Below are positions 1 through 39,549 of a stretch of DNA of 39,549 nt, piece after piece. A model generated the notes under the pieces. That model had not been told where the DNA came from. It made no database searches and was given only the letters and a program-made list of their open reading frames with translations. Source of the DNA: Subtercola boreus (GTDB lineage Bacteria; Actinomycetota; Actinomycetes; Actinomycetales; Microbacteriaceae); assembly GCF_003399625.1 (NCBI RefSeq), contig NZ_NBXA01000049.1, positions 1 to 39,549 on the forward strand, written 5' to 3'. Position 1 is the first letter of the stretch, and every line of letters begins with the position of its first letter. Both the position numbers and the translations under genes were made by a program.

Positions 1-40
1 CAACAAATAACACGTTGCGATAACGGTGGAGGTGGGCCTG

Positions 41-120
41 GCTTAGATTGCCCCGACACCCCGCAAAACGCCGAGGTGGTCTCCGCTTAGATTGCCCGAG
101 TGGTCCTGGCTAACGTTGCC
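41..120. repeat. Short direct repeats before the ParB fragment
   Basis: The 13-mer GCTTAGATTGCCC occurs at 41-53 and again at 85-97. A related GCTAACGTTGCC lies at 109-120. The TAG inside the second copy (88-90) is the in-frame stop that cuts off the upstream reading frame of the ParB-like remnant. The repeats coincide with the point where homology to a full ParB would be expected to continue, so they may mark a recombination junction. Nothing else is recognisable in the first 100 bases. Confidence 0.5.
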
Positions 121-630
121 AGAGACATCTCTGAGGAGGAAGCCGACGCCCAGGCGGAAGCGAAGCGCGCCGAACGGCGAACCCTGATTGCGAACAACAA
201 AGCATGGGACACCGCCGAAACCGTCCGGAAAGACTGGATCACCGCGCTCCTGACCCGGAAGAAACTCCCCACCGACGCAGCCGCGTTCGTCGCCGTGACC
301 CTCACCCGGCACTCCTATGACGTGGCTGGTGACAACAGCGGCAGTGCAGCCGTGTTCCTCGGCCACGAGGGATACGCCGCACGCGAAGCCCTCGCCGCGA
401 TGGTCGAAGCGACCCCGACAAAGGCCGGGTATGTGAGTCTCGCGGTCGCAGTGTCGGCACGGGAAAACCGGACGAGCCGCGAATCGTGGCGGAACCCGAA
501 CGCCTCAGACGAGGCGTACCTGCTGCAGCTCGAGAAATGGGGCCACCACCTCACCAACGTCGGACGAATCGCCGCAGGCCACCCCGCACCCGAAACCGTT
601 GAGGAGGCCACCGAAGCAGTGACGGAGTAA
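100..630 (+). pseudogene. C-terminal fragment of a plasmid ParB-like partition protein
   Basis: The 176 residues resemble the C-terminal part of the long actinobacterial ParB/RepB/Spo0J-family plasmid proteins. The stretch KAERRTLIANNKAWDTAETV (residues about 22-42) and the following helical region are typical as I recall them. The N-terminal ParB nuclease/CTP-binding domain and the HTH domain are absent, and the frame is closed by a TAG at 88-90. GTG at 100 is only the first possible start, and it lacks a clear ribosome site. A different parAB pair lies at 35.1-36.2 kb, so this is probably a relic of an older or second partition system. It could instead be a genuine short protein, but I consider that less likely. 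Confidence 0.6.
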
Positions 631-639
631 CACCACCGC

Positions 640-673
640 GAGGGGCGGACCGCGCACAACCGGCCCGCCCCTC
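640..673 (+). terminator. Hairpin after the ParB fragment
   Basis: A perfect 9-bp inverted repeat, GAGGGGCGG at 640-648 and CCGCCCCTC at 665-673, begins 9 nt after the stop codon at 628-630. The loop is 16 nt and no T-run follows, so it may be a weak or GC-type terminator. Confidence 0.4.
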
Positions 674-717
674 CCCCACCACCCGCAGAACGTGCCCGGC
701 TGTACGGGTGGTGCGGT

Positions 718-740
718 CGCCGGCCCTCCCGGGGCCGGCG
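718..740. terminator. GC-rich hairpin in the gap before the YhcG gene
   Basis: A perfect 9-bp stem, CGCCGGCCC (718-726) and GGGCCGGCG (732-740), with a 5-nt loop. It lies in the otherwise gene-free interval 631-939. It could end transcription from the left or belong to the leader of the next gene. Confidence 0.35.
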
Positions 741-884
741 GTGAGGGATCTCGGCGACCCCTCACACTCCCCACCCGAGGGAAACCACCCGGTTGCGCAA
801 CGAGCCGTTTCGCAACCTCGTTACCTGTTCCAGGATCACTCAGGCTTGCGGAACGGGAATGGGAATCGGCTCACCGGGTGGTGA

Positions 885-919
885 GTGAAGTAGTCCAGCA
901 GCCTGCTGGACTACTTCAC
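885..919. promoter_or_regulatory. Perfect 17-bp palindrome upstream of the YhcG gene
   Basis: GTGAAGTAGTCCAGCAG (885-901) is followed after one base by its exact reverse complement (903-919), 20 bp before the ATG at 940. The core, TAGTCCAGCA-N3-TGCTGGACTA, occurs again inside the gene at 1241-1263. Its position suits an operator or an mRNA hairpin over the start region. Confidence 0.6.
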
Positions 920-939
920 CGGATCAGTAGTCTGGATGG

Positions 940-1977
940 ATGGCTTCTGAGATCCGCCCGCTGCCCGCCGATTACGCCGCAGTCCTCAGCGATCTGAAGA
1001 CGCGTGTCCGTTCAGCCAGGCTGACAGCGCAGCGACGCGTGAACACCGAACTGATCAGCTTGTACTGGAGCATCGGTGACACCATCCTGCAACGACAGAA
1101 TGACCAGGAATGGGGTGCACAGGTCGTCGCCCGCCTCGCGGAAGACCTCCGGGCGGAGTTCCCAGCGATGAAAGGGTTCTCGAGATCGAATCTGTTCTAC
1201 ATGCGAGGTTTTGCGCAGGCGTGGCCTGACCGTGAGCAAATAGTCCAGCAAGCTGCTGGACTATTACCGTGGGGCCACATCATGGTGCTCCTCGACAAGC
1301 TCGACCGACAAACCGACCGTGACTGGTACGCGGAAAAAGCCGCCACGCACGGCTGGTCACGAAACGTCCTCATGAACCAGATCATGAACCGCACCCTGGA
1401 ACGAACCGGCGCCGCACCCTCAAATTTCACCGGACAGCTCGCACCCACAGACTCCGACCTCGCCGCCCAACTCGCTAAAGACCCCTACGTCTTCGACTTC
1501 CTCGACCTCACCGACGAGGTCGCAGAACGCGACCTCGAACAGGCCCTGATGGACCGGATCGTCGAAACCCTCCGAGAACTCGGCCCCGGTTTCGCATTCG
1601 TCGGCAGGCAGGTGCACTTCGATGTCGGCGGAGACGACTTCTACGTCGACCTGCTCTTCTTCCACACAGAGCAGCTCCGCTACATCGTCATCGAACTCAA
1701 GACAGGCAAATTCGAACCCGCCTACACCGGACAACTCGGCTTCTACATCGCCGTCGTCGACGACAAAATGCGCCGCGACTTCCACCGGCCAACCGTCGGA
1801 ATCCTCATCTGCGGCGGACACAACAACCACACCGTCCGCTACGCGCTCGGCCAAACCCACTCCCCCATGGCCGTCGCCAGCTACACCTACGACACCCTGC
1901 CAGCCGACGAACAACGAATCCTCCCCACCGCAGAACAAATCGCAGCCGCACTCGACTGGAACCCAGACGTCGACTGA
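940..1977 (+). CDS. YhcG/DUF1016-family PDDEXK nuclease
   Basis: This 345-aa protein has the two-part layout of the YhcG/DUF1016 family: an N-terminal helical domain of about 150 residues, then a PD-(D/E)XK nuclease domain. The nuclease core is visible as the FYVDLLFF strand (catalytic Asp) followed by YIVIELKTGKFEP (the E-x-K motif), near residues 230-255. Family members are known or suspected DNA-processing or defence-associated nucleases, but the substrate of this one cannot be read from sequence. ATG 940 is the first start after an in-frame TAG at 928. No strong ribosome site is seen, so a leaderless or very short leader is possible. A palindrome matching the one upstream sits within codons for residues 101-109. 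The neighbour dprA suggests a DNA-uptake or incoming-DNA processing context. Confidence 0.85.
   Translation: MASEIRPLPADYAAVLSDLKTRVRSARLTAQRRVNTELISLYWSIGDTILQRQNDQEWGAQVVARLAEDLRAEFPAMKGFSRSNLFYMRGFAQAWPDREQIVQQAAGLLPWGHIMVLLDKLDRQTDRDWYAEKAATHGWSRNVLMNQIMNRTLERTGAAPSNFTGQLAPTDSDLAAQLAKDPYVFDFLDLTDEVAERDLEQALMDRIVETLRELGPGFAFVGRQVHFDVGGDDFYVDLLFFHTEQLRYIVIELKTGKFEPAYTGQLGFYIAVVDDKMRRDFHRPTVGILICGGHNNHTVRYALGQTHSPMAVASYTYDTLPADEQRILPTAEQIAAALDWNPDVD
1239..1265. repeat. Intragenic copy of the TAGTCCAGCA palindrome
   Basis: AATAGTCCAGCA (1239-1250) and TGCTGGACTATT (1254-1265) form a perfect 12-bp inverted repeat with a 3-nt spacer. The inner 10+10 bases match those of the upstream palindrome at 891-913. 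It lies inside the nuclease gene and encodes the residues IVQQAAGLL. Confidence 0.65.
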
Positions 1978-2384
1978 GACCATGCAGGCGGGCGACAACG
2001 TCTACGCGCATTGACAAAGTTAGACTCATCGCCGCCAACTACCTAGTCGACCTCTAGGGCTTTCGGTGCGCGGATGACGTGTGGTGCAGTTGCCAGCGCT
2101 CAGGGCCGGCTGCGAATGTTTTGGGCGACCCCCCACACTCCCGCGACGACGCAACTGCAACGGAGCCGCCCCAGGGGCGGCACTGCACTTCTCGGTTGTT
2201 TGTGACCTTTCCGGCTGCCGATCGTAGCTCGCTTCGCCCCTCCCGCACCGGCCCGGGTGGACGCGGTCACTTCGTTCCCTTATTTCGCCCACCCGGGCCG
2301 GTACTCCCGGTGCTCTCGCTCGCTATCGATTCTCTCGCCGGAAAGGCCAAAAACAATGTTGGCCGAACACTGAAGGAGAACCCC
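1978..2384. other. Gene-free interval before dprA with a long inverted repeat
   Basis: About 400 bp without a credible gene. It holds a GCCGCCCC-A-GGGGCGGC hairpin (2165-2181). It also holds a perfect 14-bp inverted repeat, ACCGGCCCGGGTGG at 2247-2260 and its complement at 2289-2302, around a 28-nt centre. A TTGACA hexamer is at 2013-2018, without a well-placed -10. The interval probably contains the dprA promoter and leader. Confidence 0.45.
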
Positions 2385-3302
2385 ATGGCTACCACGCACA
2401 CCGACCCGATCACCGCACTCACCATCCGCACCAACACGGAGGATGAGGACTTCCTCGCCCGTGTCGCGTGGGCGTGCATCACCGAACCCGGAGACACCAC
2501 ACGCGGCACCCTCATCACCACCCACGGCGCCGCCGAAGCGCTCCGCATCACCCTCAACGACCAGCCTGCCGACGATGACGTTGCGGCCCTTCGGGAAGGC
2601 GCAATCAGCCGGTTCAACGCCGACGTCATCGCCACCACGATCGCGCGTACCGAGGCGCAGGGGTTTCAGATCCTGACGCCCTCGAACGAGCACTGGCCGA
2701 CCGGTCTCGCGGATCTCGGTGTCACCGAACCGGTGTGCCTGTGGGTGCGCGGTGACGCCACCCTGCTCAGCACCCCGTCGATCGCGATCGTTGGCGCGCG
2801 GGCCGCAACCGGGTACGGGGAGAACGTCACCATGACTCTCACCGACGGCCTCATCGACCACGGGTGGACGATCGTGTCGGGAGCGGCGTATGGGATCGAT
2901 GGGATGGCGCACCGCGCCGCGTTGGCCTGCCGCGGCAACACTGTCGCTGTGCTCGCCGGCGGGGTTGACCGGTTCTACCCGTCAGGGAACGACGGCCTGC
3001 TTGGGCGGATCGCGGAAGCGGGCGCGATCGTGAGTGAGATGCCCGTGGGGTTGGCGCCGACGAAGTGGCGGTTCCTGCAGCGGAACAGGATCATCGCCGC
3101 GATCGCGCAGAAGACCATCGTCGTCGAGGCCGGCCAGCGTTCCGGGTCCCTGAACACCGCCGGTCACGCGCTAACGATCGGCCGCCCGGTCGGTGCCGTA
3201 CCCGGCCCCGTGACGAGCGTCGCCAGCGCGGGGTGCCACCGCCTCATCCGCGAACACGGCACCACCCTCATCACCACCGCTGACGAGGCCAATGAGCTCT
3301 GA
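2385..3302 (+). CDS. dprA: DprA-like DNA-processing protein
   Basis: This 305-aa protein carries the Rossmann-like DprA/Smf core. SIAIVGARAATGYGE (near residue 130) and IVSGAAYGIDGMAHRAAL (near 165) are the family's nucleotide-fold motifs. They are followed by AVLAGGVDRFYP, FLQRNRIIAA and VVEAGQRSGSLNTA. Chromosomal DprA binds single-stranded DNA and loads RecA during transformation; plasmid copies are common in actinobacteria and may process incoming single strands. The length is at the short end for the family, and no C-terminal winged-helix extension is evident. ATG 2385 is chosen over upstream in-frame starts because AAGGAG lies 7 nt before it and the upstream translation is low-complexity. 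A strong hairpin follows the stop. Confidence 0.88.
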   Translation: MATTHTDPITALTIRTNTEDEDFLARVAWACITEPGDTTRGTLITTHGAAEALRITLNDQPADDDVAALREGAISRFNADVIATTIARTEAQGFQILTPSNEHWPTGLADLGVTEPVCLWVRGDATLLSTPSIAIVGARAATGYGENVTMTLTDGLIDHGWTIVSGAAYGIDGMAHRAALACRGNTVAVLAGGVDRFYPSGNDGLLGRIAEAGAIVSEMPVGLAPTKWRFLQRNRIIAAIAQKTIVVEAGQRSGSLNTAGHALTIGRPVGAVPGPVTSVASAGCHRLIREHGTTLITTADEANEL

Positions 3303-3310
3303 CACGGCGG

Positions 3311-3337
3311 GCGGGCCAGCCTTCCGGGCTGGCCCGC
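3311..3337 (+). terminator. Terminator hairpin after dprA
   Basis: A perfect 11-bp stem, GCGGGCCAGCC (3311-3321) and GGCTGGCCCGC (3327-3337), with loop TTCCG, starts 8 nt after the dprA stop. Confidence 0.65.
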
Positions 3338-3725
3338 GAGGGGAACCCGACGTTCCCGCTCGCACTCCCCCTTCGACCAACGTGCCGCCACGGCAGCGGA
3401 AACGGAACGCCGCTCACCGCGACGTGCAGTCTCATTTAGTTGTGCGAGATGCCCAACCCGTGAACCCGTTGAGGAGGCCGTGCCCAGGTCACACCAATAC
3501 GGTCCGTGACGTACAGATACGACGTGACGGTGTGGCCTGGGTGCGGGCGGGAGGTTTGGGTCCCGCTGTCCACCTGTGGGCAGGATGAGCCCGGAGAGAG
3601 CTCGTGCTGTCCACAGGTGGTCAGGGGGTTACCGAAACCCAACCGTCGTCGTTGTCGACACTGTCGTGACTTTCCCGCGGAACATCATTGCTGCGGAACA
3701 GGCACGACCCGTGGGGTGTCGGTGT
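3338..3725. other. Gene-free interval with nested inverted repeats
   Basis: No convincing gene in about 390 bp. CCACCTGTGG (3570-3579) and its complement CCACAGGTGG (3611-3620) form an inverted pair, and each copy is set in a CTGTCC/GTCAG context. It is the 3' side of two convergent units (dprA on plus, two small genes on minus), so a bidirectional termination role is possible. Confidence 0.35.
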
Positions 3726-3968
3726 TCATTCGGAGATGGGTGGGTATCCGCCGTCGGAGTCCGGGAGAGTGTGCATCCAGAGCATGGCATCGTCGGCTTG
3801 TTCCAGGGCGGCGTCTGCTGCGGCGATCGCCGCAGCAGAGTCTGGCCAGTTGGTGTTCCAGCTGTCCTTCGTCATCACGATCCGTCCCTCCCCCGCGAGG
3901 CGTCTCAGGCGGTGAAGAGATGCCCGAATTTCTTTACGGATCTCGTTCGCGCTTACCGGTTCAGTCAT
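3726..3968 (-). CDS. Small hypothetical protein (80 aa)
   Basis: Not recognised. It is an 80-residue soluble, mostly helical protein with an acidic, alanine-rich second half. It begins MTEPVSANEIRKEIRASLHR, suggesting an amphipathic N-terminal helix. It lies 9 nt downstream of the 103-aa gene on the same strand and is probably cotranscribed with it. Both point away from the mobC/relaxase operon and share the intergenic region holding the candidate oriT. Such pairs are often found next to mobilisation genes on actinobacterial plasmids; a role in relaxosome or copy control is only a guess. Confidence 0.6.
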   Translation of the reverse strand: MTEPVSANEIRKEIRASLHRLRRLAGEGRIVMTKDSWNTNWPDSAAAIAAADAALEQADDAMLWMHTLPDSDGGYPPISE

Positions 3969-3977
3969 GATCCGCCA

Positions 3978-4289
3978 CTAGCTCTCGGTCGACCCGGCAG
4001 GGTCTTTCGAGGCGGCTGCAGCGCGGGTGCGTGCCCGGCGTCCTGCTTGTCCGGGCGCCCGAACTCCGGTTGCTCGGAGGTCCTTCTCTGACCAGCCAGC
4101 CGAGAGCGCCGCCTTCCACGCGACGTCGTGGACGGCCATTGCTTCTTTCGCACGTGCCTCGGCGTCATCGGCGTCGTTCGCTGCGTTAGCGAGGGTTCGG
4201 ACGGCTTCGACCTTCGCATCGGTTTCGGCCTGCAACAGTGCCCGCGCTTTCTCAGCAGCGGTCTGGGGATCGATCAGCACATCACTCAT
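3978..4289 (-). CDS. Small helical hypothetical protein (103 aa)
   Basis: Not recognised. The N-terminal 60 residues are an Ala/Glu/Asp-rich helix, probably a coiled coil (ARALLQAETDAKVEAVRTLA). A Trp-containing middle (VAWKAALSAGWSEKDLRATG) follows, resembling a small HTH-like recognition segment, and the tail is basic, GRRARTRAAAA. The basic tail suggests nucleic-acid contact. It is divergent from mobC and separated from it by about 240 bp containing inverted repeats, so it could regulate or bind that region. The start ATG at 4289 is preceded by AGGGTGG. Confidence 0.65.
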   Translation of the reverse strand: MSDVLIDPQTAAEKARALLQAETDAKVEAVRTLANAANDADDAEARAKEAMAVHDVAWKAALSAGWSEKDLRATGVRAPGQAGRRARTRAAAASKDPAGSTES

Positions 4290-4390
4290 ACGACCACCCT
4301 AACCACCGCCAGCAACCTTCGTAAGCGGCGCCGGAACGGACTCCCCCGGGAGGCAGCCATCCTGAACCATCAAAGCCGAAGTGCAGAAGC

Positions 4391-4450
4391 AATTTTAGAG
4401 CAAGCTATAAAGTTACCCTGTGTAACTCGCTTGCGCCTCTTCCGCTTCGC
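4391..4450 (+). other. oriT: Candidate oriT upstream of mobC
   Basis: Nested inverted repeats lie just before the mobilisation genes: AGTTAC (4411-4416) and GTAACT (4422-4427) with a 5-nt loop, enclosed by CAAGC (4401-4405) and GCTTG (4429-4433). The GTAACTCGCTTGCGCCTC segment that follows is reminiscent of the TAAGTGCGCCCT nick regions of MOBP/MOBQ-type origins. The AT-rich flank and the position next to mobC are as expected for an oriT. The nick site itself cannot be assigned. Confidence 0.4.
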
Positions 4451-4530
4451 GTTCGGTGCGGTGCATACTTGTTGTATGTTCCCCGCTGTTGGCGGGTTCG
4501 CTGCGCTGGGCCTTTGAGGGGATTGTGGTC

Positions 4531-4935
4531 GTGTCGGAGTCGTTGTCGGAGGGTCGTCTGTTCGGGCGTCGTCGTCGGCCGAATGTTCCGGCTGGTGAGG
4601 CGCGGCGGGTAAAGAAGTATGAGGTTTCTGTTACGCCTGATGAGGATGCGCATTTGCGGGCGCGTGCTGAGGTGTTGGACGTCACTGTGCCGCGGCTTCT
4701 GTTTGAGTCGGCGATGAATGCGCAGGTGCGTACGGACACGGAGTGGAAGTTGGTGTGTGCGGAGTTGTTCCGGGTGTCACATCTTCTGAAGTCGGTGTCG
4801 GACAACATGAACCAGCTCGCGAGGTTTGCTAACGCGGAGGGTGCGTTTCCGACTGAGGCGGAGGGTGTGTACGAGGAGTACCGCCGTTTGGTGCCGCGGT
4901 TGGATGACACGATCAGGCGGTTGGCGGGGCTGTGA
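4531..4935 (+). CDS. mobC: MobC-like relaxosome accessory protein
   Basis: A 134-aa protein resembling plasmid mobilisation relaxosome MobC proteins. The central KKYEVSVTPDEDAHLRARAE strand-helix has a ribbon-helix-helix feel and is followed by the helical FESAMNAQ and VSHLLKSVSDNMNQLARFAN. These proteins bind oriT and help the relaxase open the strands. GTG 4531 is preferred because GAGGGG at 4516-4521 lies 9 nt upstream; GTG 4525 would be too close. The last four bases overlap the relaxase start (GTGA), which indicates translational coupling. Confidence 0.82.
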   Translation: MSESLSEGRLFGRRRRPNVPAGEARRVKKYEVSVTPDEDAHLRARAEVLDVTVPRLLFESAMNAQVRTDTEWKLVCAELFRVSHLLKSVSDNMNQLARFANAEGAFPTEAEGVYEEYRRLVPRLDDTIRRLAGL

Positions 4936-6635
4936 GAACGAACATCACGCGCGGCTCGCAGATGTCTGGACTGATGTCGTACCTGGCTGGTGGGGGTAAG
5001 GCGAACGAGCACACCGAACAGCATCTGATCGCCGGTAACTCGGCCATTATGGCGATGCACGGCGGCGCCGTTCTGGATCACGCTGCGGCGTTGGAGATCG
5101 CGAAAAGTCTCGATCTGCCACGGCAGACGTTCGGTACCGAAGTGACCCGGCTTGCTGTGTCGAAGGATGACAACGGCGTCGCACTCAGGGATGAGAGCGG
5201 GGCGGTGGTGAAGCGGCGGGTGCAGGCCGATGTGTGGCACTGCTCGCTGTCTTTGCCGGCCGAGGAGGGCCAGCTGACGGATGAGAAGTGGGGACAGATC
5301 GCCACGGAGTTCGTGGACCGGATGGGGTTCGCCGGTGCCGACACGGGGAAGGCCGAGTGCCGGTGGGTGGCGGTGCGCCACGGGTTGTCGAAGAACGGCA
5401 ACGACCACATCCACATCGCTGTCTCGTTGGTGCGGGAGGACGGCACAAAGGCGGTCGTGAACAACGATTACAACCGTTCCCAGCAGGTCAGTAATGACCT
5501 GGAGCGTGAACACGATTTGCAGGTGTACACCCAGCCCGGACGTGAGTTCGGTGAGCGCGGTGTGAAGCCGGGGGCGCGTGAGTCCGCGGCACGCCGTGGC
5601 CAGATCGAACCTGACGTCTACCGCCTCGAACGGGCAGTACGGGCGGCAGCTGCAGCGTCGGTGGATGAGGGCGAGTTCGTCCGCCGGATGCGGCAGGCGG
5701 GGGTTCTCATCCGGCCGAGGTTCGCGGCAGGCCGAGACGATGTTGTGGCCGGCTACTCCGTCGCGCTACGGCCAAAACAGGGCCAGCAGGTTGTCTGGCA
5801 TGGGGGCGGGAAGCTCGCACGGGATCTCACATTGCCGGAGCTTCGGAAGAGCTGGCCAGACGAACCCACGAAGGCGGCGGAGGCGGCGGCGGAGTGGCGT
5901 TCGACGGCGAAGAATCCGTGGAAGTACCAGCCAGAGCAGCCCGGTCGGGAGCAGAATACGCCGTCGGCGGATTTGTTCGAGAAGTACGCAGCGGACATGG
6001 GTCGGCTGCACGAATACATCCGAAGCGTTGACCCCGCTGACAGGGCGACGTGGGCGCATGTCGCCCGCGACACTGCCGGCGCCTACGCGGCATGGTCCAG
6101 GAAGCTCGAGACCACCCCGGGCCCGCTTGCTGACGCGGCGAGGTCGTTGGCTCGGTCGGCTCATCTCCGCGCCCACGAGACAAAACCGCGTCCGGTGGAC
6201 ATGCCGTCCATGGCAGGTACCACCGCACTGATTCTTCAGGCGGCCACGAAGGGCAACACCGCCGCCGCGGAGCTGCTGCTGTTTCGGCAGCTGGCGATGA
6301 CTAGCCACGCGATCATGAGCGCACACCAGGCAGCAGGCGACGCCCGGCGTAGCGCGCAACTGTCGGCCACGCTGACCGGGCAGCTGTCTGAAGTCCGGGA
6401 CGGCTACCAGACCGTCATCACGGCCCAGAGCGCGGCGGAGCATGAACGGAAGTGGGAAGCGTTGCCTGCGGAGTTGAAAGACGCCAGGCGCCTCTCCCAA
6501 GCAAACTTCGGCGGAGGAAGCCCCGTCCCAACCACTCTCGCGCCGCGCGAGCAGGAAGCGGCGGGCCTGCAGGCGGTGAGGGCGCGTCAAGCGCGCACCC
6601 AGCAGGGCAATGACCGCGGCGATCGCGGACTGTAG
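4932..6635 (+). CDS. Relaxase/mobilisation nuclease (MobA/VirD2-like)
   Basis: A 567-aa protein whose first 200 residues form a relaxase domain (PF03432 type). The N-terminus, NITRGSQMSGLMSYLAG, is typical of actinobacterial relaxases, with Tyr17 a candidate nucleophile. The metal-binding histidine triad is seen as H150 followed by H159 and H161 in RHGLSKNGNDHIHIAVSLV. It would nick oriT and stay bound to the transferred strand, working with MobC and the VirD4 coupling protein at 18-19.8 kb. The C-terminal 300 residues are helical and Ala/Arg-rich without a recognised helicase or primase domain. The start GTG overlaps the mobC stop. Confidence 0.9.
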   Translation: MRTNITRGSQMSGLMSYLAGGGKANEHTEQHLIAGNSAIMAMHGGAVLDHAAALEIAKSLDLPRQTFGTEVTRLAVSKDDNGVALRDESGAVVKRRVQADVWHCSLSLPAEEGQLTDEKWGQIATEFVDRMGFAGADTGKAECRWVAVRHGLSKNGNDHIHIAVSLVREDGTKAVVNNDYNRSQQVSNDLEREHDLQVYTQPGREFGERGVKPGARESAARRGQIEPDVYRLERAVRAAAAASVDEGEFVRRMRQAGVLIRPRFAAGRDDVVAGYSVALRPKQGQQVVWHGGGKLARDLTLPELRKSWPDEPTKAAEAAAEWRSTAKNPWKYQPEQPGREQNTPSADLFEKYAADMGRLHEYIRSVDPADRATWAHVARDTAGAYAAWSRKLETTPGPLADAARSLARSAHLRAHETKPRPVDMPSMAGTTALILQAATKGNTAAAELLLFRQLAMTSHAIMSAHQAAGDARRSAQLSATLTGQLSEVRDGYQTVITAQSAAEHERKWEALPAELKDARRLSQANFGGGSPVPTTLAPREQEAAGLQAVRARQARTQQGNDRGDRGL

Positions 6636-6674
6636 ACACCACATGGATCAGCGATAAGGAACGGGGTACGTGTC

Positions 6675-7646
6675 ATGAGTGATCACGATGAAGTCGGCCA
6701 AGAGGTCAGTCAGCAGGCCCGGATCGCACTGACGATCGCGCTGCAGATGGGTGAGAAGTTCGCCCGCCTCCGCGAGGAAATGTCCCGCGACGCGGAAGCT
6801 CGAAGCGGCGCCCAGGCGCGGGAGCTGTCCGCCAGGTTCAACGGCGAACGCTCCGCAGCACGGGCCAGCCTGCAGGTTGTGGACCGGCCGGAGTGGTGGG
6901 ACAAGGCAAGCGTCCAAGACGTAGCCCGCGTTACGGAGACCGCTGCGGCGTGGCAGAACCATGACCCGGCAGCCCAGCACGCGGCCGCCGTCGTCAACCG
7001 GGAAGTGACAGAACGCTACGGCGTCGACACCACCGAGCTAGAAACAGCCGTAAAGCCTGAGCGCGTCAGAGCAGGCCGCGACCTCACCAAGGCGCAACTG
7101 CTGATCGCGGAGGCTGACCGGCTCGACCGGGCGAACGAGGCCCGCACCGAAACTACCCCTGCGGAAGGGTCAGAGGATGTGGACAACGGCCGGGCAATGA
7201 TGGCCGGCGAGATGGAAGCCCGCGCGAACGATTACGAACGCGACGCCGAGCACGGCGGCACAGACGCTCAAACACCCCATCAGCTGCGGGAGCTCGCCGC
7301 GGACGCCCGCGCCCAGGCGCAACTCTTCCGCGACACTTCTGCCGAGACCGAGCAGACAGCCGGGACCACGGACAGTGCCGCAGCACCCGGCGGGCGAAGC
7401 TCCGCTACGCGAGAGGCCGGCGAGGTGGCCTACGACAGCGCGGAACGGCGGCAGGAAACAATCCAGGCGATGGAGGCCAAAGGGATCCCACCGCACCTGA
7501 TCGGGGCGCGGATGAGCGCCGACAGCGCCCACGCCACACCCCCCAGCTCCACCGTCACCTCGAAAGCGCAGCTCAGTACCGTTCCGCAAACGCACCGCGG
7601 CCGAAAAACAGGACACGGCGCAGATCGCGGAGACCTCAGCCGCTAA
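6675..7646 (+). CDS. Helical plasmid backbone protein (323 aa), 3' end duplicated elsewhere
   Basis: Not recognised. The protein is hydrophilic and almost wholly helical, rich in Ala, Glu and Arg, with a WWDKASVQDVARV segment near residue 75 and coiled-coil-like stretches from 100 to 260. It follows the relaxase by 39 nt and is probably in the same operon; similar genes sit behind relaxases on related plasmids. The last 126 bases of the gene plus 4 bases beyond it are matched, with about 12 mismatches, at 17319-17448 on the far side of the sugar cassette, where no upstream part of the gene remains. ATG 6675 follows the weak purine stretch ATAAGGAACGGGG. Confidence 0.7.
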   Translation: MSDHDEVGQEVSQQARIALTIALQMGEKFARLREEMSRDAEARSGAQARELSARFNGERSAARASLQVVDRPEWWDKASVQDVARVTETAAAWQNHDPAAQHAAAVVNREVTERYGVDTTELETAVKPERVRAGRDLTKAQLLIAEADRLDRANEARTETTPAEGSEDVDNGRAMMAGEMEARANDYERDAEHGGTDAQTPHQLRELAADARAQAQLFRDTSAETEQTAGTTDSAAAPGGRSSATREAGEVAYDSAERRQETIQAMEAKGIPPHLIGARMSADSAHATPPSSTVTSKAQLSTVPQTHRGRKTGHGADRGDLSR

Positions 7647-7785
7647 CCCACGTCCTCGTTTGTAAAGCGGCGGTTGTGGTCTTCATCAAGAGGCCTTCGG
7701 GAGGGCGGGTGTAAGGAAGCGGGTCCCCGAGCCCGCTCTCGTCCGTAGAGTCAGCAAAGGGCCCCTGAGGGGACAGCCGAACATG
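7521..7785. repeat. Left copy of the duplicated backbone junction
   Basis: Two blocks match the region right of the sugar cassette. 7521-7650 pairs with 17319-17448 (130 bp, about 91% identity by eye). 7661 to about 7785 pairs with 17554 to about 17678 (roughly 80%, small gaps). Both blocks are in direct orientation. The roughly 105 bp between the blocks on the right, including a strong terminator, are missing here. Similarity stops near 7785, where the cassette begins. Confidence 0.85.
7636..7785 (-). pseudogene. Truncated 3' fragment of a DUF4913 gene
   Basis: Reading the minus strand gives LSPQGPFADSTDESGLGDPLP and PPEGLL, which correspond to LSPDGPFADSTDENRLGDPLP and PPEGMF in the intact DUF4913 protein at 17510-18010. 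Homology ends at about 7785, so only the last third or so of the gene survives and no start or family core is present. It is the mirror image of the situation on the right of the cassette, where the DUF4913 gene is whole and its neighbour is cut. Confidence 0.75.
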
Positions 7786-7788
7786 ACA

Positions 7789-7836
7789 TTGCGTTCTTTC
7801 CACTTTCCGCATACGATCTGCTTCAACGATAAAGCA
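7789..7836 (+). promoter_or_regulatory. Promoter and LacI-type operator of the sugar transport operon
   Basis: A -35-like TTGCGT (7789-7794) and a -10 TACGAT (7812-7817) are separated by 17 bp. Directly downstream lies the near-palindrome TGCTTCAACGATAAAGCA (7819-7836), which matches TGCTACAACGTTAAAGCA at 15272-15289 (consensus TGCT-N2-AACGWT-N2-AGCA). The AACGTT-centred palindrome is typical of LacI-family operators. Placed over the transcription start, it would repress the ABC/glycosidase operon. Confidence 0.7.
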
Positions 7837-7875
7837 CATTGCTGATCGGAACCACACAGCTCAAGGGAGAGTGTC

Positions 7876-9138
7876 ATGCACCACAGGAAAGCCTTCACTG
7901 CCGTGGCCGTTGCCGCGGCAGTCGGACTGGCGTTGACCGGTTGCTCGGGCGGCGGCGGAAGCCCCGAGGCCAGCGGCCCCGTGCAGCTCACAGTCTGGAC
8001 CGGTTTCACGGGTGGCGATGCCCCCGGGTATGAGCAGATCGTCAAAGACTTTAACGCTTCGCAGAGCAAGATCAACGTCACGATGACTGCCGAGCCGTGG
8101 GACACCATCCAGCAGAAGCTGCCGTCGGCCTGGCTGACGGGTCAGGGGCCTGACATCGCGGCCCCCGCTCCCGACCCGAACGTCATCGCCCAGTATGTGG
8201 AGACGAAGTCGGTTCTCCCGATCACCAAGACCGGAACCGGCACCACGGACATCAATGTCGACAGCTTTGCGCCGGCTCTGGTGAACGAGTTCACGTACGA
8301 CGACACCCTCTACGCGGTGCCGGCGAACTACGCCACGCTCAGCCTGTACTACAACAAGGCGCTTTTTCAGGCCGCCGGCATCAGCAGCCCGCCGACGACC
8401 GTCGACGAGCTGAAGGCCGATGCGAAGAAGCTGACCAACGGCGACACCTATGGTCTTGTGCTTGCCGACAACAACACGATCCAGATGTGGCCCGTTCTGC
8501 AGTGGCTCGAGGGCGGCGACGTCGTCGACTCGAAGAACTGCAGCGTGCTCGGTACGGCTGAGGGCAAGGCGAGCCTGAAGCCCTGGGTCGATCTGGTCGT
8601 GAACGACAAGATCTCGCCCGTCGGGCTCACCGGCGCCGAGGCCGATGCGCTCTTCTCTGCCGGCAAGGCCGCCATGGAGATCAACGGGCCCTGGGCTGCC
8701 CCTGGGTACAAGTCGGCCGGTATCGATCTCGGGATCGCCGCTGTTCCGAAGGCGACGAACGGCAAGCCTGTGACTCTCGGCTCCACCGCGCCGCTCGCGA
8801 TCTCGGCGAAGACCAAGCATCCCGATGAGGCGCAGGAGTTCCTCGCGTACTGGACCGGCAAGGCCGCTCAGAAGACGTTCTCCCTGGCGAGCGGCTTCCC
8901 GTCGCTCCGCACCGACCTCGCCGACGACCCCGACCTGGCAGCCGACCCTGTCGTGTCGATCTTCGCCTCCCAGGTTCCGGATTCGAGGCTCTACCTGCCC
9001 CAGGTGCCGAAGGGCACCCAGGTCGACACCGACGCCTACGTACCACTGATCGGCAACCTCACCCGTGGAACGTCTCTGGACGACGCCACGGCCACCGCTT
9101 CGACGACGATCGATCAGATCACGGGTTGCTCGTCCTGA
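7876..9138 (+). CDS. Carbohydrate ABC transporter substrate-binding lipoprotein
   Basis: A 420-aa family-1 extracellular solute-binding protein. It has a Sec signal with lipobox LTGC (residues 20-23) and a Gly-rich linker. The mature domain begins VQLTVWTGFTGGDAPGYEQI and contains the usual DFNASQSKINV and GPDIAAPAPD segments. It would sit lipid-anchored outside the membrane and feed an oligosaccharide to the two permeases that follow. AAGGGAGAG lies just before the ATG. The substrate is not determined by sequence; the GH54 enzyme and glycosidases nearby suggest arabinose-containing plant oligosaccharides. The gene is first in a tightly packed operon (1-11 nt overlaps) under the operator at 7819. 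Confidence 0.92.
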   Translation: MHHRKAFTAVAVAAAVGLALTGCSGGGGSPEASGPVQLTVWTGFTGGDAPGYEQIVKDFNASQSKINVTMTAEPWDTIQQKLPSAWLTGQGPDIAAPAPDPNVIAQYVETKSVLPITKTGTGTTDINVDSFAPALVNEFTYDDTLYAVPANYATLSLYYNKALFQAAGISSPPTTVDELKADAKKLTNGDTYGLVLADNNTIQMWPVLQWLEGGDVVDSKNCSVLGTAEGKASLKPWVDLVVNDKISPVGLTGAEADALFSAGKAAMEINGPWAAPGYKSAGIDLGIAAVPKATNGKPVTLGSTAPLAISAKTKHPDEAQEFLAYWTGKAAQKTFSLASGFPSLRTDLADDPDLAADPVVSIFASQVPDSRLYLPQVPKGTQVDTDAYVPLIGNLTRGTSLDDATATASTTIDQITGCSS

Positions 9139-10052
9139 TGAGCACACTCACCCGGGTCCGGGGGCCGCAGACGCGCCCCCGGGCCCACCGGTTGCGGATC
9201 CCTCCGGCCTGGCTCTTCATCGCCCCGAGCTTCCTCATCCTCGGCGTCTTCGTGCTCTGGCCCATCCTTGTCTCCCTCTGGTACAGCCTGCACGACTGGA
9301 CCATCGGAGCCGACGACCAACCCTGGGTGGGCCTGGACAACTACGTCGCCCTCACTCAGGATGCGAAGTTCTGGGGAGCGCTGCTGCACACCGCCGAGAT
9401 CACCGTGGTGTCTGTGGTGCTCATCGTGATCCTCGGGCTCGCACTCGCCCTCGCGCTGTCCCGGGAGAGCATCGGCAACCGCATCATCCGGTCGGCGTTC
9501 TTCTTCCCCACCGTCGTCTCCCTCACGTCCATCGGGCTGGTATGGCGGTTCCTCCTCGACCCTGAGCTCGGGCTCGTCGGTGGCATCATGTCCTCCCTCG
9601 GTCTCGGCACAGTGGGCTTTCTCCAATCCCCCGAGCTGGCGCTGCCGACGGTGATCTTTGTGAACGTCTGGAAGAACGCGGGCTTCGTGATGATCATCCT
9701 GATCGCCGGGCTCAAGGGAGTCCCCACCGAACGGTTCGAAGCCGCCCGCCTCGACGGAGCCGGCCCCTGGCAGCTCGTACGGTTCGTCACCGTTCCCGCT
9801 CTGCGGCCGACGCTGCTGTTCGGAACGCTGATCATGACCATCCAGTCCTTCCAGCTGTTCGACCTGGTCTACGTGATGACCGGCGGCGGCCCGCTGTTCT
9901 CCACCGACACACTCGTCACCCTGCTGTACCGCGAAGGGTTCGTGAACTTCCAGACCGGCTACGCCTCCGCGATCTCGTGGGCTCTGTTCCTCGTCATCGT
10001 GGTCATCTCCGCCCTCCAACTCAGAATCTTCAGGTACAACGATGTCGACTGA
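9138..10052 (+). CDS. Sugar ABC transporter permease 1
   Basis: A 304-aa MalF-type inner-membrane permease with about six membrane segments, the first being AWLFIAPSFLILGVFVLWPI. The cytoplasmic EAA loop, FEAARLDGAGPWQLVRFVTV (residues about 195-215), contacts the ATPase. ATG 9138 overlaps the binding-protein stop by one base (TGATG). It pairs with the next gene, overlapping it by 11 nt. No ABC ATPase is encoded in the cassette. Confidence 0.93.
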   Translation: MSTLTRVRGPQTRPRAHRLRIPPAWLFIAPSFLILGVFVLWPILVSLWYSLHDWTIGADDQPWVGLDNYVALTQDAKFWGALLHTAEITVVSVVLIVILGLALALALSRESIGNRIIRSAFFFPTVVSLTSIGLVWRFLLDPELGLVGGIMSSLGLGTVGFLQSPELALPTVIFVNVWKNAGFVMIILIAGLKGVPTERFEAARLDGAGPWQLVRFVTVPALRPTLLFGTLIMTIQSFQLFDLVYVMTGGGPLFSTDTLVTLLYREGFVNFQTGYASAISWALFLVIVVISALQLRIFRYNDVD

Positions 10053-10893
10053 TTCGCGCCCCATCCGCGCCGACCGATCCCCGGTGTGGATCAGTTCGTC
10101 GAAGTGGATCTTCGTCGGCGTCGGCCTGGTGCTGGCCCTTGTTCCTTTCATCTGGATGATCTCCACCTCGTTTCGGAGCGAGAAGGATCTCTTCGGCAAC
10201 CCCGCCAGCCTGTTCCCCACGGAGTGGACGCTGCACGGCTACCAGGGCGTCTGGGAGCAACTCCCGTTCGTTCTGCTGCTTTTCAATACCGTCATCTTCG
10301 CCGGTGTGACCACCGTCCTGACGCTGCTGTTCGATTCGATGTGCGCGTACGCGCTGGCCCGTCTCGACTTTCGGGGCAAGAACATCTGTTTCTGGCTTGT
10401 TCTCGTCACGCTGATGGTGCCCTTCCAGGTCACGCTGATCCCGGTGTTCATCGAACTGTTCCATTTCGGCTGGTTGAACACCTACCAGGGGCTGATCATC
10501 CCGCGGGCCACCAGCGCGTTCGGGATCTTCCTGTTCCGGCAGTTCTTCGTCTCCATTCCCCGCGAACTCGACGAGGCGGCCCGGATCGATGGGGCGAGCC
10601 ATCTGCGTATCTATGCGCAGATCATCCTGCCGCTGGCTAAACCGGCCATCGCCACCGTCGCGGTTCTGAACTTCACCGCGCTCTGGAATGACCTGCTCTG
10701 GCCGCTGGTCGTGACGAGCGCGCCCGAGATGCGCACCCTGCCTGCCGGTCTCGCCCTGTTCGGTGGGCAACACGTCACCGACCACGCCGTACTGCTCGCC
10801 GGGGCCGTCATCTCGCTCATCCCGATCGCCCTCGCATTCTTTCTCGCCCAGCGCTACTTCGTCGCCGGCGTCGCAACGACAGGACTCAAGTGA
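10042..10893 (+). CDS. Sugar ABC transporter permease 2
   Basis: A 283-aa MalG-type permease with six predicted membrane spans. The EAA loop reads LDEAARIDGASHLRIYAQII (residues about 175-195), and the characteristic C-terminal end is QRYFVAGVATTGLK. It forms the heterodimeric channel with the preceding permease. It overlaps the GH1 gene start by 4 nt (GTGA). Absence of a dedicated ATPase is usual for this transporter class in Gram-positives, where a chromosomal MsmK/MsiK-like ATPase is shared; such sharing is inferred here. Confidence 0.93.
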   Translation: MSTDSRPIRADRSPVWISSSKWIFVGVGLVLALVPFIWMISTSFRSEKDLFGNPASLFPTEWTLHGYQGVWEQLPFVLLLFNTVIFAGVTTVLTLLFDSMCAYALARLDFRGKNICFWLVLVTLMVPFQVTLIPVFIELFHFGWLNTYQGLIIPRATSAFGIFLFRQFFVSIPRELDEAARIDGASHLRIYAQIILPLAKPAIATVAVLNFTALWNDLLWPLVVTSAPEMRTLPAGLALFGGQHVTDHAVLLAGAVISLIPIALAFFLAQRYFVAGVATTGLK

Positions 10894-12197
10894 CACATCC
10901 CCTCTCCGCGTTCCCGGCCGGCGAACTCCGCTGGCTCATCGGAATCGAAGACACCTGCGTCTACCCGCAACCCGGATCCGCGATGGGCACTCTCAACGAG
11001 TTCGAGCTCACCGGACATGACGCGAACTGGCGCGATGACCTCGAGACGGCTGCGGAACTCGGTGCCACCGGCATCCGTTACGGGGTCAGCTGGCCGCTCG
11101 TGCATACGGCCCCCGGCGTCTTCGACTGGTCGTCGCTCGACGAACGGTTCCACTTCGCGGTGCACGGCCTCGGACTCACCGTCATCGCCGACCTGGTGCA
11201 CTACGGCACCCCGACCTGGCTGAACGATTCCTTCGCCTCTGCTGACTACCCCGACGCGATCGCTGAGTTCGCCGGCGCGTTCGCCGCGCGCTACCGCGGA
11301 ATCGTCGACCACATCACCCCACTGAACGAGCCTCTCACCACAGCATCGTTCTGCGGGCTCCGCGGAGTCTGGCCACCAGCTCTGACCGGATGGGCGGGCT
11401 GGTGCACCGTTGCCGTGGGGATCGCCCGAGGAGTTCAGAAATCGGTCACCGCCATTCGTGAAGCGAACGCCGACGCCGTCATCGTGCACGTCGAAGCCTC
11501 AGCAATCTACGAAACACTCGACAATCACCTCCTCGCCGAGGTGGCACTGCACCAGAGCATCGCCACACTACCGACCGATCTCATTCTCGGGCGGGTAGAC
11601 CCCGAGCATCCCCTGCGCGACTGGATGCTCGCCAACAGCACACCTGCCGCCCTCCTCGACGAGCTGCAACAGAACGCGGCCACCGTCGATCTGATGGGTG
11701 TGAACTACTACCCCGACCTCACTCCCCGGGTGTTGGAGCGAGTCGCCGACACCGTTCGCCAAGTCACGGCGAACAGATGGAGGGCCGGACTGCAGGAAGT
11801 GCTGCTGATGTGGAGCGCACGCTACAGCCTGCCCATCCTCGTCACCGAGACCAGCATCGAGGGAACCCCCGAACTGCGGCGGGACTGGCTGCTGGCTGCG
11901 ACTGAGACGCTGCAGGAGCTGAGCGACGACGGGGTGGATGTTCGGGGTCTGACCTGGTGGCCGCTGCTCGACTTCGTCGACTGGTCGATCGCGTCCGGCG
12001 GCAGGAACGTCGAGGAGTTCGTCCTCGACGCCGCCAACTCCGACGACGCCACCGCCGAGACGTTCGCCGACCCGGATGACGGGCTGACACCGTTCTTCCG
12101 CCGGATGGGTCTGCTCACTCTTATCGAGCAGCCCGACGCACCCCCGCTTCGAGAACTCACCATCGCGGCGCACCACTTTCCGAAAGCGATCAAGTAG
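10890..12197 (+). CDS. Family 1 glycoside hydrolase (beta-glycosidase-like)
   Basis: A 435-aa clan GH-A barrel protein resembling GH1. The acid/base glutamate is E147 in TPLNEP, and the nucleophile is probably E320 in LVTETS, where GH1 enzymes usually read TENG. A divergent nucleophile context and a short length (435 instead of about 450-480) suggest a subfamily away from classic beta-glucosidases. There is no signal peptide, so it would hydrolyse imported oligosaccharides in the cytoplasm. The GTG start overlaps the permease stop, and the GH2 gene follows with no gap. The exact sugar specificity cannot be told. Confidence 0.8.
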   Translation: MTHPLSAFPAGELRWLIGIEDTCVYPQPGSAMGTLNEFELTGHDANWRDDLETAAELGATGIRYGVSWPLVHTAPGVFDWSSLDERFHFAVHGLGLTVIADLVHYGTPTWLNDSFASADYPDAIAEFAGAFAARYRGIVDHITPLNEPLTTASFCGLRGVWPPALTGWAGWCTVAVGIARGVQKSVTAIREANADAVIVHVEASAIYETLDNHLLAEVALHQSIATLPTDLILGRVDPEHPLRDWMLANSTPAALLDELQQNAATVDLMGVNYYPDLTPRVLERVADTVRQVTANRWRAGLQEVLLMWSARYSLPILVTETSIEGTPELRRDWLLAATETLQELSDDGVDVRGLTWWPLLDFVDWSIASGGRNVEEFVLDAANSDDATAETFADPDDGLTPFFRRMGLLTLIEQPDAPPLRELTIAAHHFPKAIK

Positions 12198-14117
12198 ATG
12201 CAAGACACCCCTGATTTCGATGCCCACGAGGCTCCGCGCGCTCCGCTCCGGGCGAGCCGGCAGACCACCGCCCGGCCCCGCCCCCAACTCATCCGGCAGC
12301 ACTGGGCCGAACTCGACGGCCTCTGGCGGTTCTCGCACGACGATCAGGAGATCGGGGAGAACCAGCTCTGGCACTCTCCGGCGCACACCCTCCCCTCATC
12401 CATCACCGTGCCGTTCCCGCCCGAAAGCGCCGCCTCCGGTGTCGCCGCCGACCGTTTTCACGACGTGGTCTGGTACCAGAGAGACGTTCCGTGGCAGACC
12501 GTGCTCGACGCGGGGTTCGGCACCGACCGCACCCGGCTGCACCTGCACTTCGGCGCCGTCGACTACCGCGCCGCCGTCTGGGTCAACGGCATCTTCGTCG
12601 GCGGACACGAGGGCGGCCACACCCCGTTCGGTTTCGATATCACAAACGCCCTCCTTCCCGGCCAGACGCAGTTGATCACCGTGCGGGCCGAAGACCGCGC
12701 CGACGACGTCGAGCAGCCGCGAGGCAAACAGGACTGGCAGGAGGATGCTCACGTCATCTGGTATCGACGCACGACCGGCATCTGGCAGCCGGTCTGGATC
12801 GAAGCCACCCCTGAGGTGCACATCGTCAAAGCGCATTTCGCCACCACCCTCTCCCGGGGAGAGGTGACGTATGAGGTGCGCCTCAACCGTGGTGCGCCGG
12901 TGGGCACGATCTGCCGGCTCGTCTTTCTGCTCGGCGACGACGTCATCGCCGAGACCACTATCCGCCTGAGCGCCAGCCGGTTCTCCGGCACCGTCACGAT
13001 TCCGAGGTTCACGAACGGGCAAGACCGGGAGGCCATCCTGTGGTCGCCCGACTCGCCCACCCTCATCGACGTCACGATCACGCTCGAAACCGAGACCACC
13101 ACACTCGACCTCGCCGCCAGCTACTTCGGATTCCGCGAGGTGGGCGTGCGGGACGGTCACTTCACCCTCAACGACCGGCCCTTCTTCGTGCGCTCGGTGC
13201 TCAGTCAGGGGTACTGGCCAGACTCCCACCTCGCCGCACCCAGCCACGACGCACTGGTCGACGAGATCGACCTCATTTTGGCGCTCGGGTTCAACTCCGC
13301 CCGGGTGCACCAGAAGATCGAAGACCCGCGCTTCCTGTACTGGGCAGACCGGCGTGGCCTTCTGCTCTGGGCCGAGGCCCCCGCGGCCTACAGCTTCACA
13401 CCGACCGCTGTCGAACGGTTCACCCGGGAGTGGCTCGAAGTGCTCGATCGCGACCGATCGCATCCATCAATCGTGACCTGGGTTCCGTTCAACGAGAGCT
13501 GGGGCATCCAGGATCTCGAAGCAGACCCTGCGCAGCGAGCCTTCGTTCGCGCACTGGTTCAGCTGACCCGGGCCCTCGACACCACCAGGCTCGTGATCTC
13601 CAACGACGGCTGGGAGCACCTCGAGTCCGACATCTTCTCGGTGCATGACTACGACGCCGATGGGGCCGTTCTCAAGGGCCGGTATCTGGATGCGGCAGCG
13701 GCCGACAGGCTCCGCCGGGGAACAGGGCCGGCCGGGCGAACCATGGTGCTCACCAAGTCGCTCCGGCACGACGCGCCCCTAATGCTGACCGAATTCGGCG
13801 GCATCGAATTCACCCCCGACCCCACAGTCGCACCCGCCGGCACGTGGGGGTACTCATCCGCCGCTACCGGAGAACAGTTCGGCGAACGCCTCGGTGTGAT
13901 CTACGGCGCACTGCAGGCGAGCAGCGTTCTCGCCGGCACCTGCTACACCCAGCTGACAGACACCATGCAGGAGGCCAACGGTCTGCTCAGCGACGACCGG
14001 CAGCCCAAAATCCCCCTCGACCGCATCAGGGCCATCGTGACAGGAAACCCCGAACGCTGCGTCCCGGTTCTCTCCGAGACCCGGGAAGGGGAGGGCCTGT
14101 CGCGGCAGGGCACATGA
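12198..14117 (+). CDS. Family 2 glycoside hydrolase (beta-galactosidase/glucuronidase-like)
   Basis: A 639-aa GH2 protein with the expected order: an N-terminal sugar-binding jelly roll (residues about 35-205, DGLWRFS to WQPVWIEATP), an immunoglobulin-like domain (210-310), then a TIM barrel. The catalytic acid/base is E433 in WVPFNESWG and the nucleophile is E532 in MLTEFGG. It has no signal peptide and so is cytoplasmic. It directly abuts the GH1 gene (TAG then ATG), so the two are translated as a pair. Likely activity is exo-beta-glycosidase (galactose, glucuronate or arabinose units); the choice is open. Confidence 0.87.
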   Translation: MQDTPDFDAHEAPRAPLRASRQTTARPRPQLIRQHWAELDGLWRFSHDDQEIGENQLWHSPAHTLPSSITVPFPPESAASGVAADRFHDVVWYQRDVPWQTVLDAGFGTDRTRLHLHFGAVDYRAAVWVNGIFVGGHEGGHTPFGFDITNALLPGQTQLITVRAEDRADDVEQPRGKQDWQEDAHVIWYRRTTGIWQPVWIEATPEVHIVKAHFATTLSRGEVTYEVRLNRGAPVGTICRLVFLLGDDVIAETTIRLSASRFSGTVTIPRFTNGQDREAILWSPDSPTLIDVTITLETETTTLDLAASYFGFREVGVRDGHFTLNDRPFFVRSVLSQGYWPDSHLAAPSHDALVDEIDLILALGFNSARVHQKIEDPRFLYWADRRGLLLWAEAPAAYSFTPTAVERFTREWLEVLDRDRSHPSIVTWVPFNESWGIQDLEADPAQRAFVRALVQLTRALDTTRLVISNDGWEHLESDIFSVHDYDADGAVLKGRYLDAAAADRLRRGTGPAGRTMVLTKSLRHDAPLMLTEFGGIEFTPDPTVAPAGTWGYSSAATGEQFGERLGVIYGALQASSVLAGTCYTQLTDTMQEANGLLSDDRQPKIPLDRIRAIVTGNPERCVPVLSETREGEGLSRQGT

Positions 14118-14163
14118 GCTACGGTAGGGATTTCGGGAGACGACCAGTTTGAGGGAGTCAGAC

Positions 14164-15207
14164 ATGGCGGTACGGGCGAAATCGACACGCGTCACCCTCC
14201 GCGACATCGCCGACAGGGTCGGTGTTACCCCCTCCGCCGTCTCGCAGGCTCTCGCCGGTAACACCCGCATCGGGGAGGACACCCGCCGCGTCGTCAGGGA
14301 TGCCGCCAAGGAGCTCGGCTACGTTCCCAGCTCGGCCGCACGGGCTCTGCGAAACCAGCACGCGGGCACCATCGCGCTCATCGTGCCCACCACTGCCACG
14401 CACGTCTTCGGGCACAGCTACTTCATGCTCGTGCTTGAAGGCGCCTCATCCGTCGCGAACCAGCACGACGTGCAACTACTCATCTCCACGAACCCCGACA
14501 ACGACCACGGCCTCGCCGCGTACGAACGGGTTATGCGCTCCCACAGCGCAGACGGCGCCATCCTCACCAGCGCCGCGATTGACGACCCGACCGTCGAACG
14601 CCTCATCGACAGCGGCCTCCCCGTCGTCATGATCGGCAACTTCCCCCACCTCCCCACCGCGATCACCGTCGGCATCGACGACCGGGCCGCGTCCCGCTCG
14701 ATCACCGAACACCTCATTACCACCCACGGGCGCACGAGACTCCTGCACATCTCCGGAACACTCGACCACCAGACCGGCGTGGACCGACGCGATGGCTTTC
14801 TTGATGCCCTCCGCGCTCATGGACTGGACGAGGAAGGCGCCATTGTCGAGGGCGACCTGAGCGAGTCATCCGGAACCACCGCAATCAGCGCGCTCGGCAG
14901 ACGGATCGGCGACTACGACGGAATAGTCGCAGCCAACGACGACATGGCCCACGGTGCGATCACCGAACTTAAATCGCAGGGCCTCAACGTTCCCACTCAT
15001 CTCTCCGTAGTCGGATTTGACGACTTCGGGCTCGCCCGAGTGACCACCCCCAGCATCACCACCGTGCACGTTCCCGCCCAACGCCTCGCCAGTATCGCCA
15101 GCGAAAGGCTCTTCGAGATCATGGCCGGCAACGACACCGGCTGGCATCGGCACACCATCGACGTGCACCTGGTACTGCGGCAGTCCTGCGGCTGTGGACC
15201 CCTCTAA
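14164..15207 (+). CDS. LacI-family transcriptional regulator
   Basis: A 347-aa repressor with an N-terminal HTH (VTLRDIADRVGVTPSAVSQALAG, residues about 10-32) and hinge helix SSAARALRNQHAG. The periplasmic-binding-protein-like effector domain contains VVGFDDFGLARVTTPSITTV. It is the obvious candidate to bind the palindromes at 7819-7836 and 15272-15289. ATG 14164 is chosen because GAGGGAG (14151-14157) lies 6 nt upstream. The gene sits between the intracellular glycosidases and the secreted arabinofuranosidase, so it lies centrally in its own regulon. The C-terminal QSCGCGPL is common in actinobacterial members. Confidence 0.93.
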   Translation: MAVRAKSTRVTLRDIADRVGVTPSAVSQALAGNTRIGEDTRRVVRDAAKELGYVPSSAARALRNQHAGTIALIVPTTATHVFGHSYFMLVLEGASSVANQHDVQLLISTNPDNDHGLAAYERVMRSHSADGAILTSAAIDDPTVERLIDSGLPVVMIGNFPHLPTAITVGIDDRAASRSITEHLITTHGRTRLLHISGTLDHQTGVDRRDGFLDALRAHGLDEEGAIVEGDLSESSGTTAISALGRRIGDYDGIVAANDDMAHGAITELKSQGLNVPTHLSVVGFDDFGLARVTTPSITTVHVPAQRLASIASERLFEIMAGNDTGWHRHTIDVHLVLRQSCGCGPL

Positions 15208-15250
15208 CCGTTCACCTGTAACCCACCGTCAGATGTACCTCGCCAGCGTC

Positions 15251-15289
15251 TCGACAACTCCCTCCCACCTGTGCTACAACGTTAAAGCA
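15251..15289 (+). promoter_or_regulatory. Second LacI-type operator/promoter, before the arabinofuranosidase
   Basis: TGCTACAACGTTAAAGCA at 15272-15289 is palindromic in TGCT-AACGTT-AGCA. A possible -35 TCGACA (15251-15256) stands 18 bp from TACAAC (15275-15280), which lies inside the operator, so binding would block RNA polymerase. Confidence 0.68.
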
Positions 15290-15349
15290 CAACGGAAACG
15301 CCCGTTTGATGCCCAATAGGCAATGACGCCTCGAAAGGATGGATCGCAC

Positions 15350-17263
15350 GTGCGCCCCATTAGGAAAACACCGAGACGGCGACTGATTGCCGCCGCTCTC
15401 GGAGCCACGACCCTAGCCATAACCCTGATCGTCTCCCTGCTCGCAACACCAGAAACTGCTTCAGCGGCCAGCAACGGACCCTGCGACATCTACTCCGCCG
15501 GAGGAACCCCCTGCGTTGCGGCGTTCAGCCCTGCCCGCGCCCTGTACGCCAGCTACAACGGCCCGCTCTACCAGATCCGGCGCGCATCAGATGGCTCATC
15601 CAGAGACATCGGGGTGGTCGCCGTCGGTGGGGTCGCCAACGCTTCGGCGCAAGACAGTTTCTGTGCCGGGACAACTTGCACGATCTCCACGCTCTATGAC
15701 CAGTCCCCCAACCGGAACCACCTCACACCCGCTCCCGCCGGCGAGCAGGGCGCCGCCAATGCACCTGCGGACGCAAACGCATTGCCCATCACGGTTGCTG
15801 GGGCGAAGGCTTACGGGCTCTATCTGCCACCGGGTGTCGCGTACCGGCGCTCGAGCACGGTGACCACCGGCACCGCGCGCGGCGCAAACCCGGAATCGAT
15901 GTACGAGGTCGCCAGCGGTACGAATGTCAACAGTGCCTGCTGTTCGGACTTCGGGAACGTCGAGACCAACACCGTCGACACCGGGGCCGGACATATGGAC
16001 ACCCTGAACCTCTCTACCCTCGGGGCGAAAGGCGCCACCGGCCGTGGTCCCTGGGTCCAGGCGGACCTCGAGGAAGGCGTGTTTCAGGGAAAGACCGCGG
16101 TGTGGACCCCGAACCAGGGCAACGCCTCCAAGTTTGTCACTGCGATGCTGAAGAACAACGGCGTCGACACCTTCGCTCTCAAGGGAGGGAACTCGCAGAC
16201 CGGGAACCTCTCGACCTGGTACAACGGTTCTCTGCCTGACGGGGTCGACCGGTTCGGCAGCAGCTGGAAACCCATGAAGCTCGAGGGTTCCATCGGCCTT
16301 GGAGCCGGCGGAGACAACTCAAACCGGGGCACCCAGTCCTTCTTCGAAGGCGTCATGACATCGGGGTACGCCTCCGACTCGACCGAAAACGCTGTGCAGG
16401 CGAACATTGTCGCCCAGAACTACCAGGGCGAAAGCACCGGCGGTGGCCCCGGCCGGATTATCGTCGGCCCCGGCGGAAAGTGCGTCGACGTGTACGGTGA
16501 TGACCTCGGCGGGAACCTCGGCAAAGTGCAGCTCTACGACTGCAGGGCCCTCGCCGCAGACCAGCATTGGATCGGCAGCGCCTACAACGACGGAACCCTC
16601 AACACGCTCGGGCGCTGCCTCGAAGTGAACGGCAATGTCACAACCCTCGGCACAGGCATCGAACTCTACGACTGCAACGGAACTGGCGGACAGCAATGGA
16701 TTCCGCAGGCCGACGGGTCTATCAAGAACCCCGCATCAGGCCTCTGCCTAGACTCGCCAAACGGCGCAACAGCAAATGGCACCGGTCTTCGCATCTGGAC
16801 CTGCAACGGTGCTGCCGCCCAGAAATTCGCCGTCACCACCCCAATCCTGTACCCGGTCTCCGGCGCCGCATCCAAGTGCGTCGATGTCGCAGGCGACGAC
16901 GTCGACACGAACAACCAGCGCGTGCAACTGTCGACGTGCCAGAACTTCGTCACCGGAGCTCCGGGCGGGCGCGCCGAATCACGAGACCAGCAGTGGACCT
17001 ACGTATCCGGCGACCAGAGCGTGCGGTCCGTCGGACGGTGCCTCGACGTGATCGACAATTCCACAGCCCAGGGCGCGGGAATCCAGTTGCACGACTGCAA
17101 CGGGGTCGGCGGGCAACACTGGGTGCCGCAAGTTAACGGGTCACTCCTCAACCCGGCGTCGAACTTCTGCCTCGACTCGCCCGACGGCCGCACAGACGAC
17201 GGAACACAATTACGCCTCTGGCCCTGCAACGGCGCACCAGCACAACGGTTCGTTCTGAATTAA
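15350..17263 (+). CDS. Secreted GH54 alpha-L-arabinofuranosidase with ricin-type lectin repeats
   Basis: A 637-aa secreted enzyme. A twin-Arg-like basic start and hydrophobic signal (ALGATTLAITLIVSLLATPETASAAS) are followed by the GH54 catalytic domain (residues about 40-365). Family hallmarks there are GPCDIYSAGGTPCVAAFS, LYDQSPNRNHLT, CCSDFGNVETN, GGDNSN and FFEGVMTSGY. Fungal AbfB joins this domain to a CBM42; here it is followed instead by two ricin-B/CBM13 units with repeated CVDV/CLDS and QQW motifs (residues about 370-510 and 515-637). It would release arabinose from arabinan, arabinoxylan or arabinogalactan outside the cell. GTG 15350 is preferred because AAAGGA (15335-15340) precedes it by 9 nt. 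Confidence 0.9.
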   Translation: MRPIRKTPRRRLIAAALGATTLAITLIVSLLATPETASAASNGPCDIYSAGGTPCVAAFSPARALYASYNGPLYQIRRASDGSSRDIGVVAVGGVANASAQDSFCAGTTCTISTLYDQSPNRNHLTPAPAGEQGAANAPADANALPITVAGAKAYGLYLPPGVAYRRSSTVTTGTARGANPESMYEVASGTNVNSACCSDFGNVETNTVDTGAGHMDTLNLSTLGAKGATGRGPWVQADLEEGVFQGKTAVWTPNQGNASKFVTAMLKNNGVDTFALKGGNSQTGNLSTWYNGSLPDGVDRFGSSWKPMKLEGSIGLGAGGDNSNRGTQSFFEGVMTSGYASDSTENAVQANIVAQNYQGESTGGGPGRIIVGPGGKCVDVYGDDLGGNLGKVQLYDCRALAADQHWIGSAYNDGTLNTLGRCLEVNGNVTTLGTGIELYDCNGTGGQQWIPQADGSIKNPASGLCLDSPNGATANGTGLRIWTCNGAAAQKFAVTTPILYPVSGAASKCVDVAGDDVDTNNQRVQLSTCQNFVTGAPGGRAESRDQQWTYVSGDQSVRSVGRCLDVIDNSTAQGAGIQLHDCNGVGGQHWVPQVNGSLLNPASNFCLDSPDGRTDDGTQLRLWPCNGAPAQRFVLN

Positions 17264-17318
17264 GCCCAATAGCGCCTTGACCGTCGTTAGTGCAGCCGCA
17301 CAATCTCGCTCTCCAGCC

Positions 17319-17678
17319 AACAGCGCCCACGTAACACCCCCCAGTTCCACCGTCACCTCAAAACCTCAGCTCAGTACCGTTCCGCAAACGCACCGCAGCC
17401 TTAAAACAGGACACGGCGCAGATCGCGGAGAGCTGAGCCGCTAACCCACCCCAACAGAAAAGGACGGAAGCACCGATTGGTGCTTCCGTCCTTTTCTTTG
17501 GTTCTGCGGTCAAACAGTGGCTGTGTCTATTGCGGTGCTGGTGGATTGTTGCGTGTAAAGCGGTGGTTGCAAGTCTTCCTCGAACATGCCCTCAGGAGGG
17601 CTGGTGTAAGGCAGTGGGTCCCCGAGCCTGTTCTCGTCCGTAGAGTCCGCAAACGGCCCGTCTGGTGAGAGTAGGACG
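17319..17678. repeat. Right copy of the duplicated backbone junction
   Basis: 17319-17448 repeats the 3' end of the 323-aa gene without the rest of that gene, so it is a remnant. 17554 to about 17678 is the 3' part of the intact DUF4913 gene and matches about 7661-7785. Between the two blocks lies the terminator that the left copy has lost. The blocks are in the same orientation and order as on the left. Confidence 0.85.
17458..17495. terminator. Strong bidirectional terminator
   Basis: AAAAGGACGGAAGCACC (17458-17474), loop GATT, then its exact reverse complement ending in TTTT (17479-17495). A 17-bp perfect stem with an A-tract on one side and a T-tract on the other ends transcription from both sides. 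It lies between the cassette side and the end of the conjugation operon. Confidence 0.9.
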
Positions 17679-18010
17679 CTCATGTGCGGGTCGCAGTGGC
17701 TGATCCACCAGGTACTTGCGCCCGCTTTCTCGTCGTTACGGGCCGCCTCCCACGCCCGCCACAACGCCTCCATCCGCTGCTGCGCCTCCCTGCTCTCCCA
17801 CCACGCCGCTTTCCATCGTTGCCCGCCCCCTGAGCCTTGGGCGATGACCCGGCGGCGGTAGGTGCCGATGAGCTGCTTACGGACGAACTCATCCGGTGAC
17901 CCGAAATACGTGGACGGCTGCGGCGTCGGCCGCGAGGTGGCGACCGGTGGCAGGGTGGGTGCCGTTGCGGGGTTGTTGCCGCCGAACGGGTCGAAAGCTT
18001 CACCGGTCAT
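17510..18010 (-). CDS. DUF4913-family protein
   Basis: A 166-aa protein with the DUF4913 pattern: a core of aromatic residues (RWKAAWWESREAQQRMEALWRAWEA, residues about 67-91), then WWISHCDPHMSVLLSPDGPF (about 101-120). The function of the family is unknown; it is confined largely to actinobacterial mobile elements, where it commonly lies beside the coupling protein gene. The N-terminus is Pro/Thr-rich and flexible. Its ATG overlaps the VirD4 stop by 4 nt, so it is the last gene of the conjugation operon and ends at the bidirectional terminator. A truncated relative lies at 7636-7785. Confidence 0.85.
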   Translation of the reverse strand: MTGEAFDPFGGNNPATAPTLPPVATSRPTPQPSTYFGSPDEFVRKQLIGTYRRRVIAQGSGGGQRWKAAWWESREAQQRMEALWRAWEAARNDEKAGASTWWISHCDPHMSVLLSPDGPFADSTDENRLGDPLPYTSPPEGMFEEDLQPPLYTQQSTSTAIDTATV

Positions 18011-19845
18011 GAGTGCTCTCCCTCGACCGAGGTTGTGACCAGTTCGGACGTATCCAACGCGGCGGTAGTCGCTGCTACAGGCTGGGCGGGCGCGGGACCC
18101 CCCGCTTGGTGTTGGGTGATGGAGGCGTTGATCTTCTCAACGAGCGGTTTGGGGCCGTCGAACCAGGGCACGGTGCGGAGCATCGCCGCTCGGGCACCAG
18201 AGGACATCATGATTGCCCGACCCGTTCTTCGACCCTTCCGCGGGGTGGGCAGGGTGGACAGCTCCGCTATGTCGAGGATCTTCTCCCGTTTCAGGGCTGT
18301 AGTGGTGGAGCGGACGCCTTTGTTCATGCTCGCGGAGGTGGTCTCGCGGTCGTAAGAGCCGATCAGGTCAGACACCATCCCCAGAAACTCTGGTTCAGCG
18401 ATACCGCCGGCGTACAGTTTCACGTTCGCCGCGGACCAGAGTTTCAGCATGCCCTCCTTCCCGAACACCCCCACACCTTGGGACCAGGACTGGAAGACAC
18501 TCATGATCGGGATGCCGCGGGAGCCGTAGTGGGAGTACAGGTCGGGTAGGTCTCGCCACCGGCACACGTTCGCCGCCTCATCCAGCACCGCGACCATCGG
18601 GGTTTGCATCCTGCCGCCACGGGAGGTGGCGGCGAGTTCTTCGGCGGCCTCGATCGTCGCGGCCGTCAGCGCGAGAACGAGCGGCCCGGCACTGCCGGCG
18701 CCTTCCTTGGACAGGCTGTACAGCGTCCCGGTAGACCGGACGAACACGGCCGGGTCAAACTCTGCTCGGACGTCGCTATGGCCTTGCCGGTTAACCCAGG
18801 GGCGGGTGCTGGTGTCTTTCAGGCACGACGCCATCCGGCGGGCGGTGGAATACACCGAGCCTCGTTCCCGGTGCTCCAACCGGGTAGCGCCCTGCACACT
18901 CTTCGCCATCAGCGTGTACTCACTTGCCGCGAGAATATCGCCCGCTGTCTCATCACCCGGCTTCGTCGTCCACTCGTACACGTCCGTGATCGGCCGGCCG
19001 TCGATCGCGGCCGCGAGAAGGAACCCGGCGAGCAGTTCCCGACCAGAGGGCTCGAAGTGCCCGTCGGTGCGGGCGCCTGGCTCGCTGGAACCAGACGCGA
19101 AGTGCTGCGCCAGTTTCGCCGCCTTGGTATCGTCCGTGACGTACGACAGCGGGTTCCACCACCACCTCGCCGGCTCCACCGCAACCTGCTGCGGATCGAA
19201 CACCCACACGTCCCCAGCCTCCCTGCGAAGACCCCGGGTCGCGTCCAGGACGTCACGCTTGTTTGAGGTCGTGACGACTGCGCCGGGAGCGGCGATGATC
19301 GCTGGGATCACGAACGACGTCGACTTACCAACCCGAGGGCCAGCAAGCAGCAGCATCATGTCTTCGAACGAACAGAACAGCGCCCGCCCGTCGTTCAGGA
19401 GCTTACCGACAGGGATACCGAACGAGTCCTGCACTCCGAGACGTTCCGCTTTCTGTTTCGCTTCCTTGCCCCGCATCTGCGACAACTCGTTAGGGGTGGC
19501 CATGTGCCGGCCCGCCCAATCAACCTGAGTCCGATGCTTCTTCCCCGCGTTCTTGGACACCAGAACCAGCGTCACGAAAAGAACTAGGACGGCGCTAATA
19601 CCGGCCAGGATGAGCGTCGCTGTTGCGGACCACACCAACGCGCCCTTGAAGACGTCAACGACGACAGCGAAGAAGTCCGACGGGTCCGTGCTCATTCCCG
19701 CATTCACCCCATCGACCTGAGACCCCACCCTGACCGATATGTAGATCGTCAACGCGACGATCAGGACGGCGCCGGCCACGAACGCGACACCTAGCCCGTT
19801 CCCCGCCTTACCCGGCTCTTTACGGCGGTTATTCATCGAGCTCAT
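18007..19845 (-). CDS. Type IV coupling protein (VirD4/TraG family)
   Basis: A 612-aa ATPase anchored by two N-terminal membrane spans (residues about 17-40 and 68-97). Walker A is GPRVGKST (169-176) and Walker B is MVAVLDEA (417-424). A TraM-recognition-type C-terminal region follows, with PIMSVFQSWSQGVG. It would bring the relaxase-DNA complex to the secretion channel at the cytoplasmic membrane. The start at 19845 is supported by AAAGGGAC 6 nt upstream. It lies downstream of the virB4-like gene and the small membrane gene, separated by about 100 bp. Confidence 0.92.
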   Translation of the reverse strand: MSSMNNRRKEPGKAGNGLGVAFVAGAVLIVALTIYISVRVGSQVDGVNAGMSTDPSDFFAVVVDVFKGALVWSATATLILAGISAVLVLFVTLVLVSKNAGKKHRTQVDWAGRHMATPNELSQMRGKEAKQKAERLGVQDSFGIPVGKLLNDGRALFCSFEDMMLLLAGPRVGKSTSFVIPAIIAAPGAVVTTSNKRDVLDATRGLRREAGDVWVFDPQQVAVEPARWWWNPLSYVTDDTKAAKLAQHFASGSSEPGARTDGHFEPSGRELLAGFLLAAAIDGRPITDVYEWTTKPGDETAGDILAASEYTLMAKSVQGATRLEHRERGSVYSTARRMASCLKDTSTRPWVNRQGHSDVRAEFDPAVFVRSTGTLYSLSKEGAGSAGPLVLALTAATIEAAEELAATSRGGRMQTPMVAVLDEAANVCRWRDLPDLYSHYGSRGIPIMSVFQSWSQGVGVFGKEGMLKLWSAANVKLYAGGIAEPEFLGMVSDLIGSYDRETTSASMNKGVRSTTTALKREKILDIAELSTLPTPRKGRRTGRAIMMSSGARAAMLRTVPWFDGPKPLVEKINASITQHQAGGPAPAQPVAATTAALDTSELVTTSVEGEHS

Positions 19846-19945
19846 ACTCTTGTCCCTTTACTCGTTCTCTCCACGTGCGCAACAACCAGAACCGCGCTCA
19901 CAGCACACGGCCCACGTCCACACCGGCTCCGGTCAGCGGCCTTTT

Positions 19946-20107
19946 TCATCGCAATGTCCAGACGGTGATGAGGGCCGCCCAGAACGGGACACTCATCGCC
20001 ACACCCATCAGGACGCCCCGGAATGCGGCCGGAGCGTCGAGTTCCTCAGCTTCAATGACTGACGCGAAGGTGCATTCGTGCTGCACCCTCACCGTGGCGG
20101 CCGTCAT
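19946..20107 (-). CDS. Small single-span membrane protein in the transfer operon (53 aa)
   Basis: A 53-residue protein with an acidic N-terminal half (ASVIEAEELDAP) and one C-terminal membrane span (VLMGVAMSVPFWAALITVWTL). Its ATG overlaps the stop of the VirB4-like ATPase as ATGA (20104-20107), which is strong evidence that it is translated. No family is recognised. Its place between VirB4 and VirD4 suggests a small accessory subunit at the channel base. Confidence 0.75.
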   Translation of the reverse strand: MTAATVRVQHECTFASVIEAEELDAPAAFRGVLMGVAMSVPFWAALITVWTLR

Positions 20108-21996
20108 GGCAGGATCTCCACATTCACCGGGTCGGCCGCGCGCCCCGCTCGGGAGGCGGTGTGCCAGAGCTTGTTGGTATCGTTTACTTCCATCTCCGCC
20201 ATGGTCAGCTCGACCCGTATCGGGATACCGGGCCGCCCACCGACTTTGATCAGGAATCGGCCACGGCCGGGAGGTTCGGCCTCGTGGCCGGATACCGGGT
20301 CCCACGCGGGCGGGTCCTGCCATGAGGTGAGCATCGACTGCTCAGACATAGACAACGGCACCGCAGAGGTCAGGAGTGGCATTTCAGCGCCCGGCAGGCC
20401 GCCGCAGACGACCATTCCGGAGCGTTCGACGAACCCTTTCGCTTTCATCTGGTCTTCGGTGGATGCGAGCGAGAGGAGGTCGGACATGGTGTGCGAGATC
20501 ATCGCCAGCCCAACCCCACGGGCACGGTTCAGTCGAGTGAGTGCGTCGACGCGGTCGACCATTCCCCGGCCCGCGCGGAGGGCACGCCAAAGCTCGTCCA
20601 AGATCACGAAGTAGTGCCGGCGTGGTTCCAGCTCGGCGTCCGCCAGCGCGGCCGCGACGTTCACCGTCCCGAATCCCGCGGACCAGCAGGCGAGCAAGAT
20701 CGCAGCTTGCAGGTCGCCTTCGGAGTCATCGATCGAGGACACGTCATAGACCACGGGCCGGTCGCGGCGCATCGGGGTGGTGGTCTGCTGGGAGAACACT
20801 TCGCCGAGCCGGCCGCCGGTGGTGAGGCCGATGAGGGATGCCTCAAGGTTCTCGGTGATGGCTTTGTACCGGGTCAGGTCGCCGCGGTCCAACGCGACTT
20901 GCCGAATCTCGTTCGGTGCCTCCTGGATGACCCGGAGCAGGTCAGCGAGCACCGGGATACCGTCATGCGATTCATCAAGATGTTTCAGCGCCCGGTCGAT
21001 GATCGTTTCCTCCCGGTCTGACGGCGGCTCCGACCGAAGGATCGTCAACAAGGCCGCGATCATCGTGTGCCGGCGGCCGTGCGCGTCAGCAAGAACCTGG
21101 TTCGCTAGCCGCTCCAACTTCACAGCCCGCAGGGTGTGGGCGGTGCCGTCATCGAGTAACCGGGCAATCTCTTCCGGCCTCGTTTCCCCCACCGCATCTT
21201 GCACGGCCGCGTCAGCCAGCCGCCTCGAGGTGGCGCTCTCAGCGGTGAGCCGCGCGGCGGCGTGGTGCGCCTCTCCCGGGTCGAGGATGTTCAGATACCC
21301 ACGTCCCCGGCCGAGGGTGATGACCTGCCCACCGAGCGCCCGGATAAGGTCCACATAGTCCGGTTTCAGATCCCCGAGCACCAGCGGGAGGGTGCCGTAC
21401 CCGGCAAGGCCTGCCGCCATCCGCCTTGTCAGTGACGACTTCCCAAGGCCCGGTTTGCCGAGGACGAACATGGACGGGTTGGAGATGAGGTTCGCTCGCT
21501 GGAACCACGAGATCGGGTCGCAGCAGACCGACGCCCCGGTGGCTAGGTTCTTGCCTAGAGGGACCCCGATCATCGGTGTGCCGGTGCCGACGGAGAACGG
21601 GTACAGGCCGCAGACCTGCACGGTCGTTGCCCGGAATTCATCTGCCGGTTGGATGCTCACGGCCTGCCCGCCGCCGCGGCCCAGCCATCCCGTGGCCGTC
21701 GGCCGCAATGGTCGCTTTGGCGCGGATTCCCGGGCGGTCTTCTTCTTGCCACCCTCGTGCGGAATCGGGCGGGCTCTCCGTGCCCGCTTCGTGACCTTCT
21801 CCCGCACCAGCGGCGAACGGGCCGCTCGAGCAGCTTGATCGGTCGCCGTCTCCTCTTTTGCTACAGCCCTTGCACCGGTTGTCTCCTCACGCGGCAGATC
21901 GCCGTGCGCGGCTGGTACAGCGCCGTCAGGGAAGTCTTTTACTGTCGTCTGGTGGTCGTGGCCGTGGCGGGCACTGAGTTTGGATGTGTTGTTCAT
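20104..21996 (-). CDS. VirB4-like conjugation ATPase (ATPase half)
   Basis: A 630-aa protein. After a basic, disordered N-terminus (residues 1-110) comes a short domain and an AAA-type ATPase with Walker A GKPGLGKSS (180-188) and Walker B YFVILDELW (462-470), followed by LTRLNRARGVGLAMISHTMSDL, typical of VirB4/TraC/TrwK. It lacks the long N-terminal domain of classical VirB4; the upstream SCO6880-type protein may supply that part. ATG 21996 is chosen because GGGAGG lies 6 nt upstream; the longer open frame upstream is not protein-like. The ribosome site shares 13 bases with that of rep. Confidence 0.88.
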   Translation of the reverse strand: MNNTSKLSARHGHDHQTTVKDFPDGAVPAAHGDLPREETTGARAVAKEETATDQAARAARSPLVREKVTKRARRARPIPHEGGKKKTARESAPKRPLRPTATGWLGRGGGQAVSIQPADEFRATTVQVCGLYPFSVGTGTPMIGVPLGKNLATGASVCCDPISWFQRANLISNPSMFVLGKPGLGKSSLTRRMAAGLAGYGTLPLVLGDLKPDYVDLIRALGGQVITLGRGRGYLNILDPGEAHHAAARLTAESATSRRLADAAVQDAVGETRPEEIARLLDDGTAHTLRAVKLERLANQVLADAHGRRHTMIAALLTILRSEPPSDREETIIDRALKHLDESHDGIPVLADLLRVIQEAPNEIRQVALDRGDLTRYKAITENLEASLIGLTTGGRLGEVFSQQTTTPMRRDRPVVYDVSSIDDSEGDLQAAILLACWSAGFGTVNVAAALADAELEPRRHYFVILDELWRALRAGRGMVDRVDALTRLNRARGVGLAMISHTMSDLLSLASTEDQMKAKGFVERSGMVVCGGLPGAEMPLLTSAVPLSMSEQSMLTSWQDPPAWDPVSGHEAEPPGRGRFLIKVGGRPGIPIRVELTMAEMEVNDTNKLWHTASRAGRAADPVNVEILP

Positions 21997-22000
21997 AGTG

Positions 22001-22081
22001 AGCCTCCCGTAAGTGGTTGTGCAGTGAGGATGTGGTTTAACGCCTTCCGGCACCGGGCTTGTGAGCGCCGGTGCCGGAAGG
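22001..22081 (-). promoter_or_regulatory. Hairpin and shared ribosome-site element before virB4
   Basis: On the minus strand, 13 nt after the SCO6880 stop, a perfect 14-bp stem (22068-22081 with 22043-22056, 11-nt loop) is followed by about 40 nt and then CTTACGGGAGGCT (complement of 22001-22013), which leads into the ATG. The same 13-mer precedes rep at 32376-32388. The stem may act as an attenuator or set relative expression of the ATPase. Confidence 0.6.
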
Positions 22082-22094
22082 TAAGGGGCGCCGG

Positions 22095-23615
22095 TCATAG
22101 CGCTTCCCTGACTTCGTTTGGGATCCGCAAATGCCGCGGCAGGATCAGGCCCAGCGGGAGTGCGGCCGCGAACGCGGAGTCCTGCGACCCGAACGCTGGC
22201 CGCATCCGAAGCCGTGCGGCCGCGGTCAGCGAGTCGATCGCGGCGCGTGCGTCCGCTTCGTGCGCCCGGCCTGTGGTGGTTGCGGTGACGATGAGACCGA
22301 AGTTCATCAGCCCTGCCCCTGATGCCTCCTCCGATGCGGTCGCCTGCGCGGAGCGGGTGGACAAGGTCGAGCGTGCGGTGGGCTTGGTTGAGGCGGTGCT
22401 GTTGAACTGCGCAGCGTTCAGATCCGCCTCTACCAACGCTGCAGCGCGGGCCGGGTCGATCGGTCGGTACAGCAGCGTGACCCTTTTTCTCGCGATGTCC
22501 CGGTGTGGGGCCAACAGGCGGGCGAGGATGCCGGACTGCACAACGCCTCGAGGCGGGCTGGTCATCGTCCACGACGTCGACACCGCCCCGTCATGCCGAT
22601 AGGAATCCCAGTGTGCTTCCGCCGCGGCGGGCCCGACGTCGGTCCAGGACAGGTCGGCTTGGTCTCCCGCTGCTTTGGCCTGATCAATCAGTAAGGCCGC
22701 GGCCGGGTCGTATGCGACCCGGATGACTTCGCAGAGCTCCTGAGCGCCGAGCGGCCGCGCAGCGCCGGCGCCGGTGGACGCGAGACTGGACGTGAGTCCG
22801 GGGATGCGTGCGGCGAGGTCCGCCGCTACTTCTGGGGCGCTTCGCTTTTTCCCACCGATCCGAGACGTCGCCGAGAACGTGAGCGCGATGTACGCGCGGA
22901 TTGTTGCGGATCCGATCGGGTAGGACTGCATAACTTCCGTGAGCATGGCCCGGGCAAACTCGGGTGCGTCAGGGTCCATGGACCCTTCTACTTCCCCGCG
23001 AAGCCGGGTTCCGGTGTCGGGTGCGGTCTCGATCGTGACAGAGGCCGCTTCGATGCCGGGTTCGTCGCCGAGGTTCGAGAGCCAGATGCCGTATTCAGCG
23101 ACCTGGTTGTTGACCTGGTCCTGATCCACCAAAGCGGCACCATCCGGTTCGGTTGCGAGAACGATCGTGAAGTGCCGGGTCGCAGGGGTACTGATCAGGG
23201 CGAATCGGCGGCCGTGGGAGTCGTCCCACTCGGTGAGCTGCGACGCCGCGGCAAGCCCGGGGAGTTGAAACGTGCCCCACTTCGCCCGGCCTACGGGGCC
23301 AGAGCGGTAGAGGTTTGCTCCTTTGGATTTGGTGCGTAGCCAGTTCACTCGGACGACCGTCCTTCCCAGGGCTGATTGCCCGTGTTTGTCTTTCACTGAA
23401 ACGGTGAGCAGCACCGCGCCGAAGATCCCTGCGACGATGAGAGCCGGGCCAAGCCCTGCGAACATTGACGCGACGATCGAGGCGACGATGCCGACGAACA
23501 TGACGATCGTGGCCAACTGGCCCAGCCCGCCCAACCCCGCGGTTTGAGGTTTCCGCCAGTTTCCGTAGGTGCGCGGCGCCGTACTGGGCGGGATCGTTGT
23601 TGTTGTTGTGGTCAT
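22095..23615 (-). CDS. SCO6880-family conjugation protein
   Basis: A 506-aa protein with two close N-terminal membrane spans (residues about 33-72), followed by a large soluble alpha/beta region. It matches the SCO6880 family of actinobacterial T4SS loci as I recall it: a basic GNWRKPQTAGLGGLG start, a SALGRTVVRVNWLRTKSKGANLYRSG segment, and the late GVVQSGILARLLAPH. I infer that it combines a PrgI/VirB3-like membrane part with the N-terminal domain of VirB4. It starts 3 nt after the TrbL-like stop and is separated from the ATPase gene by a hairpin. Confidence 0.8.
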   Translation of the reverse strand: MTTTTTTIPPSTAPRTYGNWRKPQTAGLGGLGQLATIVMFVGIVASIVASMFAGLGPALIVAGIFGAVLLTVSVKDKHGQSALGRTVVRVNWLRTKSKGANLYRSGPVGRAKWGTFQLPGLAAASQLTEWDDSHGRRFALISTPATRHFTIVLATEPDGAALVDQDQVNNQVAEYGIWLSNLGDEPGIEAASVTIETAPDTGTRLRGEVEGSMDPDAPEFARAMLTEVMQSYPIGSATIRAYIALTFSATSRIGGKKRSAPEVAADLAARIPGLTSSLASTGAGAARPLGAQELCEVIRVAYDPAAALLIDQAKAAGDQADLSWTDVGPAAAEAHWDSYRHDGAVSTSWTMTSPPRGVVQSGILARLLAPHRDIARKRVTLLYRPIDPARAAALVEADLNAAQFNSTASTKPTARSTLSTRSAQATASEEASGAGLMNFGLIVTATTTGRAHEADARAAIDSLTAAARLRMRPAFGSQDSAFAAALPLGLILPRHLRIPNEVREAL

Positions 23616-23618
23616 GGG

Positions 23619-25199
23619 TTAGTTCCCGTTCTCGTTGCTGCCTGTTGCATCAGCTGTCGCCGCTTTCACAGCACCAGCTGCCGCTTTCGCGCCGTCCGCG
23701 ACTTTCCCAGCGGCTGCGACGCCGATACCGACCGGCCCAGCCGCCGCCGCAGCACCACCTGCAGCCGCTCCCCCTGCCGCAGCTCCGCCACCAGCGGCGG
23801 CGCCGCTACTTGCAGCACCACTGGCGACCGAACCGCCACCAGCCGTACCGCCACCCGACCCGGCGGCCGGCGATAGGCCACCCTTCGCGCCGGCAGCTGA
23901 TGCGCCGCTACCCGACGGGCCATCCCCATGCCCACCCCCACTACTGCTGCTTCCGCCGCTGTTGCTGGCACGGATAGCACCGGTGGCCAGCTCACCGGCA
24001 CCACCGACCGCTGCGGCACCGAGCACGAAGCCCGCTCCCCCTCCCCCGCCACTGCCGACGGAGGAGACGGCGGGGACCATGAACCGCATCAGCGCCGGTA
24101 GGGCGATGAGGGCGATGAGCATGAGAGCGAGCCCGGTGACGATCTGGAACAGACCCGTCCCGTCGGATTTGAACAGGTCCGTCCCTGTCATCCGGAACGC
24201 GGTTGCGTACACGATCGCGGCGGCTGGTTTGTAGAGGATGAATGCGATCGTCCACGCCAAAACCTTTTTGAACCATTGCCGGCCGATCTCGGTGTTCGTG
24301 AACGACGCCGCGATCGGGAAGATCCCGGCGAGGAGGACGAGCATCGCACCGCGGAACACCATCAACGCGATCTGGATGTACGTCATCAGCACCGCGAGCA
24401 GTCCCATCAGGAACAGCCCGATGAGGCCGATGGGTGACAGGGTTGTGAGGCCGATCATGGTGGCGACGTTGGTGCCGAAGCAGTTCGATTCCCCGTTCGT
24501 CACATCGCAGTTCGTTGCGCTGTTCAGGATCGAGACGGAGAACTGATCCCCCGCGACCGTCGCGAGCCGGATTACGACCAGCCCAGCACCGGCGACGGCA
24601 ATCAGGGTGAAGATCCCGCCCATGAGCTCTTTGAGTGGGGTGGCGCGTTGTGTCCACGCCATCCGGGCGGCCGCGATCAGGATCGACAGAATCGCAAGAC
24701 CTGCGGTGTACCACTCAAGGTGTTGTTGCACCCACCCGACGATCGAGGACGCGTTGCTGCCTCGCATGGCTTGGGGCAAGAACCCGGCGACCAGGGCGGA
24801 TGCGGAGGAGAGCAGCACGACGGCTGTCAGGATGATCCCGAGCCGGCCGAGGTGGGCTTCGCCGTCACCGTGCCGGCGACGGCTTGCCATCATCACGCCT
24901 GCCGCGATCAGTGACACAACCGCGATACCCGCACCAACCCACGTGACGTAGCCGAGGATCTGTTCAAATGCCGCCGACCCGGCAGGGACCCCTCCGCCGT
25001 CAGAGCTGCCACCGCCGTCAACGACCGTCACCGGGGACGGGACCCGCACCCACAGGGTGCCAAGGGATGCGAGAGCCTTCCCGAACCCTTCGAAGATGTT
25101 GTTCACGAACTGCTGCAGGGCGTCGTTGGAGGCTTTGGAGATGACATCTCCGACTCCTTCTCCGACTCCGCAGAGGATGTCGCCGAAATCGCATGCCAT
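23619..25199 (-). CDS. TrbL/VirB6-like polytopic channel protein
   Basis: A 526-aa protein with a soluble N-terminus (MACDFGDILCGVGEGVGD), then about seven or eight membrane spans between residues 85 and 400, then a long Gly/Ala/Ser low-complexity tail (residues about 415-510). The topology and tail are those of TrbL/VirB6-type T4SS proteins, which line the DNA path in the inner membrane. ATG 25199 is one base after the preceding stop, so it is translationally coupled; longer upstream readings are out of character. The repetitive tail is typical in actinobacteria. Confidence 0.8.
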   Translation of the reverse strand: MACDFGDILCGVGEGVGDVISKASNDALQQFVNNIFEGFGKALASLGTLWVRVPSPVTVVDGGGSSDGGGVPAGSAAFEQILGYVTWVGAGIAVVSLIAAGVMMASRRRHGDGEAHLGRLGIILTAVVLLSSASALVAGFLPQAMRGSNASSIVGWVQQHLEWYTAGLAILSILIAAARMAWTQRATPLKELMGGIFTLIAVAGAGLVVIRLATVAGDQFSVSILNSATNCDVTNGESNCFGTNVATMIGLTTLSPIGLIGLFLMGLLAVLMTYIQIALMVFRGAMLVLLAGIFPIAASFTNTEIGRQWFKKVLAWTIAFILYKPAAAIVYATAFRMTGTDLFKSDGTGLFQIVTGLALMLIALIALPALMRFMVPAVSSVGSGGGGGAGFVLGAAAVGGAGELATGAIRASNSGGSSSSGGGHGDGPSGSGASAAGAKGGLSPAAGSGGGTAGGGSVASGAASSGAAAGGGAAAGGAAAGGAAAAAGPVGIGVAAAGKVADGAKAAAGAVKAATADATGSNENGN

Positions 25200-25200
25200 G

Positions 25201-25926
25201 TTAGATGCCCGCCCACGGTGTGTATCCGCCGAGGCTCTGCAGCGCCGAAGGCGGGAAAGGTGAAGTGCCGTCGTCGGCAGATGAGATTTTCCAGTCGCCG
25301 TCCAGCCACACGGCGGCCGCAGGGACTGAGACCAGCTGACCGGTGTTTGTCCGCCACGCAAGATCGACGGTGACTGCCGACCCGTCGTAGGAAAGGATTT
25401 TGAAGCCAGCGATCTGCGCGCTCAGTCCCCTATTCGCGGACGTCGACGTTTTCGCGAGAGTTGCGTCGCGGCCGGGGCCGGGTTCTGCGAGCTGCTCGAT
25501 CGCGGCCTTAGCGATTCGGGCGTCGGTGCCGAGCGCCCACCAGTTTGCAATAGCGAACAGCGCACCTTCCGAGGTGTGCGAGTAGCAGGACCGCACACCG
25601 TCAGCGCCAGTCACGCCCGGACCGGCGTCTGGTGCGTCCGGTGCAGCAACCGTCCCAATGATGCTCCACTTCGTTGCCGGTGCGGAAGTGAGGGTCGGCG
25701 CCGTCTCGTAGCCGGCCAGCCCGCATACGCTTGCCGCGGCCGGGTCGATGGTCGCGGTGGCGGTGACGACCGGTGTGGAGGCGGCGACCGGGTTGCTTTG
25801 GTCGCCGCCTCCACCTTGGGAGGTGAAAGCGAGCAGAACAGCCGCGCCCGCGAGGGCACCGACCGTGATCGCGCCGAAGATGAATCCTTTGCGGGTGAAC
25901 GGGTTACGCGGTTCTGCGTCGCTCAT
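25201..25926 (-). CDS. Single-span conjugation protein, VirB8-like by position
   Basis: A 241-aa protein with a short cytoplasmic N-terminus, one membrane span (GFIFGAITVGALAGAAVLLAF, residues about 14-34), a Thr/Ala/Pro linker and an extracytoplasmic domain of about 180 residues. That domain has Trp-rich strands (FAIANWWALG, VDLAWRTN, AAVWLDGDWKI). This is the architecture of VirB8/TcpC-type NTF2-fold proteins, but I see no diagnostic motif, so the assignment rests on order and topology. It sits between the TrbC-like and TrbL-like genes. Confidence 0.6.
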   Translation of the reverse strand: MSDAEPRNPFTRKGFIFGAITVGALAGAAVLLAFTSQGGGGDQSNPVAASTPVVTATATIDPAAASVCGLAGYETAPTLTSAPATKWSIIGTVAAPDAPDAGPGVTGADGVRSCYSHTSEGALFAIANWWALGTDARIAKAAIEQLAEPGPGRDATLAKTSTSANRGLSAQIAGFKILSYDGSAVTVDLAWRTNTGQLVSVPAAAVWLDGDWKISSADDGTSPFPPSALQSLGGYTPWAGI

Positions 25927-25958
25927 GACGTGCCTTTCTTGTACCGGGATGGGGGCGG

Positions 25959-26273
25959 TTAGGCGCCCATGAGGAAGCCGACGATGGTGAACGCGGCGGA
26001 GATGATGATGACGCCCACCAGGAGTCGGCCGAGCCAGCCACCGATCTCTCCGCCTTCACCACGGCGCGCGGAGACGGTCATGGTGACGCCGAGGATGATG
26101 AGTCCCACGACCGCGACGCCAAGGCCGAGCCACTTGGCCCAACCCATGATCGTGGTGAACGCCTCAAACCCCGGAGGCATGGTGCCGGCTCCCGGGTCGG
26201 GTACGGCGCCGTGGACCTGTGCAAAGACGCCCGCGGTGGTGATGATGTCGTTGGCAGCTACCAAGAGGGACAT
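25959..26273 (-). CDS. Small two-span membrane protein, TrbC/VirB2-like
   Basis: A 104-aa protein with a hydrophobic leader-like start, a linker (GAVPDPGAGTMPPGFEAF) and two membrane spans (KWLGLGVAVVGLIILGVTMTV and LGRLLVGVIIISAAFTIVGFL), joined by a charged loop SARRGEGGEIGG. This pattern fits VirB2/TrbC-type pilin-like subunits or the small TcpE/PrgI-like components. The in-frame upstream extension is not protein-like; ATG 26273 is the first good start. Confidence 0.65.
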   Translation of the reverse strand: MSLLVAANDIITTAGVFAQVHGAVPDPGAGTMPPGFEAFTTIMGWAKWLGLGVAVVGLIILGVTMTVSARRGEGGEIGGWLGRLLVGVIIISAAFTIVGFLMGA

Positions 26274-26353
26274 GAGTAGTTCCGTTTCTGTTTTTGGGTA
26301 TCCACCACCGCGGTCGCGGGGTGAAGAATGTGGAGGCCAATGGGGCCTGCGGG

Positions 26354-27457
26354 TCATGGGTTGGTGACGGGGCCGTCGGTGAAGCCGACGTCGAAGTGCA
26401 GGTGGGTGAGGGTGTCCTGGAACTGGATGATGTGGCTGTACGTCGCCGTCCGGCACTGCGCCTGCCCTGCACGAGACCCCGCAGGCACAAGCGGGTCAAG
26501 GATCGAGAGCAGCTTCATAGAGTCCGTGTCGCATCCGGTCAGCCCGTGGCCGTTCAGGGAGTAGAAATCCACGGCGTGCCCGCCGCCGTTGATCCAGTGC
26601 GCGGACTCGGTACCCGCGCCTTCAATTGAGCCGGTGCATTGCCGGTTAAGGTCCGAGACGCCGACCTGATCGAAAATATTCAGTGCGATGGTGATGACCT
26701 GCAGGATGCGCACGTCGATCCCACAGATGCTCGAGGCGGACCCGTCAGCAACCCCACGGATCTCTGCGGCGTACCGGTCTTCCGCGAGAACAAGTTTCCC
26801 GGTACCCATCGCCGCAACCAGGTTCACGGCAAGGGCCTTCGCGTCACCGGAAACAGCACAGCCCCCTCCCCCAGCAGCACCGCCCGCGCCAGCACCGGTG
26901 AGGAAGGTCATGATCGCTACGGCGTCGGCGCGGAACTGTGTGTAGTAGTTCGGGTCCGCGTTGCCCTGCACAGCATTGATCGCCAGAGACGGGTCCATCG
27001 TTTCCCACCCGGCAACGCCAGGGAGGCGGGCAAAGAACAGACCGGCCGAAGTGGTCGGGTCCATGCGCTGCGCGTCGGTCCCCCAAAAGCTCTGCTGCTG
27101 GAACAGGCCGATCGAGTCAGCGACCGACCCGTCAGGGTTGATCGCCCCGTCGCCGTAGGTGATGTTCCGGAGGGTCGACTCCCCTATCGCCGTCTGGACA
27201 CCAAGGGTTTGCGCGGCCGCGGGCAGGCCCAGGGTGACAGCCGCGTTCGCGATCAGTGCAGCATTCACGAGCTGGTCACGCTTGTACGCACCAACCGCAG
27301 CGTCGGCCCCGATCCCGTCGACGTCAATCTGCGCGCCAGAGCCGACCGTGCAGGCAGACGCAGAGCCACCGAAGAACAGCACCCACATCGACAGCGCGAC
27401 CACCAGAACTGGCACGAGGACGACCGCGAGTATCCCGATACCGCCCTTACTGGCCAC
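26354..27457 (-). CDS. Two-domain peptidoglycan hydrolase (VirB1-like)
   Basis: A 367-aa exported protein. An N-terminal anchor (ILAVVLVPVLVVALSMWVLFF) is followed by a transglycosylase-like domain (residues about 60-185, with TAIGESTLRNITYGDGA, DSIGLFQQ and Glu as the likely acid). After a Gly-rich linker comes a C-terminal domain with GGGHAVDFY and HLHFDVG, the H-x6-D...H-x-H arrangement of M15-type DD-peptidases. Together they could cut glycan and peptide bonds to open the wall for the transfer channel. The GTG start lies 2 nt after the stop of the lipoprotein gene. Confidence 0.75.
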   Translation of the reverse strand: MASKGGIGILAVVLVPVLVVALSMWVLFFGGSASACTVGSGAQIDVDGIGADAAVGAYKRDQLVNAALIANAAVTLGLPAAAQTLGVQTAIGESTLRNITYGDGAINPDGSVADSIGLFQQQSFWGTDAQRMDPTTSAGLFFARLPGVAGWETMDPSLAINAVQGNADPNYYTQFRADAVAIMTFLTGAGAGGAAGGGGCAVSGDAKALAVNLVAAMGTGKLVLAEDRYAAEIRGVADGSASSICGIDVRILQVITIALNIFDQVGVSDLNRQCTGSIEGAGTESAHWINGGGHAVDFYSLNGHGLTGCDTDSMKLLSILDPLVPAGSRAGQAQCRTATYSHIIQFQDTLTHLHFDVGFTDGPVTNP

Positions 27458-27459
27458 GA

Positions 27460-27984
27460 TTAGTTACCAGCTGACGGAATGATTTGCTCGACCAGCCACG
27501 GGTCGGTGACTTCTGGGCGGTGGACAAAAACGGAGTAGTCGCCGCCGTCGGTGGGGACGATCACCCGAATTGTGAAAGCTCCGTCTCCGTCACGGACCCG
27601 CGCTCCCCCGGTCACTGTCGTGCAGGGCACCCGCGCCGGGTTCACGGTTCCGTACGCGACCGCGGCCGTCTGGCTCAGGAACGGGTACAGGTCGTTGATC
27701 CACGTCTGGCGATCAAGCGCCGGCCGACAGAACGCCGTCACGACGGTGGTCGCGATCGTTGTTGCTTCCGCACTGATCTCAGGCGACGCTGACGGCTGCT
27801 CTTCGTCGTGCGGGATGACTGCTGAAGGCGAGACGGATGCGGGTGCCGGCTGTGAAGGTTGCTGCGCCTCCGGCGCACTGGCGGGGGTGTTCGGCGTCAG
27901 CTCCCCCGCTTGGGGAGAACATCCGATCAGTAGCGAGGCCAGAACACCTACAGCAACCGACCGACCAACCTGATTCAGAAGCAA
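27460..27984 (-). CDS. Conjugation-operon lipoprotein (174 aa)
   Basis: First gene of the transfer operon. A signal peptide with lipobox LIGC (residues 19-22) is followed by a Pro/Ala/Ser linker (to about residue 60). A compact C-terminal domain of about 110 residues (TIATTVVTAFCRPALDRQTW through DPWLVEQI) resembles an NTF2-like or cystatin-like fold; this is a topology-level guess. TTG 27984 is chosen because AAAGGGA stands 8 nt upstream and the lipobox is then at the right distance. Function unknown; it may scaffold the wall-spanning part. Confidence 0.68.
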   Translation of the reverse strand: MLLNQVGRSVAVGVLASLLIGCSPQAGELTPNTPASAPEAQQPSQPAPASVSPSAVIPHDEEQPSASPEISAEATTIATTVVTAFCRPALDRQTWINDLYPFLSQTAAVAYGTVNPARVPCTTVTGGARVRDGDGAFTIRVIVPTDGGDYSVFVHRPEVTDPWLVEQIIPSAGN

Positions 27985-28072
27985 TTTGTCGGTCCCTTTT
28001 ATGTATGGCGGACTGCTCGAGGCCAGATTGTCAAAAACCAAGGTATGAGCAGGTCTAATTGATAGTGACCTA

Positions 28073-28134
28073 GGCAATTGCAAATTGCCCTAAACATCTG
28101 GTCTGATTATAGGTGGCAATTTGGGGATGTCCAC
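28073..28134 (-). promoter_or_regulatory. Promoter and operator of the conjugation operon
   Basis: On the minus strand a perfect TATAAT (complement of 28106-28111) is preceded at 17 bp by a weak -35, GTGGAC. Downstream of the expected start lies GGCAATTGCAAATTGCC (28073-28089), i.e. GGCAAT-N5-ATTGCC. One more half-site, GGCAATTTG (28115-28123), falls between -35 and -10. The same full operator occurs at 31419-31435. The divergent XRE gene at 28303 is the natural candidate ligand. Confidence 0.65.
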
Positions 28135-28302
28135 GCGCATCTCTTTGTGGGCGCAGGTCGTTGAGTTGGTGGTGGGATGCGCGCAAAACAGCGCAAGTTG
28201 GCGCTACACGCGAGTGATAACCACGGAATAGTTGTCTCTGGCTGGCTGCATCCCTGGGTAGTACGACACCCTCGGAGGCCCGGAAATCGGTACCGTAGTC
28301 GG

Positions 28303-28746
28303 ATGGATAGCTTCGAGTACCGGAAAGAGCTCGCGAAGCGTGTCAACGCCCTCGTCGTCGTCTACGAGTTCGAGACAGAGTCATCCCTGAAGTTCCCGGT
28401 AGTCCAGGCAGCTCTCGAAGAAGCAGGCGTCTCCATCAGCCGGCAGCGATGGTCCTACATCAAAAATGGTTCAGGCTTCGCGGTGAAGGAACCGGCGTTG
28501 TTGGAAGCGATCACCAAATTCTTCGGAGTCGATTCAGAATTCCTCCTAGACCTGTCATCTCCGCCCGGCGACGAACTGCAAAGGCGCATTGACCATGTGA
28601 TTCGGCTGCGCCGCGCGAACGTGGCTAAAGTCGCAACACGGGCGCTTGGACAGCTCGACCCTGAGCTTGCGGAATCACTCGTGCGAGCTATTGAAGAAAG
28701 CGCCGATCCCAGCGAATCGCGCAAAACCCTCGACCCGATGGACTAG
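28303..28746 (+). CDS. XRE-like helix-turn-helix regulator (147 aa)
   Basis: A 147-aa protein resembling short actinobacterial XRE regulators paired with ImmA/IrrE genes. An N-terminal helical DNA-binding domain (KFPVVQAALEEAGVSISRQRWSYIKNG as the HTH, residues about 29-55) is followed by FFGVDSEFLLDL and a helical C-terminal tail. TACCGT at 28291-28296, 6 nt before ATG 28303, looks like a -10 element, so the mRNA may be leaderless. It is divergent from the conjugation operon and followed by the metalloprotease gene, the order known from ICEBs1 immR-immA. A role as transfer repressor is inferred. Confidence 0.78.
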   Translation: MDSFEYRKELAKRVNALVVVYEFETESSLKFPVVQAALEEAGVSISRQRWSYIKNGSGFAVKEPALLEAITKFFGVDSEFLLDLSSPPGDELQRRIDHVIRLRRANVAKVATRALGQLDPELAESLVRAIEESADPSESRKTLDPMD

Positions 28747-28826
28747 CCGCGCGAGACGCCGGAATTCTGACGCTCGACCCATTTGCAGTCCCTCTCGCAC
28801 GGTTGCGGAGAGGTGAGAGGAAAAAC

Positions 28827-29354
28827 ATGGATGCGCATGTTGAAGAAGTGCTCGACCAGGTTGGTGCCGCACCCGGCGACGACCTCGAAACCATCTTGCA
28901 GAAAGTCGAATCAGCAATCGGAATACCGCTTCGCCTCGAGGCACCGATGCACAAATGGGTTGGCACACCGCTCACGGCAGCCATGGCCATTCATGAGCGC
29001 CACATCTCGCTCTTCTACGCACCCCACCGCTCCCGCGTATACCAACTGCACTGCATCTACCACGAGATCGGCCACGCCCTCCTCCGAACGGCCTGCCGGC
29101 ACATCTCCAAAGAGGAAATGAACGCCCTCTCGATCCCGATCGAAGGCGTCATCTCCGCACACGCACGAAAACTCACCCCAACCGACACCAACGCCTCTCG
29201 GAACTTCGACCTCCACGAAATCGACCGCACCAGACTCACGCCGGCTGCGCGCGACTTCGAAGCGTCCGAAGAGATGGTCGAGAACTTCGCCTACGCCCTC
29301 GCGGCTCGTATCCGCGAACGACCCCTCACCCGCATGGGCGAGGTCTTCGCTTGA
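28827..29354 (+). CDS. ImmA/IrrE-type metallopeptidase
   Basis: A 175-aa protein with the zinc-binding H79-E80-x-x-H83 motif in CIYHEIGHALLRTAC, the signature of the ImmA/IrrE (COG2856) peptidases, and a downstream acidic helix (SEEMVENFAYALAARI) that likely gives the third ligand. Known relatives cleave a partner XRE repressor upon activation. Here the partner would be the preceding regulator. GAGAGG precedes ATG 28827. The gene overlaps the following membrane protein gene by 4 nt, so the two are coupled. Confidence 0.85.
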   Translation: MDAHVEEVLDQVGAAPGDDLETILQKVESAIGIPLRLEAPMHKWVGTPLTAAMAIHERHISLFYAPHRSRVYQLHCIYHEIGHALLRTACRHISKEEMNALSIPIEGVISAHARKLTPTDTNASRNFDLHEIDRTRLTPAARDFEASEEMVENFAYALAARIRERPLTRMGEVFA

Positions 29355-30283
29355 AACAGTTCGCGGTCGTCGCTTTCGCGATCCTCCTCGTCCTGCTTCT
29401 CGCACGCCTCTCCTCGCTCAAGCGACCCTCAGCTCGCCCCGCGTGGCTAGCCACCTTTTTCGGCTGCCTCGCCATCATCTCTATCGGCGCCGTACTTCCA
29501 CTTCCCCTCGTCGACGAGGCGCTCGGCGGTAGCAACCTCATCAACCTCGTCCAAAGCTTCTTGACCGTTTCCGCGTTCTGGTTCTTCCGAGACGCAGTCA
29601 GCGTTTTCTATCTAAAGCCGAAGCTGCACTCACGGTGGACACTGCTTCTCACGGTGACGGCGATGGCTGTGCCGTTTGCCTTCATTCACGACCGCGGACC
29701 GACGTCGAATACATTCATGGCCGACCACGTCGACCAACTCGGCAACGTGGCTTACAACATCGTTTACATGGCCGCAGTGGCGTTGATCGTCTTCGATCTC
29801 ATCCACCTTCTTCGTCGCCCTGCTGACAATATCCAGAAGGTCTTCCTCGTCGGGCTCATCCCCATCCCCGTAGCCTGCGTCGTCGAGATCGCCTATGTTT
29901 CAACAGCACACTTCTTCCCCTACTGGGGTGGAGCGCAGCTGCTCGCAGATGCCTTCTACCCGTTGTTCTACATAGGGGTGTCGATCGTCGCGGTCGCCTG
30001 GACCACAGCGTTGATCCGCGAAAGAGGCGTCGTCGATCGCGTCCTGTGGAAGCTCAGATCTGCGCAGGTCGCGTTCCTCCTCAAGCGCTCGATCCTGTCT
30101 GCCCTCCGGGCGTTCCGGAGCAAAAAACCAGATGAACTCGCCTACGCCCTGTCAATCCAGATCCGCAACCACGAGATTCATACCCAGATCCCGCTCAGTA
30201 GTCGGCAGGAGCGTGCCGTCGCTCGACTCGAGTCCCGCTTCCTAGACCTCAGTGCCGTAGATCTGACACCAACCGCTCCGTAA
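29351..30283 (+). CDS. Multi-span membrane protein (MAB_1171c/DUF6545-like)
   Basis: A 310-aa protein with about seven hydrophobic spans in residues 1-225 and a soluble C-terminal region of about 85 residues (VVDRVLWKLRSAQVAFLLKRS...). This matches the layout of the actinobacterial MAB_1171c family as I recall it, which is often found beside XRE and ImmA/IrrE genes. The C-terminal tail ends in YALSIQIRNHEIHTQIP and a charged helix. The TTG start overlaps the protease stop (TTGA), and its 3' end overlaps the converging hydrolase gene by 35 nt. It may sense a signal at the membrane for the protease; this is inference. Confidence 0.7.
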   Translation: MKQFAVVAFAILLVLLLARLSSLKRPSARPAWLATFFGCLAIISIGAVLPLPLVDEALGGSNLINLVQSFLTVSAFWFFRDAVSVFYLKPKLHSRWTLLLTVTAMAVPFAFIHDRGPTSNTFMADHVDQLGNVAYNIVYMAAVALIVFDLIHLLRRPADNIQKVFLVGLIPIPVACVVEIAYVSTAHFFPYWGGAQLLADAFYPLFYIGVSIVAVAWTTALIRERGVVDRVLWKLRSAQVAFLLKRSILSALRAFRSKKPDELAYALSIQIRNHEIHTQIPLSSRQERAVARLESRFLDLSAVDLTPTAP

Positions 30284-31394
30284 CTAGCTTTTCAAACCGT
30301 GGGCGGTCTGCGTTCCACTCCATTGTGTGAAGAGCGCCGGTGAATTCAGCCAAAGTCACCAGGTCTGGATGCATCTTTCGGATCTGCCGGCTGAGGCTGA
30401 TGGGCACCTCGTCGTCATCTGACGAGTGGATGATCAGCGTTGGGATCGAGAGCCTTGGGCGGGATGTCCAGTCCAGTGCATCGAAATCAATGGCGGAAGG
30501 CAAGCCCACAGACCTGGCGAAAGGGCGCCATCCCAACGCCGCCACGACCACGGAGGACACCCACCGCGGGAGATGCGCCGCCTTGGCGCCGAAAGCGATG
30601 ACCTCAGCCCAATTCGACACAGGGCCAACCAATACGAGATCCGAGATTCGGCCTCTGTTCAAGGACTGCTCGGCAACTCGTAATGCGATACCGCCGCCGT
30701 TCGACCAGCCCATCAGCGTAATGCGCTTCGCCCCGTGCTCGAGCGCAAACAAGACTGCAGCATCCACATCAGGCCACTCCGTCTGACCCAGCATGCTCGC
30801 ACTCTTCGGCACCACGGGTCCAACACCGTCACCCCGATACGAAACAACGAGAGAGGTCACCCCCGCAACCGAAGAAGCGACAACGCCGCGAAGCGGCGAA
30901 TCCCGCACCACCCGCAACCCGTGAACATGAATGACCCAGTGATCACTCTGGGTCGTACCCGGGAACAACCAAGCCGGACAGCCCCCAGCCGGCGAATCAA
31001 TAACGACAGACGACCACGGCAAATCAAGATCGATTGGCTCGATCCAGACCATTCCGATCCACTCAGCAGCCCCCGACTTCAACCGGCCGCCGCTCTCAGA
31101 AAGAATTCGGCGCGTGACCGTGCGGGCACGGGGATCCAGGCGGACCACCTCACCAATCACCGCGTGGTTTCTTCGATCGTCTGTCCAGCATGCATATAGG
31201 CCCGGAGCACTTGTGGCAGGTGTTTGCTCGAATGTAGCGAAATCTCCGCTACGACTCAGGCATTCCACTGTCTTCGGCTTCCAAGGCAGGACCACCATTC
31301 CCGCAGAGACGCGTAGTCCAACCCAAGCCAATACCGCCAACACGACCGGGGCGAACGACAACTTGATGAACCCCATACTTACGAGACTAACCAC
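30249..31394 (-). CDS. Membrane-anchored alpha/beta hydrolase
   Basis: A 381-aa protein. The N-terminus holds one hydrophobic anchor (SFAPVVLAVLAWVGLRVSAGMVV). An additional domain of about 100 residues precedes the hydrolase core. The catalytic triad is visible: Ser231 in the elbow GWSNGGG, Asp326-328 in HSSDDDEVP and His356 in ALHTMEW, with oxyanion-type HVHGLR upstream. It is likely an esterase, lipase or peptidase of the DAP2/S9-like group. GTG 31394 is supported by GAGGG 8-9 nt upstream. Its promoter region contains the second GGCAAT-N5-ATTGCC site, linking it to the XRE/ImmA block. Confidence 0.82.
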   Translation of the reverse strand: MVSLVSMGFIKLSFAPVVLAVLAWVGLRVSAGMVVLPWKPKTVECLSRSGDFATFEQTPATSAPGLYACWTDDRRNHAVIGEVVRLDPRARTVTRRILSESGGRLKSGAAEWIGMVWIEPIDLDLPWSSVVIDSPAGGCPAWLFPGTTQSDHWVIHVHGLRVVRDSPLRGVVASSVAGVTSLVVSYRGDGVGPVVPKSASMLGQTEWPDVDAAVLFALEHGAKRITLMGWSNGGGIALRVAEQSLNRGRISDLVLVGPVSNWAEVIAFGAKAAHLPRWVSSVVVAALGWRPFARSVGLPSAIDFDALDWTSRPRLSIPTLIIHSSDDDEVPISLSRQIRKMHPDLVTLAEFTGALHTMEWNADRPRFEKLVTERLVSDLRH

Positions 31395-31418
31395 TCATCG
31401 CGCCCTCGCGAGAGACTA

Positions 31419-31435
31419 GGCAATCCCATATTGCC
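31419..31435. promoter_or_regulatory. Second GGCAAT-N5-ATTGCC operator
   Basis: GGCAAT (31419-31424), CCCAT, ATTGCC (31430-31435), preceded by CTA exactly as at 28070-28072. It stands 25 bp upstream of the hydrolase start on one side and heads the rep-region genes on the other, so either or both could be controlled. Confidence 0.62.
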
Positions 31436-31678
31436 CGGGTCATTTCGTATATGGTTAGACGATGTTCAGATCGATGCCGTCATCTAGTTGCGCGAGCAGG
31501 CGTTCTGCTCGTGGTAAATCTCCCCAGTTCACGCAAGGTCATTGCTCTGCAATCACGAGATCGGGCGCCTATGCGAACAAAATCTACGTTCTAGCGGAGC
31601 CGCTTTTACCCCGTCCTCATTCGGGTTGCGAGACGCCCGGGCGCATTGCGAATGAGACACGCCGTCAGCCCTCCGCCG

Positions 31679-31690
31679 TGTATGCATACA
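31679..31690. promoter_or_regulatory. 12-bp perfect palindrome before the small RHH-like gene
   Basis: TGTATGCATACA at 31679-31690, 20 bp before ATG 31711, overlapping a TACATT -10-like hexamer. A self-complementary site here suits autorepression by the dimeric protein encoded just downstream. The 275 bp from 31436 to 31710 contain no other credible gene. Confidence 0.5.
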
Positions 31691-31710
31691 TTAACGCGAG
31701 CATTGCGGGT

Positions 31711-31947
31711 ATGAGCGCAAACCGAGGCAGAGTTCGTCGTCCAGACAACGTTCCAACAGTGCTATTGCAAGCCCGCGTTTCGCCTGACATCCGGGACGAA
31801 GTCTCCGCCGCTGCCGCTGCCAGCGGCGTCTCGCTTGCGTTCTACCTCGAAAGTCTTCTCAAAAGAGATCTCGCCGAAAGCGGACGTCTTCCCATCTTTG
31901 AGATCCGTCCGCAACTGGAGGAGCTGCCCATCGACCAGGTCGCTTAA
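31711..31947 (+). CDS. Small ribbon-helix-helix-like protein (78 aa)
   Basis: A 78-residue protein with VPTVLLQARVSPDIRDEVSA and AAASGVSLAFYLESLLKRDL, the strand-helix-helix pattern of CopG/Arc-type DNA-binding proteins (residues about 14-52), then a short acidic tail. It is first of a three-gene run leading to rep, so it is a candidate copy-number regulator. ATG 31711 is preferred; an in-frame extension to 31462 translates into low-complexity sequence. The start has only a weak ribosome site (TGCGGGT). Confidence 0.65.
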   Translation: MSANRGRVRRPDNVPTVLLQARVSPDIRDEVSAAAAASGVSLAFYLESLLKRDLAESGRLPIFEIRPQLEELPIDQVA

Positions 31948-31955
31948 AAACGAAG

Positions 31956-31979
31956 GGCCCGTCGCGCTAACGACGGGCC
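31956..31979 (+). terminator. Hairpin I of leader unit 1
   Basis: GGCCCGTCG (31956-31964) and CGACGGGCC (31971-31979), 6-nt loop, 8 nt after the stop of the RHH-like gene. No T-run follows. The equivalent hairpin stands in the same place in unit 2, so it may be a processing or attenuation element instead of a true terminator. Confidence 0.6.
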
Positions 31980-31991
31980 ACTCAAAGTTTC

Positions 31992-32069
31992 GTAGCTCAA
32001 ACCCTCTTCGCTTGCCGGCCAACAGGTTAGAGCTAATCCAGATCACCAGCCCAAAAGGGAGGCTTCTTT
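31992..32069 (+). promoter_or_regulatory. Structured leader, copy 1 (before the 67-aa ORF)
   Basis: Stem II pairs TAGCTCAAACC (31993-32003) with GGTTAGAGCTA (32025-32035), with one A-A mismatch. Stem III is CCC-AAAA-GGG, and it partly covers the ribosome site GGGAGG before ATG 32070. It matches copy 2 at 32318-32393 along nearly its whole length, with a C-G pair here in place of T-A there. Confidence 0.75.
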
Positions 32070-32273
32070 ATGTCCGTCACTATAGCAACATCGACTGAAA
32101 AGTACACCAGCTTTTCTGCGGGCGTGTCATATGACCCCGCGCAGGTGCCAGATCATCAGGCTGAGCAACGCCGCTACGCCTCCGCGTCAACCCACAAACT
32201 CACGACGAGCAAATCTGCTCTCGTTCCCTCGCGCACCTATCCCCGATGGGAGTTCCTCACGGCGACCGATTAA
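32070..32273 (+). CDS. 67-aa ORF preceding rep
   Basis: Not recognised. A 67-residue polar protein rich in Ser, Thr and Tyr with no membrane span or motif. It could be a leader peptide whose translation controls rep, or a small copy-control protein. Support for it being real comes from its context: a strong ribosome site (GGGAGG, 6 nt before the start codon region) in a leader duplicated before rep, and a stop codon followed by the same type of hairpin as the gene before. Confidence 0.55.
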   Translation: MSVTIATSTEKYTSFSAGVSYDPAQVPDHQAEQRRYASASTHKLTTSKSALVPSRTYPRWEFLTATD

Positions 32274-32277
32274 CGAA

Positions 32278-32307
32278 AATAGCCCGCCGTACCACCGGCG
32301 GGCTATT
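32278..32307 (+). terminator. Hairpin I of leader unit 2
   Basis: AATAGCCCGCCG (32278-32289) and CGGCGGGCTATT (32296-32307), a perfect 12-bp stem with a 6-nt loop, starting 4 nt after the 67-aa ORF stop. It is the positional counterpart of the hairpin at 31956-31979. Confidence 0.7.
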
Positions 32308-32317
32308 CCCAAGTCAT

Positions 32318-32393
32318 GTAGTTCGAACCGTCTTGCTTGCAGGCGGGGGGTTCGAACTAATTCAATCCACCTGCCCTTACGGGAGGCTTCTCT
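32318..32393 (+). promoter_or_regulatory. Structured leader, copy 2 (before rep)
   Basis: Stem II pairs TAGTTCGAACC (32319-32329) with GGTTCGAACTA (32349-32359), a perfect 11-bp stem. Stem III, CCC-TTAC-GGG, covers part of the GGGAGG ribosome site of rep. The leader is 76 nt against 78 nt in copy 1. The 13-mer CTTACGGGAGGCT (32376-32388) is shared with the virB4 ribosome site. Confidence 0.78.
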
Positions 32394-34400
32394 ATGCCCA
32401 AAAGATTACCCCAGGCCGCGTGCCCAACACCCGAGCGCCGTGTCGGCGTGTCGTCGACCCCAGCGACGGCTGAAAACGCGGACCCGATGCTGCTCGCTTG
32501 GGATCTGACGCGGCAGTTGAGTCCGCGAGGCACGGTGCGTGTGATGAAGCGTGATGCGTACGGGCGTCTGGATGAGAACAGTTACCCGAGCACGCATCTG
32601 GTGGGGCCGGTCGCGCCGTCGACGCCGTGGTGTGTGAATCTCGCTGACGATGCGGGGCTTTTTTGGTTGTTGTGTTTTGACTTCGATGGCAAGGACAAGC
32701 ACGGTGTTGATCCGGAGATGATGGAACTTGCGCACGATGAGTGCGACGCGCTTTCTGGCGTGCTGGGTGAGTTGTCGATCGAGCATGTGGTGTGCCAGTC
32801 CTCCGGAACGGGCGGCCGGCACATCTGGGTCGCCCTCGCCGCCGGCGTCTCCGCTGACGAGGCAGCGGTCCTCGGCCGTGCCGCGCGGGCGAACTATCGG
32901 ACCTTGGACCATGGGATGCTGCACAACGCCCGGACCGGTGCCGCGCGTCCTCCCCTCTCCCCGCACCGGGACGGTTCCGTCTCGAGCGTGCTCCGCGGCC
33001 GGATCGACGTTCTACTTGCCCCGTCCACCACTGCGGATATGGTGGCGGATCTTGCGCGGGTGTTGGACGTACGGAAGCCTGCGGTTCGGTCGGTCGAGTC
33101 GGTGCCCTCTGGCCCGGTTGATGCCCGGCATAGCGCTCACCGGCCGCTGAGCGCCTCCGGGACTGCGCATATGGCCACGATCGGAGGCGGCAGCAATCCG
33201 TCGTGGACGGGGTTCATGTGCCTCCTCGCGGCCGCGCACGCAGGTTGGCAGTACGCCGATGTGCAGCACGCTGCGAAGACCGCGCCAGGGATGGAGCATT
33301 ACCGGAGTAAGAACACCGGCCGCGGCGGCCGCCGTACTCGAAGTGTGGCGGAGGCTGCGGAGCGGTTGGGTCGGCAGTGGGAGAAGGCGCAGCAGTACGC
33401 TGCGATCCAGCGCCCGCTCCCCCAGGCCGGCCGAACCCCTGCCGACCTCACGGAGCTGGATGGCATCGTCCGGGCCGTGGACGCCGTTCTGAGCTCTTTT
33501 CAGGTCGCCCCCGGCCGGTGGGGCACGTCGGAGTCTGCGCAGTCGCAGCGCTCGATCCTCGCTGCTGTTGCGTACCTGTCCTTGCAGACCGGGAAACGCG
33601 TGGTCGCCGCCTCCATCCGTGACCTCGCCCTGATGACAGGACTTGGCCGGACAACCGCAGCGACCGCCCTCACAGCGCTTGCAGGACAGGACCTGCTGGC
33701 CCGGATCAGTACCAGCGATGGCGGCAACGCCGCCGAATGGCGCCTAGCCCCGGAGTTTTCCACACCTTCAGGAATTGTCCGGTCACAACCACTACATAAC
33801 CCCCGCCCCCCTACCGAGCTCTTCAATAGCAGAACGGATCAGGTAGCCACTCTCGAGCAGCTGCTTACCGACCAACGACACGATTTGTTTACGCGCGCAG
33901 GCCTTGGCCACCTTGCGGGGAAGGTTTACGCACTGCTGCGCCACTCCCCCGTGTTGACTGTCGACGCCGCTGCACGGTTACTGGGCGTCTCGACTAGACA
34001 CACGATCGCCGTGTTGAGCCGGCTACGCCACTACAAGCTGATCATTCGACACCCTGACGGTTGGGCAAGGTCAAAGAGAGACCTCAGAGACCACGCAGCT
34101 CGACTGATCGGTGTTTCGGGCCTTCTCCGCGATCGGGCGGAACGCTACCGGAATGAACGCGAAGTGTGGGCATGGTGGTTGGCCGAAGTTAACCAGATGA
34201 ACTCCGCGCCGAGGCGCCGAACCAGAAGACCTCACGTGTCGAGCCGCACCCTTCAGTTCCTCGACGACCTTACAGGCGAACGGCAATGGCCCCGCTACCC
34301 ACGAGCCGCGGACGGGCGAGGCGATCACAGGGAGGCGCGCTATTGGGCAAGCAACGGAATGTTGGAACCAGGATCGCTTTGGTACTCAAGCGCCGCGTGA
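32394..34400 (+). CDS. Plasmid replication protein with AEP-type primase domain
   Basis: A 668-aa protein. The N-terminal half carries an archaeo-eukaryotic-primase-like core: LLCFDFDGKDK with the metal-binding D96-x-D98, then SSGTGGRHIWVAL with the S-x-H type motif (H143). The C-terminal half includes winged-helix-like segments (SIRDLALMTGLGRTTAATALTAL near 410 and VDAAARLLGVSTRHTIAVLSRL near 525), fitting origin recognition. Such primase fusions initiate replication of some actinobacterial theta plasmids. It is the likely replication initiator here, with the origin probably in the adjoining gene-free interval. The start follows the duplicated structured leader. Confidence 0.8.
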   Translation: MPKRLPQAACPTPERRVGVSSTPATAENADPMLLAWDLTRQLSPRGTVRVMKRDAYGRLDENSYPSTHLVGPVAPSTPWCVNLADDAGLFWLLCFDFDGKDKHGVDPEMMELAHDECDALSGVLGELSIEHVVCQSSGTGGRHIWVALAAGVSADEAAVLGRAARANYRTLDHGMLHNARTGAARPPLSPHRDGSVSSVLRGRIDVLLAPSTTADMVADLARVLDVRKPAVRSVESVPSGPVDARHSAHRPLSASGTAHMATIGGGSNPSWTGFMCLLAAAHAGWQYADVQHAAKTAPGMEHYRSKNTGRGGRRTRSVAEAAERLGRQWEKAQQYAAIQRPLPQAGRTPADLTELDGIVRAVDAVLSSFQVAPGRWGTSESAQSQRSILAAVAYLSLQTGKRVVAASIRDLALMTGLGRTTAATALTALAGQDLLARISTSDGGNAAEWRLAPEFSTPSGIVRSQPLHNPRPPTELFNSRTDQVATLEQLLTDQRHDLFTRAGLGHLAGKVYALLRHSPVLTVDAAARLLGVSTRHTIAVLSRLRHYKLIIRHPDGWARSKRDLRDHAARLIGVSGLLRDRAERYRNEREVWAWWLAEVNQMNSAPRRRTRRPHVSSRTLQFLDDLTGERQWPRYPRAADGRGDHREARYWASNGMLEPGSLWYSSAA

Positions 34401-34928
34401 GTCGGGGATTAGAGGTGCTTTCGTGAGGCGAGTTGTTCTGCGGATCGTTACGGGCTGTCCGAGCGGGCCTTGGATTGAGAGTGCGACGGTTGATTGTTGT
34501 TTCGCTTGGGGACTGAGTGACTACAGCCATGAGGCATCTGGACGTGTTTTCACTGGCGCTCACTTTGCAGGGAGTTGACTGTTCTCTGTCCTAGGCATGG
34601 TTTGAAGTCATTACTTGGCAACTTACAAACTTAGTAAGTTACAGAGTTGAGGATGCGTTTAGATTGTTGGTCACAGGGGGCTAGCTGTCTGCTACGACTG
34701 CAGTTTGTGATCCTGTCGAGCCTTGTTACTCCGAAGGGACGGTCTGAGCCCTATTGTGCGTCTCCCCCGCATGGCCTTTCGAATCCGATACGTCGTTATT
34801 TGGGGTTGAACAAATAGCTCGCCAGTACTTCTATCTGTTCCGGTGCAGCAACTCGGGACTCTGTCAGTAGTGACCCTCGGATCCTGAATCCGCAGGTCGG
34901 CAGGCTCGTGTGCTGTCACTAGGTACCC
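34401..34928. other. Gene-free interval between rep and the parS array (possible origin)
   Basis: No convincing gene in about 530 bp. At 34619-34642, in inverted orientation relative to the main array, three 8-mers follow in phase: CAACTTAC, AAACTTAG, TAAGTTAC (complements GTAAGTTG, CTAAGTTT, GTAACTTA). The interval is relatively AT-rich near 34590-34680 and lies between rep and parA, a usual place for an origin. Confidence 0.5.
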
Positions 34929-35056
34929 GTAACTCCGTAACTCCGTAACTCCGGGAGTCCGTAACTCCGTAACTCCGGGAGTCCGTAACTCCGGGAGTCC
35001 GGGAGTCCGTAACTCCGTAACTCCGTAAGCCTGTAAGTACGTGACTCAGTGAGTTA
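34929..35056. repeat. parS: Iterated 8-mer array, probable parS centromere
   Basis: Sixteen 8-bp units run without gaps. Twelve are exact copies of one of two words, A = GTAACTCC and B = GGGAGTCC, in the order A A A B A A B A B B A A (34929-35024). Four decayed units follow (GTAAGCCT, GTAAGTAC, GTGACTCA, GTGAGTTA). It ends 50 bp before parA. Short tandem repeats directly upstream of a parA/RHH-type parB pair are the usual centromere and operator of type Ib partition loci. Confidence 0.8.
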
Positions 35057-35105
35057 CAGACTCCGACACGCCGTCTTATTGCACACGGACTGAAGGCGTG
35101 CCGAG

Positions 35106-35789
35106 TTGAATGGCCTCATGCGAATTGTTTGCCTCGTCGGTCAAAAGGGTGGGGTCGGAAAGACCACGACCACAATGAATCTGGCCGCCGTGATGTCAAA
35201 GCACTCCCGGGTCCTTGTAGTCGACGTTGACCCTCAGAAGTCGACGACATGGTGGGCTGAGAATGCAGGAGATAACCTGCCGTTCGATTTTGCGGCGGAC
35301 GTAGATCCAGGAAATCTAGCAAGGCTTCGCGAGCTTCCGTACGACACCATCTTCGTCGACACCCCCGGCAGTTTGGAAGATACGCGAGTTTTGGCCGCCG
35401 TCCTTGACGCTTCGGACTTCGTGATCTTGCCCCTAAATCCTGAGCCACTCAACACTCCTGCAATGGTCAGGACGATCAAGCAGCATATTGCTCCACGCAA
35501 TCTTCCCTTTCGGGTCCTTCTCAGCAAGATCGACCGTCGCCGCGCCGGTCAGCTAGACGATTGGGAACACCTCATAGACGAAGGTTTGAAGCTGCCGCGA
35601 TTCCGGCAGTACGTTCGGCTTTACGCGGCTCATGCAGACGCTCCCTTGGAGGGCCGCGTCGTGACCCAGTACGCGGACACCCGCCAGAACGCCAACGCAA
35701 TTTTTGATTACACCCATGTTGCTATGGAGCTCATGGCAATTTGGTCGAACGAAGTCCCGAAAGAAGGGCTTGCTAATGGCAAGAGCTGA
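35106..35789 (+). CDS. parA: ParA-family partition ATPase
   Basis: A 227-aa ParA with deviant Walker A KGGVGKTT (residues 14-21), VLVVDVDPQKSTTWW and FVDTPGS (Walker B region). The short length without an N-terminal HTH places it with type Ib ParA proteins, where the partner protein does the autoregulation. It would move plasmid copies over the nucleoid. It overlaps the parB start by 14 nt. ATG 35118 is an alternative start, but ATG 35106 keeps more spacing from the array. Confidence 0.92.
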   Translation: MNGLMRIVCLVGQKGGVGKTTTTMNLAAVMSKHSRVLVVDVDPQKSTTWWAENAGDNLPFDFAADVDPGNLARLRELPYDTIFVDTPGSLEDTRVLAAVLDASDFVILPLNPEPLNTPAMVRTIKQHIAPRNLPFRVLLSKIDRRRAGQLDDWEHLIDEGLKLPRFRQYVRLYAAHADAPLEGRVVTQYADTRQNANAIFDYTHVAMELMAIWSNEVPKEGLANGKS

Positions 35790-36204
35790 TTTGTCCGCAA
35801 TGCTCGGTCGGCTCGAGGAAGTCGATTCGATCATCGACAGTGGTGTTAAGGGGGAGGAGCCGCCGATAGAGCAGGCTGGCCCCAAATCGGTGAAGAGGAA
35901 GTCTGCTCGTAGTAACTCAGACCCTCAACTTTCCGACGGTGCTGCCGGTGCCCGAAGCAAAGATTCCAAACAGCCGGCCGGTCCGCTGTACATGCGACTC
36001 GAACGTAAAGAGACGCGCCTGCGCTCCGACCAGTACGCGAGACTCACCGAATATTCCAGAGCTCTGAGTCGGGCTAAGAACGAGGGGGGTGAACGGATCA
36101 CGGAAAACACCCTCATTCGTGTCGCCATCGATTTGCTATTAGAGCGTGCAGACAAGCTCCAGGGCTCCAACGAGGCGGAACTTCGTAAGTCTGTAAGTTC
36201 GTAG
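35776..36204 (+). CDS. parB: Type Ib ParB-like centromere-binding protein
   Basis: A 142-aa basic protein with a flexible, charged N-terminus (RLEEVDSIIDSG; KSVKRKSARSNS). A C-terminal ribbon-helix-helix-like domain follows (RLRSDQYARLTEYSRALSRA and ENTLIRVAIDLLLERADKL, residues about 85-130). It has no resemblance to the large ParB fragment at 100-630. The size and order behind a short parA are those of type Ib adaptor proteins that bind short tandem repeats and may repress the operon. AAGAAGGG precedes ATG 35776. Its last codons are built from 8-mer centromere words. Confidence 0.78.
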   Translation: MARADLSAMLGRLEEVDSIIDSGVKGEEPPIEQAGPKSVKRKSARSNSDPQLSDGAAGARSKDSKQPAGPLYMRLERKETRLRSDQYARLTEYSRALSRAKNEGGERITENTLIRVAIDLLLERADKLQGSNEAELRKSVSS

Positions 36205-36208
36205 CTCA
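36185..36208. repeat. Three centromere-like 8-mers at the parB 3' end
   Basis: GTAAGTCT (36185-36192), GTAAGTTC (36193-36200) and GTAGCTCA (36201-36208) follow in the 8-bp phase of the upstream array and include the parB stop codon. The segment may be a second, weak partition site or a fossil of array recombination. Confidence 0.5.
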
Positions 36209-36419
36209 GGGCTGGGTGATGCAATTTGCAGGGCCGTTACCGGTCTGGCCAGTGATCGTAGCTCGCTCCTGCGCCTTCCATGCCAGTCTTTCGCGGCATA
36301 TCCTCCCTCGTGGTGCGGTGTGCGGTATTCCACGTCTTGACACTGCCGGCGTTCCCGTTCGCAAACGATTCTTTCTGCCGGACAGGCACGAAATATTGCT
36401 GGTTGAAGGAGCGAGAACC

Positions 36420-36702
36420 ATGGGCGAGGCGACGGTGGTCATTTACAGCAAACCAGGACACGGGGGAGTACCGGGGCGGGAAGAACCTACCGCACCCCGA
36501 TGCGACGACCCAATTCGTTGAGGCCAAGTTCGAGCTGGGAGAGAACACGGCAGCGACCCTGCGGAAGGGCGACGCGGTCATCGTCGTCGGACGCGAGCAC
36601 ACCGCCAGCTGGGGACCAGACCGTGCAAAGAGTTACGGGCGGGTGGTTGAGGCGGACCATATCGGTGTGGACCTCAGCCGCGCCACAACGTCCGGAAAGT
36701 AA
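36420..36702 (+). pseudogene. Frameshifted single-strand DNA-binding-like protein
   Basis: A strong GAAGGAG lies before ATG 36420, which opens MGEATVVIYSKPG and then leaves the coding frame. The +1 frame continues with DTGEYRGGKNLPHPDATTQF, AKFELGENTAATLRKGDAVIVVGRE and SYGRVVEADHIGVDLSRATT. The latter resembles the second half of an SSB OB-fold (the EKGTRVVVTGR and VVADDVG regions). One extra base within 36455-36466, either a G at 36456-36457 or in the G-run at 36462-36466, restores a single protein of about 93 aa. A sequencing error cannot be excluded. Alone, neither half is a complete domain. Confidence 0.6.
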
Positions 36703-36839
36703 CCCGAGCCAACGGTGACCGGTAGTGAGGGAGGGGTTGGGGTCTGGCCTGTGGGTTCGTTGACTTGCTTGTCTGAGGCGTCACTCGGCGTTAGGGGCGC
36801 TCCGCCTGTACGCAGGTCTAGAAGGTCATGGGCCAGTAG

Positions 36840-36989
36840 GCCGGCGGCTTCGCGGTCGACTACCAGGGCTATCTGTCCCGTAGGACGGACGCTCTGCGGG
36901 ACGTGGCCGGCTTGAGCTCGAACAACCTGCGACGCGTGCGGCAGAGGTTAATGTTCTTGGTCAACAACGTCGAGACCGTCTATATCTAG
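36840..36989 (+). pseudogene. Possible C-terminal toxin-tip remnant
   Basis: After a TAG at 36837 an open frame reads AGGFAVDYQGYLSRRTDALR then DVAGLSSNNLRRVRQRLMFL and VNNVETVYI before TAG 36987-36989. It looks like genuine protein sequence, not antisense or random. It ends 9 nt before the DUF6188 gene, the usual gap between a polymorphic-toxin C-terminus and its immunity gene. If TAG 36837 were TGG, a 53-aa peptide starting at ATG 36828 would result. No family is recognised, and the toxin idea rests on position. Confidence 0.35.
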
Positions 36990-36998
36990 GCTGACGCT

Positions 36999-37415
36999 AT
37001 GAGCGATATCCCCTGGGGCGGTCCCACGTCGTTTCCCTGCATTGTTCCGGTCGTCGGCCAGACCGTCACGCAGGTGCTGTTCGACTACGCTGTCACGATC
37101 CTGTTCGAGGGTGGCCAGCAGCTGCGGTTGGAAACTGCGTTCCAGCTGGGTGCCGCGAGGGTACAGCCCGTGACCGTCGCTCCAGAAGTCAGCCTGCAAG
37201 CCGCGGCTTCAATCTTGGGAGTTCTTCACTCCTCGGTGGCAAATGCTGTCCTGGAAGAGTCGGGGCAACTCGTGCTCGAGTTCAGCTCCGGGGAAACTCT
37301 GACTATCGGTCCCGACGAGTCTTACGAGGCGTTCACCTTCAATGGCTCTCACGGTGAGCTGCTGGTCGCCTTGCCTGGTGGAGGGCTGACCTTCTTCTCC
37401 GGACGATCCAAGTAA
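36999..37415 (+). CDS. DUF6188-family protein, probable immunity protein
   Basis: A 138-aa all-beta-rich protein resembling DUF6188 as I recall it: GQTVTQVLFDYAVTILFEGG, LRLETAF, LEFSSGETLTIGPDESYEAF and a terminal LLVALPGGGLTFFSG. The family often occurs in toxin-immunity neighbourhoods of actinobacteria; no enzymatic residues are evident. It directly follows the short coding remnant at 36840-36989. The start lacks a good ribosome site, as expected if it was once coupled to an upstream gene. Confidence 0.65.
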   Translation: MSDIPWGGPTSFPCIVPVVGQTVTQVLFDYAVTILFEGGQQLRLETAFQLGAARVQPVTVAPEVSLQAAASILGVLHSSVANAVLEESGQLVLEFSSGETLTIGPDESYEAFTFNGSHGELLVALPGGGLTFFSGRSK

Positions 37416-37515
37416 TCAAATTATGGACCCAAGCGGGGCAGCAGCTTCGGTACGACCGATTCCCATTCCGAATCGCTGAGGTCTGTTCTGGGCGGAAACA
37501 GCCATCGCTCGTCGG

Positions 37516-37911
37516 TTAGGGCAGATCTGAAAAGTGCTGCGCGATGTCGAAGTTTGCGATTTTCCTCGCGGCGAAAAGCGCTGAGCTTCCATTTTCGTTC
37601 TCTGCGTACGGATCTGATCCTGCTGTGCGCAGAAGGCTGATGATGGAGCCGTCACCCCTGCTGCTTTTGACGGCGATGAACAGAGGGTTGTTGCCGTAGC
37701 GATTCCTGGCGTTGACGTCGGCACCTGAAGCGATCAACAGCTCGCAGCAGGCAGCGCTCGACGATTGCGCTGCGAAATGAAGCGGCGTGAATCCGTTCTT
37801 GTCGACGACCAGCGCCTGGGCCCGATCGGCTTCAAGGATTGATTGAACTTCATCTGGCTTGTTTTCGGCCGCGGCGTAGTGAATCGGTTCTCGCCCGAGC
37901 TTGTCTGTCAT
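37516..37911 (-). CDS. Ankyrin-repeat protein
   Basis: A 131-aa protein of about four ankyrin repeats: DKLGREPIHYAAAENKPDEV, DKNGFTPLHFAAQSSSAACC, NRYGNNPLFIAVKSSRGDGS and NENGSSALFAARKIANFDIA. The TPLHFAA and DVNARNRYGNNPL signatures are clear. Small bacterial ankyrin proteins near DUF6188-type genes are commonly immunity proteins; a stand-alone protein-binding role is the alternative. ATG 37911 is chosen because the first repeat starts there; GTG 37926 is possible, and neither has a well-spaced ribosome site. Confidence 0.85.
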   Translation of the reverse strand: MTDKLGREPIHYAAAENKPDEVQSILEADRAQALVVDKNGFTPLHFAAQSSSAACCELLIASGADVNARNRYGNNPLFIAVKSSRGDGSIISLLRTAGSDPYAENENGSSALFAARKIANFDIAQHFSDLP

Positions 37912-37940
37912 TCCTCTAGTTAACACGCCTCAACCGGAGG

Positions 37941-38429
37941 TCATAAGACGGGCGTTGAACGGGACGAATCTCGGCTCGAGCGCTCATCGTGGATGAGCAG
38001 TGGACCGGCGTTTAGTTTCTGCCCGGCGCTCTGTGCGGAATGTTGATCCAGACCGAATTTTTCAATCACGAACCGCCAGAACAGGGCAACCGCCTCGGTC
38101 GCCGGGCGGGATACTTCGTCGTCAAGCCCGGTCACCGATAGATGCCGGATCGTGACGAAATCGCCTCCGTGGCCGGCGGTGACATCAGAGTTGACAGAAA
38201 CGCGTATCGCGTCGAACGGCACTGCCGGCGGCGGGGAAGTAACAACTACCAGGTCGTGCATCGAGGTGCTTGCCGCCAGGGAACTAGCAAGGCCGCTGCT
38301 GATGACGCTGCGAAGAATCTCCGCGATCGGGGTGAACCGAGGGCTTTTGATGGCAAGCTCGTGAAATTCTCCTAGGAGCTCGTCCCATGGTCGTTCAGTC
38401 ACTTCATAACGCAGACCGTGAGTTTGCAT
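37941..38429 (-). CDS. Hypothetical protein, possibly immunity-type (162 aa)
   Basis: Not recognised. A soluble alpha/beta protein. The first 60 residues are helical (YEVTERPWDELLGEFHELAI), then strands (DLVVVTSPPP, DAIRVSVNSDV, FVTIRHLSVTG) and a final helix (ATEAVALFWRFVIEKFGLD). The last 25 residues are polar and probably disordered. It lies upstream of the ankyrin gene on the same strand with a 29-nt gap, so the two may be cotranscribed. GATGGGGC precedes ATG 38429. The location within an immunity-like cluster is the only hint of function. Confidence 0.6.
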   Translation of the reverse strand: MQTHGLRYEVTERPWDELLGEFHELAIKSPRFTPIAEILRSVISSGLASSLAASTSMHDLVVVTSPPPAVPFDAIRVSVNSDVTAGHGGDFVTIRHLSVTGLDDEVSRPATEAVALFWRFVIEKFGLDQHSAQSAGQKLNAGPLLIHDERSSRDSSRSTPVL

Positions 38430-38690
38430 GCCCCATCATCACACTTAGTCGACGCAAGTCGGTGTCTGGGCCCGGGCGAGGATCTCGATGCCTCGTAAAC
38501 TGACCTCGAGCGGAACAGCAGATAGGCCGGAATGACGAATGGCATGTTGGCAACAGACGTCGCGACCAGTCCGAAGGCTTCGAGATCTCACAGCCTCGGT
38601 TGAGTCGGGAAGTATCCCGGCACAATGGGCATGTTCAGTCCGAGGGGCTGGAGAATCGGTGCGCGCAGCAGTTCAGGAGGATCACTTCGG

Positions 38691-39365
38691 ATGAGTAAAA
38701 ATGCTTGGGCAAGACGCTCAATTTACGCCAGCATTGTTCCCCTATTCGTTGGGTATCTCCTCGTCATTCTTGGCTTCGTCGGTGCTTTAGCGGCTGGTCA
38801 AACGTTGGGTTTCTCCGATCGGACGCTCGGCCTCCTGGCGTGGTTCGTTGGGTTGTTAGTGGTGTGCGGAGTGGTGACTTTCGTCATCGTTGTGAGGACC
38901 GTGCGGAATCAGGCGTGGATTCGTGAGCTGCTCTTAGATTCGGTCTCAACGCACAAAGGCGATGAACTTGTCTTTGCCGGCGCCTGGGTCCCGTCCCTTT
39001 CTTCTCCGATGACCACTCAGTCAAAGACGGTGCCGGGAGGCTTCGGATGGGGGCTGGTGGTAAGGGTGTCTGCGTCCGGGGTTCAGATTTTCAAACAAAG
39101 TGGTTCATCGCTCGAAGAAGCAGACACTCTTGAATGGAAGGCCGTTCACCAGATATCGGCCGAGGTCAAGCGTGTTGGACGCCGTGAGATCCCGGTACTG
39201 CGTTTTCGGGTAGATCCGGCCGGCACCCAGTTGCGGAGCGTCTTCACTTTCAACGTGACCGTGAGCTCGTTCCCGAAAAACGTGCCGCCAACCGCCAGTG
39301 CTGCTGTCGAACTAATCGAGAACTACCGAACTCAGGACGCTATTCACGTCGCTCTCGAAGATTGA
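38691..39365 (+). CDS. Two-span membrane protein (224 aa)
   Basis: Not recognised. Two N-terminal membrane spans (residues about 15-37, SIVPLFVGYLLVILGFVGAL, and 47-68, LGLLAWFVGLLVVCGVVTFV) are followed by a cytoplasmic domain of about 150 residues rich in beta strands (GLVVRVSASGVQIFK, PVLRFRVDPAG, VFTFNVTVSSF). That domain has some look of a PH-like fold; this is a guess. AGGAGG at 38675-38680 precedes ATG 38691 by 10 nt. An in-frame start at 38625 is less well supported. The 260 bp upstream hold no credible gene. Confidence 0.7.
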   Translation: MSKNAWARRSIYASIVPLFVGYLLVILGFVGALAAGQTLGFSDRTLGLLAWFVGLLVVCGVVTFVIVVRTVRNQAWIRELLLDSVSTHKGDELVFAGAWVPSLSSPMTTQSKTVPGGFGWGLVVRVSASGVQIFKQSGSSLEEADTLEWKAVHQISAEVKRVGRREIPVLRFRVDPAGTQLRSVFTFNVTVSSFPKNVPPTASAAVELIENYRTQDAIHVALED

Positions 39366-39422
39366 GGGAAGCGCAAAGCGCGCGATGCCATTTATGCCAA
39401 ACGCCTGAGGTTCGTTGCGGCT

Positions 39423-39549
39423 TGTTGACGCCGACCGAATGTGATGCCGTTTCTGCCGATTGAAAACAGGGCCACCTAGCCACTATGGAAGGTGATCAAT
39501 TTGGATGACTGGGCAAAGATTCGGCATTTGCATTCGATGGGTTTGCACT
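39423..39549 (+). mobile_element. Left end of an IS21-like insertion sequence (cut by window edge)
   Basis: From TGTTGACG at 39423 the sequence contains GATGCCGTTTCTGCCGATTG and AAAACAGGGCCACC, resembling the internal repeats and left ends of IS21-family elements as I recall them, followed at once by an istA-like start. The exact terminus and the target duplication cannot be fixed without the right end. Confidence 0.5.
39501..39549 (+). CDS. istA: IS21-family transposase IstA, N-terminal start only
   Basis: TTG 39501, 6 nt after GGAAGGTG, opens MDDWAKIRHLHSMGL, closely resembling the usual IstA beginning (DWAEIRRLHR...). Only 16 codons fall in the window. It supports the insertion-sequence call and marks the plasmid's accessory edge. 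Confidence 0.6.
   Translation, partial: MDDWAKIRHLHSMGLH

Follow-up and report, generated by a model that had tools for sequence, protein, structure and literature searches.

A conserved leader repeated before a replication gene of Subtercola boreus probably also encodes a countertranscribed antisense RNA

The window analysed here is contig C49 (39,549 bases) of a draft genome of Subtercola boreus (4.1 Mb, 95 contigs). It carries two tandem copies of a leader, the second of which precedes a replication gene, and we report that this repeated leader is a real, evolutionarily conserved RNA structure. Its helices covary across a large family of relatives, its first hairpin evolves with a marked strand polarity, a −10 signal is locked in position within the ORF behind it, and a small RHH protein gene lies directly upstream in the same orientation. 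We consider it probable that the leader also encodes a minus-strand antisense RNA that limits translation of the replication gene and hence plasmid copy number.

Results

Gene order in the window

Along positions 31711-34400 the plus strand carries, in order, the RHH gene (78 aa, 31711..31947), a leader, an ORF of 67 aa (32070..32273), a second leader and the replication gene, rep (668 aa, 32394..34400). The Rep protein shows weak matches to primase-polymerase (AEP) and HTH families: its only Pfam matches at E <= 0.1 are HTH_Crp_2, AEP-TOTE (20.9 bits, cut-off 27) and HTH_Tnp_ISL3, all sub-threshold, and a sequence profile search of the PDB yielded no relative. The closest relatives found are a partial S. 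boreus Rep (94% identity), the Rep of G007, from the same genus (92%), and that of Subtercola vilae (84%). A search of genome contigs located 58 loci that encode a Rep relative, and the rep region has matches in 50 plasmid records; 38 stretches of viral contigs fitted a pattern, and none of these was a relative. The window's genome contains four leaders, two on C49 and one each on contigs C50 and C81. Other loci are cited below by number (L003 and so on).

Several features of the surroundings may be recorded here. The RHH-leader-rep unit adjoins, on two contigs of the window's genome, an ORF that by eye resembles a membrane protein and one for an alpha/beta hydrolase (30.9 bits to Hydrolase_4), at 29351-30283 and 30249-31394 in the window and at 5-952 and 952-2091 in L003; a similar-looking hydrolase ORF lies near the unit in L038 (3195-4340) and L044 (2623-3786). 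On contig C50, two direct repeats, nearly identical and some 145 bp from each other, stand just upstream of the RHH gene (L003, 2033-2327), and were noticed only through the duplicate appearance of one ORF (MPIRSGFRTRYGG...). In three plasmids, genes for ArsR-like or winged-helix regulators lie just upstream of the RHH gene (L004 915-1238, L005 876-1232 and L007 909-1232), and perhaps add a further layer of control.

Architecture of the two leaders

The initial annotation described two tandem three-hairpin leaders, each before an RBS and an ATG, and direct reading shows that description to be accurate. Leader 1 (31945..32069, plus strand; 84.6 bits in search R2, below) begins with the TAA of the RHH gene (31945-31947), comprises helices P1, P2 (hairpin I), P3 (stem II) with an apical P3b, and an SD hairpin, P4, and leads to the ATG at 32070. 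Leader 2 (32271..32393, plus strand; 64.7 bits) begins with the TAA at 32271-32273 and leads to the ATG of rep at 32394. Both are of type A, as defined below.

In copy 1, P1 pairs ACGAAG (31950-31955) with TTTCGT (31988-31993) and encloses hairpin I (31950..31993, plus strand), its pairs having p values of 0.005-0.03 against a tree-aware null; in copy 2, at most four of these six pairs can form. Hairpin I occupies 31956..31979 in copy 1 (GGCCCGTCG/CGACGGGCC, 9 bp core) and 32278..32307 in copy 2 (12 bp). Stem II joins 31993-32003 to 32025-32035 in copy 1 (31993..32035; reading and covariation), with the apical hairpin GCTTGCCGGC at 32010-32019, and 32319-32329 to 32349-32359 in copy 2 (32319..32359; reading, covariation and folding). 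It is present as originally drawn, except that copy 1 has one A.A mismatch and so 10 of 11 pairs. The reported distances of 78 and 76 nt from stem II to ATG are inclusive counts, equal to 77 and 75 positions from the first stem II base to the A. Folding places P4 on the plus strand, with CCC 32050-52 opposite GGG 32057-59 in copy 1 (32050..32062) and CCC 32374-76 opposite GGG 32381-83 in copy 2 (32374..32386); it overlaps GGGAGG (32057-62 in copy 1) as had been stated, with a core of only 3 bp. Helix P1 and the minus-strand signals discussed below were absent from the earlier description.

Both copies fold more strongly than chance predicts. The z-scores for copies 1 and 2 are -2.67 and -5.73 on the plus strand and -3.27 and -4.54 on the minus strand, so that for copy 2, with its RBS part included, the plus strand is the more extreme. 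Most of the leaders folded form P1, P3 and P4 on the plus strand.

Extent of the leader family and covariation

No named RNA motif had been recognised in the leaders, and this still holds: against Rfam 15, neither the window nor any of seven relatives reaches a family's gathering threshold, and the only permissive match to the leader region scores 15.1 bits (cut-off 97). A covariance-model search, suggested in the initial annotation as a means of learning whether there are only these two copies, returned many further leaders. Model R1 was built from 16 leaders, which match by construction; at E <= 0.0005 it recovered 59 leaders, spread over 52 of 66 sources. Search R2 covered the window and 88 of 119 loci, the others being near-duplicates, partial or earlier without a leader, and found 101 leaders in 83 of its 89 sources, with no match in the other six; the resulting alignment, A7, has 98 distinct rows. 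At E <= 0.001, R1 left 14 of 66 sources leaderless (L009, L011, L014, L053, L055, L056, L058, L059, L061-L065 and L067), among which L061, L062 and L064 start inside rep, and L065 and L067 match only the end of rep. Search R3 gave weak matches in L009, L014 and L055 (E 0.013-0.075), and at E 0.1 the remaining Curtobacterium loci, except L057, had none.

At E <= 0.001, R1 matched 37 of 398 Microbacteriaceae genomes and R3 matched 46, belonging to 23 of 85 genera; nine of the R3 matches score under 37 bits, and six of the 46 genomes have no stronger one. Among order-level genomes R2 matched 8 of 396, one match (L103) appearing spurious, and among phylum-level genomes the only match in 296 was the window's own genome. 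The distant leaders L108-L110, from another Micrococcales family, keep an apical GCTTGGCGGC hairpin; they have a putative −10 ACCATA, with ATA 5-6 nt behind GGAG. More than one leader is the minority state, found in 17 of the 83 leader-bearing sources, and L010 has three.

The consensus consists of P1 (ACGAAA/TTTCGT) around hairpin I, followed by stem II with apical P3b and a variable RBS part. In alignment A5, whose 65 rows include six weak ones (E 0.018-0.035), five of these on the minus strand, changes on both sides were seen for 23 of 30 pairs, and the covariation score was 0.257 against 0.115 in shuffled alignments, none of 500 reaching the observed value. These shuffles ignore kinship; a tree was therefore built from A7 and columns were simulated along it with a custom script. 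Against this tree-aware null, 20 of 30 pairs have p <= 0.01, in an alignment whose fit to the structure somewhat favours covariation. The change from C-G to T-A in stem II between the two copies, first noted as compensatory, is real: the corresponding columns, 70-126, hold CG in 79 rows, UA in 12, UG in 6 and UC in 1 (p 0.0025, tree-aware null). The condition that the initial annotation named as refuting, only these two copies and no further covariation, does not hold. The view that the leader is structured, under selection and active in cis on the gene that follows is supported. A tRNA-like look of stem II, seen by eye only, was set aside.

Variation is distributed unevenly along the structure. 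Among 34 close relatives, mean entropy is highest in the apical flanks of stem II (1.16), followed by the P2-P1 linker (0.90), hairpin I (0.21) and the lower stem (0.16). Such apical variability might fit an incompatibility determinant. Leaders that reside together in one strain differ apically in all 26 pairs (ten strains; 5 pairs on one contig), and in a comparison with other pairs matched for similarity elsewhere, which at n = 3 has no power, 0 of 3 were apically identical against 9 of 75.

Strand polarity of hairpin I

Hairpin I distinguishes the two strands. Over the 98 distinct leaders its plus-strand cells comprise 881 Watson-Crick pairs, 69 A.C, 1 G.U and 9 others, and parsimony assigns 41 changes to A.C against 1 to G.U, the related sequences making these counts, like those of T residues below, other than independent events. 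What reads as A.C on the plus strand reads as G.U on the minus strand, so hairpin I has been kept paired on the latter. No such bias is present in P1 (22 vs 22 changes) or P3 (22 vs 20), the outcome to be expected when the two complementary RNAs both fold. P3b has 88 G.U against 15 A.C on the plus strand, mostly at one U.G position, which favours the sense strand. Measured against the wobble pattern of a riboswitch or other sense-strand regulator, hairpin I is thus contradictory, P1 and P3 are neutral and P3b is favourable.

The flank of hairpin I has a polarity of its own. In the 9 nt after the hairpin the mean number of T residues is 5.49 on the minus strand and 2.43 on the plus strand, the minus strand being higher in 98 of 98 leaders; this is due in part to the stop codon TAA and P1, which are conserved regardless. 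The excess suggests the flank of a terminator, with a U tract that is interrupted (CUUUCGUUU). For the P1-P3 region, the minimum free energy is lower on the minus strand in 83 of 98 leaders and on the plus strand in 15. A terminator scan, which gave 2 sites against 1.1 in shuffled sequence, found hairpin I of copy 1 on the minus strand (31979-31956), where the tail is CTTCGTTTTT, and missed that of copy 2, where it is TTCGTTAA. An intrinsic terminator at the end of the proposed antisense RNA nearest the RHH gene is accordingly predicted in silico, and we propose this role for the minus strand of both hairpins.

A putative promoter signal within the controlled ORF

By a fixed pattern, GGGAGG or AGGAGG followed by ATG, 41 of 100 leaders are of type A. 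All 41 carry ANNNTA, the complement of the −10 hexamer TANNNT, exactly at ATG+9; the only other offset of ANNNTA within 30 nt of the ATG is +29, in two of them. The hexamers are AGCATA (24 leaders), AGATTA (4), ACTATA (3) and seven other kinds, and the residues that they encode differ. Codon 5 in type A is always NTA, so that a −10 at ATG+9 forces rare codons: among its 668 codons the window's rep has ATA 0, GTA 2 and TTA 2 times. L006 and L107, which fall outside the fixed pattern, show the signal at ATG+9 by eye.

In the window the putative −10 boxes are TATAGT on the minus strand at 32079..32084 (copy 1) and TAATCT on the minus strand at 32403..32408 (copy 2), both at ATG+9; the latter turns rep codon 5 into TTA. 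From the −10 and terminator of copy 1, we propose an antisense RNA 1 at about 31947..32072 on the minus strand, and from the −10, T flank and folding of copy 2 an antisense RNA 2 at about 32270..32396, also on the minus strand, the ends of both being approximate. Two positions before the −10, the minus-strand base is mostly G (0.84 and 0.87). No −35 resembling TTGACA is present in the leader family, and a promoter scan of 31600-32600 found no promoter.

A −10-like hexamer could be assigned in each of the other 59 leaders by a looser rule, ATNNTA occurring in 48, mostly 7-10 nt behind the SD; 11 of all 100 hexamers were assigned by hand. Since the type B rule is loose and in part manual, the strict test of the −10 is that in type A only.

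A short sequence, GGCGTGTC, occurs in the window at 32121-32128, 32445-32452 and, on the minus strand, 31656-31663. It lies 51 nt behind both ATGs, within rep covers codons for GVS, and has its reversed copy ahead of the RHH gene. By eye, many other leaders are followed by it too; it is repeated in L023, L024 and L028-L030, and could serve as an operator or as the context of an internal start. As a plasmid-wide iteron it was rejected, with 4 matches in the window against 3.5 expected.

Start codons of type B leaders

The type B branch includes leaders on two other contigs of the window's genome (L003 and L111). A conserved downstream motif sets the reading frame for 34 of the 59 leaders outside the type A pattern (L006, really of type A, among them). 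In 27 of the 34, AUA, AUC or AUU is the only candidate start at SD spacing, L013 being counted here despite an in-frame ATG directly behind its SD. In L046 there is no in-frame ATG, GTG or TTG between leader and conserved motif. A canonical codon was found by rule in 7 of the 34, of which L036 and L089 also carry AUN at the usual place; the rest of the seven are L040 (TTG beside ATA), L018 (ATG at the AUN position, in both its leaders), L006 (start ATG), L019 (ATG) and L086 (GTG).

As a secondary proposal, to which we give somewhat less than even odds, the type B sequence AUNNUA would be both the start of rep, an inefficiently read AUA, AUC or AUU, and the −10 of the antisense promoter. The same doubtful reading would have the RHH-antisense cassette move between unrelated replication genes, and identical bases set the strength of both initiator and inhibitor. 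Other explanations of these starts were tried. The mini-ORF ATG xxx TCA TAG, conserved ahead of type B reps, is not universal, being absent by eye in L036, L113 and L111; a frameshift from its ATG was rejected, as no slippery sequence was seen by eye and the SD is too close. A reading of the conserved ATA-GTA as a rare start codon alone was dropped because the equivalent bases in type A are the −10 at ATG+9, which explains both.

The RHH gene, the 67-aa ORF and the module as a cassette

The window's RHH protein matches Pfam RHH_10 at 18.5 bits, below the cut-off of 27, and its NCBIfam matches are also sub-threshold. Single proteins of this kind are weak in Pfam generally, three others having no match at E 0.01 and RHH_1 matching 4 of 12 at E <= 0.1. 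A profile of 12 upstream proteins matched, in the PDB, the MazE7 antitoxin (E 9.1e-05), the Arc repressor (0.012) and a CopG-family regulator (0.061). Gene order and this profile indicate an RHH gene directly ahead of rep and in its orientation. In the single comparison made, with the G007 relative, dN of the RHH protein is 0.

The leader starts where the preceding ORF stops. Within a range of -12 to +13 of the model start, the stop codon lies at an offset of 0 to 2 in 92 of 101 rows. By eye, the product of that ORF is usually a small protein of RHH type, in many cases with ELPI at its end, and LPI is present in the last 20 residues in 57 of 101 rows. The RHH proteins are highly divergent between replicons, yet many end (E)ELPI before the leader (window 31711-31947, L115, L039 and L008).

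The 67-aa ORF, proposed originally as one possible recogniser of the RNA, finds no support in that role: its constraint (dN/dS 0.49, 0.56 and 0.65) is weaker than that of Rep (0.20 and 0.13). On the strength of this difference we read it as what probably remains of a second RHH ORF that lay between the two leaders, although three relatives have it at an unchanged length. Its equivalent in L010 ends RRELPTAVA, resembling the ELPI..A ends of many RHH ORFs. By eye, an RHH-like ORF stands between tandem leaders in L039, L044, L073-L075, L081, L094 and one of the two gaps of L010, and a decayed one in L035; none is recognisable by eye in the window, L078, the other L010 gap, L018, L040, L048, L049, L116 or L118.

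Leaders precede three protein groups, namely the window-type Rep, a second group (L111-L116 and L119) and a third (L107-L110), with BLAST links within groups and none between them at E 1e-3. The third group has sub-threshold winged-helix matches and the second few or none; both are called replication proteins from gene order only. L119 has its own downstream protein, together with a 31-residue match to the C-terminus of Rep at the far end of the locus.

Discussion

The mechanism that we infer from these features is one in which each leader would be the overlap of a sense mRNA leader and a gene for a countertranscribed antisense RNA. The antisense promoter would sit within the first codons of the controlled ORF, with its −10 at ATG+9, and the transcript, of about 125 nt, would start near the start codon, traverse the RBS hairpin and then stem II, and end at hairpin I as its intrinsic terminator. 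Pairing of this RNA with the leader would hide the RBS and start codon, so that rep translation would fall in proportion to copy number; our guess is that pairing begins at the apex of stem II, the part that varies. The product of the upstream RHH gene would probably repress the operon promoter. Because leaders with the same signals also precede ORFs that are not rep, the unit is taken to act on whichever ORF lies behind it.

The initial annotation had envisaged a cis-acting translational switch with an antisense RNA among its options. The antisense option and the purpose suggested, copy-number control, are both supported as likely; a self-contained sense-strand switch as the primary feature is not. 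In such a switch the leader, alone or with a ligand, would open or close the SD hairpin without any antisense RNA, as in our first working model, a sense-strand riboswitch with a variable expression platform. The plus-strand folding of P1, P3 and P4, the covariation of P1 and the fixed order of the three hairpins all agree with it. We nevertheless abandoned that model and regard the switch as unlikely, because hairpin I evolves through minus-strand wobbles, its T-rich flank lies on the minus side, and ANNNTA at ATG+9 is left without a role. The apical flanks of stem II, moreover, vary most among near-identical leaders, unlike a ligand pocket.

A second question is whether the RHH protein itself binds the leader RNA, or the inverted repeats in its DNA, as cognate regulator, with stem II as the protein site. 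RHH-like ORFs do precede most leaders (by eye, with profile support), including those before the two other protein groups, and stem II is an interrupted palindrome. RHH proteins are, however, known as DNA binders, which counts against the RNA version, and the covariation preserves pairing rather than sequence, favouring RNA over a DNA site. In addition, the RHH proteins are diverse (11 others have 21-57% identity to the window's), whereas the leader is conserved. We think such binding quite improbable, compatible as it is with the antisense model, and a repressor at the operon promoter is the simpler reading. There is only a very slim chance that the leader is instead a DNA element of the replication origin, a cruciform or iteron region with no role in gene expression. 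Its inverted repeats adjoin rep and GGCGTGTC follows both copies, but that sequence is present in the window at chance frequency, the wobble polarity is an RNA signature, and the leader keeps a fixed place before RBS and start codon even where the ORF is not rep.

If the antisense model is true, these leaders constitute a countertranscript control family of Micrococcales plasmids that is common to different replication genes, and a module of which one operon can hold up to three copies (L010). The leader can serve as a marker in searches for replicons, and incompatibility can perhaps be predicted from the variable apex of stem II. The combination of wobble polarity and terminator polarity offers a cheap general test for distinguishing an antisense RNA gene from a leader that is merely structured. 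The AUN starts, if real, would make up a natural collection of plasmid genes with AUA, AUC or AUU as initiation codon.

To our knowledge, the replication control of such plasmids has been little studied. The Clavibacter plasmid pCM2 carries the same leader (L006) and a Rep 63% identical to the window's; the titles and abstract openings of the pCM1 and pCM2 literature contain nothing on this leader, and a wider search of titles and abstract openings, with most subscription journals outside its scope, gave no description of it. Multi-stem antisense RNAs complementary to a rep leader are known in RNAIII of pIP501, CopA of R1 and Inc RNA of ColIb-P9, to which the RNA proposed here would be similar in plan.

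CopG of pMV158 is an RHH protein. The 48-nt RNAII of that plasmid, which has a single hairpin and a 5′ tail of 17 nt, is antisense to the copG-repB intergenic region and blocks repB translation; it is complementary to sequence just upstream of the repB initiation signals (PMC4485353). In pMV158 the repressor gene is cotranscribed with repB, and the antisense RNA has a terminator hairpin and U-rich end (PMC4485353). Similarly, the window has a small RHH gene ahead of rep, and would have an opposing antisense gene over the intergenic leader whose RNA ends in a terminator hairpin and inhibits rep translation. An actinobacterial case of antisense copy-number control is cgrI of the pCG1 family in Corynebacterium glutamicum, for which a promoter mutation raised copy number (PMC13088423); the likeness is one of description, and the part of the account compared makes no mention of an RHH gene (PMC13088423). 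Unlike RNAII of pMV158, the RNA proposed here would be about 125 nt long, with three stem-loops, and would cover the RBS and start codon; its −10 would lie inside the controlled ORF, and the module is tandemly repeated and stands before three protein groups. Pfam reveals no RepB-type rolling-circle initiator at E <= 0.1 and the profile search no PDB relative, and for this reason we do not file the unit in the pMV158 family. As a working analogue, the CopG/RNAII pair of pMV158 nevertheless appears to be the closest.
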